The position numbers were made by a program, and so were the translations under genes. Positions 1-64,000 of a DNA stretch of 64,000 nt are shown here, piece after piece. Positions within the stretch are counted from its first letter, which is position 1; each line of letters starts with the position of its first letter. The DNA lies in the NCBI RefSeq assembly GCF_026222555.1, contig NZ_CP098511.1, forward strand, positions 3,205,501-3,269,500, written 5' to 3'. Source of the DNA: Aquimarina sp. ERC-38 (lineage in GTDB: Bacteria; Bacteroidota; Bacteroidia; Flavobacteriales; Flavobacteriaceae). The notes below the pieces were generated by a model. It saw nothing but the letters and a program-made list of their open reading frames with translations. It did not search any database and had not been told where the DNA came from.

Positions 1-392
1 CACAGTTGGCAGCAGGAAATCAGCATAACGTGGTTCCTTCTCATTGTAATCTGGTGGTAGATATTCGGGTGAATGATTGTTATACGAACCAGGAGGTTCT
101 AGAAGAAGTCTCGAAAGCTATGCCTGAAAATACCACAGTCAAACCTAGATCATTGCGTTTGGGCTCTTCATCTATTCCTAAAGATCATCCGGTCGTTTTA
201 TCCGGTATGGCTATGGGAAGAACTACCTACGGTTCGCCAACGCTCTCCGATCAATCGGTTTTGAGTTGTCCGTCGTTAAAACTAGGCCCGGGGGATTCAA
301 CCCGATCACATTCGGCAGATGAATTTATTTACGTAAATGAGATTGAAGAAGGGGTAGCATTGTATATTCAGATTTTGGAGGGGATTTTATGA
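1..392 (+). CDS. argE: M20-family deacetylase (ArgE / N-acetylcitrulline deacetylase), C-terminal part
   Basis: The gene is cut by the left window edge; the frame is open from base 3, so the true start lies outside. About 129 C-terminal residues are present. They hold the end of the dimerisation (lid) domain, with the segment NLVVDIRVND, and the end of the catalytic domain with GPGDSTRSHSADEF, whose histidine is the usual last zinc ligand of M20 peptidases. The family removes N-acyl groups; in Bacteroidota it acts on N-acetylcitrulline after the ArgF' carbamoyltransferase. That argH follows on the same strand supports the arginine role. An IS3 element now separates the two genes, so operon read-through is probably disturbed. 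Exact substrate is inferred. Confidence 0.85.
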   Translation, partial: QLAAGNQHNVVPSHCNLVVDIRVNDCYTNQEVLEEVSKAMPENTTVKPRSLRLGSSSIPKDHPVVLSGMAMGRTTYGSPTLSDQSVLSCPSLKLGPGDSTRSHSADEFIYVNEIEEGVALYIQILEGIL

Positions 393-601
393 AGTATAGA
401 AAAGAAATCGTTTCGCTGCTAGATGTTAGATCGTTCGCTTTGCTTACTGTTGATGTTAAGAATTTGAAAGGCAAAGTCGCAAAGAAGCTAAGAAGCTTAA
501 TAGAAAAGAATTAGAATTTTAGTCATCTATTTAAATTAGCAGTTAGATTAGAGGACTGAGGCTCGATGTACATCCCTAAATAGTGTTGACCGCTTTTAGG
601 T

Positions 602-1444
602 TTATATTTCATTGTTAAAAATAGTTATTGTTTTCCTTTGATCTTTGTTTATTGAAGGAAAGTTTTCTTCAAACTGGACTGGCGTTTTCTTATCGATGTT
701 GTTATGTGTCCTTACATGGTTGTAATGGTTGACAGCTTGCTTCATTCTTTTCTTTAGTTGATCAAAGGTTTTAATCTCCCAGTAGTCAAGATAATCCCTT
801 TTGATAGTCCTGTTGATACGTTCTGCATAAGCGTTATCTTGGGCAGATTGTGCCATACTGATCCTACAGTCATGTTGTTCTAAAAGCTTGATATAGGCTT
901 TGTAGATATATTGACCGCCCCTATCGGAGTGATGTACCTTTGGTGGTTTATGGTCCTTTAGTGCCATTTGTAAAGCTTTTAGGTTAGCCGTAGCACGCAT
1001 ATGGTCCGATAGGCAGTAACCTACAATTTTCTTTGTATAAACGTCAATGATAAAGACTGCATAATAATGCTTCCCACAAATAAGAATGTAAGTAATATCA
1101 CTTTGCCAAATTACTGACGGTGCAGCTACTTCCATCCCTTTAATTAAATTAGGGTAATACACCTTAGCGGCAATAGTCGTCCTTTTATAGTTCTTCTTGA
1201 TCTTGAGCCTATAGCCCAATAACATCATAGTTTCTACAAACCTGTCCCTACCAATAAAATTAGGTTGTAGTATATCGTACATCTTTTCTACCCCACAACC
1301 CGGAAAGTCTTTGCGCAACTCATCTACCTCTACTACTAAGCCCTCAATCTTCCGATCAAAGACTTCTTGGCGCTTAGCGTATTGGTGTACGGCTTGTTTG
1401 CTAATACCTACAACGTTATATAGCTTATTTAATGAATAACCCAT
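602..1444 (-). CDS. IS3-family transposase OrfB (DDE integrase domain)
   Basis: 280 residues from the ATG at 1444. An N-terminal HTH_21-like part is followed by an rve integrase core. The catalytic triad is visible: D116 (WQSDITYI), D174 (HHSDRGGQY) and E208 (DNAYAERINRTIK), with the usual spacing of 35 or so residues between the last two. The frame is intact. The ATG overlaps the stop of OrfA in a TAATG junction. The OrfB frame is also open further upstream, through the A8 tract at 1490-1497, so the active enzyme is probably the OrfAB fusion made by -1 frameshifting, as is usual in IS3 elements. The ATG at 1444 may only make a short OrfB. Confidence 0.95.
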   Translation of the reverse strand: MGYSLNKLYNVVGISKQAVHQYAKRQEVFDRKIEGLVVEVDELRKDFPGCGVEKMYDILQPNFIGRDRFVETMMLLGYRLKIKKNYKRTTIAAKVYYPNLIKGMEVAAPSVIWQSDITYILICGKHYYAVFIIDVYTKKIVGYCLSDHMRATANLKALQMALKDHKPPKVHHSDRGGQYIYKAYIKLLEQHDCRISMAQSAQDNAYAERINRTIKRDYLDYWEIKTFDQLKKRMKQAVNHYNHVRTHNNIDKKTPVQFEENFPSINKDQRKTITIFNNEI

Positions 1445-1839
1445 TACTTGCTGATGCTTTTGGAACCACCTAATTGTGGGGTGTTGAAGTTTTTTTTAAT
1501 ATCGATGTTAAGTTCATCTTTGGCTATCTCCACCACCTTCTCCAGATAGTCAATCTTGATTTGTTTACGCCCCAGGGCAGCTTCCAACTCTTTAACCTTT
1601 TTCTCTAATTCTTTTAACTTCTCCGAACTACTGTGTTTCATCTCTACAACTCTTGATCCATGCTCGTTAAAGGTAGAATATTTATAAATCCATTTGTAGA
1701 TATTTGAGCGGGATATCTTATGTATCCGCTCCAATTGTGGGACACTGAACTTACCCGATTCAAAGTCACTGACCAATTGTTTTTTAAAATCCTCAGAATA
1801 TTTTCTTCTCTTCTGAATACTCTTTAAATTTGCTCTCAT
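1444..1839 (-). CDS. IS3-family transposase OrfA (HTH_Tnp_1 / leucine zipper)
   Basis: 131 residues. Residues 10-60 form a helix-turn-helix of the transposase IS3/IS911 OrfA type (YSEDFKKQLVSDFESGK, then PQLERIHKISRSNIYKWI), which should bind the terminal repeats. Residues 70-115 are a leucine-rich coiled coil suited to multimerisation with OrfAB. The C-terminus runs over an A8-C slippery tract (1489-1497) about 45 nt before the stop. The frame is complete and undamaged, so with OrfB this element looks capable of movement. Confidence 0.93.
   Translation of the reverse strand: MRANLKSIQKRRKYSEDFKKQLVSDFESGKFSVPQLERIHKISRSNIYKWIYKYSTFNEHGSRVVEMKHSSSEKLKELEKKVKELEAALGRKQIKIDYLEKVVEIAKDELNIDIKKNFNTPQLGGSKSISK
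1489..1497 (-). other. A8C slippery tract for -1 frameshift (OrfA to OrfAB)
   Basis: On the minus strand the sequence is ATT AAA AAA AAC TTC in the OrfA frame. Slipping back by one at the A-run puts the ribosome in the OrfB frame, which I read as open from here through the ATG at 1444 (codons AAA CTT CAA CAC CCC … GTA ATG GGT). This is the standard arrangement for producing the OrfAB transposase of IS3 elements. Efficiency and stimulatory structure were not assessed. Confidence 0.75.
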
Positions 1840-1893
1840 ATATTAATCACTTTATTTAAAAGTGGTCAACCTATAGCAGGGATGTACAGTACA

Positions 1894-2247
1894 CGAAGTC
1901 CGAAGTCGGAAGTTTTAAGTGAATAGTATTAAGTGTAAAGTCCTAAGTCTCAAGTTTTGTTGAATAGTAGAAAGGTTAAGAAGAATGGAAAATATATTAT
2001 TAGCTAGAATTGCAAAACTTGAATAAAAATAAATACTAATAACTAATAATTGATAGAAATTAATAACTAAAAAACTTTTGGCTTTTGCCTAAATAACTAA
2101 CATATAACAAGTAATTAATAACTAGAAAGAATAACAAATGATGGCGTACTTGTAACTAGATTTTTTCCAGAAATAAAAGAATACTAAAAAACTTTTAGCT
2201 ATTGCCTATTGACTAACATATGCTATTGCCTAAATAACTAACGAATA
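1894..2247. repeat. Degenerate spacer repeats upstream of argH
   Basis: A 354-bp spacer without a credible gene. It is built from recurring word-like strings: GAAGTCCGAAGTCGGAAG, AAGTCCTAAGTCTCAAG, several AATAACTAATAACTAA runs, and three versions of a longer phrase, AACTTTTGGCTTTTGCC, AACTTTTAGCTATTGCC and GCTATTGCCTAAATAACTAAC. The last phrase runs directly into the argH start codon. The same phrases recur at 9530-9660 and, inverted, at 6400-6680. No clear promoter was recognised. Confidence 0.6.
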
Positions 2248-3582
2248 ATGAGTAATAACAAAAATAACGATCAAAGTAGTGTTCCACCTTCGGGGGTTAA
2301 GGGGCATAAACTTTGGGATAAAGGATTACCGACCGATCAAAAAATAGATTTATTTACCGTGGGGAATGACCGGCAATTGGATTTGGTTATTGCCAAGTAT
2401 GATGTACAGGCTACTCTGGCGCATGCTAAAATGCTCTATAAGATTGAATTATTATCAGAAAAAGAGATAATTGCAATTGAAAAGGAACTGAATCAAATTG
2501 CTAAGGATATAGAATCCGGAACTTTTACCATCGAAGATCAATTTGAAGACGTACATTCTAAAATTGAATACGAACTGACCCAACGTATTGGGGAAGCTGG
2601 TAAAAAAATCCATACTGCCCGATCACGGAACGATCAGGTTTTGGTAGCTATGCATTTGTATTTAAAAGAAGAATTAGCTCAAATCAAATCTTCCATAAAA
2701 GAACTATCCGACAATTTGTTAGATGCTGCTGAAAAATATAAAGAAATTTTACTTCCGGGATATACGCATTTGCAGATCGCAATGCCTTCATCTTTTGGTC
2801 TTTGGTTTTCTGCGTATGCTGAGAGTTTTGTGGATGATCTGTATTTTGTAAACGCTGCCTACAAAGTAGTAGATCAAAACCCATTAGGAAGTGCTGCGGG
2901 TTACGGAAGTTCGTTTGCAATTGATCGGGAGTTTACTACTAAAGAATTGCGTTTTGAAACATTAAAATATAACGTGGTAGCAGCGCAAATGAGCCGCGGT
3001 AAATCCGAAAAATCAACTGCTTTTGCCATTAGTAGTTTAGCAGGTACCTTATCCAAGTTGGCTATGGACGTTTGTTTATACATGAGCCAAAATTTTAATT
3101 TTATGAGCATTCCTTCAGAATTTACGACGGGTTCTAGTATTATGCCGCATAAAAAGAATCCTGATGTTTTTGAATTAATTAGGGGGAAATGTAATAAAAT
3201 TCAAGCCTTGCCTTATGAACTTACTTTATTAACCAATAATTTGCCGAGTGGATATCACCGGGATTTACAGTTATTAAAAGAAGGAATCGTTCCTGCTATT
3301 CAGGACGTAAAAGCTTGTATAGAAATGGCTACTTATGCGCTAAAGAATGTCAAAGTAAATAAAACCATTCTCGATGATACTAAATATGATTACTTGTTTA
3401 GCGTAGATACCTTAAACGAATTGGTTCAAAACGGAATGTCGTTCCGGGATGCCTATGTAAAAATCGGACAGGATATTGAAAACGGAAATTATCAACCTAA
3501 AAAGAGTACCAAACATACGCATCTGGGGAGTATTAATAACCTAGCTTTAGACCAAATTCGCCAGAAGCTTAAAAATGCGTAA
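2248..3582 (+). CDS. argH: Argininosuccinate lyase
   Basis: 444 residues. Cleaves argininosuccinate to arginine and fumarate, the last step of arginine synthesis, as a cytosolic homotetramer. Family marks: TARSRNDQV at 123-131, GYTHLQ at 171-176 and the fumarase/aspartase-superfamily signature GSSIMPHKKNPD at 295-306. The conserved body begins at residue 21 (KLWDKG). The first 20 residues (rich in N, S, P) are an extension not usual in the family, but there is no later start codon before KLWDKG, so the ATG at 2248 stands. It follows the ArgE-like gene, from which the IS3 element separates it, and precedes a cupin gene by 26 bp. Confidence 0.97.
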   Translation: MSNNKNNDQSSVPPSGVKGHKLWDKGLPTDQKIDLFTVGNDRQLDLVIAKYDVQATLAHAKMLYKIELLSEKEIIAIEKELNQIAKDIESGTFTIEDQFEDVHSKIEYELTQRIGEAGKKIHTARSRNDQVLVAMHLYLKEELAQIKSSIKELSDNLLDAAEKYKEILLPGYTHLQIAMPSSFGLWFSAYAESFVDDLYFVNAAYKVVDQNPLGSAAGYGSSFAIDREFTTKELRFETLKYNVVAAQMSRGKSEKSTAFAISSLAGTLSKLAMDVCLYMSQNFNFMSIPSEFTTGSSIMPHKKNPDVFELIRGKCNKIQALPYELTLLTNNLPSGYHRDLQLLKEGIVPAIQDVKACIEMATYALKNVKVNKTILDDTKYDYLFSVDTLNELVQNGMSFRDAYVKIGQDIENGNYQPKKSTKHTHLGSINNLALDQIRQKLKNA

Positions 3583-3608
3583 ATTTCCATTTTTTAGAAA
3601 ATGTATTT

Positions 3609-3968
3609 ATGGAAGTAGTCAATATAAACGAAAAATTCGAACAATTTCAGGATTTTTGGAACCCTAGAATTATAGGTGAGTTAAACGGGCAACAGGTAAA
3701 AATAGCCCGGTTAAAGGATGAATTTATCATGCATCAACACGAACAGGAAGACGAACTCTTTTTGGTTATTGAAGGTGTTTTGGAAATGGAATTTAAAGAC
3801 CAGATAAAACGTATTCACCCAATGGAGTTTTTAATTGTTCCCAAAGGTACGCCACATCGTCCTAAAGCCATCGGAGAAGTAAAAGTACTCTTATTTGAAC
3901 CCAAAACTACTTTAAATACAGGGGAATTCACGAATGAGTTTACTAAGGAAAAGTTGGATAGGGTTTGA
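3609..3968 (+). CDS. Small cupin-domain protein
   Basis: 119 residues, single-domain cupin_2 barrel. The metal-binding set is visible: H42 and H44 (MHQHEQEDE), E48, and H83 (GTPHRPKA). Such proteins are often metal-dependent isomerases, dioxygenases or sugar-binding domains, and the substrate cannot be read from the sequence. The gene starts 26 bp after argH on the same strand and may be co-transcribed, but no functional link with arginine synthesis is evident. It is followed by the first copy of a MITE-like repeat. Confidence 0.85.
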   Translation: MEVVNINEKFEQFQDFWNPRIIGELNGQQVKIARLKDEFIMHQHEQEDELFLVIEGVLEMEFKDQIKRIHPMEFLIVPKGTPHRPKAIGEVKVLLFEPKTTLNTGEFTNEFTKEKLDRV

Positions 3969-4032
3969 TCTTAAGCGATTTTAGGAAGTTTATCTTCTAC
4001 CAATTTGATTAATATACTTAGTATTTTTAAAA

Positions 4033-4245
4033 ATTAGTTTCTGGTAAAGAATCAAGATCGCTATCGCTTTTAGAATCAAGAAACAAGACTATTAATTATA
4101 ATATTAAAAATCAAAATTGTAGAATTATTTACGTTAAAAACAGTTTTTTAAAAAATTAATAGCAGCTTTAACATATTTTGAAGTTTGGGATTAACTTATT
4201 TTACCATGCTTAATATATTTTTATTTATTTAAACAGGACACTAAT
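4033..4245. repeat. MITE-like dispersed repeat, copy 1
   Basis: A 213-bp sequence strongly similar along its length to 62281-62500. Shared blocks include CAAGATCGCTATCGCTT near the left end, TATTTACGTTAAA in the middle, AAAGTTTGGRATTA-like text, and the right end GACACTAATGATT. The ends are imperfect inverted repeats: left ATTAGTTTCTGGTAAAG, right (inverted) ATTAGTGTCCTGTTTAAA. It has no coding capacity, which suggests a non-autonomous element moved by an unidentified transposase. Similarity to the other copy continues weakly up to about 4298. It fills the 357-bp gap between the cupin and beta-propeller genes. Confidence 0.75.
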
Positions 4246-4325
4246 GATTTTTAAAATAGAATTAAGTTTCGAAAATATATGATTTAGTGTTAACGGAAAA
4301 TTTTAATAATGAAGTCAAAAATTTG

Positions 4326-5489
4326 ATGGCAAAGGTAATTACCATAACCACAATACTCCTTAATTTATTCATAAATAAAACCTACAGTCAAACCACAGAC
4401 TTTTTTAAACAACCCTACCCAGACTCTATTCCCGCTGTTTTTGCTCCGGGGGCGATATCAGTAGCAGGTAGGTTGGAACATGGATTTTCGTTGACACCAG
4501 ATATGCAAGAAATGGCTTTTGGGGTTTTAGATAAAAAAGATTTTAGTGGTCGGATTTGGTATACGCATAATACAGGTGGACAGTGGACAAAACCGGAACT
4601 GTTTAGACCTTTAAAAAATAAATGTGTTTTTCTACCGTACTTTTCGCCGGATGGAACCTCTCTATTATACGCAAAAAGTAAAACGCTTAAAGACAATTAT
4701 ATTACTGATATTTGGAGGTTAGAAAAACAAAGTGGTAAATGGGGTAATTCTCAAAAACTGACTGGTGCTGTGAATACTTCGGCTAGAGAGGCTTCGGCTT
4801 GTATGACGTTAACTGGTACTATTTATTTTTCTTCTAACCGTAAGGAAACGTCCTTGTCAGATCTATTTTATACGGTACCTAATGCAACAGAGTATTCTGA
4901 GGTAGTACGTATAAATACTCTTTCTTCTATAAAAGATGAGGAAAGTATCTTTGTGGCTCCGGATGAAACCTATATAATCTTTAGTCGATTTGAAACTACG
5001 GATAAGGGTCCGGACTTATATATCAGTTATCGAACTATTGAAAATCAATGGACTTCTCCCGTTGCTTTGGATGTCAACATTAATACTTCTGAATGGGAGC
5101 GAAGGCCTTTTGTGACTTCGGATCAGCGTTTTTTATTCTTTACTCGGCTAAGTATTAAGGGCTCTGAAATAACGGAATCTGATATTTATTGGGTAAATAC
5201 CCAAAAAGTTTTTAAACCTTATGTTTTTCATCCGATTCCAGTTAAAACTATTCAAAAAAGTAAAGAAACAATACTGGAAATGCTACCGGATTTCTTTAAA
5301 GATATCGATGATTCCAAATTAGAAATTAGTTTAGATACTACAAACCCAAAATGGGTAACTTTTAATAGCGAAAAGCAAATTTTGAGTTTACATCCAAATC
5401 AAACCGGAGAATTTAAGGTTACACTGGTTGCAACAGATAAAGCCTTTAACAAAACCACTGCCAGTATTAAAATTATGGTGATAAATTAG
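4326..5489 (+). CDS. Secreted WD40-like (PD40) beta-propeller protein
   Basis: 387 residues from the ATG at 4326. I prefer this to a GTG at 4287 because it gives a clean signal peptide (MAKVITITTILLNLFINKTYSQ) and the upstream start lies at the edge of repeat-derived DNA. The body has several PD40/TolB-type blades: FSLTPDMQEMAFG, PYFSPDGTSLLYAKS, SIFVAPDETYIIFSRF and RPFVTSDQRFLFFTR. Such propellers in Bacteroidota are periplasmic or surface proteins that bind proteins or glycans. The last 80 residues form a separate small beta domain ending in TLVATDKAFNKTTASIKI, similar to a cadherin/Ig-like module. Ligand unknown. Confidence 0.85.
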   Translation: MAKVITITTILLNLFINKTYSQTTDFFKQPYPDSIPAVFAPGAISVAGRLEHGFSLTPDMQEMAFGVLDKKDFSGRIWYTHNTGGQWTKPELFRPLKNKCVFLPYFSPDGTSLLYAKSKTLKDNYITDIWRLEKQSGKWGNSQKLTGAVNTSAREASACMTLTGTIYFSSNRKETSLSDLFYTVPNATEYSEVVRINTLSSIKDEESIFVAPDETYIIFSRFETTDKGPDLYISYRTIENQWTSPVALDVNINTSEWERRPFVTSDQRFLFFTRLSIKGSEITESDIYWVNTQKVFKPYVFHPIPVKTIQKSKETILEMLPDFFKDIDDSKLEISLDTTNPKWVTFNSEKQILSLHPNQTGEFKVTLVATDKAFNKTTASIKIMVIN

Positions 5490-5575
5490 TGCTAGCCTTC
5501 GAATGCAACTGTATAATTCAGAAACTTAAGTAAATAATGATACGCTTAAAAGTAAACCTAAAAGTTGATCAAAAG

Positions 5576-6391
5576 CTATTTTAAAAACTTCCGAATATAG
5601 GTTGCAACCCCATCTTCTTTACCTGTACTAGTCACGTAATCAGCAATGGCTAATACTTCCGGTTTGGCATTGGCTACGGCAATTCCGATTCCAGCTGCTT
5701 TTAACATCTCTATATCATTGTAATTATCACCAAAAGCAATAACTTCTTTTAGATCAACCTTATAATAGTCCGCTAGGTATGCTATTGCAGTTTTCTTTGA
5801 AATGGACTTTTCTGCAATTTCAATATAAGTATCTTTAGAACGGTAGCAATGTAATTGATCTTTAAAATTTTCGGTTAAGAAACAATAGGCTTTATCAATG
5901 GCTTCGGTCTCTCCCATACACATGATTTTATGTGCTTCTTTTTGTTCTTTTCCCCATATTTCTAAAACCTGATCGTTGGATAGTACCGTAGGTTGTACTT
6001 TTGTATTGTTAATCTCCCTTTTTGCCCAAAAATCCAATTCCGGAACATACCATTCATCGTTTTGATATAAACTAAGGTGAAAAGGCGTGGTTTTATTAAA
6101 AGCAAATAACTCTTTAGTAATGCTATTAGAAATCGTTTTGGAAAATACTGTTTTATTATCAATCAGGATCAGTCCGCCGTTGTAACAGATTAGCGGTAAT
6201 TCGGATATGTTTAATTTTTCCTGTAAATGTTTCATAGCAGAAGGCATTCGCGAAGAAATCAAAATTATTTTTATCCGATCTTTGATTCGTTGAATTTCGG
6301 TAATTGTAGCTTCGGATAGTTCTCGTTCTGTATTTAGTAAAGTTCCGTCAATATCGGTGAAAAGTATTTTGGGGAGGGTAGGGGTTGTCAT
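5576..6391 (-). CDS. Cof-type HAD-IIB phosphatase
   Basis: 271 residues. Motif I is FTDIDGTLLN (nucleophile D13, acid/base D15), motif II is ILISSR, and motifs III/IV are in GDNYNDIEMLKAAGIGIAVANA near residue 220. A IIB-type cap lies between motifs II and III. These cytosolic Mg-dependent enzymes dephosphorylate sugar phosphates, FMN or pyridoxal phosphate. The exact substrate is not readable. The gene stands alone on the minus strand, convergent with the PD40 gene, with a long repeat-filled spacer upstream. Confidence 0.93.
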   Translation of the reverse strand: MTTPTLPKILFTDIDGTLLNTERELSEATITEIQRIKDRIKIILISSRMPSAMKHLQEKLNISELPLICYNGGLILIDNKTVFSKTISNSITKELFAFNKTTPFHLSLYQNDEWYVPELDFWAKREINNTKVQPTVLSNDQVLEIWGKEQKEAHKIMCMGETEAIDKAYCFLTENFKDQLHCYRSKDTYIEIAEKSISKKTAIAYLADYYKVDLKEVIAFGDNYNDIEMLKAAGIGIAVANAKPEVLAIADYVTSTGKEDGVATYIRKFLK

Positions 6392-6780
6392 TTTGTAGTT
6401 ATTTAGGCAGAAAGGTACTGGTTATTGTTTTAGTATTGAGTATTGAGATGTTAGTATTAAGACTATTGCACAGTTTTATAGTTATTGTATTACTGGTATT
6501 AAGTTATTAGTTGATAAGGCACAAGGAAAAAGGCACTAGGCACTGGTTTTAAGTTATTTCTATTGGTTAATAAGGCACTAGGCACTAGTTATTTAGTTAC
6601 TAAGTTATTATTTGTTGATATGGCACAAGGTACTAGGCACTGGTTCTTAGTTATTTGGTTATGTATTATTTCTTACTTTTTGTTAGCTCTGATGCTGTCT
6701 TTTTTCTTCTAAATTCTTTCCAAAGAAAAGGACTTTTTGACTTTTACCCAAGGGATGGTTTATATCCATTTTGTAATTTG
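6392..6780. repeat. Degenerate spacer repeats (GGCACTAGGCACT family)
   Basis: A 389-bp spacer. It contains at least three copies of GGCACTAGGCACTRGTT-like text (near 6530, 6570 and 6630), joined by TTAGTTATTTRGTTACTAAG-like strings and by TAGTATTGAGTATTGAGATG. Read inverted this is the same vocabulary (AGTGCCTAGTGCC, AATAACTAA) as the spacers at 1894-2247 and 9516-9660. The part from 6690 to 6780 has no repeat and no gene. No transcription signal was recognised. Confidence 0.6.
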
Positions 6781-7155
6781 TTAGTTAAGAATGAATTGGT
6801 TGATGTATAATTTTGTGTCCTGAATTACATCCATACCGTGTCTTGAAATAGCAAAAAGGATAAATAGAATGATAAAAGCAATTATAAAACCAAAAAATAC
6901 GCCACTTCGGCTGCTGCTTGATACTTTTTTTGAAGTTTTTATATAGACTTTAGATGCCTTTTTTGTGATTCCAGAAACTACGGCAAAAGCGGGGGCAAAA
7001 ATCAGTACAACCAATGCCATATCTGCTAAAACTAGAAAATATCCGTCCACGTGAATATATTTGGATATAAATTTTAAGATATATTGATTAATCAAGGTAG
7101 CACTCAACACAGCAACAATATAGGTTGCATATTTGGTAAAGGTTCGGGTATTCAT
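6781..7155 (-). CDS. Hypothetical small inner-membrane protein
   Basis: 124 residues with three likely membrane segments: about 11-30 (YIVAVLSATLINQYIL), 40-62 (FLVLADMALVVLIFAPAFAVV) and 88-108 (GVFFGFIIAFIILFILFAI). A basic, serine-rich loop (KKASKVYIKTSKKVSSSSRSG) between segments 2 and 3 is probably cytoplasmic. I do not recognise the family. The gene is isolated on the minus strand between two repeat-rich spacers. The reading frame and the hydrophobic pattern make it a credible protein. Confidence 0.6.
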   Translation of the reverse strand: MNTRTFTKYATYIVAVLSATLINQYILKFISKYIHVDGYFLVLADMALVVLIFAPAFAVVSGITKKASKVYIKTSKKVSSSSRSGVFFGFIIAFIILFILFAISRHGMDVIQDTKLYINQFILN

Positions 7156-7520
7156 TTGGGGAACTACTTATATTATTAGTTCAAAAATAGTGTATTTTTT
7201 TATTGGTATTTGGTTTTTAATTTGAGGAATTTTAGAGGTGAAGGTTCAGAGATTTATAGAAGCAAAGGCTCTAAGAATCTAAGAAACAAAGTTCCAAAGG
7301 TTCAAAGATTTTTGAAATACGGTTTTAGAGGTTCTTAGGAGCAAAGGCTCTAAGAATCTAAGAAGTAAAGTTTCAAAGATTTTTTAAGATAAAGTTGTGG
7401 GACTCATGGTAGCGTAGAGGTAAGGACTATTAAAATATAGAGTTATAAAGATGCTAATAGTATCAATTTTAATACTTTAATTACACATCCATTTTTAGCG
7501 AAATTTGAACTAAAGTACTT
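7156..7520. repeat. Degenerate spacer repeats (CTAAGAATCTAAGAA/TTCAAAG family)
   Basis: A 365-bp spacer. At 7243-7300 and 7328-7385 the same phrase occurs twice: GCAAAGGCTCTAAGAATCTA, then AGAARYAAAGTTYC and TTCAAAGATTTTT. A third copy lies at 8215-8270 and relatives at 13351-13385 and, inverted, 13500-13580. No gene, promoter or terminator was recognised in the rest of the gap. Confidence 0.6.
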
Positions 7521-7832
7521 TTAAAAATCTATAGAAATGGTAACCTTTCCACCCAATCCTTTTTCAACAATCTCATAAAGCGTTTTTAAGGTTAGGTTAC
7601 TTCCATTATTCTCTACACGTGATATGTAGGTACGTTTTTTATCTACCAGTTTGCCAAGTTGTTCCTGAGTTAGGTTTTTTTCTTCTCGTGCATTTCGCAA
7701 TAACAAGCCTATTTTAAAAGATTCAAAATCTCTTTCTAATTCATCTCTACGTTCCGTACCCTGTTTTCCGTAGACGGTGTCTTTGATGTCTTTCCAACTT
7801 TTAGTTTCCGGTTTATCTTTCTTTATCTTCAT
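7521..7832 (-). CDS. XRE-family antitoxin (HigA-like)
   Basis: 103 residues. The C-terminal half is a helix-turn-helix of the HTH_3 class ([36 protein letters not shown] cut into its helices at about 48-85), followed by a short tail ending VTISIDF. The basic N-terminus ([16 protein letters not shown]) with a charged helix is usual for antitoxins of RelE/HigB-type toxins, where it contacts the toxin. The start overlaps the end of the toxin frame by 20 nt, so the pair is one transcription unit with the toxin first. The toxin frame is broken while this gene is intact. It likely represses its own promoter. Confidence 0.88.
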
Positions 7833-8158
7833 AATATGAATTCATTAATCTGACTGCTTTGTTAATTTCTTTACTTGGTGTTTTTTGTGTTTTCTTAGCA
7901 AATCCATTTAACAAGATGACTAATTTTCCGTTATCAAAAAAAACAAAGTACCCGCCATATATTTGACCCCAATTTTATACGCGCTTCATAGAGGCCTTTA
8001 GTTCCTGCGATAGCTCTAAGATATGTAGAGGGAACTCGTTCATAAGTTTCTATTATTTCGATTACCTTAAATATTTTATCTTGAACCTTTTTAGGTTGTT
8101 TTATTAAAAATTCTTCGAAATAATTTTTATACTGGATTACTTCCCTAACCTTATCCAT
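7813..8158 (-). pseudogene. RelE/HigB-type toxin (phage Gp49-like), frameshifted
   Basis: The frame from 8158 reads 74 residues and stops in VLCFF. The stop is created by a T8 run on the coding strand (A8 at 7936-7943). With seven T the frame continues as [20 protein letters not shown] and on to [10 protein letters not shown], stopping at 7813, which gives a normal 114-residue Gp49-like toxin. The continuation matches the family well ([10 protein letters not shown], then [13 protein letters not shown]), so a single-base insertion is the likely cause. It could be true inactivation, homopolymer phase variation, or a sequencing error. The antitoxin directly downstream is intact. Confidence 0.85.
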
Positions 8159-8414
8159 TTTTCAAAGGTAACTTTAAAGTTACTAATTTACATAATTTTG
8201 TATGATGTTAAGTTGTGAAGATGCTGAGAATCTAAGAAGTAAAGTTCCAAAGGTTCAAAGATTTTTTTAAGATATAATTGTTGAGAGTCTGGGGAAATAT
8301 ATTCTAAAGAGATTTTGTATTTGGGGTGAAAGTTATTTTGGTGGTATCAAGTATAAAGTCTTAAATTTTTTTACTACTTAAAGTTGAAATGTTTTTGAAG
8401 AAGAATTTTATTTA
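8159..8414. repeat. Spacer with one more CTAAGAA/TTCAAAG repeat copy
   Basis: The segment 8213-8275 repeats the 7243-7385 phrase almost word for word (GAGAATCTAAGAAGTAAAG, TTCCAAAGGTTCAAAGATTT). The remaining part up to the IS630 element has no recognised feature. No promoter for the toxin-antitoxin pair could be named with confidence. Confidence 0.5.
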
Positions 8415-8463
8415 AAGTCTAATATTTTATTACACAAAAAAGGTTTATCTTTGTTAAAAACAT

Positions 8464-8991
8464 ATGGGTAGATCTACACGTAAAGTGTCTGGTTATACAC
8501 CGGATCAAATAAAGGCACTTTTCAACAATGAGGATAAATACAAAATAGGTTTACGCTTGTATGCCGTTTACCAAGTTTCTTTAGGAAAGCCAAGCCGGGA
8601 ACTAGAGGCGTTGTACAACACAAGTTTCAAGCAAATTTTAAACTGGGTATCCAGGTTTGAAAAAGAAGGTATTGAAGGGCTAAAGGATAAAACAGGTAGA
8701 GGGCGCAAACCAAAGCTTACAGAGGATCAAAAAACGGAGTTGAGCCAATTAATTCTAGAGGCAACCCCGGAGGATTACGGGTACAACTCAGCTACCTGGA
8801 ACGGTCCTTTACTTATTGATTGGATTGAGAAACATATGGGGGTTAGCTACAAACGGGCTCAGATCTATAATATATTAAAGGGCCTTGGCTTTAGCTATCA
8901 GAAATCGAAAGGCATCTATCCGGAAGCTGATCTTGAGAAACAAGGGGAGTTCAAAGAGGAGTTAAAAAAAACTCTTGGAGAGTCCTGCTGA
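8464..8991 (+). CDS. IS630-family transposase, N-terminal frame
   Basis: 175 residues: winged helix-turn-helix DNA-binding part of an IS630/Tc1-type transposase, with an HTH_29-like segment (YAVYQVSLGKPSRELEALYN) and a second HTH region ending in the GLKDKTGRGRKPKLT linker and the helix pair GVSYKRAQIYNILKGLGFSYQ. The frame runs over an A8 tract (8964-8971) and stops at 8991, before the catalytic domain. A +1 (or -2) shift at the A-run joins it in frame to the second ORF, giving a normal transposase of about 345 residues. Confidence 0.88.
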   Translation: MGRSTRKVSGYTPDQIKALFNNEDKYKIGLRLYAVYQVSLGKPSRELEALYNTSFKQILNWVSRFEKEGIEGLKDKTGRGRKPKLTEDQKTELSQLILEATPEDYGYNSATWNGPLLIDWIEKHMGVSYKRAQIYNILKGLGFSYQKSKGIYPEADLEKQGEFKEELKKTLGESC

Positions 8992-9511
8992 CACGGTACT
9001 TTTGTTTGAAGATGAGTTCTCCCTGTCAAACATTGCCACCGTAGGTTATCAATGGTCACCTAAGGGCAAGCAACCTAAAACAATCTGCAAACAAAGAAAA
9101 AGGGAACGCCAGACAGCTATGGGGAGCTACAATTTTGAGACCGGGCAAATTACCGTTACCTTTCATCAAAGGGGGAACTATCAAAGTTTTAAAAAGCACT
9201 TGAAAAAGATAATGCACATCTATAGAAAACACACTAAGATTATTATGGTAGTGGATAACGTAAAGTTTCACCACGCAAAATTACTAAAAGTATGGTTAAA
9301 GAAACACCCAAAACTTGAGATCGTATACTTGCCCCCGTATAGTCCGGAACTCAACCCTGTAGAGAGAGCATGGTGGTTTATGAGAAAAAAGATCTCACAC
9401 AACCGTTTTCTTCATTCATTAGAAGAGAGAAAAGTGGCTTTCTGGAAAATGTTTTCGCATTTTCAAAAGCCAAATCAGAAAATGATTAAAATTTGTGAAA
9501 TTAATTTTTAG
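8975..9511 (+). CDS. IS630-family transposase, catalytic DDE frame
   Basis: Counted from a TTG at 8975, 178 residues of DDE_3 domain. The catalytic residues are visible: D13 (FEDEFSL), D94 (MVVDNVKFHH) and E130 (SPELNPVERAWWFMRKK). The frame upstream is closed by TAA at 8963-8965, just before the A-run, so translation must arrive from the first frame by slippage at A8 or start separately at the TTG. Either programmed slippage (ribosomal or transcriptional) or a simple one-base mutation would explain this. The catalytic domain itself is undamaged. Confidence 0.85.
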   Translation: MESPADTVLLFEDEFSLSNIATVGYQWSPKGKQPKTICKQRKRERQTAMGSYNFETGQITVTFHQRGNYQSFKKHLKKIMHIYRKHTKIIMVVDNVKFHHAKLLKVWLKKHPKLEIVYLPPYSPELNPVERAWWFMRKKISHNRFLHSLEERKVAFWKMFSHFQKPNQKMIKICEINF

Positions 9512-9660
9512 ACTTAATATAATCAAAAAATAGAATACTTTTAGCTTTTGCCTGACACCTACAACACTAATGAACTAGTAACTTGCTACCAAGAATCAAC
9601 AACTACTTACTACTAATAAAACAACTATTGCCTTTTACCTATTGCCTAATCAACTACATA

Positions 9661-11202
9661 TTACAACGGAATATTACCATGTTTTCTATTGGGAACCGGA
9701 ATTTCTTTATTTTCTAAAGTTTTAAAAGCTTTGATTAGTTTTCTTCGGGTGTGTTCGGGGAGGATGATCTCATCGATAAAGCCTCGTTGTGCAGCGCGGT
9801 AAGGATTGGCAAAAGCTTCGGCGTAAGCTTCTTCCTTTTCTTTTAGTTTTGCTTTGGGATCGGTAGCATTTTTAATTTCTTTTTTAAAAATTATTTCGCT
9901 GGCACCTTTAGCTCCCATGACCGCAATTTCAGCTGTAGGCCAGGCGAAGTTAAAGTCGGCCCCAATATGTTTTGAATTCATCACATCATAGGCACCGCCG
10001 TAGGCTTTTCTGGTGATCACGGTAATCCTTGGCACCGTTGCTTCGCTTAGGGCATAAAGCAATTTGGCCCCGTGGGTGATAATTCCATTCCACTCCTGAT
10101 CGGTTCCAGGTAAAAATCCGGGAACGTCTACCAAAACAAGTAAAGGAATATTGAAACAATCGCAAAAACGAGTAAACCGGGCTGCTTTTTTGGAACTATT
10201 TACATCTAGAACACCTGCCAAAAACATAGGTTGGTTAGCGATGATACCTATACTTTTTCCACCTAAACGAGCAAAACCTACTAAAATGTTTTCGGCATAC
10301 TCCTTATGAATTTCAAAAAAAGAATCCTCGTCAATAATTCCAGTAATTACCTGGTGCATATCGTAAGGTTTATTAGGATGATCGGGAATAATAGAAGACA
10401 GTTCCATGCGGATTTCATTACCAAATTGTACTGAAAGATCCTCAGGTGTAGCTATATTACTTTGTGGTAAGTAACTCAACAATTTTTTAATAGCTTCCAG
10501 GCACTGTACATCATTTGCCGAAACATGGTGTGCCACCCCAGATTTAGATGCATGGGTGTAGGCTCCACCCAGGGCTTCGGCAGTCACTTCTTCATTAGTT
10601 ACCGTTTTCACGACATTTGGTCCGGTAACAAACATATAGCTAGACTGGTCGACCATGAAGGTGAAATCGGTCATTGCGGGTGAATATACGGCACCCCCGG
10701 CACAAGGTCCCATGATTGCCGAAATCTGAGGAATTACCCCAGATGCCTGTACATTACGGTAAAAAATATCAGCGTAGCCACCTAAAGATCGAACGCCTTC
10801 CTGAATACGGGCACCCCCAGAATCGTTTAAACCAATTAAGGGAGCTCCGGTTTTTACGGTTAAATCCATGACCTTACATATTTTTTCAGCATGGGTTTCT
10901 GAAAGTGCTCCGCCAAATACCGTAAAGTCCTGTGCAAAAACATAGACCAATCGCTGATTTATCGTTCCGTACCCGGTAATAACCCCGTCCCCGTAATATA
11001 TTTCTTTGTCCATTTCAAAATCCGTCGTCCGGTGGGTGACTAACATACCCATTTCTTCAAAAGAATTGTCATCCAATAGATACATGATGCGTTCCCGTGC
11101 GGTCAGTTTCTTCTTTTGGTGTTGAGCTTCAATCCGTTTTTGGCCTCCGCCTAATTTGGCGAGTTCCACTTTATCAGCGAGGTTTTTTAAATGCGCATCC
11201 AT
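9661..11202 (-). CDS. pccB: Acyl-CoA (propionyl-CoA type) carboxylase, carboxyltransferase subunit
   Basis: 513 residues, the full length of the PccB/AccD5 family. The N-terminal crotonase-type half contains [27 protein letters not shown] and [12 protein letters not shown], which form the acyl-CoA and oxyanion pockets. The C-terminal half contains [20 protein letters not shown] and [13 protein letters not shown], the biotin side. It transfers carboxyl from carboxybiotin to propionyl-CoA or a related acyl-CoA. It is last in a tight minus-strand operon with the biotin carboxylase (6 bp gap) and the biotin carrier. Substrate choice among propionyl-, acetyl- and methylcrotonyl-CoA is inferred; sequence style favours propionyl-CoA. 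Confidence 0.95.
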
Positions 11203-11208
11203 AGAATA

Positions 11209-12651
11209 TTATATAATAGGAAGTTTAAGGGTTTCTTTTTCTAAAAGATACTGTTTTAAAGCCAGTTGTGCCGCCAGTTTCATTTCTGCTTCTTTTTCTT
11301 TTTGAATATCTTCGGGTTTGAAGTATTTCTTTACAAAATGCGTATCAAAGTTCCCGGAAGTAAAAGCTTCGTGTTGGCATACAAATTTTCCAAATTCTAA
11401 GGTATTTTGTATCCCTTTGATTTGGTACTGCTCAATAGCTTCAATCATCAGGGAAATAGCTGCTTCACGGTTTTCTGCGTGTACTACTAATTTTGATAAC
11501 AACGGATCGTAATAGATAGGGACCTCCATACCTTCCACATAACCATCATCCACCCGAATTCCTTTACCTTTTGGGGGTTGATAGGTGGTGAGTAACCCGG
11601 TACTGGGTAAAAAGTCCTGCGTTGGGTCTTCTGCATACACTCTTAATTCCAGGGCATGCCCGTTGATATGTAAATCTTCCTGTGTAAAAGCTAAGGTTTC
11701 ACCACGGGCTATTTTTATCTGCAAAGCAACTAAATCCGTACCAGTAATGAGTTCTGTTACCGGATGTTCTACCTGTAAGCGAGTATTCATTTCCAGGAAA
11801 TAGAAATTGGAATTTTCATCTAATAAAAATTCAACGGTACCGGCACCCAGGTAACTACAGGACTTAGCTACCTTGACCGCAGCTTCGCCCATTTTAGCAC
11901 GTAATTCAGGGGATAGAATACTAGATGGAGCTTCTTCAACTACCTTTTGATGCCGTCTCTGGATGCTACATTCCCTCTCAAAAAGATGTACGGTATTGCC
12001 TTGTCGATCTGCCAATACCTGAATTTCGATATGCCGGGGGGAACCTATATATTTCTCAATAAATACGGCACCATCACCAAAGGCAGACTGGGCTTCACTA
12101 ACGGCGCGTTGCATTTGGTTTTCAAAATCGCTATCTCTTTCAACCATACGCATTCCTTTACCACCACCTCCGGCAGAAGCTTTGATAAGAATAGGATATC
12201 CAATTTCTACAGCAATTTTTTTAGCTTCTTGTATATCCGTAATGGCATGTTCGGTTCCGGGAACTAAAGGGATGTTATAGGCTTTTACGGTTTCTTTTGA
12301 AGCTAATTTGCTTCCCATCACCCGAATACTTTCCGGATTAGGTCCGATGAATATGAGTCCGCTGTCTATTACTTTTTGCGCAAACGAGGCATTTTCACTT
12401 AAAAAACCATATCCGGGATGAATACCTTCTACCTGTAAATCTTTTGCCACTTCAATAATTTTTTCGCCTTTAAGATAGGAATCGTTTGAGGCAGCGGCAC
12501 CAATACAAACCGCTTCATCGGCAAATAACACATGAGGCGCATTACGGTCTACTTCGGAATATACGGCTACGGTAGCAATATTCATCTTTTTACAGGTCTT
12601 TAAGATTCGAAGCGCAATTTCGCCCCGATTGGCTACCAGAATTTTTTTCAT
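11209..12651 (-). CDS. Biotin carboxylase subunit of acyl-CoA carboxylase
   Basis: 480 residues of AccC/PccA type. Domains: N-terminal biotin carboxylase fold with KILVANRGEIALRI at 3-16, ATP-grasp with the glycine loop ASAGGGGKGMRMV near 160-172 and ERECSIQRRHQKVVEEAPS, catalytic FLEMNTRLQVEHPVTE, then the C-terminal domain with HALELRVYAEDP. It ATP-dependently carboxylates the biotin of the carrier encoded next door. Unlike metazoan PccA the biotinyl domain is a separate gene. It lies between the carrier gene and the carboxyltransferase gene, all co-oriented with gaps of 6 bp. Confidence 0.95.
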   Translation of the reverse strand: MKKILVANRGEIALRILKTCKKMNIATVAVYSEVDRNAPHVLFADEAVCIGAAASNDSYLKGEKIIEVAKDLQVEGIHPGYGFLSENASFAQKVIDSGLIFIGPNPESIRVMGSKLASKETVKAYNIPLVPGTEHAITDIQEAKKIAVEIGYPILIKASAGGGGKGMRMVERDSDFENQMQRAVSEAQSAFGDGAVFIEKYIGSPRHIEIQVLADRQGNTVHLFERECSIQRRHQKVVEEAPSSILSPELRAKMGEAAVKVAKSCSYLGAGTVEFLLDENSNFYFLEMNTRLQVEHPVTELITGTDLVALQIKIARGETLAFTQEDLHINGHALELRVYAEDPTQDFLPSTGLLTTYQPPKGKGIRVDDGYVEGMEVPIYYDPLLSKLVVHAENREAAISLMIEAIEQYQIKGIQNTLEFGKFVCQHEAFTSGNFDTHFVKKYFKPEDIQKEKEAEMKLAAQLALKQYLLEKETLKLPII

Positions 12652-12657
12652 GTTTTA

Positions 12658-13140
12658 TTATTCAAATTCAACTAAGATTTTTCCTTTTTCTATGGCATCA
12701 CCGTTTGCTACAAAGATATTTTTTAAGACCCCTGCTTTAGGTGCTGTAATGCTGTTTTCCATTTTCATCGCTTCCAGAATAACAAGTGTATCTCCTTTAT
12801 TTACTGCTTGTCCTGCTTTTACTTGTACTACTAATACTAAACCCGGCATAGGGGCTGGTACCGAATTGATATTCGTATTATTGACCACCGATAATCCCAT
12901 GCCATCAATAAACATATCTAATTCATCAGATAGCTGAACTTTATAATCAGTATTATTAACCCGGATTGTATATTTTTTGTTAGCAAAATCCGACTTTTGA
13001 ACGGAAGCTTTCCATTTTTTAGCATCTTGTAATATATGATATTGAGTGGTTGATTGTTGGACGATGTTGAGGATAGAAACATCACTTTCAGTTATCTCAA
13101 AGTCTATCAAATTATCAACCTTAGCTTTATATCGTTGCAT
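12658..13140 (-). CDS. Biotin carrier protein of acyl-CoA carboxylase
   Basis: 160 residues. The C-terminal 70 residues are a biotinyl/lipoyl domain with the biotinylation motif EAMKMEN; the modified lysine is K126. Before it lies a linker with PAPMPG, normal for the family. Residues 1-85 form a small BT-like domain, as in the PccA/PCC alpha middle region, that should hold the subunits together. First gene of the operon; translation of the biotin carboxylase starts 6 bp after its stop. The start at 13140 gives the expected length. Confidence 0.93.
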   Translation of the reverse strand: MQRYKAKVDNLIDFEITESDVSILNIVQQSTTQYHILQDAKKWKASVQKSDFANKKYTIRVNNTDYKVQLSDELDMFIDGMGLSVVNNTNINSVPAPMPGLVLVVQVKAGQAVNKGDTLVILEAMKMENSITAPKAGVLKNIFVANGDAIEKGKILVEFE

Positions 13141-13181
13141 GTGCTATATTTTTCTTAGATAAATATAGGTAAAAAGAAATT

Positions 13182-13325
13182 GACTTCGAGAGCCTCAGTC
13201 AACTACTTCGGGAGCCTCAGTCTAGTGGATTTCGAGAGCCTCAATCCACGACTTCGAGAACCTCAATCCACGACTTCGAGGGCCTCAATCCACGACTTCG
13301 AGAGCCTCAATCCACTGCCTCGATA
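13182..13325. repeat. 22-bp tandem repeat array
   Basis: About six degenerate units in head-to-tail order, period 22 bp in the best-preserved part (13229-13315). Units begin GACTTCGAGAGCCTCA and end in RTCCAC or RTCAACT; variants have GAACCTC, GGGCCTC or GGGAGCCTC. A partial unit (TGCCTCGATAG) closes the array. A single inverted unit-like string flanks the IS3 element at 551-566, and related text (TTCGA…CTCA) recurs at 15955, 33339-33392 and 51590-51720. It lies about 40 bp upstream of the carboxylase operon start. No cas-like genes or long spacers, so it is not a CRISPR array. Confidence 0.8.
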
Positions 13326-13598
13326 GTTTTAGGTATTTAGATGTAGAGCTAAAAAGAATCTAAGGTTCAAAGGAGCAAAGAATCTGAGGGGTTTTGATTT
13401 TTTCTTTTAGGTGGTGTATATTATTTTATATATGATTTAGTTTTATCCAATTTTGAATGTAATTTTCATCCCCGTAACTTTTATTTTTTACGCATATAAC
13501 TTTGCAACTTTGCTTCTCTATAACTTTGCTACTTTAGTACTTAGTATTCTATATCTCTGTTACTTTGAATCTCAGCGTCTTGGATTCTAGTAAAAAAC
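13326..13598. repeat. Degenerate spacer repeats before the YdjM-like gene
   Basis: Contains AGAATCTAAGGTTCAAAGG and GCAAAGAATCTGAGGGG at 13357-13393, and at 13495-13590 an inverted block of the same vocabulary (AACTTTGCAACTTTGCTTC, AACTTTGCTACTTTAG, TACTTTGAATCTCAGCGTC). No gene is visible. No terminator for the downstream-lying gene end at 13599 was recognised. Confidence 0.5.
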
Positions 13599-14603
13599 TT
13601 AATTCCCCCAAATGCGATCCCATAATGAAGTCAATAACCCGGAAGCTTCACTCATATCCCGTTCTTTTTCTTCGGCTTTAAGAATTTCATCATCTTTATA
13701 AAATCGATATCCAAATACAAATTCAGGAGGTTTTTGTTTTATTCCTAAAACTCCGAAACGTAAATCGTTTAAGTATAATGTATTATCTTTTCTTTCAACG
13801 GCATACCACTGGTTCGTTAGTTGTTTTAAACGTTGAACAATGGGTTCATTGTTAACTGCTTGTAGCAATTGGTAATTTTTTGGGAACTCCGTAAAGGAAA
13901 TAGTTTCCCGAGTGTCGAAGAACGAGTAATATCCAATCAAAAAAGAATCTTCGGTTTTTACATTTGCCGTCCATAAAATAGTATTAAACGGAGTAGGGCG
14001 GGTTTGAATAGCATTATATGAAATGCCTTGTTTTTCTAATTCGTTTTTAAACTGTTTTGTAGCAAAAAACTGAATGACTAAAGTACTTAACAAATACGTA
14101 GTACTTAGACTAATTCCCAGCCAGTTAAGTTGAGAACGTTTAGGATGATTCCGCTTGTAAAACGATAGGGCAATTACAGAACCTAAAAAAGGTAATGTAT
14201 ATAGAGGGTCTACTACAAAGATACTATTGAATGCAATCCGATACTCAAAAGGCCAAAAAAGTTGGGTGCCCCAGGTGGTAAATGCATCGAGTAACGGATG
14301 TGTGAAAAGCCCCCAAAACATGAATTGAGTCCAATCCCACCAGGTTGCTTCTTGTCTTTTATAAATTTTGGCTACTGACCAACCAAAAACAGGGGCAAAT
14401 AGCAAACAAAATATAATAGAATGAGAGAATCCGCGGTGTAATTCGTTTGCGGTTACGTCATCTACAAGAAATTTGGTAAGTACATCCAGATCAGGAATCG
14501 TACCTGCAATGGCTCCCCAAAGTAAGGCTTTATTTCCTACTTTTTTACCTAAAACCGCTTCACCAACAGCCGCTCCTAAAACAATTTGTGTTAATGAATC
14601 CAT
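13599..14603 (-). CDS. YdjM-like membrane-bound metal-dependent hydrolase (DUF457 family)
   Basis: 334 residues from the ATG at 14603. A start at 14639 would overlap the preceding gene by 32 bp and adds a non-conserved basic stretch, so I chose MDSLTQIVLGAA, the usual beginning of the family. Conserved polar motifs in membrane surroundings: TIPDLD near residue 40, ELHRGFSHS near 57 and FTHPLLDAFTTWGTQLFWPF near 98-117. About four membrane segments lie in the first 180 residues; the last 150 are soluble. The family resembles the LexA-regulated E. coli YdjM, but the reaction is unknown. It lies 4 bp after a GNAT-like gene and is probably co-transcribed with it. Confidence 0.85.
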   Translation of the reverse strand: MDSLTQIVLGAAVGEAVLGKKVGNKALLWGAIAGTIPDLDVLTKFLVDDVTANELHRGFSHSIIFCLLFAPVFGWSVAKIYKRQEATWWDWTQFMFWGLFTHPLLDAFTTWGTQLFWPFEYRIAFNSIFVVDPLYTLPFLGSVIALSFYKRNHPKRSQLNWLGISLSTTYLLSTLVIQFFATKQFKNELEKQGISYNAIQTRPTPFNTILWTANVKTEDSFLIGYYSFFDTRETISFTEFPKNYQLLQAVNNEPIVQRLKQLTNQWYAVERKDNTLYLNDLRFGVLGIKQKPPEFVFGYRFYKDDEILKAEEKERDMSEASGLLTSLWDRIWGN

Positions 14604-14607
14604 ATGA

Positions 14608-15801
14608 TTATACTTGTTTAAACGGCGAACGTAATTCAAACTCGTTAGGCTTAATTAACCGGGTAAGGGGAGTTAAAACGGTATTGGATATTCCATTTAT
14701 ATGACGAATGTACAATTGCATGGGTATTGGAACGGCACCTACGCTACTTTTAATAGTTTCTGCGGTACGTCCAAAATTAATTTGTGCTTTGTGGTTTACT
14801 ATGGCTGCTTTAATGTATTCGTAAAGCATTCTTTGATACACCTGGTAAGCTTGATTTACCCGATAGTCCAGTCCGACATGACTTGTTTCCAGTATATTTT
14901 TATTTAAAAAATAAGTAGTAAAGCCTACTAAATGTTCTTCTAAAATATAACCGGTAAACATAAAAGATTCCGGAAGTGTCCTTTTAAATTCTATAAAAGA
15001 ATTAATCGACAAAGAACTCAATTTATAGTCGGCTTTATCCAATACATTTTGATATAAGGTGCTAATTTCTTTTTGATACTTAATAATTGCGGCAGTATCA
15101 AAGTCAACTAGCTTTATTTCGGATGATTTTTCAAAGGTTTTTTTAAGTCTTGACCGAAATTTGGTTCGAAGGGCGTTTTGATAATCCTCAAATATTTTCC
15201 AGGCTTCAGGTATCTGCATTATCATGACCTGATCTATTGTAATTGGCTTTAATTTAAAATTCTCCCATTTAATCCCCGAATTTTCACGGTTAGGAAAATC
15301 TTTAAAAAGTATAAAGGAAGGTTTTTTGTCTTTTTGATAGTTTTCTGTATCTAACAGATATTTAACTAAACCATTAAGAAAAGCTTGTTGCCAGGAGTTG
15401 GGAATAGTTTGAAATCCAAAAGACCCGGTGGCAAAAATATTACCACATATTAATAAACGGGTTTCCAGCTTTTGTGATACTATTTTCTTTAACCCATCAC
15501 CTATTTCACAAGGTAATGTGGTTTCTTCCAGTAATTTTCTATCGACTACAATGTTTTGAGTAAAGGCGATACCTATCACTTTATTATTATCGTATCCTAG
15601 ATAAAAATTAAAGGATAAGGTATTACTACCGGATTTTTGTAAAGCTTTTAAATATGGAAGATCTAGGAATACGGAAGCATATTTTGAAACCTCTTTCCAG
15701 TGACTTTCCGGAATCTCTTCAATGTTAGTATATCTTTTAATAGTGATACTTAAGTCATCAGTTTTATCAGAAGGTGGGATAGGACAAGATATTTTTAGCA
15801 A
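14608..15801 (-). CDS. GNAT-superfamily (FemX/BioF2-like) acyltransferase
   Basis: 397 residues. The second half contains a GNAT fold of the peptidoglycan-bridge/BioF2-like type: LRTKFRSRLKKTFEKSSEIKLV split by helices, then the acetyl-CoA-side strands SFMFTGYILEEHLVGFTTYF and QINFGRTAETIKSSVGAVPIPMQLYI. The first half is a degenerate second copy of the same fold (SHWKEVSKYASVFLDLPYLKAL). Cytosolic. The acceptor is unknown; relatives act on amino sugars or on amino-acid-linked molecules. It precedes the YdjM-like gene with a 4-bp gap. Confidence 0.75.
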   Translation of the reverse strand: MLKISCPIPPSDKTDDLSITIKRYTNIEEIPESHWKEVSKYASVFLDLPYLKALQKSGSNTLSFNFYLGYDNNKVIGIAFTQNIVVDRKLLEETTLPCEIGDGLKKIVSQKLETRLLICGNIFATGSFGFQTIPNSWQQAFLNGLVKYLLDTENYQKDKKPSFILFKDFPNRENSGIKWENFKLKPITIDQVMIMQIPEAWKIFEDYQNALRTKFRSRLKKTFEKSSEIKLVDFDTAAIIKYQKEISTLYQNVLDKADYKLSSLSINSFIEFKRTLPESFMFTGYILEEHLVGFTTYFLNKNILETSHVGLDYRVNQAYQVYQRMLYEYIKAAIVNHKAQINFGRTAETIKSSVGAVPIPMQLYIRHINGISNTVLTPLTRLIKPNEFELRSPFKQV

Positions 15802-16112
15802 GCTTTTCTTTCAAAAATAATCAGTAAAAACCGTAATTAAAAGAAGTTCAGTTAAATTTATGAATTATATAAGTTTATTCGAGGTGCATTTGAATAATAA
15901 TTATTGTAAAATACGTCCGTTGGAATAATTTGACAAAAGGAAGAAGTGTGCTTCGACTAGTTTAGCAGGACTATCGAATCTTTCGACCAGGCTCAACATT
16001 ATAAGGGTTTTAATTAAAAAAGCTATTCTCGATATATTTTTTCTTCATTTCATTACGAAAAAACACTCGAATTTACGCTTTTTTCCCTAAATACACTAGA
16101 GGTTAAGTTTAA
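15802..16112. other. Intergenic region with a TTCGA-type repeat trace
   Basis: A 311-bp gap on the minus-strand side of two genes. At 15955-16000 it holds TGCTTCGACTAGTTTAGC and TTTCGACCAGGCTCAAC, which match the dispersed TTCGA…CTCA repeat family seen at 33339-33392 and 51590-51720. Nothing else was recognised. Confidence 0.4.
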
Positions 16113-16517
16113 TCAGGATACTACGGGGATAAATTTTGATAGGATGGAAGCAATATGCTCTTTACGGATAGGTTTGGTAATAAAATCATTACTACCGGCC
16201 TTTTGCGCTTTTTCCCGATTTTCTTCAGAAGTATATGCAGTTTGAATCACTACCGGTATTTCCGGAAACCTACGTTTAATATGTTCGGTAGCCTGAATAC
16301 CATTCATAATAGGCATTTCGATATCCATAAAAATCAAGTCCGGTTCTCCACATTCACTGCAATAATCAACAGCTATTTTTCCATTTTTAGCCCTGATAAT
16401 AGTGTATTGAAAATGAGCTGTACGTTCAATGATCTTTTGTAATAATAAAAAATTAAGATCGACATCCTCAACAATTAAAATAGTCTTAGCAGTTGCTTGG
16501 GGAGTTGCAAGAAACAT
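16113..16517 (-). CDS. Stand-alone response-regulator receiver (CheY-like)
   Basis: 134 residues, a receiver domain without output domain. Acidic pocket VEDVD at 16-20, phospho-acceptor D65 (IFMDIEMPIMNG), switch T93 (VVIQTAY) and K115 (FITKPIRK). The short N-terminal tail (MFLATPQATAKT) has no evident role. Such proteins work by protein-protein contact, either in phosphorelays or with a hybrid histidine kinase. No kinase gene lies next to it. The start at 16517 gives 10 residues before the domain. Confidence 0.93.
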   Translation of the reverse strand: MFLATPQATAKTILIVEDVDLNFLLLQKIIERTAHFQYTIIRAKNGKIAVDYCSECGEPDLIFMDIEMPIMNGIQATEHIKRRFPEIPVVIQTAYTSEENREKAQKAGSNDFITKPIRKEHIASILSKFIPVVS

Positions 16518-16705
16518 AGTTGATTTATTAACATCAATAAAGTTACTAAAATTATGTTAATTTGAATGATTTTTCCGTTTTTATTTTAGAATACGTCAAA
16601 AGGAGTAGAAAAAGTAAGTTATTGCAGTCGTTTTTATGGTAGTTTTAAGACAACTTTTAAATCAAGCTTATTGTTATAAAGTACCTTTAAGTTTTTAAAG
16701 TGCTT

Positions 16706-17575
16706 ATGGAACAAATAGAAAATAACGAATTAAAAATTGCTGTAAACCCTATTGGAGCAGAACTTTCCAGTATTAAAAAAAAGTCTAATCAAAAACAATA
16801 TTTATGGCAGGGAGATCTTGAATTTTGGAAAAGCCAAGCCCCCGTATTATTTCCGATTGTAGGTGGATTAAAGGATGAATTCTATTTATATAAAAATAAG
16901 AAGTACTCTGTGCCAAAACATGGTTTTATCCGCTATAACCCTGATTTAAAGTTGGAAAAACCAGCTGGTGATCAAATAGTTTATTCCTATGCTTCCACGG
17001 AAGCAACAAAGAAAAATTATCCTTTTGATTTTAAATTTAAAATAACTTATGAATTAGCTGACAACAGGATTATCGTTAACCATGAAGTGAAAAACACCGG
17101 GGATGATATCCTATATTTTGCTATTGGAGGGCATCCAGCATTTAATTGTCCGTTAAATAATCAGGAGTCTTATGAAGATTATTACATCCAATTGCAAAAC
17201 GGACATAATACGCTTAGTTATGTATTAAATTCATCCGGTTTGATAACTGATCAAACGAAGCAGGTAATGGAAGGAGATAAAATTCATCTAACTACCCACC
17301 TTTTTGATGATGATGCTTTAATTTTTAAAAATATTAAGGCTGAAAAAGCTACGCTTGTTCATAAGGAAAATGGTGCAATACTATCGGTAAACTTTTCGGA
17401 TTTTCCGGATTTGGGGATTTGGGCAAAACCCAAGGCACCTTTTATTTGTGTAGAACCCTGGTTAGGTTATGCAGACCTGGAAAACAGTAATCATATTTTA
17501 GCTGAAAAAGAAGGCATCCAGTCGCTAAATGCAACCGAAGTACATCATAGTTCATATACCATTTCAATTTTATAA
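16706..17575 (+). CDS. Aldose 1-epimerase family (mutarotase-like) protein
   Basis: 289 residues from the ATG at 16706, preferred over the GTG at 16700. It has the galactose-mutarotase fold of the YeaD/YMR099C-like subgroup: IGAELSSIKKKS, then QAPVLFPIVGGLKD, VPKHGFIRYNPD with the conserved histidine, GGHPAFNCPL and CVEPWLGYADLEN. These enzymes interconvert alpha and beta hexoses or glucose-6-phosphate anomers. The next gene, a SelO homologue, begins 11 bp downstream, so they probably share a transcript. Confidence 0.92.
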   Translation: MEQIENNELKIAVNPIGAELSSIKKKSNQKQYLWQGDLEFWKSQAPVLFPIVGGLKDEFYLYKNKKYSVPKHGFIRYNPDLKLEKPAGDQIVYSYASTEATKKNYPFDFKFKITYELADNRIIVNHEVKNTGDDILYFAIGGHPAFNCPLNNQESYEDYYIQLQNGHNTLSYVLNSSGLITDQTKQVMEGDKIHLTTHLFDDDALIFKNIKAEKATLVHKENGAILSVNFSDFPDLGIWAKPKAPFICVEPWLGYADLENSNHILAEKEGIQSLNATEVHHSSYTISIL

Positions 17576-17586
17576 AACTTTACCTA

Positions 17587-19152
17587 TTGCAATTTCCTGT
17601 TAACATCATAGATTCTTTTCAAAAAGAATTGCCCGCTGACCCTAATCATGAAAATACCAGACGTCAGGTATTTAAAGCTTGCTTTTCTTATGTAACGCCT
17701 AAGAAACCTTCCAATCCAAACTTACTACATAGCTCCCCGGATTTATTAGAAACCTTAGGTCTAACCGATTTTTCTAAAACAGCTGATTTTTTAAAGGTTT
17801 TTTCCGGTGAAAAGTTGATTCCCGGTACACATCCATATGCCATGTGTTATGGCGGACACCAATTTGGTAATTGGGCCGGACAGTTAGGTGATGGTCGGGC
17901 TATTAACCTTACTGAAATAGAACATCATCATAAAAGCTGGGTATTGCAGCTAAAAGGGGCAGGAGAAACTCCTTATTCACGTACGGCAGATGGTTTGGCT
18001 GTCTTACGTTCTTCGGTAAGGGAATATTTGTGTAGTGAGGCTATGTATCATTTGGGTGTGCCTACTACCCGAGCATTAAGTTTAGTCACTACGGGAGACC
18101 AGGTATTGAGAGATGTATTATATAATGGTCATCCGGCCTATGAAAAAGGTGCGGTAGTTTGCCGGGTATCCCCTTCTTTTTTACGATTTGGTAACTATGA
18201 ATTATTGGCGGCTAATCAGGATATACATACGTTACAAAAGTTAGTGGATTACACGCTTATACACCATTTTTCCCATTTAGGAGAAGCTTCCGTAGAAACC
18301 TATCTTCAGTTTTTTACCGAAGTAGCAGATAGAACTTTAGAAATGGTTATCGAATGGCAGCGAGTTGGTTTTGTACATGGTGTGATGAATACGGATAATA
18401 TGTCCATTTTAGGTTTGACTATTGATTACGGACCTTACGGGTGGTTAGAAGGTTATGACCCCAACTGGACGCCAAATACCACAGATAGTGCCCATAAACG
18501 GTACAAATTCGGAACACAACCTCAAATCGCGTTGTGGAACCTGGTAAAACTGGCAAATGCTCTTTTTCCTTTAATCAAAGATGCATCTTTGTTAGAAACT
18601 ATTTTAGAGGAAACTTATCAACGTATAGAAGTTTCGTATTCAGCAATGATGCGAAAAAAAATCGGGTTAACCTTTCAAAAAGATGAAGATAAAAAGCTTA
18701 TTAAAGAATTAACCGACGTCCTACAAGAATCCGAAACAGATATGACGATTTTCTTCAGGTTGTTATCCGGGTATCAAAATGAAACCATAACCAAAGGTGT
18801 AGAACTGGTTAAAGCTGCTTTTTACCGAGCTTCGGAAATAGAAGATGATGTAAAAGAGAAGTGGACGCGATGGTTTATTTCTTATGCTAAACGATTGCAA
18901 GAAGAGGATATCAACTTTGAAGAACGAAAAAAAGTGATGAATACAGTTAACCCAAAATATGTATTACGTAATTATATGGTACAATTAGCAATAGATGCAG
19001 CAAATCAAGAAGATACTACTGTTCTTAACGAATTATTTACCCTTTTACAAAATCCGTGCGAAGAGCAACCGGAGCAAGAAAAATGGTTTGCCAAACGGCC
19101 GGAATGGGCGCGAAATAGAGTAGGATGTTCCATGCTTTCCTGTAGTTCCTGA
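17587..19152 (+). CDS. selO: Protein adenylyltransferase SelO (YdiU/UPF0061)
   Basis: 521 residues from a TTG start at 17587. The first in-frame ATG is inside the conserved core (CYGGHQFGNW), and the preceding segment QKELPADP…RRQVFKACFSYV is also conserved, so TTG is needed. Pseudokinase fold with the flipped ATP: GHQFGNWAGQLGDGRA, LKGAGETPYSRTADG, LRSSVREYLCSEAM and VHGVMNTDNMSILGLTIDYGPYGW. SelO AMPylates proteins in redox homeostasis. The C-terminus is SMLSCSS, with Cys at the position of selenocysteine in eukaryotic SelO. It sits between a mutarotase-like gene and a small conserved gene. Confidence 0.95.
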   Translation: MQFPVNIIDSFQKELPADPNHENTRRQVFKACFSYVTPKKPSNPNLLHSSPDLLETLGLTDFSKTADFLKVFSGEKLIPGTHPYAMCYGGHQFGNWAGQLGDGRAINLTEIEHHHKSWVLQLKGAGETPYSRTADGLAVLRSSVREYLCSEAMYHLGVPTTRALSLVTTGDQVLRDVLYNGHPAYEKGAVVCRVSPSFLRFGNYELLAANQDIHTLQKLVDYTLIHHFSHLGEASVETYLQFFTEVADRTLEMVIEWQRVGFVHGVMNTDNMSILGLTIDYGPYGWLEGYDPNWTPNTTDSAHKRYKFGTQPQIALWNLVKLANALFPLIKDASLLETILEETYQRIEVSYSAMMRKKIGLTFQKDEDKKLIKELTDVLQESETDMTIFFRLLSGYQNETITKGVELVKAAFYRASEIEDDVKEKWTRWFISYAKRLQEEDINFEERKKVMNTVNPKYVLRNYMVQLAIDAANQEDTTVLNELFTLLQNPCEEQPEQEKWFAKRPEWARNRVGCSMLSCSS

Positions 19153-19160
19153 TTTATTAT

Positions 19161-19424
19161 ATGAGTCCGGAAGAATTACAAGAAGCTATTTTAAAAATTC
19201 CCGAAGGGTATTCCGAAGTATTTTATGACAGTAGAAAATACGGAATTTCTAAAACTGTATTTAATCAACATAAATCTTTGAAAGTTTATGCCCAAGAACT
19301 GGGGGGTAGCAATTTTATTAGTTTCAATTATTACCTCCTACAATCAAAACAGGTTTTAAAACCCTGTGAAATGCCGGAAAACAAAGTGATTCATTTTTTA
19401 GAAAACCTAAGTTATTTGAAGTGA
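19161..19424 (+). CDS. Small uncharacterised protein following selO
   Basis: 87 residues, starting 8 bp after the selO stop and so probably co-transcribed. Soluble, mixed alpha/beta, with YSEVFYDSRKYGISKTVFN followed by SLKVYAQELGGSNFISFNYY. The order helix, strand, strand, then a C-terminal helix (ENKVIHFLENL) suggests a compact single domain. I do not recognise a named family, and no catalytic motif is evident. The tight linkage hints at a partner or accessory of SelO; this is inference only. Confidence 0.7.
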   Translation: MSPEELQEAILKIPEGYSEVFYDSRKYGISKTVFNQHKSLKVYAQELGGSNFISFNYYLLQSKQVLKPCEMPENKVIHFLENLSYLK

Positions 19425-19590
19425 AAAAAAAGTTAAAATATTGTAGGTCACTACGGGTAGTGTTGATATTTGCAGGAATGACCTTAAATCCTATAATTTT
19501 TACTTTTAAACCTTTTTCTTGATTAAGAATTGTAACAAATTATGGGTTTTGGTTACTAATTGAATGTAAATTTTATTATCAACTACTTTT

Positions 19591-20916
19591 ATGAAAAACT
19601 ACCTTAAATACATGGCAATGATGATTGCTATAATGCCATTGATGAATCTTGCCGCACAGGAGGTGGAATTTACCGAATACGATTTGGATAACGGATTACA
19701 CGTAATCCTTCACCAAGAGAATAAAGCTCCTGTGGTTACCGTAGGTGTGATGTACCATGTGGGGGCTAAAGACGAAGACCCAGGAAGGACAGGTTTTGCC
19801 CATTTTTTTGAACATCTGTTATTTGAAGGAACAAAGAATATTGGCAGAGGGAAATGGTTTGAAATTGTAACTTCAAAAGGAGGAAGTAACAATGCTAATA
19901 CTACACAAGATCGGACTTTTTACTATGAGACATTTCCATCTAACAACCTGGAAGTTGGCTTGTGGATGGAATCCGAACGTATGATGCATCCGGTTATCAA
20001 TCAGATAGGGGTAGATACCCAAAATGAAGTAGTAAAGGAAGAGAGAAGACAGCGATATGATAATGCACCTTACGGAAAAGCACTGTTAACTGCTAGTAGA
20101 GAACTCTATAAAAAACATCCGTACAAGTATCCGGTTATAGGATTAATGAAGGACTTAGATGCTGCAAAGCTTGAAGAATTTCAAGCCTTTAATGATAAAT
20201 TTAACAATCCAAATAATGCCACCCTGGTAGTAGCTGGGGATATTGATATTGAAAAAACAAAAAAAATGATTGCGGACTATTTTGGTCCGATCAAAAATAA
20301 TGGAAAGAAAATTGAGAAAAATGAAATTAAAGAAGAACCGATTACTCAAGAAATTATAGCAAAAGAAACGGACGCTAATATACAGGTTCCGGCTAAATTG
20401 CTAGTATACAGAACTCCGAAACAAACGGATAAGGATGCCTACGTAATTGATTATATTTCTACCTTATTAACCGGAGGTAAAAGCTCAAGACTGTATAAAA
20501 AAATGGTGGAAGATAAAAAAATGTCATTACAGGTATTTGCATTTCCCATTTCGAGTGAAGACTACGGCACTTATTTGATAGGAGCATTGCCCTTAGGAGG
20601 AGTTACGTTGCCGGATTTACAAAAAGAAATAGACGAAGAAATCGACAAGCTAAAAGAAGGTCTTATTTCCGAAAGAGAATTTCAAAAATTACAAAACCAA
20701 TTTGAAAATGATTTTGTAAACTCTAATGCTACGGTTCAGGGTATTGCTAATTCTTTAGCCCGTTATCACGTACTATATGATAATACCAATCTAATCAATA
20801 AAGAAATAGATATTTACCGATCTATTACCCGAGAAGATATACAACGTGTTGCAAAAAAATACTTAAATAAGAATCAGCGAGTAAATATAGACTACGTTCC
20901 GGAAGCAACTAACTAA
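19591..20916 (+). CDS. M16-family zinc metalloprotease, catalytic subunit
   Basis: 441 residues with a signal peptide (MKNYLKYMAMMIAIMPLMNLAAQ). The inverted zinc motif HxxEH is at 71-75 (AHFFEHLLFEG) and the distal glutamate lies in NEVVKEERR. The C-terminal M16_C domain follows (TLVVAGDIDIEKTKKMIADYF, then ADKDAYVIDYISTLL-like text). It should degrade peptides in the periplasm together with the non-catalytic M16 protein encoded 34 bp downstream, as in the paired M16B proteases. Confidence 0.94.
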   Translation: MKNYLKYMAMMIAIMPLMNLAAQEVEFTEYDLDNGLHVILHQENKAPVVTVGVMYHVGAKDEDPGRTGFAHFFEHLLFEGTKNIGRGKWFEIVTSKGGSNNANTTQDRTFYYETFPSNNLEVGLWMESERMMHPVINQIGVDTQNEVVKEERRQRYDNAPYGKALLTASRELYKKHPYKYPVIGLMKDLDAAKLEEFQAFNDKFNNPNNATLVVAGDIDIEKTKKMIADYFGPIKNNGKKIEKNEIKEEPITQEIIAKETDANIQVPAKLLVYRTPKQTDKDAYVIDYISTLLTGGKSSRLYKKMVEDKKMSLQVFAFPISSEDYGTYLIGALPLGGVTLPDLQKEIDEEIDKLKEGLISEREFQKLQNQFENDFVNSNATVQGIANSLARYHVLYDNTNLINKEIDIYRSITREDIQRVAKKYLNKNQRVNIDYVPEATN

Positions 20917-20950
20917 TTATATTTATAAATCTCAAACTATTAAAATACTA

Positions 20951-23020
20951 ATGAAAAAATATATTATTTATCAAATTCTATTTCTATCTGTCTGGATACA
21001 GGTAAGCGCACAAGTTGACCGGTCACAAATACCTGAGTCCGGGCCTACACCAGTATTAAATTTAGGAAAACCTGATAGTTTTACGTTAGGTAACGGTCTT
21101 GAAGTGCTGGTCGTAGAAAATCATAAATTGCCACGTATAACACTCAGTCTAACCTTAGACAATGATCCTACTCCGGAAGGAGGTAAAGCCGGAATTGCTA
21201 CTATAACTTCCGGAATGCTAGGAAAAGGAACTACTAAGGTAGACAAGAATACTTTTAACGAAGAAGTAGATTTTTTAGGAGCTTCGCTTGAAGTTGGAGT
21301 AAACGGAGGCTTCGCTCAAGCTTTATCTAAATATACGGATAAGATTTTTGAATTATTTAGCCAGGCAGCTTTAGATCCTAATTTTACCCAAGAAGAGTTG
21401 GATTTGGAAAAAAAGAAGTTAATCCAAGGATTAAAAGCTGGTGAAAATAGTGCTGACTTTATCGCTGGGAGAGTACGAGCAACATTAGCTTACGGTAAAA
21501 ATCACCCTAGGGGCGAGTTTACGACAGAAAAAACTGTAAATACTATTACGTTAAACGATGTAAAGAGTTACTATCTTAATAATTTTGTACCTAAAAATGC
21601 ATATCTAGTAATTACAGGAGATATTGATAAGAAAAAAGCAGAAAGCCTGGTTAAAAAATACTTTGTTTCCTGGACGGGTGGTACGGCTCCATCTGTTGCT
21701 TTACCCGAAGTAAAAGATGCACAATATCGTCAGATTAATTTTATTGATGTACCTAACGCCGTTCAAACGGAGATGGCAGTGATGGGAATTACGGATTTAA
21801 AAATGACTGATAAAGATTATCATGCGGCCAGAGTTGCGAACTACATTTTAGGAGGTTCTTTTAATAGTTATATTAATATGAACCTAAGAGAAGCTCATGG
21901 ATACACTTATGGAGGTAGGTCCAGTTTACCCTATAGTAAAAATCATAAATCGGCCTTTAGAGCTTCTGCCAAAGTAAGAAACGCAGTTACAGATAGTGCT
22001 GTGGTTGAAACTTTAAAAGAAATTAAACGTATCCGTACTGAATTTGTAAATGATACTGTACTTAAAAATGCCAAAGCAAAATTTTTAGGAGATTTTATTT
22101 TAGCATCAGAAAGAGACCGTACGATAGCTGATCGAAGTGTACGGATAAAAACTCAAAATTTACCTGAAGATTTTTATACCACCTTTATTTCAAAAATAAA
22201 TGACGTTACTAAAGAAGATGTAAAACGAGTAGCTGAAAAATATTTTCCTCTAGAAAAAGCACGAATTGTTCTAGTAGGAAATGCAGGAGAAACTTTAGAA
22301 AATCTTGAAAAAATTCAGTTTGAAGGAAAGAAAATTCCAATCTTGTTTTTTGATAAATACGGAAAGAAAACAGAAAAACCGCAAGCAAGTGAAACAATTC
22401 CCGAAGGTTTAACAGCTACTGCCGTAATTGATAAATACTTAAAAGCAATAGGAGGAGAAGATAAATTAAAAGAAGTGAGAAGCCTTTTTACTACGGCGGA
22501 AGCTTCTATGAACGGGGCTACGCTAACGATGTTAAACAAAGTAAGCGCTGATAATAAAATGATGATGGATGTTCAATTTGCGGGAAACTCAGTGAATAAA
22601 AACGTATTTGATGGAACAAGCGGATACGTTTCCGCACAAGGACAAAAAGTATCATATACCCAGGAGCAAATTAATCAGGCGAAAAAAGATATGTTTCCTT
22701 TTCCTGAATTAAATAATAAAGAGGAAGCAGAATTAAAAGGAATTGTTTCTTATGAACAAGGTAAAGCCTATCAGGTTAATTTTGGAGATAAAAAAACTTC
22801 ATTTTATGATATGGAGACCGGACTAGGGGTAAAAGATGTAATCATTCAAGAACAAGGTGGTCAAAAAGTGACATCTACCATATTATATAAGGATTACAAG
22901 GAAATTAATGGAATTAAATTTCCACAAAAAATGACAATTTCTTTTGGACCACAACAAATGGATTTTACAGTTAAAGATGTTAAAATTAATGAAGGGGTTT
23001 CTGAGGAGGACTTTAAATAA
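20951..23020 (+). CDS. M16-family non-catalytic partner with C-terminal extension
   Basis: 689 residues, signal peptide ending VSAQ. Residues 30-470 carry M16 N and C domains (SFTLGNGLEVLVVENHKLPR; VPKNAYLVITGDIDKKKAE; YILGGSFNSYINMNLREAHGYTYG), but the HxxEH site is missing: the region reads TSGMLGKGTTKVDKNTF. It does have the R/Y substrate-binding pair RxxxxYTYG. Residues 500-689 are an extra beta-rich domain similar to LolA-like lipoprotein-sorting folds, common in flavobacterial M16 partners. It forms a heterodimer with the preceding protein (inferred). A terminator follows 20 bp after the stop. Confidence 0.92.
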   Translation: MKKYIIYQILFLSVWIQVSAQVDRSQIPESGPTPVLNLGKPDSFTLGNGLEVLVVENHKLPRITLSLTLDNDPTPEGGKAGIATITSGMLGKGTTKVDKNTFNEEVDFLGASLEVGVNGGFAQALSKYTDKIFELFSQAALDPNFTQEELDLEKKKLIQGLKAGENSADFIAGRVRATLAYGKNHPRGEFTTEKTVNTITLNDVKSYYLNNFVPKNAYLVITGDIDKKKAESLVKKYFVSWTGGTAPSVALPEVKDAQYRQINFIDVPNAVQTEMAVMGITDLKMTDKDYHAARVANYILGGSFNSYINMNLREAHGYTYGGRSSLPYSKNHKSAFRASAKVRNAVTDSAVVETLKEIKRIRTEFVNDTVLKNAKAKFLGDFILASERDRTIADRSVRIKTQNLPEDFYTTFISKINDVTKEDVKRVAEKYFPLEKARIVLVGNAGETLENLEKIQFEGKKIPILFFDKYGKKTEKPQASETIPEGLTATAVIDKYLKAIGGEDKLKEVRSLFTTAEASMNGATLTMLNKVSADNKMMMDVQFAGNSVNKNVFDGTSGYVSAQGQKVSYTQEQINQAKKDMFPFPELNNKEEAELKGIVSYEQGKAYQVNFGDKKTSFYDMETGLGVKDVIIQEQGGQKVTSTILYKDYKEINGIKFPQKMTISFGPQQMDFTVKDVKINEGVSEEDFK

Positions 23021-23041
23021 CCTAATTTTTAAAATATTTGA

Positions 23042-23079
23042 AGACCTTAAAAGCGTACGTTTTTAGGGTCTTTTTTTTT
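23042..23079 (+). terminator. Rho-independent terminator after the M16 pair
   Basis: AGACCTTAAAA and TTTTTAGGGTCT form a stem of about 11 bp around GCGTACG, followed by T9. The position is just after the stop codon of the second M16 gene. Confidence 0.85.
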
Positions 23080-23159
23080 GGGATTCGATCGATATGAATA
23101 ACACAATATTTTATCTGCTATTTAATATTATTTCTGCACTATTTTAAAGATTACTTTAA

Positions 23160-23480
23160 TTAATAATCAGCTAGTTGTAATACATCGGCATAAAAAGCTT
23201 CCAGTTTTTCTTTCATTTCGTCGTGAAAACCTTTGTAATAGATCTTTAGCTTTTGGTCACGAATAGAAACTACGTACATAAAGGTTTTCTCCTTTTCTCG
23301 CCAGACTTTACGCTTTCCCTGAAATTGAAAGTTATCACCAAAATAATCGAATAACATTGATTTTACCGCTCCTGTATTGTATTGTGGGATAAACAAATGA
23401 TGACGAATAAGTACTTCCCTTTGGGCTTGAACCTGATTAATAAATAGTATAAACACGAATAAAGTAAGTAATCTTTTCAT
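23160..23480 (-). CDS. Small secreted uncharacterised protein
   Basis: 106 residues with a signal peptide (MKRLLTLFVFILFINQVQAQ). The mature part of about 86 residues is basic and aromatic, with a strand pattern (REVLIRHHLFIPQYNTGAVK; FQFQGKRKVWREKEKTFMYV; LKIYYKGFHDEMKEK). No cysteines, no known motif. It is a lone minus-strand gene convergent with the M16 operon, separated from it by a terminator. Function unknown; a periplasmic location is the only safe statement. Confidence 0.7.
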   Translation of the reverse strand: MKRLLTLFVFILFINQVQAQREVLIRHHLFIPQYNTGAVKSMLFDYFGDNFQFQGKRKVWREKEKTFMYVVSIRDQKLKIYYKGFHDEMKEKLEAFYADVLQLADY

Positions 23481-23767
23481 AACCTGTATTTAGCTTGCAT
23501 GGTGGAATTTAGAAATAACAATGGGAACGTATTATTGTAAATACGAATAATCTTAGTGCAATCACAAGAGTAAACATAAAAGCACCATCTATATTAACTA
23601 TTAAAGCCTAATTTCAATACTTAAAATTGAATTTGAGACAGGCTATTTTTCTCTATTTTATTACTATTCATTACATAATCTGTCGGCTTTATAATAAATT
23701 TTGTCAGGTTTAATTTATGAAGGTTGTAATTAAGAGAAGCCTATTTTTAAAATGAGGATTGTAGTAA

Positions 23768-23798
23768 TTTTGATTAACTGTAAGTTTGTTTATTTTTG
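23768..23798 (+). promoter_or_regulatory. Bacteroidota-type promoter for the thioesterase gene
   Basis: TTTTG (23768-23772), 18 nt spacer, TATTTTTG (23791-23798), matching the TTTG / TAnnTTTG consensus of the primary sigma factor in this phylum. The ATG at 23820 is 21 nt downstream. The rest of the 339-bp gap 23481-23819 shows no gene. Confidence 0.7.
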
Positions 23799-23819
23799 CT
23801 AACCAAAACTAACCTAAGC

Positions 23820-24212
23820 ATGAGATACCATACCCGTAAACTAGTCAAACCAGGAGACCTCAACCCAAATGAAACCTTGTTCGGAGGGAGGATGTTAGAG
23901 TGGATTGATGAAGAAGCTGCTTTATACGCAGTAATCCAATTAGAAAACAGAAGGATTGTAACGAAGTACATGTCAGAGATCAACTTTGTTAGCTCAGCAG
24001 TTCAGGGGGATATTATTGAGATAGGAATGGATGTGGTAAAATTCGGAAAATCTTCATTAGTTTTAAAATGTGAGGTTCGTAATAAACTTACCCGAAAAAC
24101 TATTATTAAAGTAGATAATATTATTATGGTGAACTTGAACGAGCAAGGTAAACCTGCTCCTCATGGTAAAACAAAAATTGAATACGTGAAAGACCGGTTA
24201 TCGCAGGATTAG
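23820..24212 (+). CDS. Acyl-CoA thioesterase (hotdog fold, YciA/BACH type)
   Basis: 130 residues from the ATG at 23820. A TTG at 23796 lies inside the promoter -7 box and is rejected. Single hotdog domain: GDLNPNETLFGGRMLEWIDEEAALYAV, where the aspartate after WI is the catalytic residue of this type, then MSEINFVSSAVQGDIIEIGM and the FGKSSLVLKCEV strand. It hydrolyses acyl-CoA to acid and CoA in the cytosol, usually as a hexamer. The C-terminus overlaps the end of the opposite-strand DUF721 gene by 15 bp. Confidence 0.92.
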   Translation: MRYHTRKLVKPGDLNPNETLFGGRMLEWIDEEAALYAVIQLENRRIVTKYMSEINFVSSAVQGDIIEIGMDVVKFGKSSLVLKCEVRNKLTRKTIIKVDNIIMVNLNEQGKPAPHGKTKIEYVKDRLSQD

Positions 24213-24494
24213 TTTCTGAATAAGTTCAGATTGCAATTGTTCATTAAGATTAGCAACTATTTTTTGTTTGCCGTAGCTTAACTCCTCTCGTAGGACAGAA
24301 GATGTAAGTTCGACATAAAGTACATTATTTTTATACTTTATAGCTTGGGTGTAGTTAGCGATAGCTGTACCCATAACGGCAAACCAGGCATCTCTTGCTT
24401 TTACATCGTCTAAGCCTTTCTCTAATTTATTCTCCTGTACAAAATCTTTCAATACATCTTGTATGCTTTGATATTCTATCTTTGATCTACTCAT
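24198..24494 (-). CDS. DUF721 (DciA-like) protein
   Basis: 98 residues. The family pattern is visible: SIQDVLKDFVQENKLEKGLD, then AWFAVMGTAIANYTQAIKYKNNVLYVELTSSVLREELSYGKQKIVANLN, i.e. a KH-like domain. DciA relatives load replicative helicase in bacteria lacking DnaC; in Bacteroidota the short form is often near recF, which lies 2.5 kb away. It starts 8 bp inside the end of the upstream lipoprotein gene, so the two are translationally coupled. Its 3' end overlaps the thioesterase gene tail to tail. Confidence 0.88.
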   Translation of the reverse strand: MSRSKIEYQSIQDVLKDFVQENKLEKGLDDVKARDAWFAVMGTAIANYTQAIKYKNNVLYVELTSSVLREELSYGKQKIVANLNEQLQSELIQKLILR

Positions 24495-24903
24495 CTGTCA
24501 AATTTAATTTTTCATAGGGTCGATATTCATATTGAATTCCCTCTTCATTTATAATCAATAGCTTATCCTTTTCTGCTACTAAGATCGTTTCTTTCCAGGA
24601 GGACCATGAGTTTTTATACATAAAATGTACACTATCACTGGTTTTTTTAATTTGAAACCTTTCAGAATCCCCGGTTGCTTTAAACGTCCCATCAAACTGA
24701 GGTTGTAGTTTTTTACGAATCCCGGTAGTATCCTTGATCTCAAAATAATCAATATTTTGATTGAATTTATAATGTTTTTCATCCCCGTTAGGAGCGATTA
24801 CCTTATTTATCTCCCAATATCCGGTAATATTAGACAACTTGGTCGAAGTATCCGAACGGGTACAAGAGATACTTATCACTAGAATAAATAGATATTTAAA
24901 CAT
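24487..24903 (-). CDS. Lipocalin-like lipoprotein
   Basis: 138 residues. N-terminal lipobox (FILVISISC) with lipidated C14. The mature part begins with NITGYWEINKVIAPNGDEKHY, the usual start of the lipocalin_4-like family in flavobacteria, and ends in several beta strands (WKETILVAEKDKLLIINEEGIQYEYRPYEKL). It probably sits in the outer or inner membrane facing the periplasm; the ligand is unknown. First gene of a two-gene unit with DUF721. Confidence 0.8.
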   Translation of the reverse strand: MFKYLFILVISISCTRSDTSTKLSNITGYWEINKVIAPNGDEKHYKFNQNIDYFEIKDTTGIRKKLQPQFDGTFKATGDSERFQIKKTSDSVHFMYKNSWSSWKETILVAEKDKLLIINEEGIQYEYRPYEKLNLTDE

Positions 24904-24973
24904 GTAAGTAAAAGTAAAAAGAAAGTAGAAAGATAAATGAATTGATAAGTAAAGTTATTCACTAAAAAATTAA

Positions 24974-25015
24974 AACTAAAAAATTAGTTCAAACTAAATA
25001 TTTAGTTTATATTTG
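24974..25015 (+). promoter_or_regulatory. Double BlaI-type operator overlapping the blaI-like promoter
   Basis: Two copies of AACTAA-N4-TTAGTT: 24974-24989 and 24992-25007, centres 18 bp apart. The second is embedded in an 18-bp perfect palindrome (24991-25008). It abuts TATATTTG (25008-25015), a good TAnnTTTG -7 box. The arrangement predicts repression by a dimeric BlaI-like protein binding side by side. The expected transcription start, around 25020, leaves the ATG at 25024 almost no leader and favours the ATG at 25033. Confidence 0.75.
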
Positions 25016-25032
25016 AATTGTAAATGGAAATT

Positions 25033-25395
25033 ATGAAGCAATTAACTAAAGCCGAAGAGGAGATTATGCACATTCTTTGGGAACTAGAAGAAGGTTCGGC
25101 ACAACAGGTAAGAGATCAATTTGATGAACCTAAACCGGCCTATAATACGGTATCAACCATTATCCGAATTTTAGAAGATAAAAAATTTGTTAGCTATCGT
25201 AAAGAGGGAAGGGTACATATTTATTTTCCGATAGTAAAAAAAGCGGATTATAGTAACAATAGTATTAATAAATTGGTTGATAACTACTTCAGTGGTTCTT
25301 TTAAAAGTATGGTCTCCTTTTTTATGAAAAAGAATGATATTAGTTTAAATGAATTAGAAGAGATCTTGAACACTATTAATACCGAAGAAGAATGA
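25033..25395 (+). CDS. BlaI/MecI-family transcriptional repressor
   Basis: 120 residues from the ATG at 25033. An ATG at 25024 is possible, but MKQLTKAEEEIMHILW is the usual family start and the promoter lies too close for the earlier one. The winged helix-turn-helix of the Penicillinase_R family spans 5-75 (PAYNTVSTIIRILEDKKFVSYRKEGRVHIYFP), and the C-terminal helices serve for dimerisation and proteolytic control. It overlaps the BlaR1/M56 gene by 4 bp (ATGA). Two palindromic operators precede it, so autoregulation is likely. Confidence 0.93.
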   Translation: MKQLTKAEEEIMHILWELEEGSAQQVRDQFDEPKPAYNTVSTIIRILEDKKFVSYRKEGRVHIYFPIVKKADYSNNSINKLVDNYFSGSFKSMVSFFMKKNDISLNELEEILNTINTEEE

Positions 25396-26819
25396 TTCAT
25401 TATTTATTACAGGTATTTGTACTACAGTCATTATTCCTACTGACGTATGATCTTTTATTGAAGAAGGAAACATTTTTTAATCAAAACCGGTTGTATTTAG
25501 TAAGTACTTTGATTGCTAGTTTTTTTCTGCCTTTCATCCAATTTGATTTTGTTTCGGATAGGGTTTCACAAGAATACTTAATATCATTACCAGCCGTAAT
25601 TTTATCTGATTCTGTTAATTACGTAGTACCCCTTCCCGAACTTTTATTAAGTTTTAAAGGTGTTAACCGTCTTGACATACCTTATGGTACTATTATCTAT
25701 TACCTTTGGATAACAGGGGTTGGGCTGCAAAGTGTACTACTTTTTAAAAAATTTACCTCTCTTAATTATCTGCGCAGAAACAATAAAATCACCATAGTTG
25801 ATAAAAATAAAATAGTTTGCCTTTCTCATTCAAATACCGCATTTTCTTTTTTAACCACCATTTATATAGGGGATCAAATAGAAGACGAGCAAAGAAATAC
25901 AATTTTATTACATGAAAAAGCTCATATTAAAGAGTTCCACTTTATTGATTTACTCTTACTAGAACTATGTAAAATTGTGGGTTGGTTTAATCCTTTATTT
26001 TATGTCTATCAAAGTAGGTTAAGGGCTTTACACGAATTTATTGCGGATGCTTATGTGGTAAAGCAAATTAATAAAAAAGAATACTATCAGGATCTATTTT
26101 CGCAAGTATTTAAAACAACTCATATTTCATTTATAAATCAATTTTTTAGTCATTCATTAATCAAAAAACGAATAGTTATGTTACAAAAATCAAAGTCAAA
26201 ACGTATTTTTCAACTGAAGTATTTAAGTGTAATTCCATTGTTAGTTGGTATTATTTTTTATAGTTCCTGTACTAAAGATGTAAGTGAACATGATATAACA
26301 TCAAGTCCTTTCCCAAATAAGGTAGAAGATTTATTAAGTTATCTTGATTCCCAAGAAAAACTATCTGAACAAGATCAGGTTGCCCTTGATAAATTAGTAA
26401 AAAGCTTAACGGCTACTAACGGGCAATCCAGTAAACTACAAAGTAAGGCGTTAGAAGATGAAGTGTTGAAGAATAACGTCCCTTTTTCATCCTTAGATAA
26501 GGCACCGGTACTAGCGGAATGTAGTCATTTGTCAGGAGATGAAGCAAAAAAATGCTTTTCTCAAACTATACAAAAGCTAGTTTCAGCGCAATTTAATACT
26601 GAGATTTCTAAAGATATGGAACCTGGTGTAAAACGGATTTATGTTCGTTTTAAAATTAACCAGAATGGAAAAGTAGAAGATGTAAGGGTAAGAGCACCAA
26701 ATGCGGTATTAGAAGAAGAAGCTAGTCGGGTAATAAAACTATTGCCGGAGATGCGTCCGGGTGAAGTTTCCGGAAAATCAGTGAATGTTTTATATTCATT
26801 ACCTATAATTTTGAAGTGA
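25392..26819 (+). CDS. BlaR1-like M56 peptidase with TonB-type C-terminal domain
   Basis: 475 residues. Membrane helices near 5-22, 34-50, 98-117 and 268-286; M56 zinc site H174-E175-x-x-H178 (LLHEKAHIK), with a further acidic ligand likely in HEFIADAY at 214-221. The last 70 residues form a TonB_C domain (KRIYVRFKINQNGKVEDVRVR). Together with the BlaI-like repressor it should form a signalling pair in which the protease cleaves the repressor. There is no penicillin-binding sensor domain; instead the TonB-like end implies another signal, possibly envelope-related. This is a common flavobacterial design. Confidence 0.9.
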   Translation: MIHYLLQVFVLQSLFLLTYDLLLKKETFFNQNRLYLVSTLIASFFLPFIQFDFVSDRVSQEYLISLPAVILSDSVNYVVPLPELLLSFKGVNRLDIPYGTIIYYLWITGVGLQSVLLFKKFTSLNYLRRNNKITIVDKNKIVCLSHSNTAFSFLTTIYIGDQIEDEQRNTILLHEKAHIKEFHFIDLLLLELCKIVGWFNPLFYVYQSRLRALHEFIADAYVVKQINKKEYYQDLFSQVFKTTHISFINQFFSHSLIKKRIVMLQKSKSKRIFQLKYLSVIPLLVGIIFYSSCTKDVSEHDITSSPFPNKVEDLLSYLDSQEKLSEQDQVALDKLVKSLTATNGQSSKLQSKALEDEVLKNNVPFSSLDKAPVLAECSHLSGDEAKKCFSQTIQKLVSAQFNTEISKDMEPGVKRIYVRFKINQNGKVEDVRVRAPNAVLEEEASRVIKLLPEMRPGEVSGKSVNVLYSLPIILK

Positions 26820-26839
26820 AATAATCGATGTACCACTTA

Positions 26840-26911
26840 AAAGTTAGTCGGATTTGTTGAAGTTTAGTAAACCATTATTAGATGTATTTTCGGCAAGTCC
26901 CGGCTAACTTT
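26840..26911. repeat. Long-loop inverted repeat between blaR1-like gene and recF
   Basis: AAAGTTAGTCGG (26840-26851) pairs with CCGGCTAACTTT (26900-26911), 12 bp with one G-T pair, around a 48-nt loop; AATTTTTATAAAA follows. It lies between two convergent genes. It may act as a bidirectional terminator, though the loop is long for that. Confidence 0.5.
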
Positions 26912-26969
26912 AATTTTTATAAAATGGTAAATATGATAGTTTCTACCAAAACCCTACATTAAGTAAGTT

Positions 26970-28052
26970 TTAGCTAAGTTCAAACAGTTTATAAGACGCT
27001 GAGATATTTTTTATAACCTCCTCGGTTCGTTTTGCGTGGGTATCCGATATAAATAATTGTCCGAACTTTTGTTCATTTACCAGTGCTACAATATGAGAAA
27101 CGCGCTGTTCATCCAGTTTATCAAAAATATCATCTAGTAAGAGGATCGGGGTAACCTTGTTTTGTTGTTTTAGGATTTCAAATTGGGCTAGTTTTAATGC
27201 AATTAAAAAAGACTTTTGCTGTCCCTGGCTACCAAATTTTTTTATTGGGTACGAATCTATCGTAAAATCCAGGTCGTCTTTATGAATACCTACTGAGGTA
27301 TACTGGAGCATCCTGTCCCGTTGCAGATTGTTTTTTAAAAGATCAGATAATCCTATATGTTGTAATTTACTTTGATAGGTAATAGAAACCTTTTCGTTTC
27401 CCGAAGTAATTGCTTCATAACGTTGTTTAAAAACCGGGATAAATTCGGTTAAAAATTCTGTTCTTTTTTCAAAAATATTGCTACCTAGTTGGTGAAGTTG
27501 TTCGTTGTAAATGTCAAGCGTAGTTGCATCAAAAGTTTGATTAGCTGTAAAATACTTTAGCAAAGAATTGCGTTGCGACACTACTTTATTGTACTGTAGC
27601 AATTCATGTAGATATTGCGAATCATTTTGCGAGATAATCCCATCAATTAATTTACGTCGGGTATCACTTCCTTCCGTGATTAGGTCCCGATCGGCTGGCG
27701 AAATCATGACCAAAGGTAAAAAGCCTATATGTTCGCTAAAAGTATCATAGTTTTTACCATTGCGTTTGATCATTTTTTTTTGTCCCTTTTTTGCGCTGAT
27801 AATTACCTTCTCTTCCCGTTGATCCCTTTGATAGGTACCTTCTATCATAAAGAAATCTTTACCGTGGGTAATATTTTGGCTGGTTACCGGGTTAAAATAA
27901 CTTTTCCCGAAAGAAAGATGGTAAATAGCATCTAGTACGGTAGTTTTACCTACTCCGTTATTACCGACCAGGCAATTAATTTTATTATGAAATGTAAAAT
28001 CAGCCGATTCAAAATTTTTATAATGAAGTAAGGTAAGCGTATTAATTTCCAT
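26970..28052 (-). CDS. recF: DNA replication and repair protein RecF
   Basis: 360 residues. ABC/SMC-type ATPase: Walker [10 protein letters not shown] at 30-38, signature [19 protein letters not shown] near 268-286, and Walker [14 protein letters not shown] near 298-310. RecF loads RecA at gapped DNA with RecO and RecR. In many Bacteroidota recF sits with ribH, a TPR protein and DUF721, all of which occur here, though with the BlaI/BlaR1 pair and the thioesterase in between. Divergent from the TPR gene, with 233 bp between start codons. Confidence 0.96.
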
Positions 28053-28235
28053 AGGGTGAAGGTAAATGGGCAGGCTTTATTTTATCTGATAGATCGCGAA
28101 TTTACAAACATTAAGTAAAATAAGAATTTGTTAGTAACATAAAACAATAACCCAAATAATATAGACATTAGTAAAGTAAGCGTTTAGTTTTTAAATAGTT
28201 TTCAATAAAAGGTATGTAAATAAATAAGGCGAAGC

Positions 28236-28265
28236 TTTCTAATCCCAATAAAAATTTTATTTTTG
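28236..28265 (+). promoter_or_regulatory. Promoter for the TPR protein gene
   Basis: TTTC (28236-28239), 18 nt, TATTTTTG (28258-28265). The GTG at 28268 lies 2 nt after the -7 box and cannot be translated from this promoter, so the ATG at 28286 is taken as start. Confidence 0.6.
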
Positions 28266-28285
28266 CCGTGCATAAAATTACACAC

Positions 28286-29068
28286 ATGGCAACGTATAAA
28301 AAACGAGGTTATAAAGAAAAGGCTAAGAAAGTAGAAGATGTTGAACAATCGTTTGATCATGTAGAAGAAAATTCTACTACTGCCGAAGTATTTAATACCC
28401 TAGATGAAGGAGCTTCAAAAACAGAAGAATGGGTAGCTGCCAATCAAAAATATATATTTATTGGAGTTGGTACTATTGTTATACTAGTTTTAGGATGGTT
28501 AGGATATCAAAAATATATTCAGGAGCCTAAAGAGATTGAGGCATCTAACGAAATGTTTGTGGCACAGCAATATTTTAAAGAAGCGGTAGAAGCAGATGCG
28601 GCTTCTAAAGATTCTTTATATACCTTAGCCTTAAATGGAGCTGAGGGTGCTGGCTTTTTAGAAATAATTGAAGAGTACGGCGGAACCAAAGCAGGAAATT
28701 TAGCGAGGTATTTTGCTGGATTCTCCTATTTGAATACCAACCAATATCAAAAGGCTATTGACTATCTGGATGAATTTAAAGCTGGTGATGAAATTCTGGG
28801 ACCCTTAGCTACCGGTGGAATAGGAGATGCTTTTTCGCAACTGAATCAAGATGAAGAAGCCTTAAATTATTACCAGAAAGCCGCGGATATGCGGGAAAAT
28901 GAATTTACTACCCCCAGGTTCTTATTAAAGTCAGCCTTAATTGCACTGGATCTAGGTAAACCGGAAGTAGCACAAAAGAATTTACAGAAAATAAAGGATA
29001 AATTCCCAAAAAGTCCGGAAGCCAATCAAATAGAAGTGCACTTAGGACGAGCCCAAGCGATGCTTTAG
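28286..29068 (+). CDS. TPR-containing membrane-anchored protein (YfgM-like)
   Basis: 260 residues from the ATG at 28286. Charged cytoplasmic N-terminus of about 50 residues, one membrane helix (YIFIGVGTIVILVLGWLGY, near 59-77), then a periplasmic TPR domain: GNLARYFAGFSYLNTNQYQKAIDYL, PLATGGIGDAFSQLNQDEEALNYYQKAA and TPRFLLKSALIALDLGKPEVAQKNLQKI. The layout matches YfgM/TPR_21 proteins, which assist secretion chaperones. It lies 43 bp upstream of ribH on the same strand. Confidence 0.88.
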   Translation: MATYKKRGYKEKAKKVEDVEQSFDHVEENSTTAEVFNTLDEGASKTEEWVAANQKYIFIGVGTIVILVLGWLGYQKYIQEPKEIEASNEMFVAQQYFKEAVEADAASKDSLYTLALNGAEGAGFLEIIEEYGGTKAGNLARYFAGFSYLNTNQYQKAIDYLDEFKAGDEILGPLATGGIGDAFSQLNQDEEALNYYQKAADMRENEFTTPRFLLKSALIALDLGKPEVAQKNLQKIKDKFPKSPEANQIEVHLGRAQAML

Positions 29069-29111
29069 CATTCTCTGTTTGTTATTAATATTGATCTAAA
29101 CGTATTCATTT

Positions 29112-29609
29112 TTGGCTACCGAAAATAAAAATCTTTCTCAGTACGATAAAAGTATTTTACCAGATGCTTCCGGTTTTAAAATTGGGATCGTCGTATCTGA
29201 GTGGAATGAGCAGGTAACCGGAGGGCTTCATCAGGGAGCCGTAGATGCCTTGTTAGATTGCGGCGTACTTAAAGAACATCTACTGGAATGGCAAGTTCCC
29301 GGTAGTTTTGAATTAATCTACGGATGTAAAAGAATGTCGACTACCCATGCTTATTTGGATGCTATCATTGCAATAGGTTGCGTTATACAGGGAGAAACTA
29401 AACACTTTGATTTTGTTTGTGAAGGGGTTACTCAGGGAATAAAAGATTTAAACATGCAAGGGGACATTCCCGTAATTTTCTGTGTGCTTACCGATAACAC
29501 TTTACAGCAATCACTAGATAGAAGCGGGGGTAAGCATGGTAATAAAGGAGTCGAAGCCGCAATTGCTGCTATCAAAATGGCGGAAATTCGGCGATTATCT
29601 GCATTCTAA
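29112..29609 (+). CDS. ribH: 6,7-dimethyl-8-ribityllumazine synthase
   Basis: 165 residues from a TTG start at 29112; the first ATG in frame is about 75 codons in, and the segment before it (FKIGIVVSEWNEQVTGGLHQGA) is core. Substrate marks: VPGSFELIYGCKRM, IAIGCVIQGETKHFDFVCEGV and NGxH-like GKHGNKGVEAA. It condenses the ribityl-aminopyrimidine with dihydroxybutanone phosphate, the penultimate step of riboflavin synthesis, in a capsid-like or pentameric assembly. The N-terminal NKNLSQYDKS is normal for flavobacterial RibH. Confidence 0.96.
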   Translation: MATENKNLSQYDKSILPDASGFKIGIVVSEWNEQVTGGLHQGAVDALLDCGVLKEHLLEWQVPGSFELIYGCKRMSTTHAYLDAIIAIGCVIQGETKHFDFVCEGVTQGIKDLNMQGDIPVIFCVLTDNTLQQSLDRSGGKHGNKGVEAAIAAIKMAEIRRLSAF

Positions 29610-29641
29610 AACTTATTCAAAAGATAGTAAGAACACTAAGT

Positions 29642-30190
29642 TTACTTCCAGTCCCAATATATAATATTCCATTCGTCCGTCATATCTTTAAAAGTAGCTA
29701 AAGTTTTAAATCCAACTTTTTGATGGGCTCTCATCGATCTTTTATTACTGGAAGATACTTCGGTTACACATACATCGAATTTATTAGCATAGACCTTTTT
29801 ATGCTTGTCGTATAGACTTTTGAAAATACCTTTTCTTCTATATTCTTCTGAAATACATATTTGCCCCATAACATAATATTTAAAATCAATCAGTAGTGCA
29901 TCTTTATATTTAGTTTTCTCAAAGGTTTCAAACATAGGCGTTAATAGAGGAACTGAATTTTTAAATTCTTTTAGTAAAACCAAAGCATAGCCAATCACTT
30001 TACCTTTGTCTACAGCTATAACCTGCTTTGCGCTATTGTTCATTTTTTGTAGTAAATCAAAGTCGTATTTTACCGTTACAAAACCATCCTTTTTTCCTGA
30101 CTCCGGTGAAATATTTTTGTAGTGGTTTTTATTTTGTAGTTCTAAAATTTGTTCTAATTCAATATCAGACGTTAGTAGTTTTAGTTCCAT
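29642..30190 (-). CDS. GNAT-family N-acetyltransferase
   Basis: 182 residues. The GNAT core is seen as KQVIAVDKGKVIGYALVL (beta 4 region), QICISEEYRRKGIFKSLYDKHK (acetyl-CoA pyrophosphate loop, R-R-K-G) and EVSSSNKRSMRAHQKVGFKTLATF (N/H-x-x-A-H-x-x-x-G-F motif). Cytosolic. Acceptor unknown. Convergent with ribH, 32 bp apart. Confidence 0.9.
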   Translation of the reverse strand: MELKLLTSDIELEQILELQNKNHYKNISPESGKKDGFVTVKYDFDLLQKMNNSAKQVIAVDKGKVIGYALVLLKEFKNSVPLLTPMFETFEKTKYKDALLIDFKYYVMGQICISEEYRRKGIFKSLYDKHKKVYANKFDVCVTEVSSSNKRSMRAHQKVGFKTLATFKDMTDEWNIIYWDWK

Positions 30191-30490
30191 ATTATGACTA
30201 GAAAATATCTTTGTTTTTAGGGTTCAATATAGCAAACAAACTGCGGAATAAAACGCTTTATTCAAGGATTGTGAAAGATTGAGCGGAAACCTTTAAAATT
30301 ATTCCCTAAATAGAATTTTTATATTTTATAGTTGCTGTGTAGTCAATTATCTCTTTTTAATGAACCTTTTAAATTGAAGTATTTGTGCATACATTATAAT
30401 TCATAGTTTTCTGATATTTCAGTATATTACCACTAATTTCGATTAATATCGTACATTTGTATATGTGAGATTTCGCTAATATAGACTAAA
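30191..30490. other. Divergent intergenic region with a -7 box for the Panacea gene
   Basis: A 300-bp gap between a minus-strand GNAT and the plus-strand Panacea-domain gene. TACATTTG at 30452-30459 fits TAnnTTTG and is 31 nt before the ATG; no good -33 box is seen 17-20 nt upstream. A 7-bp hairpin (GAATAAA-ACGC-TTTATTC) lies near 30244-30261. Nothing else recognised. Confidence 0.45.
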
Positions 30491-30991
30491 ATGAAAACAA
30501 ATTATTCGGCACTAGACATCTCTTCTTTTTTTATAAAGAAAGGCGTCAATCCGTTAAAATTACAGAAGTTACTATATTATTCACAACTCTGGTTTTTTGT
30601 CAAAAATGATAGTAAGTTGTTTAACGATGGAATTCAGGCTTGGATATACGGTCCGGTTGTATATGATGTTTGGGCGAACTTTAAATTTATGAAAAGAGGT
30701 TCAATTATTCCTATTGGTAGAGCAGTTAATCTTACTTTAGATAACTTAACTATAAATCATTTAGATGATGTTTGGAGATCCTATGGTCATTTATCAGGTT
30801 CGGATTTAGTTGATTTGACCCATAATGATCTACCTTGGAAAAATAGTAGAAAAGGACTCTTAAGTAATCAACCAAGTGATAAAGAAGTAATTATTAACAA
30901 AGATACTACCAGGTATTTCACCTTGGATTCCAATAATAAGATCCCAGTCATAAAAACACAAAATACTTTAGGGCACTATTCTAATTTTTAG
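30491..30991 (+). CDS. Panacea-domain (DUF4065/SocA-like) antitoxin
   Basis: 166 residues. Family pattern: SALDISSFFIKKGVNPLKLQKLLYYSQLWFF, then GIQAWIYGPVVYDVWANF and, near the end, LVDLTHNDLPWKNSRKG, the conserved H-x-x-x-P-W. Panacea domains occur as antitoxins that neutralise unrelated toxins encoded next to them, and in SocA as a ClpXP adaptor. Here a 181-residue gene follows by 3 bp on the same strand, so the pair looks like a toxin-antitoxin unit with antitoxin first. Assignment to the family is firm; the function in this pair is inferred. Confidence 0.88.
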   Translation: MKTNYSALDISSFFIKKGVNPLKLQKLLYYSQLWFFVKNDSKLFNDGIQAWIYGPVVYDVWANFKFMKRGSIIPIGRAVNLTLDNLTINHLDDVWRSYGHLSGSDLVDLTHNDLPWKNSRKGLLSNQPSDKEVIINKDTTRYFTLDSNNKIPVIKTQNTLGHYSNF

Positions 30992-30994
30992 GAT

Positions 30995-31540
30995 ATGGCA
31001 AAGAAAGGTTTGGTATTCATTCAAAATGAATATCCAAAAAATGATGAAGAATTTCTTTATCGTCAAAAATATAGGTTTATTCCTTATTTTGGAAAACCAA
31101 TTAGAACAATCATAGAAGTTGAAATTTATAAGAATAACATCTGTATAATTTCCTTTTACGAGCATAATAAGGGAACGGACAAAACTAAATATAAAATTCG
31201 CTCTAACATTGGTGCTGGCCATACAAAAGCAATATTTAAAGCATGTTTAGATGCATACTACAGGTTGAATGAAGATTATGCTCTAATATTTTCTGCGGCA
31301 AACGATATTGATAAAGTTGAAGAAGACAATTCAAGATATTCAGCATACTTACTTTTCTTATCAGTCTATTTTACGAATTATGAAGATTATGATAGACAAG
31401 GTTCAATTGCTATAAATACTTTGATGTTGTATCATAGAACCTTTCAATATAAGGACGAAGCAGATTTATTCTATAGTGAATTCGAGAAAAAAGTAGAGGC
31501 CAGTATAAATATGGAAGACGACGAATCAGATAAAGTTTGA
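30995..31540 (+). CDS. Unrecognised partner of the Panacea protein (candidate toxin)
   Basis: 181 residues, starts 3 bp after the Panacea gene. Mixed alpha/beta, soluble, no signal or membrane segment. Features that can be seen: an N-terminal beta pattern (GLVFIQNEY; IRTIIEVEIYKNNICIISFYEH), a central SNIGAGHTKAIFKACLDAYYRL helix after a glycine turn, SAYLLFLSVYFTNY, then a polar acidic tail ending EDDESDKV. No catalytic motif of a known toxin family is evident to me. Tight linkage to a Panacea antitoxin makes it the likely cognate effector. Confidence 0.7.
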   Translation: MAKKGLVFIQNEYPKNDEEFLYRQKYRFIPYFGKPIRTIIEVEIYKNNICIISFYEHNKGTDKTKYKIRSNIGAGHTKAIFKACLDAYYRLNEDYALIFSAANDIDKVEEDNSRYSAYLLFLSVYFTNYEDYDRQGSIAINTLMLYHRTFQYKDEADLFYSEFEKKVEASINMEDDESDKV

Positions 31541-31579
31541 TTTTCTATTTTCAAAAGTTAAAACAGTATCCAATATCGC

Positions 31580-32161
31580 TCAAATCAAATCAGCTTTTGT
31601 ATAATTATTGTCTCCGGGTTTAGATTTCTTAAGGTTCCAGTAATGAATAGCATCCTGTAATGATCTACCAGGATTGTCCTTTAAAAAATCCCGGATATAG
31701 GTATTGTATTCAAACTGTGGGGCAATTTGTTTTTCTGTTTTATTAGTACGTTTTTCTTCCATTATCAACTGCCATTGCAAAATAGCATCCCCCAGAGTAC
31801 GTCCTTGCGAGGTTTTCATCCAATTCATAAATGGTACATTAAACTTAAAATGATTACCTATCTGATTCTTGAAAAATATTCTTACATTCTCCGTATTTTT
31901 ATAATTATCTGTGATTTTAGTTTCATTGGTAAGCCTCTCTGTATTCCAGTCAAATCTTGATGTTCTTGAATTCCTTCTTTTAGTTGATGTTCGTTCTCCG
32001 GTTTGTAAAAATTTTACAATTCGTTGTGTCAATTCAATTTTACCACCTTTTTTGTCTAAATTTTCGGAACGACAAAAAGCTACCAGTTCTTCTTTATACC
32101 AGTAATAGTCCTTAAAATCTTTGATTGAAATTTCGGTAGTTAATTTTGGTCTGCTATTCAT
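31580..32161 (-). CDS. SAP-domain protein with DUF6434-like C-terminus
   Basis: 193 residues. Residues 12-55 look like a SAP helix-extension-helix (DYYWYKEELVAFCRSENLDKKGGKIELTQRIVKFLQTG), a motif that binds AT-rich DNA. After a basic serine/arginine linker come two similar modules, FMNWMKTSQGRTLGDAILQWQLI and IRDFLKDNPGRSLQDAIHYWNLKK, so the C-terminal half contains an internal duplication of about 50 residues. Related small proteins occur in Firmicutes and Bacteroidota without known role. Convergent with the Panacea pair, 39 bp apart. Confidence 0.8.
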   Translation of the reverse strand: MNSRPKLTTEISIKDFKDYYWYKEELVAFCRSENLDKKGGKIELTQRIVKFLQTGERTSTKRRNSRTSRFDWNTERLTNETKITDNYKNTENVRIFFKNQIGNHFKFNVPFMNWMKTSQGRTLGDAILQWQLIMEEKRTNKTEKQIAPQFEYNTYIRDFLKDNPGRSLQDAIHYWNLKKSKPGDNNYTKADLI

Positions 32162-32211
32162 AAATAGATTTACGAGGTGGTTGTTTGATTTTCTTACAGC
32201 TATTGCCTTTT

Positions 32212-33282
32212 CTACCTATATTTAATCTTTAATATTCGGAATGGAGTCTCAGATACATCTTTATCTCCGGTAAAGGCAGGGGATTTATGTAATTGATTGA
32301 CAGCTATGTAAAGCCAATCCTCATGTATACGAACATTATCGGGCCAATCTAATAGTTCATCTTTCTTTAATGTTTTAAGAGTGCCATCAGTAGAAAGGAC
32401 ATCAATACTACTGTTTTGAATATTGGTAAAATAATGATTGCCCTGATCATCAGTGGCGACACCGTCACAAATTGGTTTTTTGTTTACTACAGAAATAAGT
32501 TTAGTTACTTCGCTATCATCTTTTCCATCCCGAATGTCTTGTGTGGGTAATTGATACCATTTGGTGCCATTCATCGCTCCATAATACAGCGTTTCTCTAT
32601 CGGCAGATAAGGTTATCGGATTGATACCTATTCTAGCTGGTTTCCCCATAAAGTATTGCACTTTATTATCGATAACCATATCAATATCTTCGGCTTGCAT
32701 ACTAGATAGGTCTGTAATTTTTCTAAAGGTATTGTTATTAATATCAACTACAATAATTCCAGGATTACCAAAATCAGCTAGATAGGCAAAGCCATTTTTT
32801 TCGTCTACAGCTACATCTTGTACAAAACTTGTTTTAGGAGCTAATTCTTGAGGAATATCAAAACGAAATAGTTCTTTATTTGTATGAATATCGTAAGCAA
32901 ATAATCGGATTTTTCCAATATTCAGACCTGCATCGATTACCCAAAGCCGATCAATATTGTCAAATATGATACCTAAAGGGGCATCTAATTTATCGTTAGA
33001 TTTAGTTTCAGCGGTAGATTGAATTTGTAAATTAGGAAAAGGAGTATACGCATTTTTACCGGTGATTTCAATTAATTGTAATTTTTTAGATCGTATAGGA
33101 TGAATACTACTAAAAACCCTACCTTCTTTTGAAACGGCTACATTACCTGGATTGATATCCATTTCTGCTACCACTTCAAGGGTACCTACGGGTTTATCAT
33201 TTACTTCCTTTTTATTTTTGGTTAAAGTAGTACAGGAAAAAAGAATAGGTGCTATAAGTAATAAGGTAATTAACTTTTTCAT
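32212..33282 (-). CDS. Yellow/MRJP-like (L-dopachrome tautomerase-related) lipoprotein
   Basis: 356 residues. Lipobox LLIAPILFSC with lipidated C17. A six-bladed beta-propeller of the major royal jelly protein family follows: GRVFSSIHPIR, LDAPLGIIFDNIDRLWVIDAGL, FVQDVAVDEKNGFAYLADFG, GINPITLSADRETLYYGAM and LLDWPDNVRIHEDWLYIAVNQLH. Substrate unknown; bacterial members are often near redox genes. It is the last of four co-oriented genes after the AraC regulator, PEBP and peroxiredoxin. Confidence 0.9.
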   Translation of the reverse strand: MKKLITLLLIAPILFSCTTLTKNKKEVNDKPVGTLEVVAEMDINPGNVAVSKEGRVFSSIHPIRSKKLQLIEITGKNAYTPFPNLQIQSTAETKSNDKLDAPLGIIFDNIDRLWVIDAGLNIGKIRLFAYDIHTNKELFRFDIPQELAPKTSFVQDVAVDEKNGFAYLADFGNPGIIVVDINNNTFRKITDLSSMQAEDIDMVIDNKVQYFMGKPARIGINPITLSADRETLYYGAMNGTKWYQLPTQDIRDGKDDSEVTKLISVVNKKPICDGVATDDQGNHYFTNIQNSSIDVLSTDGTLKTLKKDELLDWPDNVRIHEDWLYIAVNQLHKSPAFTGDKDVSETPFRILKIKYR

Positions 33283-33338
33283 TTGATTTTATGTTTTAAT
33301 GGTGAGGCAGTCTCATAAATAAATTTTACTATCCTTTA

Positions 33339-33392
33339 GAGCGAAGTCGAGAAAATCATATTTGAATTTTAAGATCATTTTCGACTACGCTC
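33339..33392. repeat. Dispersed hairpin repeat (GAGCG…TCGA type)
   Basis: GAGCGAAGTCGAGAAAAT (33339-33356) and ATTTTCGACTACGCTC (33377-33392) pair over about 15 bp around a 20-nt loop. It lies between the PEBP and MRJP-like genes. It belongs to the same TTCGA…CTCA vocabulary as 15955-16000, 13182-13325 and 51590-51720. It may terminate or attenuate transcription between the two genes. Confidence 0.6.
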
Positions 33393-33441
33393 AAGGTGAC
33401 AGAATAGTGATTTATTATTTTATATACTTCTTCATTCTTGT

Positions 33442-33984
33442 TTATCTTTTATAATATGCAATTAAAGATGCTTTACTAATCGTATTTGCACCAATAAAAT
33501 AGTTTACTTGAGCCGCAGGAGTATCTGCTGAAAGATCTATACTATCAGTACTTAAAGCATACACTGTAAAAATATAAGGATGATCTCCGTTTCCTTCCGG
33601 AGGACAAGCACCTCCGAATCCTTTGGCACCAAAATCCGTGGTACTTTGAATCGTTCCTGCGGGTGCTAAACTAAGGCTGGGATTTCCTGCATTGGCTTTT
33701 AATTCCTTAGTACCAGCTGGAATATTAAAGGCTACCCAATGCCACCATCCGCTTCCGGTAGGTGCTTTGGGGTCATATACAGTGATAGCAAAGCTTTTAG
33801 TGTCTTCCGGAGCATTTTCCCAGGATAATTGGGGAGAAATATTTTCGCCTTCGCAACCAAATCCTGAAAAAACCTGTTTGTTTGTAAGTTGTCCGCTAAT
33901 ATCCGTACTTTTCAGGGTAAAGGTTTGGCTATTTGCGTTGATAGTAGTAAAAATTACGGAGAGGAATAAAATTAAATGTTTCAT
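33442..33984 (-). CDS. Secreted PEBP-family (YbhB/YbcL, Raf kinase inhibitor-like) protein
   Basis: 180 residues with signal peptide (MKHLILFLSVIFTTINANSQ). PEBP marks: GCEGENISPQLSWENAPEDTKSFAI, the anion-site segment YDPKAPTGSGWWHWVAFNIP, and GACPPEGNGDHPYIFTVYAL. Bacterial members bind small anions or lipids in the periplasm; no enzymatic reaction is established. It starts 33 bp after the peroxiredoxin gene and is probably co-transcribed with it. Confidence 0.93.
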   Translation of the reverse strand: MKHLILFLSVIFTTINANSQTFTLKSTDISGQLTNKQVFSGFGCEGENISPQLSWENAPEDTKSFAITVYDPKAPTGSGWWHWVAFNIPAGTKELKANAGNPSLSLAPAGTIQSTTDFGAKGFGGACPPEGNGDHPYIFTVYALSTDSIDLSADTPAAQVNYFIGANTISKASLIAYYKR

Positions 33985-34016
33985 AAGAGTATATTTTAGA
34001 CTTGTGAATACTATAT

Positions 34017-34670
34017 TTAAGCTGGTATGGATTGTTTTTTAATTACTTCAAGGATCACTTCAGGATCTAATCTTTCTGTATAATCTTCTGGTACAAAACT
34101 ATAGATAACTTCTCGTTTTTTATTAACAATAAAGGTTGCAGGCATAGGCAGTTCATAATCTTTATTACCATTATGAGCATCTACGTTAAGGTTAAAGGAA
34201 TGATATAGCGCTCTTAAATCTTCAGGCATTTGAAAAACCAGTCCGAGTTTTTTGGCATACTTATTATCAATATCACTCAATACGCTAAAGGATAATTCAT
34301 TTTTTTCTGAAGTGGTTAAGGAATGGTCCGGTGTTTCAGGAGAAATCGCAATTAAATCCGTATTCAATTTTTTTAATTCCGGAAGTATATTCTGAAGTGC
34401 TTTTAACTCCATATTGCAATAAGGACACCAGCCTCCTCGATAAAAAGAAATTACCAGGTAATCATTAGAAAAATGATCAAGCGAAACTTCATTTTCGGTT
34501 GCATCCGGTAACTTAAAAGCAGGTAAGGTTTCTCCCGTTTGTATAGCATTTGAGCTTAATTTGGCTTCTTTTAAACTATTGGTACTTTTTTCCATAATAG
34601 CCAGTTTTTCGGCAGGAAGGTTTTGAGCGGTGGCAGCTTTTTTAGCAGCAAGTGTTTGAGATAAATTCAT
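34017..34670 (-). CDS. AhpC/TSA-type peroxiredoxin-like protein
   Basis: 217 residues, no signal peptide. Thioredoxin fold with FYRGGWCPYC: peroxidatic-type C82 and a second cysteine C85, the arrangement of the AhpC-TSA_2/PRX-like subgroup. Further marks are LIAISPETPDHSL and the cis-proline region MPATFIVNKKREVIYSFV. It reduces peroxides or disulfides in the cytosol. First 45 residues are a helical extension. The AraC-type gene 102 bp upstream, same strand, may control it. Confidence 0.9.
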   Translation of the reverse strand: MNLSQTLAAKKAATAQNLPAEKLAIMEKSTNSLKEAKLSSNAIQTGETLPAFKLPDATENEVSLDHFSNDYLVISFYRGGWCPYCNMELKALQNILPELKKLNTDLIAISPETPDHSLTTSEKNELSFSVLSDIDNKYAKKLGLVFQMPEDLRALYHSFNLNVDAHNGNKDYELPMPATFIVNKKREVIYSFVPEDYTERLDPEVILEVIKKQSIPA

Positions 34671-34771
34671 GATTTTATTATTTTAATTAACTAATTTGAT
34701 ATTACAAAGATGTATCAAATCTCTAGCTTATAAAATGGAATAAATTACGAAAAGATGGAAAAAATTCGCAT

Positions 34772-35506
34772 CTAGACAGCGTCTCTAAATTGTGTTCGGA
34801 ATTGTGTGGGGGTTAAGGTTGTATTCTTTTTAAAGTATTTGATAAAATAGTAGGGGTCTTCAAAACCTAGTTGATAAGCAATCATTTGACTCGTTCCATC
34901 TGTATGGAGCAATTTATATTTTGCTTTTTCAATAACTTTTTCGGTTATAAAATTACAGGGCGTTTTGTTCTCACTTTTTTTGACCTCTTTGATAAGCGCT
35001 TTCAGCGGAATCCCCATCATTTCGGCATAAGTCCCTGCACAATAATTTTGTTCTATGTTCTGTTCTATAAGTTCTGAAAATTGTGCTATAGTAGATTGTT
35101 CTTTTTGACTACTGATATAATCATTAAGTAATTCACTCCATAAGATATGTAAATAACTCTCCTTTAAACGAGGATTACTTTCTGAGTTTAAGATAAATTG
35201 AATTTGGTTTTTTTTCTTATCTGTATTTTTAATTTTTTTAAAGTCAAAAGAAGTATTTACTTTCTTTACCAAATCTTCCAGGTCTGTAAAGATGTTTAAA
35301 AAGCCAGGATCAAGTTGGATCACAAAACCCTCGATATAGGGAGATGCTGCGATAATGTCAAAAGGCGTGTCGAAAAAGAAATAGCTTTTTGAAGGAACAG
35401 AGGTATTCACTTTATCTCTTTCAATTGTTATACTTCCGCTTAGCAGAATACAAATATTTTTTAGACTGGGTACAATGGTTTCATTATTTTTTATTGGATA
35501 AATCAT
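34772..35506 (-). CDS. AraC-family transcriptional regulator
   Basis: 244 residues. The C-terminal 85 residues contain two helix-turn-helix motifs: YCAGTYAEMMGIPLKALIKEVKK and GTSQMIAYQLGFEDPYYFIKYFKKNTTLTPTQFR, the second being the conserved AraC signature. Residues 1-150 form a cupin-like sensor region with no identifiable ligand. It heads a minus-strand group with the peroxiredoxin, PEBP and MRJP-like genes, so these are its likely targets. Confidence 0.93.
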   Translation of the reverse strand: MIYPIKNNETIVPSLKNICILLSGSITIERDKVNTSVPSKSYFFFDTPFDIIAASPYIEGFVIQLDPGFLNIFTDLEDLVKKVNTSFDFKKIKNTDKKKNQIQFILNSESNPRLKESYLHILWSELLNDYISSQKEQSTIAQFSELIEQNIEQNYCAGTYAEMMGIPLKALIKEVKKSENKTPCNFITEKVIEKAKYKLLHTDGTSQMIAYQLGFEDPYYFIKYFKKNTTLTPTQFRTQFRDAV

Positions 35507-35618
35507 TTTATTTTAAGATTAAATGTGAGATTAATTTACGCATTTTTATCATTAGTCGTAAAATGAGTTTTAAACTGAATCTAGGATGAGGTTTATAGCG
35601 ACTACAGTTGATTTTAAA

Positions 35619-36224
35619 CTAATCACATTTAGCATTCATATTGACTTCGGTAAGTTGATCCCAAATTGGATGATCATTATTCTGAGGGGATAGGTAAAAC
35701 CAAACCAAATATTTCCCTTCTTTTGAACAATAGTCAGTAGTTATTTTAGCATTTAGTTCGATAATCCCCTTTTTAAAAAACTCATCATATAGTTTAATAG
35801 ATCCTGTAAAGGTATTTTTATCTATTTGCTGAAAAGAGGATGTTGTCTTGGGGATTTTTTTAAAGAAATTTAAATTGGTAATTGCCCCGGTATTCATTAG
35901 TCCATCGAAATAGGTGTTGATGATGTTTTCTAATTTGGAAGTATCCAAATTCGGATTCTCCTGGATTATCCATAAGAAAACATATGAGAAATAATCTTCA
36001 CTGTCTTTTTTACCCCAACCCGGTGCAAATCGTATATGTTCTTCACCTTGATAGTCCAAATCTCCGGCAAATAGTAATGGAAATTCCAAAACTTCGCTAC
36101 GCCAATTATCTTCGGCTACCAGGACATTCTCAATCGTATTATGTAACCGAGAATACAGGTATGCAATACCTATGGTAATAATGATTACTACTACAAGTAA
36201 AACTTTAAGTATTTTTTTTAGCAT
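35619..36224 (-). CDS. Membrane-anchored uncharacterised protein
   Basis: 201 residues. One N-terminal membrane helix (ILKVLLVVVIIITIGIAYLYS, 5-25) after a basic MLKK, then a periplasmic domain of about 175 residues. The visible order is a helix with a tryptophan (LVAEDNWRSEVLEF), a polar region with APGWGKKDSEDYFSYVFLWII, and a beta-rich end with two cysteines (TTDYCSKEGKYLVWFYLSP; MNAKCD). I do not recognise the family. It carries the shared upstream element (36283-36325) 60 nt before its start and is the first such gene of the accessory block. Confidence 0.65.
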   Translation of the reverse strand: MLKKILKVLLVVVIIITIGIAYLYSRLHNTIENVLVAEDNWRSEVLEFPLLFAGDLDYQGEEHIRFAPGWGKKDSEDYFSYVFLWIIQENPNLDTSKLENIINTYFDGLMNTGAITNLNFFKKIPKTTSSFQQIDKNTFTGSIKLYDEFFKKGIIELNAKITTDYCSKEGKYLVWFYLSPQNNDHPIWDQLTEVNMNAKCD

Positions 36225-36282
36225 CTGCTGGTTGTGCTGATTATTTAAAATCTTAAATTGTGTATGGTATGTTTTTATAAAA

Positions 36283-36325
36283 CCAAGATATGAAATATAT
36301 TAATGGAGAAAAAATAGATTGTAAT
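36283..36325 (-). repeat. Shared upstream element, copy 1
   Basis: Plus-strand text CCAAGATATGAAATATATTA followed by ATGGAGAAAAAATAGATTG. It lies 60 nt upstream of the start at 36224. Read on the minus strand it contains TCATATCTTG, comparable to a weak TAnnTTTG -7 box, with TTTTTTC about 17 nt before it. The rest of the 322-bp gap 36225-36546 has no gene. Confidence 0.6.
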
Positions 36326-36546
36326 ACGGGTTTTTATTGAATGTTTTTACTTATCTGTGGAAGGAATACAGGTTATAAGTTGTAGAAACGTAGGGGTAGG
36401 GGTATGCACTAACCCTATATTATAATCAAAACTAATAATAGTGTTATGTATTTGCCTAAAATCTTTATACTAAGATTACAGCAATCCCTTGAAATGTACT
36501 TGGACTACTCATGGAATACTGGTTGATCTAAACAATGATTTTCGCA

Positions 36547-37035
36547 TTATTCCCCAATAATCATTCCTCCTTTCATTTCCTTTTCAGTAGGTTTTTCGAA
36601 CCAGTTTTCCATAAAGTCAAAATTATTTTTACTTACTTCAAATTCAAAAGTTTCTCCTTTCTCTGTATTCCTTTTTAAAACTCTTTGCAACCGGGTTTCT
36701 TTTGAAATATCTAAAAAATGCATTTTAAATGTATATCCATTTACCTTCGCAAACTTTCTAAATTTTTCGCGATGCTCAAATTTTGAAAACCCCAAATCCA
36801 AGATAGCATCTGCACCTGATTGTTCTAACTGCACGATTAAATCCATAATTATCTCTTCGGATCTTTCGATTCTTTCTAGAAACCATTCTAGTCCGTCCGT
36901 TATTTTTTTATCGTCTAGAAACAAAGTTTTGTTCCACTTATCAATCGAAAAAATAATACCTTTTGTTTCTTCCTTTAACTTAAGTGCATACGTAGTTTTT
37001 CCGGAACCCGTATTTCCAACGATTAAATGTATCAT
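36547..37035 (-). CDS. AAA_33-type P-loop kinase / ATP-binding protein
   Basis: 162 residues. Walker A is at the start, VGNTGSGKTTYA (7-18). A Walker B-like strand is ADAILDLGF near 75-83. A lid-like arginine helix is SKETRLQRVLKRN. The size and pattern match zeta-toxin/AAA_33 small-molecule kinases, some of which phosphorylate aminoglycosides or nucleosides; the substrate is unknown. A lone gene of the accessory block, with the shared upstream element 54 nt before its start. Confidence 0.85.
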   Translation of the reverse strand: MIHLIVGNTGSGKTTYALKLKEETKGIIFSIDKWNKTLFLDDKKITDGLEWFLERIERSEEIIMDLIVQLEQSGADAILDLGFSKFEHREKFRKFAKVNGYTFKMHFLDISKETRLQRVLKRNTEKGETFEFEVSKNNFDFMENWFEKPTEKEMKGGMIIGE

Positions 37036-37086
37036 TTTGGTTTTTGAATGTTTGTTTGTACGCTCACAGTTATGGCAGAACTTAGC

Positions 37087-37125
37087 AGGTTAATATATAA
37101 AATGTATTAACAAAGTAAGAATGCA
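37087..37125 (-). repeat. Shared upstream element, copy 2 (diverged)
   Basis: Plus-strand GGTTAATATATAAAATGTAT then TAACAAAGTAAGAATG. It aligns with AAGATATAAAATATCTTAAC at 38531 with several changes. It is about 54 nt upstream of the kinase start (37035). The remainder of the 321-bp gap 37036-37356 has no recognisable gene. Confidence 0.45.
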
Positions 37126-37356
37126 ATATCTTATATTTAGTTTTACAAATAGTAGCCAGTTCTTATTTAAGATTATTATTTATGTGGGTAGCAATGGATA
37201 AGAAGTGATTAGCATACTAGCCGTACATTCAAGTCCATAGGTAATTTAACAAGGCTTGTAACTGAATGAAATAGTAAATAAATACTATTTTAAATTTAGA
37301 CTATTATTTTATCACTTAGGCCTTTATTGTTCTAACTATTATACTGAAAATACTAC

Positions 37357-38469
37357 TTATTTTAACCTATTTAAAATGCTATTAGCCAATTCTTTAATTA
37401 TTTGATTAGCTTCAGGAAAACTAGAATTTGCTATAATGGAAATACCTATATTTTGTTCTGGATATATCATCAACCAGTTTTGACTACCATAGATTCCTCC
37501 ATGATGCTCCAAATGACTACTATTTTCATCTTGGATTATTTCCCAAAAATATCCAATCCAAATATTATCAACATCGTGAAATAATTTTGTGTGCGATATT
37601 TTCACATTAGAATTTTCACTATTTAGTTGCCATTTAATATAGTTTAATAAATCTTTTGAATTTGATTTGATTCTACCAGCTGCTCCCCATAATTTTATTG
37701 GTTTTTTAAAGTTTGGCATTAATTCGTTTCTATCATTATATCCATTAGCGAGTAATAATTCGTTATTCTTATCTAAATTAATGTACGTATTGGTCATTTG
37801 AGCGGGTATAAGTAGTTTTTCTTTAAGAATTTGCTCAAAGGATTTATCATATACTTTTTCTAAAATATATGCTATTAGATTTGGTGCTACATTAGAATAA
37901 CTATAAACTTCTCCAGGTTTTTGGTGTAATTCTAAGTATTTAACTTCTGATAATAGTTCTTCTTTTTTATATTCATTTAATTTCTTTTTAGCTTTATAAT
38001 AATTATTAGTAGTAGCCTTTTGATATAATTCAGAAATTCCTTTAATATTTAAGGGCAAACCACTAGTATGCGTGATTAGATGTTTTATTCGTACAGGTTC
38101 TCCATTAAATTCAAGGTTTTCATATTCTTTTCCCAATATATCATAAACCGAGCTTTCTAATTTAAGTTTCTGTTCGTTAACGGCACAAGCTACAAGGTAT
38201 CCGGTCATTGTTTTAGATACCGAAGCAATTTCATAAAGTGTTTTATTACTGGGCTTATTATTCAAATGTTTATCTAATTCACCATAATGTCCTAAAAAAC
38301 TTCTTTTCTTGTCAACTACAGCTATTGAAATAGCGTTAAATCGATGATCTTTTAGAACTTTCTCAACCTCGTTTTCAACAATGATAGATAACTCCTTTTT
38401 ATTAGATTGTGAATTACAACTCTGCGCGACAATTAAAATTAAACTATATACTATCCATTTGATTTTCAT
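37357..38469 (-). CDS. Serine hydrolase, beta-lactamase/PBP fold, lipoprotein
   Basis: 370 residues with a signal peptide and lipobox (LILIVAQSC, C18). Catalytic motifs of class C beta-lactamase relatives: S83-V-S-K86 (EIASVSKTMTG), Y191-S-N (YSYSNVA) and HHGG near 324 (replacing KTG). Such proteins are periplasmic esterases, D-aminopeptidases or muropeptide hydrolases; a true beta-lactamase is less likely. The shared upstream element lies 61 nt before the start (38529-38580). A second, longer serine hydrolase gene follows upstream on the same strand. Confidence 0.92.
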   Translation of the reverse strand: MKIKWIVYSLILIVAQSCNSQSNKKELSIIVENEVEKVLKDHRFNAISIAVVDKKRSFLGHYGELDKHLNNKPSNKTLYEIASVSKTMTGYLVACAVNEQKLKLESSVYDILGKEYENLEFNGEPVRIKHLITHTSGLPLNIKGISELYQKATTNNYYKAKKKLNEYKKEELLSEVKYLELHQKPGEVYSYSNVAPNLIAYILEKVYDKSFEQILKEKLLIPAQMTNTYINLDKNNELLLANGYNDRNELMPNFKKPIKLWGAAGRIKSNSKDLLNYIKWQLNSENSNVKISHTKLFHDVDNIWIGYFWEIIQDENSSHLEHHGGIYGSQNWLMIYPEQNIGISIIANSSFPEANQIIKELANSILNRLK

Positions 38470-38528
38470 TTTGACTCCTTGTTATACATTTCCTACAATG
38501 CGCAGAAGGTTATGTAAATTGTTATATA

Positions 38529-38580
38529 GCAAGATATAAAATATCTTAACGGTGTAAAAACGTAATATTTTAATTGTAAC
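38529..38580 (-). repeat. Shared upstream element, copy 3
   Basis: Plus-strand GCAAGATATAAAATATCTTA then ACGGTGTAAAAACGTAATATT. The core AAGATAT-AAA-ATATCTT is a perfect 7-bp hairpin. It is 61 nt upstream of the start at 38469. About 20 nt further, GACAAGTGGCAACCGCC (38583-38599) resembles GACAAGTAGCAATTGG beside copy 6. The 314-bp gap 38470-38783 holds nothing else recognisable. Confidence 0.65.
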
Positions 38581-38783
38581 TTGACAAGTGGCAACCGCCT
38601 CTTACATGTTTTTGCTAGGTTGAAAGAGGGGGGGCTGAAAAAGACTTTGAATAATTTTATATATGGTAGTTATTCGTTTAATTGCTAAATTTAGTAATAA
38701 ATCGCAGATAAAATGTGTAAGGGAGACTTTCATGAGGTAGTCTTGAAATAGCACTTAGTTATACACAGTAACAGATTTAGTTC

Positions 38784-40178
38784 TTAATCTATTTTCTCAA
38801 ATGCATTTACATTGCCTAAAGACATATACCTTATTTTTTTATCCTCACTTCTTTTAAATCCCATAATTCTTTTACCATCATAACTTTTAAATAATAAAGG
38901 TTCTACTTGATAAAATTTTCTACTGAATCCAGACAAAGTGCTATCGTTATTTGCAGAAAGTTCGTAAGTTTTTTGCTGTTCATAGTTAGAACATGTATAG
39001 CAGTCCGACATCCATTTATAATTTCCGGCAAATTCCGAAACATCTTCGTGCATTCTTTCAGGATTCGAATTAACTATGTTATCAGTTCCGAAATGCTTTA
39101 GAACCTGAGATATTACTTTTTTTCTCAACCCAGTATTTTCATGATGATGAACAACGAAAACCCCTAAATTAATCTCTGGAACTAAGGTCATAAACGAACT
39201 ATAGCCTAACATATCGCCTCCATGGTTGTAAGTTTTAAGACCAAATTCTTTTCTTTCATAAAATCCATATGCAAAACCATAAACTTCTGAATGTATAGAA
39301 AGTTGTTGCTTTTGCATTGACAAGGCTGATTCTGTATTTAAAATGGTGTCATTATTTAATTGACCGAGATTAAGATGCATTTGTAAATACCTTCCCATAT
39401 CTGCGGTAGTACTATTGATCGAGGAAGCAGGAAAAGTATGGTACCATTCCCAAGGTTGCGGAACATTCAGTCCATTTTGATATTCGTAACCTATGGATAA
39501 ATTACTTTCTTGATTTTTTGGTAATTCTATACTTGTCATTGTCATGTTAAGTGGATCCCAAATGTTTTTTTTCATAAAATCCTCAAGAGATAATCCACTA
39601 ATATCTTCTATTAATAATCCTGCAAGTGCAATTCCAAAAGTAGAATAGGCAGAGACAACCCCGGATTTCCTTATTCTTTTCAATTTACCATCAAGAAAAG
39701 TCTTTAATGGTAGTTGTTGGTTTTTGTTGTAAACAACTCTACCCCTTAATTCATCAAATCCCGCACTATGGGTCATAAGATGCGAAGCAGTTACACTTTC
39801 TTTAAATGCTGTTGGAACTTTTACTGATTTTAAATACTGGTTAACATCTGTATGCAAATCAATTAAGTTTCTATCTTTAAGTTGAAGAAGTGCAGTAACG
39901 GTAAAGGTTTTTGTTATCGAACCAATTCTAAAAATTGTAGAATCGGGATCAATAGGTTTGAGATTTTTACCTAAGGTTGTATATCCATAACCTTTTTTGA
40001 GTAATATTTTTCCGTCTTTTACAATGATATAAGAAGCTCCAGGAATTTGCTCCGACTCCATTGTATAAGTTATCAAAGAATCTAGTTTAATTTCTAAATC
40101 TTTAATAGTAATTTTTTCTGCTTGCGAACAAACAATAGAAGTTATTAGTATGAATATTATTGAGCAATAAATTCTCAT
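38784..40178 (-). CDS. Serine hydrolase, beta-lactamase/PBP fold, secreted
   Basis: 464 residues with signal peptide (MRIYCSIIFILITSIVCSQA). Motifs: S87-I-T-K90 (FRIGSITKTFT), Y178-S-T (VSAYSTFG, where YxN is usual) and HGG in TYNHGGDMLGYSS. After the catalytic domain of about 360 residues comes a beta-rich C-terminal extension of about 90 residues (FAGNYKWMSDCYTCSNYEQQKTYEL), as in many penicillin-binding-protein-like esterases. Substrate unknown. No shared upstream element is seen before it. Confidence 0.92.
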   Translation of the reverse strand: MRIYCSIIFILITSIVCSQAEKITIKDLEIKLDSLITYTMESEQIPGASYIIVKDGKILLKKGYGYTTLGKNLKPIDPDSTIFRIGSITKTFTVTALLQLKDRNLIDLHTDVNQYLKSVKVPTAFKESVTASHLMTHSAGFDELRGRVVYNKNQQLPLKTFLDGKLKRIRKSGVVSAYSTFGIALAGLLIEDISGLSLEDFMKKNIWDPLNMTMTSIELPKNQESNLSIGYEYQNGLNVPQPWEWYHTFPASSINSTTADMGRYLQMHLNLGQLNNDTILNTESALSMQKQQLSIHSEVYGFAYGFYERKEFGLKTYNHGGDMLGYSSFMTLVPEINLGVFVVHHHENTGLRKKVISQVLKHFGTDNIVNSNPERMHEDVSEFAGNYKWMSDCYTCSNYEQQKTYELSANNDSTLSGFSRKFYQVEPLLFKSYDGKRIMGFKRSEDKKIRYMSLGNVNAFEKID

Positions 40179-40586
40179 TCTTTTGATTTTAATTGAAGTA
40201 AAGATAAAAGTTTATAAGTCATTTCGATGGTAAAGTATTGAATGAAACAAAGAGAAAAGCATTTTGAAATTTCAACGGATTAATTCTGAAGAATTACTAA
40301 ATTTTTGGTTAAAATAAACTAGCGTAAAAGCTATAGTCAAGAAAAACATCAGTATGAAATTTACATTTCGTAACATTTCTATATGTTGTTCAACCTTGTT
40401 TAGAAGATTAAAGTTATTGCGTTCATGTCGAGTTTCTTCTATTGACAACTATATGAATTTATATTTATTCATTCCAAATTTAAATACCATCTCGCTTAAT
40501 AAAAAAACATCAATAAACTTAGTAGAATTTTTTAAGGCAAAACTATTTCAAAATTCCCATAATACTTCTCTTATTCAATAGAATCA
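40179..40586. other. Intergenic region without credible gene
   Basis: A 408-bp gap between two minus-strand genes. A plus-strand frame of 75 codons (40354-40581) is open, but it has no family resemblance and an odd composition, and I do not call it. No repeat, promoter or terminator was recognised. Confidence 0.5.
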
Positions 40587-41030
40587 CTATTGCGTTAAAG
40601 GAATGGTTAATATGTGATTTATATTTGAAACACTACAGTTTCCGGAATAAATTGATCCTGAATATTCATGATGATGCCACGGAAAGATATTTTTAAAAGT
40701 CGGAAGATTACTTTTTAATTGAGTGTTTACGATCCCTGGTGCTAAATCTACAATATCAGGAAATACACAGCCTAGTAGTATTGCGGAAATTAAAACCCTA
40801 TATTTCTTTTGAACGAAATAAATGATTGTTGCAATTAGAAATAAACTGATGAAAAAATCTAATTTTGAATTTATAGGATAGCAGTGTGGAGTGTAGTCCA
40901 AAATCCCGTGTGATATTAGTCCAAGTACAAATCCGGAGGATACTTTTCCTATTTTAAATGAATTTATCTCCAAATGGCTAACAGAAGCGATAATCCCTGC
41001 ACCAATAGAAATATGGAATATTATATTCAT
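40587..41030 (-). CDS. Small multi-pass membrane protein with histidine motifs
   Basis: 147 residues with about four membrane segments (2-18, 30-45, 58-76, 82-97). Polar motifs at membrane edges, SHGILDYTPHCYP near 40-52 and FPDIVDLAPG near 90-99, plus WHHHEYSGS near 120, resemble the SH…D / PD…D pattern of the YdjM/zinc-phospholipase-like membrane hydrolases. The likeness is inferred from motif order only. Lone gene in the accessory block. Confidence 0.65.
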   Translation of the reverse strand: MNIIFHISIGAGIIASVSHLEINSFKIGKVSSGFVLGLISHGILDYTPHCYPINSKLDFFISLFLIATIIYFVQKKYRVLISAILLGCVFPDIVDLAPGIVNTQLKSNLPTFKNIFPWHHHEYSGSIYSGNCSVSNINHILTIPLTQ

Positions 41031-41200
41031 TCGTTATAAATCGTATATTATGGTTCTATCAAAGGTAACGACGAGTATTATCTGGAAAATTTTTAAAACT
41101 AGTTATCTACCTATTAGTTGTATCCATATTCCTACTATCCCAATAGTTAAACATAAGGGTGTAAACCATTTTGAATCAGCTTTTGCAAATTGGATATTCT

Positions 41201-41533
41201 TTATTTTTTAAACAATCCCACATATCTAAAATCCCCAATCGCTCTTATCAAAAAAATAAATGGAATGATCCAATACCCATAATTTGCTACCCAGTTCGGG
41301 AGATCAATAGTGGTAAGTCCGGATTTTACAAAGTAGAACAATCCGAAAGATACTAAAACAAGAGCTACCACCAAAGTTGCCAATGCTGGTATAGGAGATG
41401 GATTTGTCTGATCATCTTTGGTCGGAATAACCTTATCCAATCCCCATTTTCCGCCAAAAAGCCAATAAAAATGAATAAGCCCTAATACCATAAAAATAAT
41501 GGACAAAAATATGGATAATAGCGTTGTTGTCAT
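41201..41533 (-). CDS. DUF3995-family membrane protein
   Basis: 110 residues with three membrane segments: 3-25, 49-68 and 85-104. Pattern features of DUF3995: HFYWLFGGKWGLDKVIPTK after the first helix, a second helix ATLVVALVLVSFGLFYFV, and the C-terminal IRAIGDFRYVGLFKK. Function unknown. A typical single-gene passenger of accessory regions. Confidence 0.85.
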   Translation of the reverse strand: MTTTLLSIFLSIIFMVLGLIHFYWLFGGKWGLDKVIPTKDDQTNPSPIPALATLVVALVLVSFGLFYFVKSGLTTIDLPNWVANYGYWIIPFIFLIRAIGDFRYVGLFKK

Positions 41534-41627
41534 ATTTGGGCAGTTGAAAAATAAGTATACTTATTCATTTATTTTAACCTGAATAAGCAATTGCCTGGTC
41601 ATTAATCATATAAGTTGTTTGCTATTT

Positions 41628-42140
41628 TTATAACTCACCAATTTTTTCAAATTCAAACGGAATTTCGATTTCTGAATTTGAAACTATTGCCTTTATGTTG
41701 TCTCCGCTTTTCCAGTATTTAATTTTATTAGGAAAGTCAATTTCGTTATTTACACAGATAAATTGGCTTTCGTTATGTTCTGTCATTTCAAAAATAATAC
41801 TTTCTTTTTCTTCAGGAACTTTTACAAATAAGTTCCATTTTCCCTTGCTATTTATGAACCTTATCCTTTCTTGTTTTATGGTATCTTTATTCTGCATGGT
41901 AAATCCAATCCCGGTATATTCAGTTTTACTATTTTTCGTCCAGTTTTCAAATGTTTCTTTTCCTTCATCATCATTTAATCTTTTCCATTTTCCTACAAGC
42001 CAATCAAAATTGGTGGTTTCTTGCTGCTTTTCTACTTGTTTAATTTCTACCTGTTGCTTTTCAGATTTTATGTTGTCTTTTTTGTGATTATTACAGGAAA
42101 TAATTAAAATTCCGATTAGAATAGTGATTATGTTTCTCAT
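41628..42140 (-). CDS. DUF6265-family lipoprotein
   Basis: 170 residues. Lipobox ILIGILIISC with C16, followed by a charged linker (KKDNIKSEKQQVEIKQVEKQQ). The DUF6265 domain starts at FDWLVGKWKRLNDDEGKETFENWTK and continues with beta strands (YTGIGFTM; QERIRFINSKGKWNLFVKV; IFEMTEHNESQFICVN). Lipocalin-like fold inferred. Function unknown. The shared upstream element (42213-42255) lies 73 nt before the start. Confidence 0.88.
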   Translation of the reverse strand: MRNIITILIGILIISCNNHKKDNIKSEKQQVEIKQVEKQQETTNFDWLVGKWKRLNDDEGKETFENWTKNSKTEYTGIGFTMQNKDTIKQERIRFINSKGKWNLFVKVPEEKESIIFEMTEHNESQFICVNNEIDFPNKIKYWKSGDNIKAIVSNSEIEIPFEFEKIGEL

Positions 42141-42212
42141 AATATGTGTTTTATATGATATTGGCTTTATATGTTGTTTATACGAGCAGATGAATATAAG
42201 GTGTTTTTTGAA

Positions 42213-42255
42213 AACAATATATAGAATAGCCTAGTGGAGTAAAAGAGTATGTTAT
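42213..42255 (-). repeat. Shared upstream element, copy 4
   Basis: Plus-strand AACAATATATAGAATAGCCT then AGTGGAGTAAAAGAGTATG. It matches copy 1 (ATATATTAATGGAGAAAAAA) and, with the adjacent TGTTTTTTGAAAA, copy 6. It lies 73 nt upstream of the start at 42140. Confidence 0.5.
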
Positions 42256-42314
42256 TTTAAATACAGCTAAATAAGTAACCTATAGATTACACTTTTTAAT
42301 TTAAGCGGCTTCAT

Positions 42315-42794
42315 TCATAATTCTCTTTGCATAATAAGGGATTTATCCGTTTCAACTTTCACTTCAAACCCTAATTTGCTATAAAGTCTAAATGCCGGAT
42401 TTCTTTTATCAACGCTTAATGAGATTGATTTTATGTTCAATTCTTGGTATAATTTGATTATTTCTTCAATCAGTTTGGTTCCAATTCCTTTGTTTCGGTA
42501 AGATACTTTTACTGCAATACTTAGTTCAGGCGTTTTGGAATTTATAAATCCGTAACCTTTATCTTTTTCGTTAAAAAGTCTGCCCCAACAAGCTCCTACC
42601 AAAGTTTTGTTTTCAATAGCAACTAAACACACATCGGTCTTTTTCAAACCAAAATCAGTAATATATTTTGCTAAATTGGGTTTTTTAATGATAGACTTAG
42701 GTAATTGCGGTTGTCCGTCTTCTACAAATATGGCTTCGTAAAGCATCTCCTTTAAAAATTCGATCTCATTATCTGCTATTTTGCGAATGATCAA
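42315..42794 (-). CDS. GNAT-family N-acetyltransferase
   Basis: 159 residues. N-terminal IRKIADNEIEFLKEMLYEAIF is the usual GNAT beginning. The acetyl-CoA loop is KVSYRNKGIGTKLIEEIIKLYQ (R-N-K-G-I-G), and the last motif is SLSVDKRNPAFRLYSKLGFEVK. Cytosolic; acceptor unknown, small molecules or antibiotics being typical. Lone gene of the accessory block without the shared upstream element. Confidence 0.93.
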   Translation of the reverse strand: MIIRKIADNEIEFLKEMLYEAIFVEDGQPQLPKSIIKKPNLAKYITDFGLKKTDVCLVAIENKTLVGACWGRLFNEKDKGYGFINSKTPELSIAVKVSYRNKGIGTKLIEEIIKLYQELNIKSISLSVDKRNPAFRLYSKLGFEVKVETDKSLIMQREL

Positions 42795-43435
42795 TGTGGT
42801 ATGTTTAAGAATTATCTAAACTAGAAATCAATTGCTGTCGTTTAGGTTGACTATTTAACTGAACATAAAATTTTATTTTTTCAATAAAAGCCAAATTAAA
42901 TTTGGCGAACTAAAAATACATAAGGAAATTTCAATCGATTAAAAGACGCGTTATATTACTATACCGGTCAACCAAATTTTTTTATTTCACCGCTACAATT
43001 CTAATTCTTTTATAATCCGCAAACCATTTACTATTAATAAGACATTTGTCCTTTATTTTTTCCTGTACTTCATTTTTAATTTCTTCTTGATGATTCTCCA
43101 AAACTCCAATAAAAAAGCTTTCTGCGAACATAGAAAGCCAATCTTTGATCCCAGATTTTTCATCCGCGAGTTCAGTGGGTCGGTCATAATGTTCTGCGGA
43201 AAGAACTTTAAATCCACCTGATTCAAGCGCAGTAGCATACTCCCCAATGGAAGGAAAATACCATAAGTCCAAATTAGCTTGGTTGTTATAACCTCTTATT
43301 TTTAGTGAGTTTCGCAATTCAGTAATTAGGGTCTGTACGTTTCCCTTACCCCCAAATTCAAGAACAACTTTTCCATTGGTTCTTAAATTATTGTACATAC
43401 ATTCTATAGAACCCTTAACATCTTTTACCCAATGT

Positions 43436-45153
43436 GCTTGTTGCACAAGATAGTAAAAAGCTAACATTGGGTTAATATGTTTAGTTCATTGATTTACTAT
43501 CTTGAAGTATGCAAGGCAAGAAGATATATCAGGAGAAGTTGTTCAATAGTTTCCAGCTTAGTGACCGTGTTGGCAAAGGTAATTTCTACCGCAGGCTTAA
43601 AGAGGCTTTGGACCTGGACTATTTATACAATCTTACTTCAAAGTTTTATGGTTCTAGCGGTCAAAAAAGTATTGATCCAGTGGTTTTCTTCAAACTCTGT
43701 TTGGTAGGTTATCTGGAGAATATCATAAGTGACCGCAAGCTTATTGAACACTGTAGTATGCGACTGGATATTCTTTATTTTTTAGGGTATGATATTGATG
43801 AAGAACTTCCTTGGCATTCGACTATCTCGAGAACACGTCAGTTATTTCCGGAGTCCATATTTGAAGAGGTCTTTACAAAAGTACTTGAGTTGTGTATGGA
43901 AAAAGGTATGGTCAGTGGTCACACCCAAGCTATTGACAGCGCCCCTGTTAAAGCTAATGCATCAATGGATAGTTTAGAGCTTAAAGTCCCAAACCAAGAT
44001 CTGGATGCCCACCTGGCAGAAGTACGCCATATCAGTGAAAGGGATAAACAAACCTTCAGAAAAGCCAAGCAGGATAAATCCAGTAAAGACCAAAGAATCA
44101 TTACTGCTAATGAGAAAGAACTGCAAGGAATCACTTCCAGGAACAAAAGATGGTCAAAAGATCAGGATCAGCGCCCGGGAGCTGGAAACAAAGGAAGTCG
44201 TTATACGAGTAATAAAACTCATTACAGTCCCACAGATCCGGATGCAAGGATCAGTGTTAAGCCAGGTAAGGCCAGAAAACTGAACTATTTAAGCCAACTC
44301 AGCGTAGATACAAACAACCACGTCATTACCGATATAAAAGCTTACCATGCAGACGGCAAGGATAACCAGCAACTACCTGATATTGTAAAGCGCTTACAAA
44401 GGCGGTTATGGAAGCAAGGTATGTTTTGGGAAAATTGTGTAGCTGATACCGGTTATAGTAGTGGAGAGAACTATGCATTTCTGGAAAGTCAAGGTATAAA
44501 AAGTTTTATACCGCCTCACGGCACCTATAAGGGTGGTCCGGATGGTTTTCAGTATATAGAAACAGAAGATCATTATCTGTGTCCCAAAGGAAACGTAATC
44601 CCATTTACCAAAGAGTTTTTAGATTATAGAACCAAAACAAGAAAGAAGGAATACAGAGCCAGTAAAAAGATATGTACCGGTTGTCCACTGCGTAAAGAAT
44701 GCCTAAAGAGCAGTCAGGAGAAACGAATAACGGTTACTTATTACCGGGCGGAATATGAGCGTAACATAGCTAGAGTAAACAGTAAACAGGGGCGCTATAT
44801 GAAAGCCAAACGGCAGAGTACTGTGGAGCCGGTATTTGGGACTCTTACCCAATTTATGGGACTACGAAAAATTAATACTATTGGGATCCAGCAAGCAAAC
44901 AAGATTATGCACATGGCGGCTATTGCTTATAACTCAAAGAAATACCTGAAATTCACCAAGAAAAACCCAATAAGTAAAGTGGGAGTCTGTTTAGCCCATA
45001 ATTTTTCGATTAAAATACCTTTTAAGGCGTAAAATAAGCAATTTAGCGCTAGTTGTGTTAAGGTAGTTATGAATATATCCCTCTAGAAAATCAGGGCTTA
45101 AACTCAAGATTATTGATTGTCCTTTGACTTTTTAGGGGCTTGTGCAACGGTTA
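43436..45153 (+). mobile_element. IS1182-family insertion sequence with 7-bp target duplication
   Basis: 1,718 bp. Inverted ends: GTTGCACAAG then TAAAAAG from 43439 on the left, and the same read inward from the right end (GTTGCACAAG, CCCC, TAAAAAG). Target duplication CCAATGT at 43429-43435 and 45154-45160. One transposase gene, intact. The left end also contains an inner AACATTGGG (43464-43472), which resembles the duplication by chance or by end preference. Inserted within a methyltransferase gene. Confidence 0.95.
43509..45032 (+). CDS. IS1182-family transposase
   Basis: 507 residues, single frame. N-terminal DUF772 domain (FFKLCLVGYLENIISDRKLIEHCSMRLDILYFLGYDIDE), then a DDE_Tnp_1 core. 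Catalytic residues D143 (AIDSAPVKAN), D313 (VADTGYSSGENY) and E440 (RQSTVEPVFGTLTQFMGL). A cysteine-rich region (ICTGCPLRKECL, 388-399) is typical of the family. The gene is full length and undamaged, so the element is probably active. Confidence 0.95.
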   Translation: MQGKKIYQEKLFNSFQLSDRVGKGNFYRRLKEALDLDYLYNLTSKFYGSSGQKSIDPVVFFKLCLVGYLENIISDRKLIEHCSMRLDILYFLGYDIDEELPWHSTISRTRQLFPESIFEEVFTKVLELCMEKGMVSGHTQAIDSAPVKANASMDSLELKVPNQDLDAHLAEVRHISERDKQTFRKAKQDKSSKDQRIITANEKELQGITSRNKRWSKDQDQRPGAGNKGSRYTSNKTHYSPTDPDARISVKPGKARKLNYLSQLSVDTNNHVITDIKAYHADGKDNQQLPDIVKRLQRRLWKQGMFWENCVADTGYSSGENYAFLESQGIKSFIPPHGTYKGGPDGFQYIETEDHYLCPKGNVIPFTKEFLDYRTKTRKKEYRASKKICTGCPLRKECLKSSQEKRITVTYYRAEYERNIARVNSKQGRYMKAKRQSTVEPVFGTLTQFMGLRKINTIGIQQANKIMHMAAIAYNSKKYLKFTKKNPISKVGVCLAHNFSIKIPFKA

Positions 45154-45522
45154 CCAATGTAAAGTTGCATTTGAAAAAATCGAATCAAACTTTTTATCAA
45201 ACTTAAAATTACTGGCGTCTGCCACTTGAAACTCAATATTAGTAAACTTTGATTTGGCATCCATGATCATTTCAGCCGATTTATCAATTCCAATCACTTC
45301 TTTAGCGAATTCGCTTATCTTGTAAGTCAATTGTCCCGATCCACAGCCTATATCCAAAATTCTTTCATTTTGTTTTGGATCCAACAAGTTTACTAAACTC
45401 TCTCCATATTGATAAACAAAGGAATGTTTTTTATTATAAAGATCAGGCTTCCATTTTGTTGCCATAGTAGTTGTTTTCAGTTGTTTACTTAGGTGCGAGT
45501 GAATATATTACGCTTATACAAA

Positions 45523-45630
45523 ACAAGATATAAAATATTATAAAAAAGTAGAAAATTGCTATTCTACTTACAGTTCGATAAATAGCAACTATCTATTGTT
45601 CATTTTCCGCTCCCGGCGGTGGTGAGTAAG
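45523..45630 (-). repeat. Shared upstream element, copy 5 (long form)
   Basis: Aligns with 46227-46345 over about 105 bp: ACAAGATATAAAATATTATA, AAAAAGTAGAAAATTGCTAT, TCTACTTACAGTTCGATAAA, TAGCAACTATCTATTGTTC, then GCTCCCGGCGGTGGTGAGTA. It lies 59 nt upstream of the methyltransferase start (45465). The two long copies flank the GNAT gene 45712-46164 in direct orientation. Confidence 0.75.
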
Positions 45631-45711
45631 AAGAATCTTACGTATAAAACGTTTTGGTTTAGAAGTAATTAGCTGTGCTTTATATATTGTAAAAGCAACT
45701 GGCTTTTATCA

Positions 45712-46164
45712 TTAAAAATGCATTTTCATTCCTTCATAAGTTGCTTTAAATCCTAAATCTTCGTAAAATTTAATTGCTTTCTGTCTTTTTTTGTCAGTTG
45801 TTAATTGTAATAAATGAGCATTTCTTTCTATTGCTCGGTTAATTGCCCATTCAAACATCTTTTTTCCAATTCCAAATCCCCTCTTGTCTTTTCTAATTCT
45901 AACCGCTTCAATTTGTGCTCGAATTCTGCCACGATAAGTAAGATATTGAATAAATGACAATTGTAAAGTTCCTATAATTTCAAAATTTTCATTTTCTAAA
46001 ATTATAAGTTCCTGATTTGGGTCAGCCTGGATATTTTCAAATGCAATAAGATATTCAGTCGGTAATGGTATTTGATAATTCTCTCTTGTTTTTCCAAGTT
46101 CATCGTCTGCAATCATTTCCACAATTTTGGCAACATCAGTTTCGGTTACTTTTCTAAATTTCAT
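45712..46164 (-). CDS. GNAT-family N-acetyltransferase
   Basis: 150 residues. MKFRKVTETDVAKIVEMIADDELGKTR is a standard GNAT start. The acetyl-CoA loop is IRKDKRGFGIGKKMFEWAINRAIE, and the end is LTTDKKRQKAIKFYEDLGFKATYEGMKMHF. Close to the family with an R-x-x-G-x-G/A loop and the L-x-T motif near the end. Acceptor unknown. It is bracketed by two direct copies of the long shared element (45523-45630 and 46227-46345), as a cassette would be. Confidence 0.94.
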   Translation of the reverse strand: MKFRKVTETDVAKIVEMIADDELGKTRENYQIPLPTEYLIAFENIQADPNQELIILENENFEIIGTLQLSFIQYLTYRGRIRAQIEAVRIRKDKRGFGIGKKMFEWAINRAIERNAHLLQLTTDKKRQKAIKFYEDLGFKATYEGMKMHF

Positions 46165-46226
46165 CTCTAGTTCGTTTTTTTGAATTCGTTGCTAATATGA
46201 GGTCGACCATGGCATGTTTTTTCAAA

Positions 46227-46345
46227 GCAAGATATAAAATATCCTAAAAAAGTATAAAATTACTATTCTGCTTACCGTTTGGATAAATAGCAACCATCTA
46301 TCGTTCGTTTTCTGCTCTTGACGGTGACAAGTAGCAATTGGTAGT
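46227..46345 (-). repeat. Shared upstream element, copy 6 (long form)
   Basis: GCAAGATATAAAATATCCTA, AAAAAGTATAAAATTACTAT, TCTGCTTACCGTTTGGATAA, ATAGCAACCATCTATCGTTC, then GACGGTGACAAGTAGCAATTG. It lies 64 nt upstream of the GNAT start (46164). After it, from 46346 to 46626, the spacer upstream of parE has no gene. It contains AATAACCCAGTAACCCAATA and CTACCTAATGCCTTCTACCT, words of the TTGCCT/AATAACTAA repeat family. Confidence 0.75.
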
Positions 46346-46626
46346 GAGACGCTCGCGCATCAAGCCCATCCGGAGCATGGCAAAGTTACAAAAGCACAGA
46401 AAATTTTAGATTCATCGATACTTTTCGTTTTAAAAGCTTAATAACCCAGTAACCCAATAACTTAATACAAAATAACAAAGACCTCTACCTAATGCCTTCT
46501 ACCTACCCAACTAAAAAACGAACATATCAACAATATTTTACGTACAATTGTTAATTACTTTGTAAAGTAGGTGTTTTATAAGTCTGTTTGTCCTCTTATA
46601 TTAGAGCAAAGAAGAGTCCCTGAATT

Positions 46627-48486
46627 ATGAGTGAAGAAACAAAATATACCGAGGATAATATACGGTCGCTGGACTGGAAAGAACATATCCGTATGCGCCC
46701 CGGGATGTATATCGGGAAGTTAGGCGATGGATCTTCGGCAGATGATGGTATCTATATTTTAGTAAAAGAAGTACTGGACAATTCGATTGACGAATATGTA
46801 ATGGGTGCCGGTAAAACTATCGAAATTTCCATACAAGGTGAAAAAGTGATCGTCCGTGATTACGGCCGTGGAATTCCGCTAGGTAAAGTGGTAGATGTGG
46901 TGTCCAAAATGAATACTGGGGGGAAATACGACTCCCGTGCGTTTAAAAAATCCGTGGGACTAAATGGGGTAGGGACCAAGGCGGTAAATGCCTTGTCTAC
47001 CTATTTCCGGGTGGAGTCTAACCGGGATGGGAAATCGGCTTCGGCAGAATTTGAGCAGGGTAACCTGACCAATCAGGAATTACTGGAAGAAACTTCACGG
47101 CGTAAAGGGACTAAAGTTTCATTTATTCCCGATGCGTCCATTTTTAAGAACTACAAATTTCGGTCAGAATACGTAGCTAAAATGCTTAAAAACTATGTAT
47201 ATCTGAATCCAGGACTGACAATTGTTTTTAATGGCGAACGCTATTTTTCCGAAAACGGTTTAAAAGACCTACTTTCAGACACCATCAATGCAGACGATCG
47301 GTTATACGATATTATCCACCTCAAAGGAGATGATATTGAAGTAGCCATGACGCATAGTAAAACACAGTATAGCGAAGAATATCATTCATTTGTTAACGGA
47401 CAACATACCACTCAGGGAGGAACACATCAGGCAGCTTTCCGGGAGTCGGTAGTAAAAACCATCCGTGAATTTTATAATAAGAACTACGATGCCAGTGATA
47501 TCCGAAAATCTATCGTTTCTGCGATTAGCATCAAGGTGATGGAACCAGTTTTTGAAAGCCAAACCAAAACCAAACTAGGTTCTACCGAAATGGGAGGGGA
47601 TCTGCCTACCGTACGAACTTATATTAATGATTTTGTCAAAACGCAATTAGACAATTATTTACATAAAAATCCGCAAACTGCGGAAGGCCTGCAACGTAAA
47701 ATTTTACAGGCAGAACGCGAACGTAAAGACCTTTCCGGAATTCGGAAACTAGCAAGAGAACGGGCAAAAAAAGCAAGTTTACATAATAAAAAACTACGGG
47801 ATTGCCGGGTACATCTGACTGATAGTAAAAACGAAAGAAACCTGGAAAGCACCCTCTTTATTACCGAAGGGGATTCGGCTAGTGGGTCGATAACCAAATC
47901 CCGGGATGTCAATACACAAGCAGTATTTAGTTTACGAGGGAAACCACTGAACTGCTACAATATGTCCAAGAAAATTGTGTATGAAAATGAAGAATTCAAC
48001 CTGTTACAAGCAGCGCTGAATATTGAAGATTCTATGGAAGATCTTCGGTATAATAATATTGTCATCGCTACGGATGCAGATGTAGATGGTATGCATATTC
48101 GGTTGTTACTGATTACTTTTTTTCTTCAATTTTTCCCGGAATTGATTAAAGAAGGGCACCTTTATATTTTACAAACCCCGTTATTTAGGGTTCGGAATAA
48201 AAAGGAAACTATATATTGCTATTCCGAACAAGAAAGGCGAGAGGCTATTGCAAAACTTTCCGGCAAACCCGAAATTACCCGTTTTAAAGGATTAGGAGAA
48301 ATTTCGCCGGATGAATTCGTACACTTTATTGGAGACGATATGCGCCTGGACCCGGTAATGCTGGATAAAGATAAATCTATTGAAGAATTGCTATCTTTTT
48401 ATATGGGTAAGAATACACCCAAGCGACAAGAGTTTATTATAGATAACCTAAAAGTAGAATTAGACCTTATTGAAGAAGCTTCCTAA
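46627..48486 (+). CDS. parE: DNA topoisomerase IV subunit B
   Basis: 619 residues. GHKL ATPase: [26 protein letters not shown] and [14 protein letters not shown]. Transducer domain follows; the TOPRIM part has [16 protein letters not shown] with the catalytic glutamate, RGKPLNCYN and [18 protein letters not shown], then [12 protein letters not shown]. It supplies ATPase and metal-binding functions for decatenating chromosomes together with the ParC protein encoded 51 bp downstream. Length and pairing with parC favour topoisomerase IV over gyrase. Confidence 0.95.
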
Positions 48487-48537
48487 TCATTATTGCTAAA
48501 GAGAAAGAATAAAACTTAAAAAGCCTCCGGATTTTAT

Positions 48538-51243
48538 ATGAGTTCAGAAAACGAAAATGAACCTTTAGATAACGAATTACAACCTGAAAATTTAGAACCC
48601 CAGGAAATTATTACCAAAATTACGGGCATGTACGAGGACTGGTTCTTGGACTATGCTTCTTATGTAATTTTAGAACGAGCCGTACCCGCTATTGAAGACG
48701 GGTTAAAACCAGTACAGCGTCGGATTTTACATTCTATGAAAGACCTGGACGATGGGCGCTACAATAAAGTGGCGAATATCGTTGGACATACCATGCAATA
48801 CCATCCGCACGGAGATGCCAGTATCTCTGATGCCATGGTACAAATCGGGCAAAAAAACCTGATGATTGACATGCAGGGCAACTGGGGGAATATATTGACC
48901 GGTGACCGGGCAGCAGCAGCACGTTATATCGAAGCGCGCTTATCCAAATTTGCCCTGGACGTTGTGTATAACCCCAAAATTACTGAATGGCAATCTTCTT
49001 ATGACGGCCGTAAACGCGAACCTGTAAACCTTCCCATTAAATTTCCGTTACTTTTAGCCCAGGGGGCCGAAGGGATTGCAGTGGGGTTAAGTACTAAAAT
49101 TTTACCTCATAATTTTATCGAATTAATTGAAGCTTCCATAAAACATTTGCAAGGGAAGCGGTTTAAAATATTACCTGATTTTCCTACGGGTGGTATTGCA
49201 GATTTCACCAATTATAACGACGGATTACGGGGCGGAAAAGTACGCGTAAGGGCAAGGATTTCTCAAAGGGATAAAAATACCTTGGTTATTAACGAAATCC
49301 CATTTTCAACAACAACCGGTACCTTAATTGACTCCATTTTAAAAGCCAATGATAAAGGGAAGATCAAGATTAAAAAAATTGAAGACAATACCGCTGCCGA
49401 AGTTGAAATCCTAATTCATATACCATCCGGGATTTCGCCGGATAAAACTATTGATGCCCTATTTGCTTTTACGAACTGCGAAATTTCAATTTCGCCTCTG
49501 GGTTGTGTAATTGAAGATAATAAACCCGATTTTATTGGGGTTAGTGAGATGTTACGACGTTCTACCGATCATACGGTAGAATTATTAAAAAGCGAACTGG
49601 AAATTCAGTTGAATGAATTACAGGAACAGTGGCATTTTGCTTCGCTCGAACGAATATTTATTGAAAACCGAATTTACCGGGATATTGAAGAAGAAGAAAC
49701 CTGGGAAGGAGTAATTGCTGCCATTGACAAAGGTTTACAACCACATATTAAACACTTAAAACGTGCGGTCACCGAAGAAGATATTGTACGTTTAACCGAA
49801 ATCAGGATTAAGCGGATATCCAAATTTGATATTGATAAAGCACAGCAAAAAATTGATGCCCTGGAAGCAGACATTGCACAGGTAAAACATCATTTAGAGC
49901 ATTTGATAGAATACGCTATCGATCACTTTAAGCGACTTCGTAAGACTTACGGAAAAGACAAAGAACGTAAAACAGAAATTAGCCTGTTTGATGATATCGA
50001 GGCTACTAAAGTGGTGATCCGTAATACTAAACTATATGTGAACCGTACCGAAGGTTTTGTAGGAACTTCCTTAAGACGAGATGAATATGTAGCGGATTGT
50101 TCTGATATTGATGATATTATCTGTTTCACCCGTGAAGGTAAAATGACGGTGACCAAAGTAGATGCCAAGACTTTTGTAGGTAAAGACATTATCCATGTAG
50201 CTATTTTTAAGAAAAAAGATAAACGAACCATCTACAATATGATCTATCAGGATGGTCGCGGTGGTACTACGTATGTCAAACGATTTGCAGTATCAGGAGT
50301 TACACGCGATAGGGAATATGATTTAACTCAGGGTAAAAAAGGTTCAAAAATCCACTATTTCAGTGCTAATCCTAACGGCGAAGCCGAAATTGTAACCATT
50401 CACCTACGGCAGTCCGGAAGTATTAAAAAATTAAAATTTGAGCTTGATTTCTCAGAACTGGATATTAAAGGTCGGGGTGTACGAGGGAATGTAGTTACTA
50501 AATATAATATAAAAAGGGTAGAACTAAAAGAACAAGGGATTTCTACTTTAAAACCACGTAAAATCTGGTTTGACGACACGGTACGGCGTATTAACGTAGA
50601 CGGTAGGGGAGATCTTTTAGGGGAATTTAGAGGTAAAGATCGTTTGTTGATTATTGAACAAAATGGAATTGCAAAAACGGTATTTCCGGAAGTAACCTTA
50701 CATTTCAGTTCGGATATGGTGGTATTGGAAAAATGGAACCCAAAGAAGCCAATTTCCGCCATTTACTGGGATGGCGAAAAAGAAAAATATTACGTAAAAC
50801 GATTTTTAATCGAGCATCCCGAACGAGAAGAACATTTTATATCAGAGCATCCAAAGTCATTTTTAGAAATCGTTTCAACAGATTACCGACCGGTAGCTGA
50901 AGTGGTTTATAATAAATTACGGGGTAAAGACCAAAAACCAAATGATGAGATTAATTTAGAAGAATTTATTGCGGTAAAAGGTATTAAAGCACATGGTAAC
51001 CGCCTTACAACAGAAAAAGTAAAACAAATCAATCTACTAGATCCCTTACCCTATGAAGAAGAGCTTCCTGAAGTTATTCCGGAAGAAGAAAGTACAACAG
51101 AACTAAACAATCCGCTTCAACTTAAAAAAGATAGCACATTCACCGAAGGTAATACGTCCGAAAACACTAAAAACCCCTCCGATTCGGATGGCGACGATAC
51201 CCCAGAGCTAGACGGCAACGGAGAACAAATCACCTTGTTCTAA
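48538..51243 (+). CDS. parC: DNA topoisomerase IV subunit A
   Basis: 901 residues. Winged-helix breakage-reunion domain with the quinolone-region YHPHGDASISDAMVQ at 88-102 and the catalytic tyrosine Y130 (RYIEARLSKFA). A coiled coil (about 410-475) follows, and then a C-terminal domain of degenerate beta-pinwheel blades (AVSGVTRDREYDLTQGKKGSK; SIKKLKFELDFSELDIKGRG). An acidic, threonine/serine-rich tail of about 75 residues ends the protein. Residue A94 is at the position of the quinolone-contact serine (S80 in E. coli ParC). Confidence 0.95.
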   Translation: MSSENENEPLDNELQPENLEPQEIITKITGMYEDWFLDYASYVILERAVPAIEDGLKPVQRRILHSMKDLDDGRYNKVANIVGHTMQYHPHGDASISDAMVQIGQKNLMIDMQGNWGNILTGDRAAAARYIEARLSKFALDVVYNPKITEWQSSYDGRKREPVNLPIKFPLLLAQGAEGIAVGLSTKILPHNFIELIEASIKHLQGKRFKILPDFPTGGIADFTNYNDGLRGGKVRVRARISQRDKNTLVINEIPFSTTTGTLIDSILKANDKGKIKIKKIEDNTAAEVEILIHIPSGISPDKTIDALFAFTNCEISISPLGCVIEDNKPDFIGVSEMLRRSTDHTVELLKSELEIQLNELQEQWHFASLERIFIENRIYRDIEEEETWEGVIAAIDKGLQPHIKHLKRAVTEEDIVRLTEIRIKRISKFDIDKAQQKIDALEADIAQVKHHLEHLIEYAIDHFKRLRKTYGKDKERKTEISLFDDIEATKVVIRNTKLYVNRTEGFVGTSLRRDEYVADCSDIDDIICFTREGKMTVTKVDAKTFVGKDIIHVAIFKKKDKRTIYNMIYQDGRGGTTYVKRFAVSGVTRDREYDLTQGKKGSKIHYFSANPNGEAEIVTIHLRQSGSIKKLKFELDFSELDIKGRGVRGNVVTKYNIKRVELKEQGISTLKPRKIWFDDTVRRINVDGRGDLLGEFRGKDRLLIIEQNGIAKTVFPEVTLHFSSDMVVLEKWNPKKPISAIYWDGEKEKYYVKRFLIEHPEREEHFISEHPKSFLEIVSTDYRPVAEVVYNKLRGKDQKPNDEINLEEFIAVKGIKAHGNRLTTEKVKQINLLDPLPYEEELPEVIPEEESTTELNNPLQLKKDSTFTEGNTSENTKNPSDSDGDDTPELDGNGEQITLF

Positions 51244-51810
51244 CAGAGCACCTGATTGTGGTTCAGGAGGTCGTAAGTATAGGTAGTCAGTTTTCTTTCC
51301 AAATACCTATACTGAGTTCCCCTTTAGAGACCAGTACTGAGTTCCCCTCTAGAGAGGGGCTAGGGGTGTGTTGAGTAGGAGTAACCCCAAATGATTAAGA
51401 GTTCCCCTCTAGAGAGGGGCTAAGGGTGTGTTGCGTATGAGTAAGCCCACAATGGTAAAACTCCAAACAGTCCACAACAACAGAAGTCCAATCAGTACGA
51501 AACACACCCAAGAATTTCTAGTGAATTAAAATTCACTGAAATTCTATCCCTCTCAAGAGGGAAAGCCAAAGAGTTCCTTCTCAAGACCTGTACTGAGTTT
51601 ATCGAAGTAGTGGCTAGGGGTATGTTGAGTAAGAGTAAGCCCGCACGAGTAAGAGTTCCCTCTAAAGACCCGTACTGAGTTCCCCTCTAGAGACCCGTAC
51701 TGAGTTTATCGAAGTAGGGGCTAAGGGTGTGTTGCGTATGAGTAAGCCATTTGAGTAAATACATAACAGTAAAAGTAACCACCCCCACTCCAAAAATCAA
51801 AACCAAGTAT
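51244..51810. repeat. REP-like hairpin repeat array downstream of parC
   Basis: A 567-bp non-coding array. CCCCTCTAGAGAGGGG hairpins occur at 51344-51359 and 51404-51419, exactly 60 bp apart and each followed by GCTARGGGTGTGTTG and GTAKGAGTAA text. Partial copies occur at 51313-51330, 51590-51640 and 51655-51750, with GTACTGAGTTTATCGAAGTA inserts. Two further hairpins are present: 51512-51545 (15-bp arms GAATTTC…AGTGAATT with one bulge) and TCCCTCT-CA-AGAGGGA at 51547-51562. Such arrays are common between genes in flavobacteria; function unknown. Confidence 0.8.
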
Positions 51811-51814
51811 TTGC

Positions 51815-51846
51815 AAAAAAGGTCGAACTTGATTAAAGTTCGACCT
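51815..51846 (-). terminator. Terminator of the HEIGH metalloprotease gene
   Basis: Perfect 11-bp stem, AGGTCGAACTT and AAGTTCGACCT, around GATTA; on the minus strand it is followed by T6. It lies 27 bp after the stop codon of the gene ending at 51873. Confidence 0.9.
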
Positions 51847-51872
51847 GAGTAACGTATAGGTTTATATTATTT

Positions 51873-52631
51873 CTAAAAACAAACGTTATTTCCAGGACCA
51901 TAAAGTCTTCTTAAAGCTCTTCGATCATTAAAACTTAGTTGTCTTACCGTTCCGGCGCGACCTCCATTCATTAAAGAAGCATTATCCTCATTTGCCACTC
52001 CCGGAACGGGCCTTCCGAAAGGAGCAGTATTAGTATGTGCAAATCCGATATTATGACCTATCTCATGTTCAATAGTGGATCTTACGTTAGCATTTAAAAA
52101 TGGCCTACCATTAAAGAAATCCGGATTAATTAATATAGTTCGTCCTGCTCTGCCATTTTCCGGAAATTGAGCCATTCCAGCTACATTAGGAGCTAATCGT
52201 CCCCCATCAAAGTTAATTACAATATCTGCATTATTAGTAACCCTTACTAATCTTAAAAAACTACCGTTCACATTGTTCCAGTTCCTTATCGCCGTATTTA
52301 CCTGAACATTCCATCTATTTCCTAAATTACTTCGGATTCGCACATTTCTTGACCTTTGACAAGTCATTACACGAACAAATCTTTGCTTAGTGACGGGTTT
52401 AACAATATCCTCCGTAGTAAGGTAAATATCACCTTCTACAAGATATCCTTCTTCATAAGGTACCACAGGAATTTCGACAGTGTCAAACCCTAAATTTTCC
52501 AGACCTGAAATGATATGTTCAGGGATTGTTTCTTTATTAACTTCTGTAATTGATTCCATGCTTTCATCCTGACATTGGACCATGATAAAAGCTACACCTA
52601 ATAAGGCTACTAAAGATTTTAAATTTTTCAT
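51873..52631 (-). CDS. M57-type metallopeptidase lipoprotein (HEIGH)
   Basis: 252 residues. Lipobox ALLGVAFIMVQC with C20. A propeptide-like region of about 75 residues is followed by a metzincin-type catalytic domain with H189-E190-I-G-H193-N-I-G-F-A-H199-T, the dual-action HEIGH motif of M57 peptidases. After it, VANEDNASLMNGG may supply the Met-turn. Surface or periplasmic protease; relatives break down extracellular protein. An own terminator lies directly downstream. Confidence 0.93.
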   Translation of the reverse strand: MKNLKSLVALLGVAFIMVQCQDESMESITEVNKETIPEHIISGLENLGFDTVEIPVVPYEEGYLVEGDIYLTTEDIVKPVTKQRFVRVMTCQRSRNVRIRSNLGNRWNVQVNTAIRNWNNVNGSFLRLVRVTNNADIVINFDGGRLAPNVAGMAQFPENGRAGRTILINPDFFNGRPFLNANVRSTIEHEIGHNIGFAHTNTAPFGRPVPGVANEDNASLMNGGRAGTVRQLSFNDRRALRRLYGPGNNVCF

Positions 52632-52827
52632 TGTGTGAAATTTGTTTAATTAATAATCTATAAAACTTACTGTTAAGTTAATGAAATACAGGGCTTAACA
52701 ATTTTATTTCGCATTAAAATAATGTTAATTGTAAGAAAATGCCTAAAATATAGTTGGATATAAATGGTACTCAAATAAAATTTACGAATAGTAAATCATA
52801 TAAAAAGTGAAGATAAGTTAGTTTAAA

Positions 52828-53406
52828 CTAATCGATTGGAAATGTTGCTCCCAGGGCTAATGCACCTGAAAATTGATTTACATTTAAATGGAAATAGTAA
52901 GTAAATTCAAAACTTGTATTATGATTGCGCCCTAAAGCTAAACCTAAAGTGAAGGGAATATGTAATACAAATCCGTCCTTATCCACCTGACTAAAAGGAG
53001 AGATGGTTTTAAAAGAACCTAAAGCGCCCCCGATTCCTAAATCTATATAAGGCGCTATATAAGGTATAGGTGCGCATAACCTAATTTTACCCCCGAAAAA
53101 AACAGCTCTGGTAGAAATTCGAGAATCAGAAAATTGAGGTTCAAGTTCATCTTTACTGGTCGAAGTATAGACAAAACCTAAATACGGACGCATGCTAAAC
53201 CATTTGGATTGACTTACAATATACTCTGCCTGGGCATGGAAACCATTACCGAATAGATCAATTTCTACATCATTGGAGGAAGTAACACCTAAACCCACAG
53301 AGATATTAATATACTCACCCTTTGTGAGTTGACCCCAACTGTATAGACTAGTAAGAAGAAATAGAAAGAAAAGTTTAGACGTTTTAGTAGAACTGATTGT
53401 TGACAT
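52828..53406 (-). CDS. Small outer-membrane beta-barrel-like protein
   Basis: 192 residues with a signal peptide (to about residue 25, YSWGQ). The mature part alternates amphipathic strands and ends in an aromatic/hydrophobic strand (GALALGATFPID): GEYINISVGLGV, FHAQAEYIV, FSMRPYLGFVYTST, AVFFGGKIRLCAP, YIAPYIDLGIGGALG and TSFEFTYYFHLNV. This suggests an 8-stranded porin-like barrel of the outer-membrane beta-barrel class. Ligand unknown. Isolated minus-strand gene. Confidence 0.75.
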   Translation of the reverse strand: MSTISSTKTSKLFFLFLLTSLYSWGQLTKGEYINISVGLGVTSSNDVEIDLFGNGFHAQAEYIVSQSKWFSMRPYLGFVYTSTSKDELEPQFSDSRISTRAVFFGGKIRLCAPIPYIAPYIDLGIGGALGSFKTISPFSQVDKDGFVLHIPFTLGLALGRNHNTSFEFTYYFHLNVNQFSGALALGATFPID

Positions 53407-53521
53407 TAGATTAATTTTTGATTGATTTTAGATGAATAATTGTAAAATAATATGAAGTACAAAACCTTAATTAAAGGATTCCGGCGAAACTACTAAATTG
53501 TGTGAAACATTAAAAACAAAT

Positions 53522-54091
53522 TTAATTCTTCTTTACAAACTTGGTAAGAATCACAATACGCTGACCGTCTACCTTCCCTTCAATATGCTCCGCATTATCA
53601 TGGACTAAAGTAATATTACGAACGGCGGTACCTCTTTTTGCGGTGAAATTGGCACCCTTTACATCCAGGTCTTTGATTAGAACTACGGTATCTCCGGGGG
53701 ATAGTAAGTTACCATTAGCATCTTTGTGGATAACCTTAACGGTAACAACACCTTCTCCCGAAGCTTTAGCCCATTGTAATCGTTCTTCATTGAGGTACAT
53801 CATATCTAATAGATCTCGCGTCCAACCTTCTTCTTTTAACCGAGTAAGCATACGCCAAGCCAATACCTGAACACCAGGTACTTCACTCCACATACTATCA
53901 TTAAGGCAACGCCAGTGATTTGCTTCCGTTTTTTCAGGATCTTCAATTTGTTCTTTACAAGTGGCACAGATATAAACATAAGCATCAATACCCACGTTGG
54001 GAGAATCTTCAATAAGATGTATAAAGAGGGTATCTTTAGCAGAACATAATTCACAAATATGCTTACTACGTACTTTTAGCTCTTTCTCCAT
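53522..54091 (-). CDS. PhnA-domain zinc-ribbon protein
   Basis: 189 residues. N-terminal zinc ribbon with two CxxC knuckles (CELCSAKD at 14-21 and CATCKEQ at 42-48). The C-terminal PhnA domain has DANGNLLSPGDTVVLIKDLDVKGANFTAKRGTAVRNI, an SH3-like barrel, and then HIEGKVDGQRIVILTKFVKK. Despite the name, the family is not required for phosphonate use and its role is unknown. It lies 27 bp downstream of terC, same strand, likely one transcript. Confidence 0.93.
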   Translation of the reverse strand: MEKELKVRSKHICELCSAKDTLFIHLIEDSPNVGIDAYVYICATCKEQIEDPEKTEANHWRCLNDSMWSEVPGVQVLAWRMLTRLKEEGWTRDLLDMMYLNEERLQWAKASGEGVVTVKVIHKDANGNLLSPGDTVVLIKDLDVKGANFTAKRGTAVRNITLVHDNAEHIEGKVDGQRIVILTKFVKKN

Positions 54092-54118
54092 GGGTATAAA
54101 TGATTCAAGTGATACTAT

Positions 54119-54928
54119 TTAACTTTCTGTGGTAACACTTGTTTTTCCTTTTTTACGAAGTTTAAAATTAATAAATTCTACAAAAAGGGAAAAAGCAATA
54201 GTAAAGTATAAATAACCCTTAGGGATTGTACCTACTTTACTATCAAAAATCTCGAGATGCGCTAAATGTGCTGCTTCGGCAATTAGCATAAAACCAATTA
54301 GAATTAAGAAGGAGAGCCCTAAAATCTGAACGGATGGATGCTTATTGACAAACCTTCCTACGGGAGTTGCAAATAACATCATAATTAAAACAGATATGAT
54401 AACAGCAATGATCATTAATAGCAACGCATCATTCGGGTTTTCGCTTAAACCGTTAGTCATTCCGACTGCGGTAAGAATAGAATCAAAAGAAAAAACGACA
54501 TTAATTAAGGTAATCTGCATAATAGCATTTGATAACGTAGTGGAGCTTTTAGCTTTTAACTCTTTTTCTTCTTCTCCCTTTTCATCTACTTTTTCATGAA
54601 TTTCGTGAACACTTTTATACAGTAAAAATAAACCACCACCAAACAGTATAAAAGCTTGTCCGCTAATTCCGGCTTCCATCCAGGGGAGGTTGATATGCCA
54701 GAAAGGTGCTTCCATAGCGACTAATAGAGATATCCCAAATAATAAAATAATACGCATAACCATGGCTAAAATCAACCCGATATTGGTTGCTTTCTTTTGC
54801 TGGTTTTCCGGAAGTTTGCTGGAAGCAATAGAAATAAAAATAATATTATCAATTCCCAGTACGATTTCTAAAAAAGTCAAAGTAAGTAATGCCACCCAGG
54901 CATCTGCCGAAGCAAATATATCAAACAT
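54119..54928 (-). CDS. TerC-family integral membrane protein
   Basis: 269 residues with about seven membrane segments. Conserved acidic residues lie within helices: FLEIVLGIDNIIFISIASSKLP near 20-41 and LINVVFSFDSILTAVGMT near 143-160. The cytosolic loop between helices 3 and 5 is highly charged (KVDEKGEEEKELKAKS). Members export manganese or other metals, or support metal loading of exported enzymes. The start codon overlaps the stop of the preceding gene by one base. Confidence 0.93.
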   Translation of the reverse strand: MFDIFASADAWVALLTLTFLEIVLGIDNIIFISIASSKLPENQQKKATNIGLILAMVMRIILLFGISLLVAMEAPFWHINLPWMEAGISGQAFILFGGGLFLLYKSVHEIHEKVDEKGEEEKELKAKSSTTLSNAIMQITLINVVFSFDSILTAVGMTNGLSENPNDALLLMIIAVIISVLIMMLFATPVGRFVNKHPSVQILGLSFLILIGFMLIAEAAHLAHLEIFDSKVGTIPKGYLYFTIAFSLFVEFINFKLRKKGKTSVTTES

Positions 54929-55320
54929 CAGTTTATTTTTTTTACGGTTCCTATTTGTTTATCTTTAGTTTGCCCTACCAATCCGTATTCAAAAGTATAC
55001 GTATTACCTTTCGTAGTCAAGATTTTCATATGAAGGGCTTTTTCTTCCTTTCTATTCGTCGGGTGTAGTTTTTTGACAATGTATTCACAATTATTAATCC
55101 AGCGGATACTTGCGGTATCACTTTTACCCCGGAAGAAATCAATCTCTATGGAATCATTCCGTACAAAGGTTGTTTTTGCCAGTTCACCATTTAAAAAGGT
55201 TTCAAATTCAAAAGTACCTTGTTGGAAATCTATACACTTTCTTTCTATTTGAGTACATTTTGTAAATAACCCAAAAATGAGTACCGATACATACATCATA
55301 AAAGAAACCTGTTTTTCCAT
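54928..55320 (-). CDS. Small lipoprotein-like uncharacterised protein
   Basis: 130 residues. Hydrophobic N-terminus ending in a lipobox-like FGLFTKC (C22), then about 105 mature residues with strands CIDFQQGTFEFETFLNGELAKTTFVRND, SIEIDFFRGKSDTASIRWINNCEYIVKKL and KILTTKGNTYTFEYGLVG. Similar small proteins are sometimes labelled topoisomerase IV by error; nothing here supports that. It overlaps terC by one base (translational coupling). Confidence 0.7.
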   Translation of the reverse strand: MEKQVSFMMYVSVLIFGLFTKCTQIERKCIDFQQGTFEFETFLNGELAKTTFVRNDSIEIDFFRGKSDTASIRWINNCEYIVKKLHPTNRKEEKALHMKILTTKGNTYTFEYGLVGQTKDKQIGTVKKIN

Positions 55321-55385
55321 AATCCACCTATTAGGCTAAAATAGTTTTAATTCTAAAATAGGAGGGATGCGATACCTAAAAGTTG

Positions 55386-55847
55386 TCAAGATTCAGTTGG
55401 AAAAAATTGTTTAAAACTACCATCGGTATAAAAATAGGTGATATGATCCAATTGTTTTACTCCTGAAACTTTAGTTATTTTTTCCAATTTTTGAGTTCGT
55501 ATTTCCTTCTCTTCCGGATTTGGTTCGGCATTAATTTTTGATACGTCAGAACGCTTATTCTGTTGAAGAGTCTTAGGTAATTTTTTCAGATTTTCATCTT
55601 TGATTTCCTGCATTTTTTCTGCATCCGTTAGCGTACCTTTTCCTTGTAGAAACCACCTTACATTAAGTTCCGGGTAGGTGTCAATAATTTTAATTAGTAA
55701 ATCCAGGCTTGGCTTATTTCGACCGGAAAGAATATGGGATATAGAAGACCGGCCTACACCAATAGCATCCGCAAACATAGCCGCATTCATATCATAATGT
55801 TGTAGTAGTTGTTTAATACGTTTTGTAAATTCCGGCTTGTTTACCAT
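55386..55847 (-). CDS. XRE-family transcriptional regulator
   Basis: 153 residues from the ATG at 55847; an upstream ATG at 55880 adds only MITFVSLRLVT and would lie at the -7 box. The helix-turn-helix is at 5-60 (FTKRIKQLLQHYDMNAAMFADAIGVGRSSISHILSGRNKPSL…), the class found in flavobacterial regulators that end with WFLQGKGTL. The C-terminal 90 residues are charged and unstructured-looking, with a short final motif HITYFYTDGSFKQFFP. Box-like TACAAATGTAA at 55866-55876, just upstream, suggests autoregulation. Confidence 0.92.
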   Translation of the reverse strand: MVNKPEFTKRIKQLLQHYDMNAAMFADAIGVGRSSISHILSGRNKPSLDLLIKIIDTYPELNVRWFLQGKGTLTDAEKMQEIKDENLKKLPKTLQQNKRSDVSKINAEPNPEEKEIRTQKLEKITKVSGVKQLDHITYFYTDGSFKQFFPTES

Positions 55848-55865
55848 TGTAACTAATCTTAGAGA

Positions 55866-56081
55866 TACAAATGTAATCAAATTAATTGATACATTCTTAA
55901 CCTTAGCAATCTAGCTTCAATTAACACATTAGATAACGATAGTTAAATATTGATTTTAAGTAAATTAATTATTTAATAATATGAAGTTAAAGAATAAGTA
56001 TACATGTATGCTAATTACATTTGTAAACTTTAAATGGATTTGAAGTTATTAAAGATATGTGTTCCTAAAGTTTACAAATGT
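55866..56081. promoter_or_regulatory. Cluster of TTACAnnTGTAA boxes and 16-bp inverted repeat
   Basis: Within the 353-bp divergent gap 55848-56200 there are three boxes: TACAAATGTAA at 55866-55876, TTACATTTGTAA at 56015-56026 and TTTACAAATGTG at 56071-56082. The last two belong to a perfect 16-bp inverted repeat (56017-56032 and 56066-56081) with a 33-nt spacer. The boxes also satisfy TAnnTTTG on one strand, so they may be overlapping -7 boxes and operator. The XRE protein is the obvious candidate binder. The rest of the gap has no gene. Confidence 0.55.
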
Positions 56082-56200
56082 GTATCTATTTTCGTTTAGT
56101 TCTAACGGATATTTCACAATTTTAACAAGATGATAAAATGGTAGAAATAGAAAGGATACCTATAAATATATTGTAACCGAAAATAAGTAACTTTGACCTT

Positions 56201-57361
56201 ATGATAGCAAAACAAACCTACCCTTTACTTCATCAAAAATATATGGAACCCCGCATGTGCGGGCGTTATATTAATTACGAAATTATTTCCCCTTTAATAG
56301 AGCAACATTCAGGTATGTTTTTAAAACAAGAAGTTGGAACTTCAGAAGGAGGAATTCCAATCGATATGTTAACAATAGGTTCCGGTGAATTTAAGATTTT
56401 AGCCTGGTCTCAAATGCACGGGAATGAGAGTACAACAACCAAAGCTTTTTTTGATTTTCTCAACTTTTTAGCAGATTCTGACAACAAAGATGCTCAAGGT
56501 ATTCTTAAAAATTGTACCATCTATTTTATACCGATGCTAAACCCTGACGGGAGTAATGCCTACACTCGTGTAAACGGTAATCAGGTGGACCTTAACCGGG
56601 ATGCAAAAAATCTTTCTCAAAAAGAGAGTATATCTTTTAGAAAAACAGTAGAAAGAATTCAACCTGATTTCGCCTTTAACCTTCACGGGCAACGAACTAT
56701 TTTTAGTGCGGGAGATACAAATGTACCAGCAAGCATTTCATTTTTGTCCCCTGCTGCAGACAAAGAACGATCCTTAACTCCTTCCAGAAAAGTCGCTATG
56801 CAGTTAATTGTTGAAATGAATAAAGTACTACAAGAGTTTATACCAAATGGGGTAGGCAGGTACGATGACGGCTTTAATGATAATTGTACGGGTGATACCT
56901 TAGCCATAATGAACGTACCTACCATTTTATTTGAAGCCGGTCATTACCCAAAAGATTACAAACGGGAATACACCCGAAAGCTCATATTTTATGCGTTGCT
57001 TATTGGAATTACTACTATTTCTAATCAATCCTATAAAACCATAGATGAACAACGGTATTTTTCAATCCCGGAAAACGGTAAAAATTTTAATGATATTCTT
57101 ATCCGCCAGGTGTATTTAAAGGAAAAGTTAGTGGATATTGCCATACAATATGAAGAGCAATTGTACGGAAAACAGTTACAATTCATTCCGAAAATAGTTA
57201 AAATTGGAAATCTAGAAAATTTATTTGGTCACCGGGAAATTCATGGAAATCAACGTGTAATAAGGCACGAAAACGATACAGTACAGGTTGTTGAAGGAGT
57301 TAAGATGTTAAATTTCTTCCTAAATGATGAATTATTCTCAACAGAACCAACAAAAATTTAA
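56201..57361 (+). CDS. M14-family zinc carboxypeptidase
   Basis: 386 residues, no signal peptide. The zinc site is H-x-x-E in SQMHGNESTTTKAFFDFLNFL with the third ligand in FNLHGQRTIFSAG; substrate recognition is by NPDGSNAYTRVNGNQVDLNRDA; a catalytic glutamate is in TILFEAGHYPKDY. The C-terminal 110 residues are an extra domain of unknown role. Cytosolic location would suit a peptide-recycling or amidase role, but the substrate is unknown. An Lrp regulator follows 72 bp downstream. Confidence 0.9.
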   Translation: MIAKQTYPLLHQKYMEPRMCGRYINYEIISPLIEQHSGMFLKQEVGTSEGGIPIDMLTIGSGEFKILAWSQMHGNESTTTKAFFDFLNFLADSDNKDAQGILKNCTIYFIPMLNPDGSNAYTRVNGNQVDLNRDAKNLSQKESISFRKTVERIQPDFAFNLHGQRTIFSAGDTNVPASISFLSPAADKERSLTPSRKVAMQLIVEMNKVLQEFIPNGVGRYDDGFNDNCTGDTLAIMNVPTILFEAGHYPKDYKREYTRKLIFYALLIGITTISNQSYKTIDEQRYFSIPENGKNFNDILIRQVYLKEKLVDIAIQYEEQLYGKQLQFIPKIVKIGNLENLFGHREIHGNQRVIRHENDTVQVVEGVKMLNFFLNDELFSTEPTKI

Positions 57362-57433
57362 ATTAAGATGTGCAATAAGTTAATTTTTCTGTTATTTTTG
57401 CAAAGAATTAATTGGGAAATTATATAACCACTT

Positions 57434-57913
57434 ATGGCAAAATTTAAATTAGACGAAGTTGATCACCAGATTCTGGATATGCTAATCGAGAATACCCGTA
57501 CCCCCTTTACGGATATAGCAAAAAAATTATTGATTTCGGCAGGAACAGTTCACGTACGTGTAAAGAAAATGGAAGAAGCGGGGATAATCGAAGGTTCTTC
57601 ATTAACCCTTGATTATAAAAAATTAGGATATTCCTTTATTGCTTACGTAGGGATATATCTCCAAAATACATCTCAAACTAAATTTGTTTTACAACGAATT
57701 AACGAGATACCGTTTGTAACCGTAGCGCACATAACTACTGGTAAGTTTAATATTTTCTGCAAGGTACGGGCAAAAGATACCAACCATGCAAAAGATATTA
57801 TCTTTAAACTGGATGATATTGATGGTGTGTACAGAACCGAAACGATGATTTCTTTAGAAGAAAGTATCAACGATAAAAAACGTTTGATGCATTCAATCTT
57901 TCAGGAATTATAA
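57434..57913 (+). CDS. Lrp/AsnC-family transcriptional regulator
   Basis: 159 residues. N-terminal winged HTH (VDHQILDMLIENTRTPFTDIAKKLLISAGTVHVRVKKMEEAGII) and C-terminal RAM ligand-binding domain (FIAYVGIYL; VTVAHITTGKFNIFCKVRAKD; GVYRTETMISLEE). It senses amino acids or peptides in most family members. TATTTTTG at 57393-57400 is a fair -7 box. A terminator stands 24 bp after the stop. The close M14 neighbour is a possible target. Confidence 0.95.
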   Translation: MAKFKLDEVDHQILDMLIENTRTPFTDIAKKLLISAGTVHVRVKKMEEAGIIEGSSLTLDYKKLGYSFIAYVGIYLQNTSQTKFVLQRINEIPFVTVAHITTGKFNIFCKVRAKDTNHAKDIIFKLDDIDGVYRTETMISLEESINDKKRLMHSIFQEL

Positions 57914-57936
57914 TGTTTATATATGCATATAACATC

Positions 57937-57967
57937 AACCCTTTAAGAAACCTTAGAGGGTTTTTTT
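57937..57967 (+). terminator. Terminator after the lrp-type gene
   Basis: AACCCTTTAAG and CTTAGAGGGTT form an 11-bp stem with one mismatch around AAAC, followed by T7. Confidence 0.85.
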
Positions 57968-58018
57968 ATGAACAAATAGCCAGTATTAATTACTTTTATT
58001 ACAACTTTATAAAGCACT

Positions 58019-60601
58019 ATGGCCAGATTACCTAAAGTAGAAAGATTCAATCATTATGTATTAACCAAGTACGAAATTTACAACAGTATTTTTATGACAC
58101 TCCCATTTGATTCAGTGTCAAATACTGGGGTATTGCTACCACTGTTTAAGAGTATTTGTGAAGAAGGGTATAAAAAAGAGAATAATCCTACGGAGATTGT
58201 CAATACGTTTTTTGACGTTTATCAGAACAAGCCTTCCTCAAAAGAGAAATACGATCTATTATTTCGTTTTATCCAATATATTGAACGTCAGGTAGTATTA
58301 TTTGATGCTATTGAAGATGCTGCTTTTCCAATCGTAAATAATATGGAAGGCAGGGGAACCCTTAGAAGCATTAAAGAAGAAGCACAAGCAAAAGGACAGG
58401 TAACTCGATTGCAGGATTATTTGAAAACCTTTAAAATTCGACCTACCTTAACGGCACATCCTACTCAGTTTTATCCGGGTACGGTACTTGGGATTATTCA
58501 TGACCTGGACACCGCCATTCGAGAGAATAATTCTCAGATGATTAAAAAGCTGTTAGCGCAGTTAGGTAAAACCGCTTTTTTTAACAAAGAAAAACCAACA
58601 CCTTATGATGAAGCAGTAAGCTTGATTTGGTATCTGGAAAATGTATTTTATCACGCGGCTAGTACTATATTCGATTACGTACAACGCAATATCTTTAAAG
58701 GAGATGATTTACATAATGATCTGATCAACTTAGGCTTTTGGCCGGGGGGTGACCGGGATGGAAATCCGTTTGTAACTACAGAAACTACGATTAAAGTAGC
58801 CAAACGATTGCGTAAAACCATCCTGATCAACTATTATCGGGACATGCGTAAGCTAAAACGAAGAATTACGTTTGGAAACCTGCAAAATAAATTGGCTGAG
58901 TTGGAAACCGCCCTGTATAATAATTTCTATTACAGTAAAACTTCAGATCGTTTATCTATGGATACCTTGTTAAACGGACTATTAGAAGTGCGAGACGAAC
59001 TGATTGAAAAGCATCAGTCCTTATTTTTGGAGGAACTGCAAAGTATGATTAATAAAATCCGAATTTTTGGGTTTCACTTTGCTACTTTGGATATCAGACA
59101 AGATTCAAGGGTACACCATAAGGTTTTACTAAATATAGTAAGCAGAACGCAGGAATTAGGACTAGATATTTTTCCTAAAGATTATACTGATAAATCCGAA
59201 GAAGAACAAATTGAAATCCTTTCTAATTTAAAGGGTAGTTTAGACCCTTCACAGTTTGATGAAGATATTACCCGAGGTACCTTAGAGTCTATTTATGCTA
59301 TAAAAACCATTCAGGAAAAAAACGGCGAACGTGGCGCCCACCGATATATTATTAGTAATAATGGAAGTGTATTAAATGTCATAGAAACTTTTGCTATGAT
59401 TCGTTTATGCGATTGGGATGAACCTACAGTAGACGTCATACCTTTATTTGAAACCGTACCGGATTTAAAAATTGCTCATGAGGTGATGGAAGCTTTATAC
59501 ACCAATCCATCTTATGCTGCACATTTGAAAAAACGTGGTATGAAGCAAACTATTATGCTCGGTTTTTCTGATGGAACTAAAGACGGTGGCTATTTAATGG
59601 CAAACTGGGGTATTTTTAAAGCAAAAGAAGCCTTAACCGAAATTTCAAGAAAATATGATGTTAAAGTGGTATTTTTTGATGGTAGGGGAGGCCCACCAGC
59701 ACGAGGAGGCGGAAATACCAATCAGTTTTACGCATCATTAGGTCCGACGATTGAAGATGAAGAAATACAGATTACCGTACAGGGACAAACTATTAGTTCC
59801 AACTTCGGGACTTTAGATTCTTGCCAGTACAACCTGGAACAAATGCTAGGGGCAGGGGTTGAAAATGCTATGACCAATAATGAGAGCAATTTATTTTCAA
59901 CTGAAAATAAAGTAACCATGCAGGAGTTAGCGGATATAAGCTATCAAACCTACGTGGATTTTAAAAGTCATCCGAAGTTTTTACCGTATTTGGAGCATAT
60001 GAGTACGTTAAAATATTACGGGAAAGCAAATATAGGAAGTCGACCTTCCAAAAGAAATACAGGAAGTACTTTAGAATTTTCGGATTTACGGGCCATCCCA
60101 TTTGTAGGAAGTTGGACAATGCTAAAACAAAATGTACCCGGATTTTACGGGGTGGGTACCGCCATTAAAAAGTTGGAGGATAAAGGCGAGTTTGAACGTG
60201 TACAACAATTGTATAAAGATTCGGCTTTCTTTAGAACCTTGATTGCTAACAGTATGATGAGTTTGACCAAATCTTTCTTCGGATTAACTTCTTATATGAA
60301 AGATGACGAAGAATACGGGCAGTTTTGGCATATTATCCATGATGAATTTGAACTAACTAAAGCGCTATTATTGAAATTAACCGGATATGGCGAATTAATG
60401 GAAAACGAACCTGCGGGGAAAGCATCTATCGAAATGCGGGAGAATATTGTATTGCCTTTGCTAACTATTCAGCAGTATGCTTTAAAGAAAATCCAGGAAA
60501 TCAAAAGAGGAGGTGCAGATGACGCAGATTTAGAAATCTATGAAAAAATGGTCACCCGTTCTTTATTCGGAAACATTAATGCCAGTCGTAATTCAGCGTA
60601 G
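58019..60601 (+). CDS. ppc: Phosphoenolpyruvate carboxylase
   Basis: 860 residues, full length. Active-site marks: LTAHPTQFYPGT with H147, GFWPGGDRDGNPFVT, GFHFATLDIRQDSRVH, and VVFFDGRGGPPARGGGNTN, a variant of the usual GRGGxxGRGG loop typical of the Bacteroidota clade. It adds bicarbonate to PEP to make oxaloacetate, replenishing the TCA cycle. Homotetramer in the cytosol. Single gene between two terminators, its own start 51 bp after the first. Confidence 0.96.
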   Translation: MARLPKVERFNHYVLTKYEIYNSIFMTLPFDSVSNTGVLLPLFKSICEEGYKKENNPTEIVNTFFDVYQNKPSSKEKYDLLFRFIQYIERQVVLFDAIEDAAFPIVNNMEGRGTLRSIKEEAQAKGQVTRLQDYLKTFKIRPTLTAHPTQFYPGTVLGIIHDLDTAIRENNSQMIKKLLAQLGKTAFFNKEKPTPYDEAVSLIWYLENVFYHAASTIFDYVQRNIFKGDDLHNDLINLGFWPGGDRDGNPFVTTETTIKVAKRLRKTILINYYRDMRKLKRRITFGNLQNKLAELETALYNNFYYSKTSDRLSMDTLLNGLLEVRDELIEKHQSLFLEELQSMINKIRIFGFHFATLDIRQDSRVHHKVLLNIVSRTQELGLDIFPKDYTDKSEEEQIEILSNLKGSLDPSQFDEDITRGTLESIYAIKTIQEKNGERGAHRYIISNNGSVLNVIETFAMIRLCDWDEPTVDVIPLFETVPDLKIAHEVMEALYTNPSYAAHLKKRGMKQTIMLGFSDGTKDGGYLMANWGIFKAKEALTEISRKYDVKVVFFDGRGGPPARGGGNTNQFYASLGPTIEDEEIQITVQGQTISSNFGTLDSCQYNLEQMLGAGVENAMTNNESNLFSTENKVTMQELADISYQTYVDFKSHPKFLPYLEHMSTLKYYGKANIGSRPSKRNTGSTLEFSDLRAIPFVGSWTMLKQNVPGFYGVGTAIKKLEDKGEFERVQQLYKDSAFFRTLIANSMMSLTKSFFGLTSYMKDDEEYGQFWHIIHDEFELTKALLLKLTGYGELMENEPAGKASIEMRENIVLPLLTIQQYALKKIQEIKRGGADDADLEIYEKMVTRSLFGNINASRNSA

Positions 60602-60630
60602 TAAACAATAAGCATTTTACATTACCATAT

Positions 60631-60660
60631 AAAAAAGTTATCATTTTGGTAACTTTTTTA
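60631..60660. terminator. Terminator after ppc
   Basis: AAAAAAGTTA (60631-60640) pairs with TAACTTTTTT (60650-60659) around TCATTTTGG; T-runs stand on both strands, so it may act in both directions. Confidence 0.8.
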
Positions 60661-60685
60661 TATTTGTAGTAAAGTATAATATTTA

Positions 60686-60976
60686 ATAATATTTTCGAGA
60701 GGAACCTTAAAAGATTTTTAGATAAAACATAAAGATTGCGAGATTCAGTTAAAAATTTGGTATTGGGAAATGAATAATTCCAAATGGAAATCCATGAACC
60801 ATTTAAAAAGCACATATCCGGATGCAAGTATTTTGAAAAATAATCGAGTTGTTTTTAATATAAAAGGAAATAATTATCGACTAATCGTACGTTTTAACTT
60901 TGATTATCAACTTGCCTGGATACGTTTTGTTGGCACACACGCAAACTATGATAAAATTGATGCAAATAAAATTTAG
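60686..60976 (+). pseudogene. higB: HigB-type toxin, decayed (in-frame stop, no start codon)
   Basis: The intact-looking part from 60770 is 68 residues and ends RFVGTHANYDKIDANKI, the C-terminus of the HigB (PF09907) mRNA interferases, which are normally about 95-100 residues. Reading upstream in the same frame gives IFSRGTLKDF, then TAG at 60719-60721, then IKHKDCEIQLKIWYWE. This matches the missing N-terminus, with the stop where families have Trp (a TGG to TAG change). No ATG precedes it; the expected start position reads ATA ATA TTT. So the toxin is probably dead. The antitoxin gene follows 2 bp downstream. Confidence 0.85.
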
Positions 60977-60978
60977 TT

Positions 60979-61335
60979 ATGAAAATAGCACCTATAAAAA
61001 ATAGTAGTGATTATAAGAAAGCCTTAGAAAGATTAGAGTTTATTTTTGAGGCTAAAAAAGATACCGAAGAAGGTGATGAATTGGAAATATTAGCTATGGT
61101 AATTGATAAATATGAATCAGAACATTTTCCTATAGATATGCCAGATCCAATTGCAGCAATTACATTTAGAATGGAGCAGCTAGGCTTGAAACAAAAAGAT
61201 TTAGTCGAAATAATTGGTTTTAAAAGCAGGGTAAGTGAGATTATGAATAAAAAACGAAAACTAACCCTGGAAATGATTCGAAAGTTGCATAAAAAATTAA
61301 ATATTCCCACAGAGGTCTTAATTCAAGAGTACTAA
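60979..61335 (+). CDS. higA: HigA-type antitoxin with XRE helix-turn-helix
   Basis: 118 residues. Residues 1-55 are the toxin-binding part (IAPIKNSSDYKKALERLEFIFEAKKDTEEGDELEILAMVIDKYE), and 60-115 the HTH (IAAITFRMEQLGLKQKDLVEIIGFKSRVSEIMNKKRKLTL…). Intact, unlike its toxin. It overlaps the next gene by one base (TAATG), forming an apparent operon with the VOC and pentapeptide genes. Promoter-like TATATTTG occurs at about 60659-60666, upstream of the toxin remnant. Confidence 0.93.
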   Translation: MKIAPIKNSSDYKKALERLEFIFEAKKDTEEGDELEILAMVIDKYESEHFPIDMPDPIAAITFRMEQLGLKQKDLVEIIGFKSRVSEIMNKKRKLTLEMIRKLHKKLNIPTEVLIQEY

Positions 61336-61715
61336 TGAATTTAAACCAAGTTACCGTACCCTCCTTAAACCTTAAAAGAGCCGTTTCTTTTTATCAGAAG
61401 TTAGGACTGCGGTTAATCGTAGAATCAATACCTACTTACGCCAGATTTGAATGTCCTGAAGGTGATAGTACCTTTTCAATACATTTGGTAGAAAAGTTAC
61501 CGGAAGGGGAAGGGGTTTATACGTATTTTGAGACTTACAGGTTAGATAAAGAAGTAGAAAAATTAGTTCAGGAAGGCATCACATTTTTAAGTTTACCAGA
61601 AGACAAACCCTGGTTATGGCGAGAAGATCGACTTAAAGATCCTGATGGTAATTTAATTATATTTTATCAAGCCGGAGAAAACCGAAAGAACCCTCCTTGG
61701 CGTATAACTACATAA
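61335..61715 (+). CDS. VOC-superfamily (glyoxalase/bleomycin-resistance-like) protein
   Basis: 126 residues, two beta-alpha-beta-beta-beta modules: VTVPSLNLKRAVSFYQKLGLRLIVE and REDRLKDPDGNLIIFYQAGEN. The C-terminal D-P-D-G-N is the usual VOC motif. Histidine metal ligands of glyoxalase I are not evident, so binding (e.g. of a drug or metabolite) is as likely as catalysis. The start overlaps the stop of higA by one base, and the pentapeptide gene starts 3 bp after its stop. Confidence 0.9.
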   Translation: MNLNQVTVPSLNLKRAVSFYQKLGLRLIVESIPTYARFECPEGDSTFSIHLVEKLPEGEGVYTYFETYRLDKEVEKLVQEGITFLSLPEDKPWLWREDRLKDPDGNLIIFYQAGENRKNPPWRITT

Positions 61716-61718
61716 AAA

Positions 61719-62285
61719 ATGACCGGAATTGAAGAAGAATACAACGAAGTAGATTACAGTGATAAGAAATTACCACTGCAAAATTATGACGCTTGTATTT
61801 TTACCAATTGTAATTTTTCAGGTGCTAACTTATCTGCTATAGTATTTACCCAATGTTCCTTTTTCAATTGTAATTTTACCGGAGTTAAATTAAAAGAAAC
61901 TTCTTTCCAGGAAGAATGTCAGTTTATCGAATCAAAACTGGTGGGTGCTGACTTTTCGATATGCAACCCCTTTATGATTTCATTTCAGTTTGACAATAGT
62001 AATTTGGAGTATAGTAGCTTTGCAAATTTAGACATCAAGCATACCACCTTTAAAAACTGTAATTTAAAAGAAGTGGATTTTACAGATAGTGATATTTCTA
62101 AAAGTATTTTTGCTTATTGTAATTTAGAAAAAGTCATTTTTGAAAATACTACTGGTACCGAAGTAGATTTTCAGACTGCAATGAATGTTCAAATTGACCT
62201 GGAAACTAATAATTTTAGGAAATCCATATTTAGCCGAAATAATATAGACGGGTTACTTTCAAAGTATAAGATTAGAATTCATTAG
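61719..62285 (+). CDS. Pentapeptide-repeat protein (Qnr/McbG-like)
   Basis: 188 residues. Residues 25-165 consist of pentapeptide repeats of the A(D/N)LxX type: CIFTNCNFSGANLSAIVF, CSFFNCNFTGVKLKETSF, SKLVGADFSICNPF, SNLEYSSFANLDIKHTTF, CNLKEVDFTDSDISKSIF and CNLEKVIFENTTGTEVDF. The end NNIDGLLSKYKIRIH resembles the C-terminal dimer helix of Qnr/McbG proteins, which mimic DNA and protect type II topoisomerases. Protection of the topoisomerase is inferred. Last gene of the higA-VOC unit; its stop codon lies within the left end of MITE-like copy 2. Confidence 0.88.
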   Translation: MTGIEEEYNEVDYSDKKLPLQNYDACIFTNCNFSGANLSAIVFTQCSFFNCNFTGVKLKETSFQEECQFIESKLVGADFSICNPFMISFQFDNSNLEYSSFANLDIKHTTFKNCNLKEVDFTDSDISKSIFAYCNLEKVIFENTTGTEVDFQTAMNVQIDLETNNFRKSIFSRNNIDGLLSKYKIRIH

Positions 62286-62500
62286 TGTCCGGTAAAGATT
62301 CAAGATCGCTATCGCTTCTAGAAACAAGAATCAAGACTAATCTTTATAGTGTTAAAAATCAATATTGTAATAAATATTTACGTTAAAGAACAAATTACTT
62401 TTAAAAAAGTGAAAAAGCAACCTCCAAACACTTTAAAGTTTGGAATTACCTTATTATAATATGCTTTCTAAACTTTTATCTATTTTAACCGAACACTAAT
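62281..62500. repeat. MITE-like dispersed repeat, copy 2
   Basis: 220 bp. Inverted ends: left ATTAGTGTCCGGTAAAG and right, inverted, ATTAGTGTTCGGTTAAA. Alignable over its whole length with 4033-4245; weaker similarity continues to about 62548 (TTTTAGTGTC). No coding capacity. It begins five bases inside the end of the pentapeptide gene, supplying that gene's stop codon. No target duplication is evident. Confidence 0.8.
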
Positions 62501-62576
62501 GATTATAAATAATGATTAAAAACGAAATTCTTTTAGTGTCAATCAAAATAACGTAAGCAAAACAACAAAGTCTTCT

Positions 62577-64000
62577 TTATTGACTACTTTTCTTAAGCTG
62601 ATTCATTACCTTCTGTAAACGATCTATACTTTGATAAATTTCTTCGGTAGTAAGGCAGGCAAACCCCATTCGGATTCCTTTACTTGTAACAGCATCACCA
62701 TAAATTAAATAATCCGATGAAAACGGAATATCAAGTGCTTTTGCCGAAGCCATAACATTATCCCAGGTGTACGTATCGCGTAACAATACCCAAACCGCCA
62801 TGCCGCCTTCAGGTTTAGTAAAATTGAAAAACTTACCACATTGTTCAGAGAGAAGTTTGCAAAACAGGTCCCGACGTTTCTTATAAATTTTACGTACTTT
62901 TTGGATATGTCGATAAACATCTCCGTTTTTAATAAGAATACTAATTACATGTTCTAAGATAGTATCCCCTTGCCGATCAATAATACTTCGCAAGTGTGCA
63001 GCTTCTCGAATAAAATCAACGGGTCCAATTAAATACCCGATTCGTAGCGCAGGAGCTATAATTTTAGTAAACCCTCCCAGGTACAGCACATTTCCGGTTT
63101 CGTCACTACTAGCCAGGGGTAGGATAGGAGCGTTGTTATAATGAAAATCATAATCATAATCATCCTCAATAATAGCAAACTGGTATTGTTGTGCCAACTG
63201 TAGCAAGTGCATCCTTCGCTGAGGGGATAAGGTAACGGTAGTCGGATAATGGTGATGCGAAGTTACATAAACTGCCTGTATAGGTTGAGTTTTACATAAA
63301 GTTTCAATCTCTTGGGTATTTAATCCATCTTTATCAATACTGACTGTTTTTACCTGACCACCGCAATACGTAAAAGTGTCATTAGCCGTATTATAATTGG
63401 TATTTCCACAGATAATTATTCTGTTTTTCAAAAGTAGTTGTCCTGCCAGGTACATACTCATTTGACTTCCCCGGGTAATCAAAATTTGATCGTAAGTAAT
63501 ATGAAGGCCCCGGGTGGCGTTTAGATATACCGCCAATCTTTTCCTAAGTTGAAGGTTTCCGTAGATAGAATTATATTTTAATAAATGCCGATTGTAACTT
63601 CGCTTCATGACATCCCGATATACTTTTGATATTTCATCAATAGGAACTAAACGGTGATCCGGAACACCATCTGCAATTAGGTTAATTTTTTTATCAAGAA
63701 CTTCAGGTTTTTGATATAATAAATCATTTTTAAGAAAATCAAAAGAAGCGTATTCACTGTTATTTTTTTGATGTATAGGTTGTTTAAAACTTACGGGTTG
63801 TACTACCGGAAGTTGCTTAGTGACAAATGTCCCCTTATTTACTATGGTTTCTATCCAGCCTTGAGCCTGGAGTTCAGTATAAACAGCAATAATGGTTTTT
63901 CGATGTAGGTTGAGTTCGTTAGCTAAAGTCCGGGATCCGGGAAGCTTTACACCCGGTTGGAGTTTTCCTGAGCGTATGAATTTAATAACTTGATGCGAAA
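62577..64000 (-). CDS. MocR/PdxR-type regulator (GntR HTH fused to aminotransferase), partial
   Basis: The gene runs off the right edge; the frame is open from 64000 to the stop at 62577 (about 474 residues). An in-frame ATG at 63608 is internal. From the edge one reads the GntR winged HTH (SHQVIKFIRSGKLQPG; LPGSRTLANELNLHRKTII; ELQAQGWIETIVNKGTFVT), a linker, and then a class I aminotransferase domain with ILITRGSQMSMYLAGQLL, IEDDYDYDFHYNN and the PLP lysine in GGFTKIIAPALRIGYLI. Such proteins are PLP-responsive transcription factors that control vitamin B6, GABA or taurine genes. The target is not visible in this window. Confidence 0.93.
   Translation of the reverse strand, partial: SHQVIKFIRSGKLQPGVKLPGSRTLANELNLHRKTIIAVYTELQAQGWIETIVNKGTFVTKQLPVVQPVSFKQPIHQKNNSEYASFDFLKNDLLYQKPEVLDKKINLIADGVPDHRLVPIDEISKVYRDVMKRSYNRHLLKYNSIYGNLQLRKRLAVYLNATRGLHITYDQILITRGSQMSMYLAGQLLLKNRIIICGNTNYNTANDTFTYCGGQVKTVSIDKDGLNTQEIETLCKTQPIQAVYVTSHHHYPTTVTLSPQRRMHLLQLAQQYQFAIIEDDYDYDFHYNNAPILPLASSDETGNVLYLGGFTKIIAPALRIGYLIGPVDFIREAAHLRSIIDRQGDTILEHVISILIKNGDVYRHIQKVRKIYKKRRDLFCKLLSEQCGKFFNFTKPEGGMAVWVLLRDTYTWDNVMASAKALDIPFSSDYLIYGDAVTSKGIRMGFACLTTEEIYQSIDRLQKVMNQLKKSSQ

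Follow-up and report, generated by a model that had tools for sequence, protein, structure and literature searches.

Integrons have mostly been described with IntI integrases. The Bacteroidota are counted among the integron-bearing phyla (PMC9668308, PMC8618304). For the Bacteroidetes, the description of IntegronFinder 2.0 (PMC9024848) names a complete integron from Salinibacter and says that previously only integrases without cassettes had been found. One survey retained only integrases with the IntI insertion (PMC2426708). In the open PMC literature (subscription papers and preprints lie outside it), none of the matches listed was a paper that, by its title or the start of its abstract, dealt with integrons in Flavobacteriaceae or with arrays holding a repeated gene-less cassette.

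The element described here is, from comparison of sequences, probably a gene-less integron-type cassette of about 180-206 nt, presumably moved by a tyrosine recombinase like that beside the array of Aquimarina sp. U1-2, and the accessory block in the window (the whole 64-kb stretch of DNA that was analysed) looks like a decayed array. Integron cassettes without an ORF and with promoter activity are described from Treponema, oral metagenome (PMC6557892). These are likewise gene-less and of integron type, but they were shown to act as promoters, whereas the present element may do so. Moreover, here a single family of 180-206 nt, with an A|TT joint, stands between nearly all gene cassettes (21 full copies in Aquimarina sp. 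U1-2). The sedentary chromosomal integrons of Vibrio, with cassette-borne promoters (PMC2945992, PMC8618304), likewise have a tyrosine recombinase next to a long array of unrelated genes that all lie on one strand, with folded attC-type sites and cassette ends complementary to their own attC. They differ in that the recombinase here is without the IntI insertion and in that U1-2 combines diverse gene-borne attC-like sites with a gene-less cassette that hardly varies. CALIN are attC clusters without an integrase (PMC9024848), and the block in the window is likewise array-like without a recombinase; its attC-like sites, however, are too decayed for the scanner used, which is not a published attC model. 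Delta-attI-type cassettes (PMC12901181) likewise carry a piece from the integration side of the integron, whereas the repeated unit here has a cassette architecture of its own.

A preliminary description of the window reported related plus-strand text at six places, and all six are present. Read on the minus strand, each copy lies ahead of a minus-strand gene (6/6), and the 19-mer first noticed is the last hairpin (AAGATAT..ATATCTT) of the folded 180-206 nt element. Built on 14 copies from other parts of the genome, a profile finds exactly these six places in the window and has 0 matches in 40 dinucleotide shuffles of it. Its hits have the coordinates given below for copies 6 and 5, and run 38610-38498 in copy 3, 37240-37063 in copy 2, 42280-42195 in copy 4 and 36322-36263 in copy 1. 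All features given here are on the minus strand except the transposase. Copy 6 (46196..46386; E=1e-30) is the best preserved in the window, and a 196-nt query covering it retrieves further genomic copies. The GNAT gene cassette begins TTAGCAAC... immediately past the element's final A (5' end, 46165..46195) and carries a GNAT acetyltransferase gene (45712..46164; Pfam PF00583, 4.7e-15). Copy 5 (45493..45632; E=4e-17) is ahead of a methyltransferase whose 5' part (45151..45465; PF13847, 8.5e-17) is cut by an insertion sequence. The ends of this insertion sequence were read, and its transposase ORF of 507 aa (43509..45032, plus strand) has DUF772 and DDE matches in Pfam. The open frame across the insertion sequence (42982..43467) has no Pfam match by itself and, by its position, probably represents the remainder (3' part) of the methyltransferase. 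Copy 4 (42186..42280; E=1.6e-4) is strongly decayed and is followed by a 170-aa open frame (41628..42140). The 3' part of copy 3 (38497..38612; E=5e-11) keeps the perfect AAGATAT..ATATCTT hairpin and a GCGCATT end, ahead of a serine hydrolase of the beta-lactamase family (37357..38469; PF00144, 3.1e-45). Copy 2 (37060..37244) is decayed, with E=2e-6, or 5e-23 in an iterated profile that includes copy 2 itself, and is followed by a P-loop kinase (36547..37035; AAA_33, PF13671, 1.5e-18). Copy 1 (36263..36320; E=4e-4) is a decayed 3' part only, with a 201-aa open frame behind it (35619..36224).

Among the gene labels offered earlier, Pfam agrees with the AAA_33 kinase, the beta-lactamase-family hydrolase, the methyltransferase and the GNAT, and it gives no match at 1e-3 for the frames called a membrane protein (behind copy 1) and a DUF6265 lipoprotein (behind copy 4). 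Copies 2 and 4 had been called diverged; the weakest are 1 and 4. No PF00589 match is found in the 64 kb of the window, and the only recombinase relative found in its genome is broken. The six repeated texts most likely derive from a small gene-less DNA cassette, of which they are worn remnants, and we infer that an old array, now decayed and with no recombinase of its own, makes up the block.

The element is not confined to the window. At least 23 copies are present in this genome, in several clusters of same-strand copies with an unrelated gene behind each, and Aquimarina sp. U1-2 has 21 full copies, all in one orientation, adjoining the divergently oriented gene of a 276-aa tyrosine recombinase. 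A set of 44 copies was composed of the 23 from fetched stretches of this genome and the 21 from U1-2. Behind the element, on its own strand, 43 of the 44 have an open frame 50 aa or longer, and in 38 of the 44 the start codon, chosen by a simple mechanical rule made for the present analysis, is within 60 nt of the element's end. The family-wide DNA searches scored the best 2 candidates per genome, and only at this sensitivity can the element be called absent elsewhere. Self-comparison for repeats gave little outside U1-2, in 30 short recombinase loci of up to 3.8 kb and 28 others of 3.7 to 20.8 kb. The plain attC-like sites are short and diverged.

Folding, which had been proposed as a check, supports a consensus pairing in which 15 of 47 pairs are changed on both sides. 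In this pairing 91.6% of cells are paired, against at most 38.8% in slid versions, a comparison that favours the structure since it was drawn from the consensus of the same sequences. The two pairs that covary most strongly distinguish one genome from the other and so may represent few events. The hairpin that contains the -7-like box described below differs in sequence between this genome and U1-2, and the hairpin is kept.

In U1-2 the element alternates nearly strictly with gene cassettes. A simple attC scanner made for the present analysis, which is blind to strand and gives some spurious sites, found 23 attC-like sites in the 33.2-kb array and 0, 2 and 0 in shuffles. The GTT of the site is the first three bases of the element in 17 of the 20 copies away from the recombinase side; at the threshold of 11 the scanner missed 3 of the 20 expected sites, one of which, at 111335, is shorter than its minimum length. 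The recombinase-side copy, in addition to these 17, is also at a G|TT crossover. In U1-2 the element sits between the G and the TT of an attC-like crossover, in the pattern G|TTC...ACA|TTR, as a circle closed at A|TT would leave on entering a G|TT joint. In the window the scanner did not clearly better the shuffles (2 sites; shuffles 0, 2, 1), nor did it in most other stretches of this genome: 3 sites in L021 (0, 2, 1), 2 in L023 (1, 2, 2), 5 in L024 (0, 2, 0), 2 in L025 (3, 0, 0), 6 in L026 (1, 0, 1) and 1 in L064 (1, 0, 0). The GTT of a scanner site is the element's start in only 1 of 23 copies here. By eye only, further attC-like text is seen ahead of some copies in this genome. Four of eleven stretches of other genomes contain 16, 9, 9 and 7 attC-like sites and the other seven contain 0 to 5, with 0 or 1 in shuffles. 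At E<=1e-6, 214 of the 299 Flavobacteriaceae genomes have a match to one attC type alone, with the best 2 candidates per genome scored.

The element also has a joint of its own. The reverse complement of its end-to-end joint is found inside the element with a mean of 20.6 of 22 bases (range 16-22) in 33 copies; shuffled, the mean is 11.4 and the maximum 16, so that the lowest real copy equals the highest shuffle. These 33 copies are all 21 full U1-2 copies, 12 of the 17 non-window copies from this genome and 0 of the 6 window copies. As in a gene-less cassette, the 5' end is complementary to the R'' side of the element's own site in the copies tested. Each end of the element pairs with one of two adjacent halves of a single internal segment, and a circular form would therefore make an attC-like hairpin. 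The core is ATT, with the final A before TT in 32 of 33 copies, and the joint A|TT differs from the G|TT of the other cassettes. This site has no GTT/AAC core, and the folded consensus shows an unbroken outer stem, without the unpaired spacers of a textbook attC.

Related cassettes in other bacteria show the joint without the element. For one cassette gene, a relative from each of three other genera shows ..CG|TTGTGCTTCATTAT.. at the place where U1-2 has ..CG|[element]|TTGTGCTTCATGAT... A GNAT relative in another family (L097) starts GTTAGCAAC... beside a recombinase, without the element, and the window GNAT compares likewise. The relative in L152 has a plain joint and a different cassette start. 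No joint was found ahead of the relative's gene in L160 or of the GNAT relative from Acidobacteria (L147, 50%). In 35 attC matches read at the 30 best loci, GTT is kept in 32 and the element is behind none. The gene cassettes of U1-2 match their own attC across the element, with at least 8/11 in 18 of 25 rows. The mean match is 8.0; wrong partners give 4.9 and the 5' end of the element gives 4.6 (0/10000 permutations), in a test that keeps the rows from spurious scanner sites. In four arrays of other genera, 14 of 37 cassette-start/attC pairs, from sites filtered by the two bases before GTT, are perfect (0/10000 permutations). As in an integron, then, unrelated same-strand genes in U1-2 are separated by folded attC-type sites, and the start of the gene cassette is complementary to the R'' of its own attC, both in U1-2 and in the four other arrays. 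Because related cassettes start at the same joint without the element and those of U1-2 match across it, the element reads as a separate unit between gene cassettes. Of the two earlier guesses, the gene cassette is supported by the joint position in U1-2, the folding and the cassette hallmark; a leader owned by each gene is not quite borne out, given the element-free relatives and the ends that match across it.

The recombinase of U1-2 has its best PDB matches in XerA/XerC-like and XerD proteins. IntI4 aligns with it in two stretches, leaving IntI4 residues 182-219 unmatched, and against TIGR02249 it scores 181.9 bits (cut-off 265), with four relatives likewise below. By these comparisons with PDB and TIGR02249, the IntI-specific insertion or additional domain is absent from it. 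Two of five recombinases tested pass NCBIfam NF040815, a model with 'integron integrase' in its product name, so annotation does not overlook such recombinases entirely. An adjoining tyrosine recombinase and integration site were read by eye in U1-2, Lacinutrix sp. MedPE-SW and G131. Thirty recombinase loci contain 12 attC-like sites, in 10 of the loci, and five shuffles gave 0 or 1. The adjoining U1-2 recombinase presumably acts on the element and the cassettes.

The promoter consensus of Bacteroidota is composed of -33 TTTG and -7 TANNTTTG, about 19-21 nt apart. A -7-like box, TATCTTG or TATTTTG (TAT[CT]TTG), is found in 40 of the 44 copies, within a hairpin of the element, and TTG at the -33 spacing (17-21 nt before the box) in only 2. 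A looser earlier pattern gave 43 for the box and 2 for TTG of the 44, with the box misplaced in some copies. The recombinase-side copy, with TTTG-N19-TATCTTG, is one of the two best promoter matches. The chances are slightly below even that, through the conserved box, the element serves the following gene as a start signal, for which the recombinase-side copy is the most plausible case; such a signal might act on the folded single strand.

Other explanations account for parts of these observations. Known attC-targeting elements include IS1111-attC and group IIC-attC introns, and the element could be a non-autonomous MITE-like transposon that inserts at attC joints, duplicates 2 bp (TT) there and is moved by a transposase rather than an integron recombinase. 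G-TT-[CGAG..ACA]-TT-R also fits such a duplication, a transposon would naturally spread to many sites by copying, and attC-like sites are likewise entered by an insertion sequence of this genome. This is nevertheless unlikely: the element ends, TTCGAGTCC and GCCCGCACA, are not complementary to each other and form no terminal inverted repeats, and each end pairs instead with the internal segment that is the complement of the end-to-end joint, the cassette hallmark. An indirect search for a longer parent, one sharing both ends with the element, found none among the scored matches in 52 Aquimarina genomes (best 15 candidates in the two positive genomes).

Just as improbable is an attI-linked promoter segment, copied to the joints by homologous recombination or aberrant attI/attC events, that is now the passive 5' end of composite cassettes. 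The full cassette architecture of the element speaks against this, and the gene cassettes have matching ends of their own, so the segment would have arrived at exactly the same base each time. In its favor, the recombinase-side copy combines its promoter match with the lowest profile score among full copies, the copy at 122036-121848 is a hybrid of a recombinase-side right half and an array-type left half, and attI-derived cassette ends have been described (PMC12901181). A conserved RNA leader, or regulatory 5' UTR common to the genes, would explain a conserved structure upstream of start codons, but is very improbable: both element ends map onto the recombination joint, relatives of the cassette gene elsewhere are without it, and the -7-like box is near the element's 3' end, leaving most of the structure untranscribed from that box. 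Chance similarity in AT-rich DNA, to which the individually weak copies 1 and 4 might point, has a negligible probability and is refuted by the empty shuffles and by the independent profile that finds exactly the six places.

On the cassette reading, a tyrosine recombinase of the U1-2 kind would move the element as a folded single strand. Because only one strand would be exchanged, the element would multiply without leaving its place, until nearly every joint was filled. The cassette reading requires this copying step to account for the nearly strict alternation, which counts against it. More speculatively, and rather doubtfully, an integron system with a recombinase without the IntI-specific insertion may extend throughout the Flavobacteriaceae, in which a few Aquimarina would have a self-multiplying gene-less cassette at nearly every joint, which would provide every stored gene with a start signal of its own. 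Should the neighbouring recombinase act on these sites, the accepted requirement for the IntI insertion would become testable, and the repeated gene-less cassette would be a natural experiment in the read-out of stored genes and the multiplication of cassette sites. If the wider reading is true, the array would be a directly readable library, not a silent store dependent on one front promoter.

The six places in the window where the preliminary description had placed a shared upstream element are real. A profile built from 14 copies located elsewhere in the ERC-38 genome recovered exactly those six in 64 kb (E 1e-30 to 4e-4), and 40 dinucleotide shuffles of the window gave no match. The 19-mer first described is a single hairpin within a longer element, which in gene orientation reads GTTCAAGCCCATAC..GTATGGGCTTGAATGTGCGGGCGGCT..(long GC-rich hairpin)..AAGATATTTCATATCTTG..AGCCGCCCGCRCATT. 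Of 44 copies, 38 have a mechanically chosen start codon at most 60 nt downstream. Those in the window are worn, copy 6, ahead of the GNAT gene, being the best preserved. A 47-pair structure was counted over 25 copies, 13 from ERC-38 and 12 of the 21 from Aquimarina sp. U1-2 (24 distinct); 91.6% of cells are paired, and 15 pairs changed on both sides. None of 500 shuffles reached either value, a test inflated by the kinship of the sequences, and slid versions were at most 38.8% paired, a comparison biased toward the structure since it was drawn from the consensus. A third hairpin, around a -7-like box, was left out of the count; its sequences differ between ERC-38 and U1-2, and pairing is possible in both.

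In the 4.43-Mb genome of ERC-38, also of the genus Aquimarina, an iterated profile over selected stretches found 23 copies (17 outside the window and 6 inside), all sharing the orientation of the gene behind them, and 13 short opposite-strand matches to the palindrome at the element start. Over 75 kb of U1-2, the profile gave 21 full copies, all in a single orientation within 32 kb, together with a 47-nt partial match. The first of these copies is ~105 nt from the start of a diverging gene for a 276-aa tyrosine recombinase. By similarity search, the element is present in 2 of 52 Aquimarina genomes and 2 of 56 relatives. With the U1-2 element as query and the best two candidates per genome scored, 1 of 299 genomes across the family matched, namely ERC-38. 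Some copies are unusual in form. The ERC-38 copy at L024:8529-8734 has its first-hairpin loop inverted relative to other copies, and the copy at U1-2 contig 126105-125921 (L062:10921-11105) has a nearly perfect snap-back palindrome of ~38 bp, as if copied off its own hairpin. A very short U1-2 array unit (contig ~114018-113769) lacks any open frame of 50 aa that starts 260 nt or less from the element and is possibly another gene-less cassette.

In U1-2, another imperfect palindrome, this one variable, precedes the elements and has GTT as its last bases. A simple search for AAC..stem..GTT found 23 such attC-like sites in the 33.2-kb array, compared to 0, 2, and 0 in three shuffles. The GTT of the site is the element's first three bases in 17 of 20 copies (recombinase-side copy excluded); two array-internal sites are plain, with the next cassette directly behind. 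The search is much weaker in ERC-38, with 2 sites in the window block versus 0, 2, and 1 in shuffles, six further stretches yielding between 1 and 6 versus 0 to 3, and a site at the element start in only 1 of 23 copies; attC-like text ahead of a few further copies was judged by eye. Plain joints in relatives provide the clearest evidence for where the element is placed. One U1-2 cassette gene has three relatives, in as many other genera, that read ..CG/TTGTGCTTCATTAT.. (slash, joint) directly after an attC-like site. In U1-2, the nearly identical cassette start TTGTGCTTCATGAT.. has the element ahead, itself starting after the attC's G. In a fourth relative (L152), the joint is plain but the cassette starts differently, and a further one (L160) has no joint ahead of the gene. 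Likewise, the window GNAT reads ..CTCATA/TTAGCAAC.., and its relative in genome G131 (74% identical across a 50-aa stretch at the end of a contig), the first gene by a recombinase of the U1-2 recombinase's family, starts G/TTAGCAAC... Another GNAT relative, at 50% and on a contig from Acidobacteria, has no such joint. The element thus lies between the G and TT of the crossover.

The 5' end of an integron cassette complements the R'' side of the attC that the cassette carries, and the circle thereby closes the folded site. Plain arrays of four genera follow this rule: they left 37 cassette/site pairs once sites had been filtered by the two bases preceding GTT, 14 of these pairs match at all 9 bases, and none of 10000 permutations did as well. 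The U1-2 gene cassettes pair with their own attC through the bases behind the element, with a mean of 8.0 of 11 (18 of 25 rows at least 8; low rows, most seemingly spurious or misassigned sites, were retained). Wrong partners averaged 4.9 and the element's 5' end 4.6, and 0 of 10000 permutations were as good. The two ends of a transposon remnant would pair with each other. Instead, the reverse complement of the element's end-to-end joint is found inside the element (mean 20.6 of 22 bases, range 16-22, 33 copies; shuffles, mean 11.4, maximum 16), and for this reason the element is read as a gene-less cassette. Of the 33 copies, 32 have an A/TT joint rather than G/TT, and a matching AAT is present on the paired side of most.

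From its position and the anatomy of the sites, we infer that the U1-2 recombinase moves these cassettes. Among solved structures, it is nearest XerA/XerC-like proteins and XerD; IntI4 aligns in two stretches only, with the IntI4-specific insertion unmatched. It scores 181.9 against the integron-integrase cut-off of 265, four relatives including those of Lacinutrix and G131 are likewise below the cut-off, and NF040815, a model with integron integrase in its product name, is passed by 2 of 5 recombinases. At least 5311 relatives are found at E<=1e-40 among 7999 scored, with generic names (tyrosine-type recombinase, integrase, XerD) among the matches listed, and 39 of 52 Aquimarina genomes have relatives at E<=1e-30. 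Thirty loci of such recombinases hold 12 attC-like sites, in 10 of the 30, versus 0 or 1 in five shuffles. The only relative in ERC-38 is broken into three separate frames near one element cluster. ERC-38 has other tyrosine recombinases (12 PF00589 matches), none of them within the 64-kb window. Three ERC-38 copies of a region like the U1-2 integration site (L021:17956-18220, L024 ~8300-8529, and L024 ~14600-14829) have no recombinase next to them. One is behind a tRNA-Pro gene, and two are behind what, by eye, resemble tRNA 3'-end remnants; ARAGORN called no tRNA in L024.

An insertion sequence with a 507-aa DDE transposase is present at window 43509-45032 and in five other ERC-38 stretches (L021, L023, L024, L025, and L026). 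Judged by eye, five of the six copies interrupt attC-like sites at their R'' side, and the insertion sequence may target such sites; the methyltransferase gene of the window is split by the sixth. Four of the six have matching 5-bp flanks, as from target duplication.

The preliminary description raised a promoter as one possibility. The -7-like box, TATCTTG or TATTTTG, is found in 40 of 44 copies, while TTG at -33 spacing is found in 2 only, the recombinase-side copy and one hybrid. A promoter is plausible in those two and at most putative in the others. The hybrid copy, at U1-2 contig 122036-121848, joins an array-type left half to a recombinase-side-type right half, which carries the better promoter match. 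Promoters are described inside Vibrio cassette arrays (PMC2945992), and Treponema has ORF-less cassettes that, like the ERC-38/U1-2 element, are gene-less, and for which promoter activity is reported (PMC6557892).

The attC-like sites extend far beyond the element. With one U1-2 attC type as query, matches at E<=1e-6 came from 214 of 299 Flavobacteriaceae genomes, representing 177 of 236 sampled genera; L219-L222 are examples of stretches from such genomes, and many of the matches listed are 88-96% identical. Of 35 matches inspected in the best 30 loci, GTT is kept in 32 and none has the element behind it. Among eleven stretches of other genomes, selected for holding such a site or a recombinase, four contain 16, 9, 9, and 7 sites, and the remaining seven have between 0 and 5 each; their shuffles gave 0 or 1. 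In searches of an open-access library, neither a Flavobacteriaceae-wide cassette system of such anatomy nor an array with one gene-less cassette alternating with almost every gene cassette was found described. Most likely, the window block is what remains of a decayed integron-type array in which a gene-less cassette lies interspersed among the gene cassettes. The conservation of the sites suggests a large cassette pool shared across Flavobacteriaceae genera, and this wider system merits more attention than the window itself.
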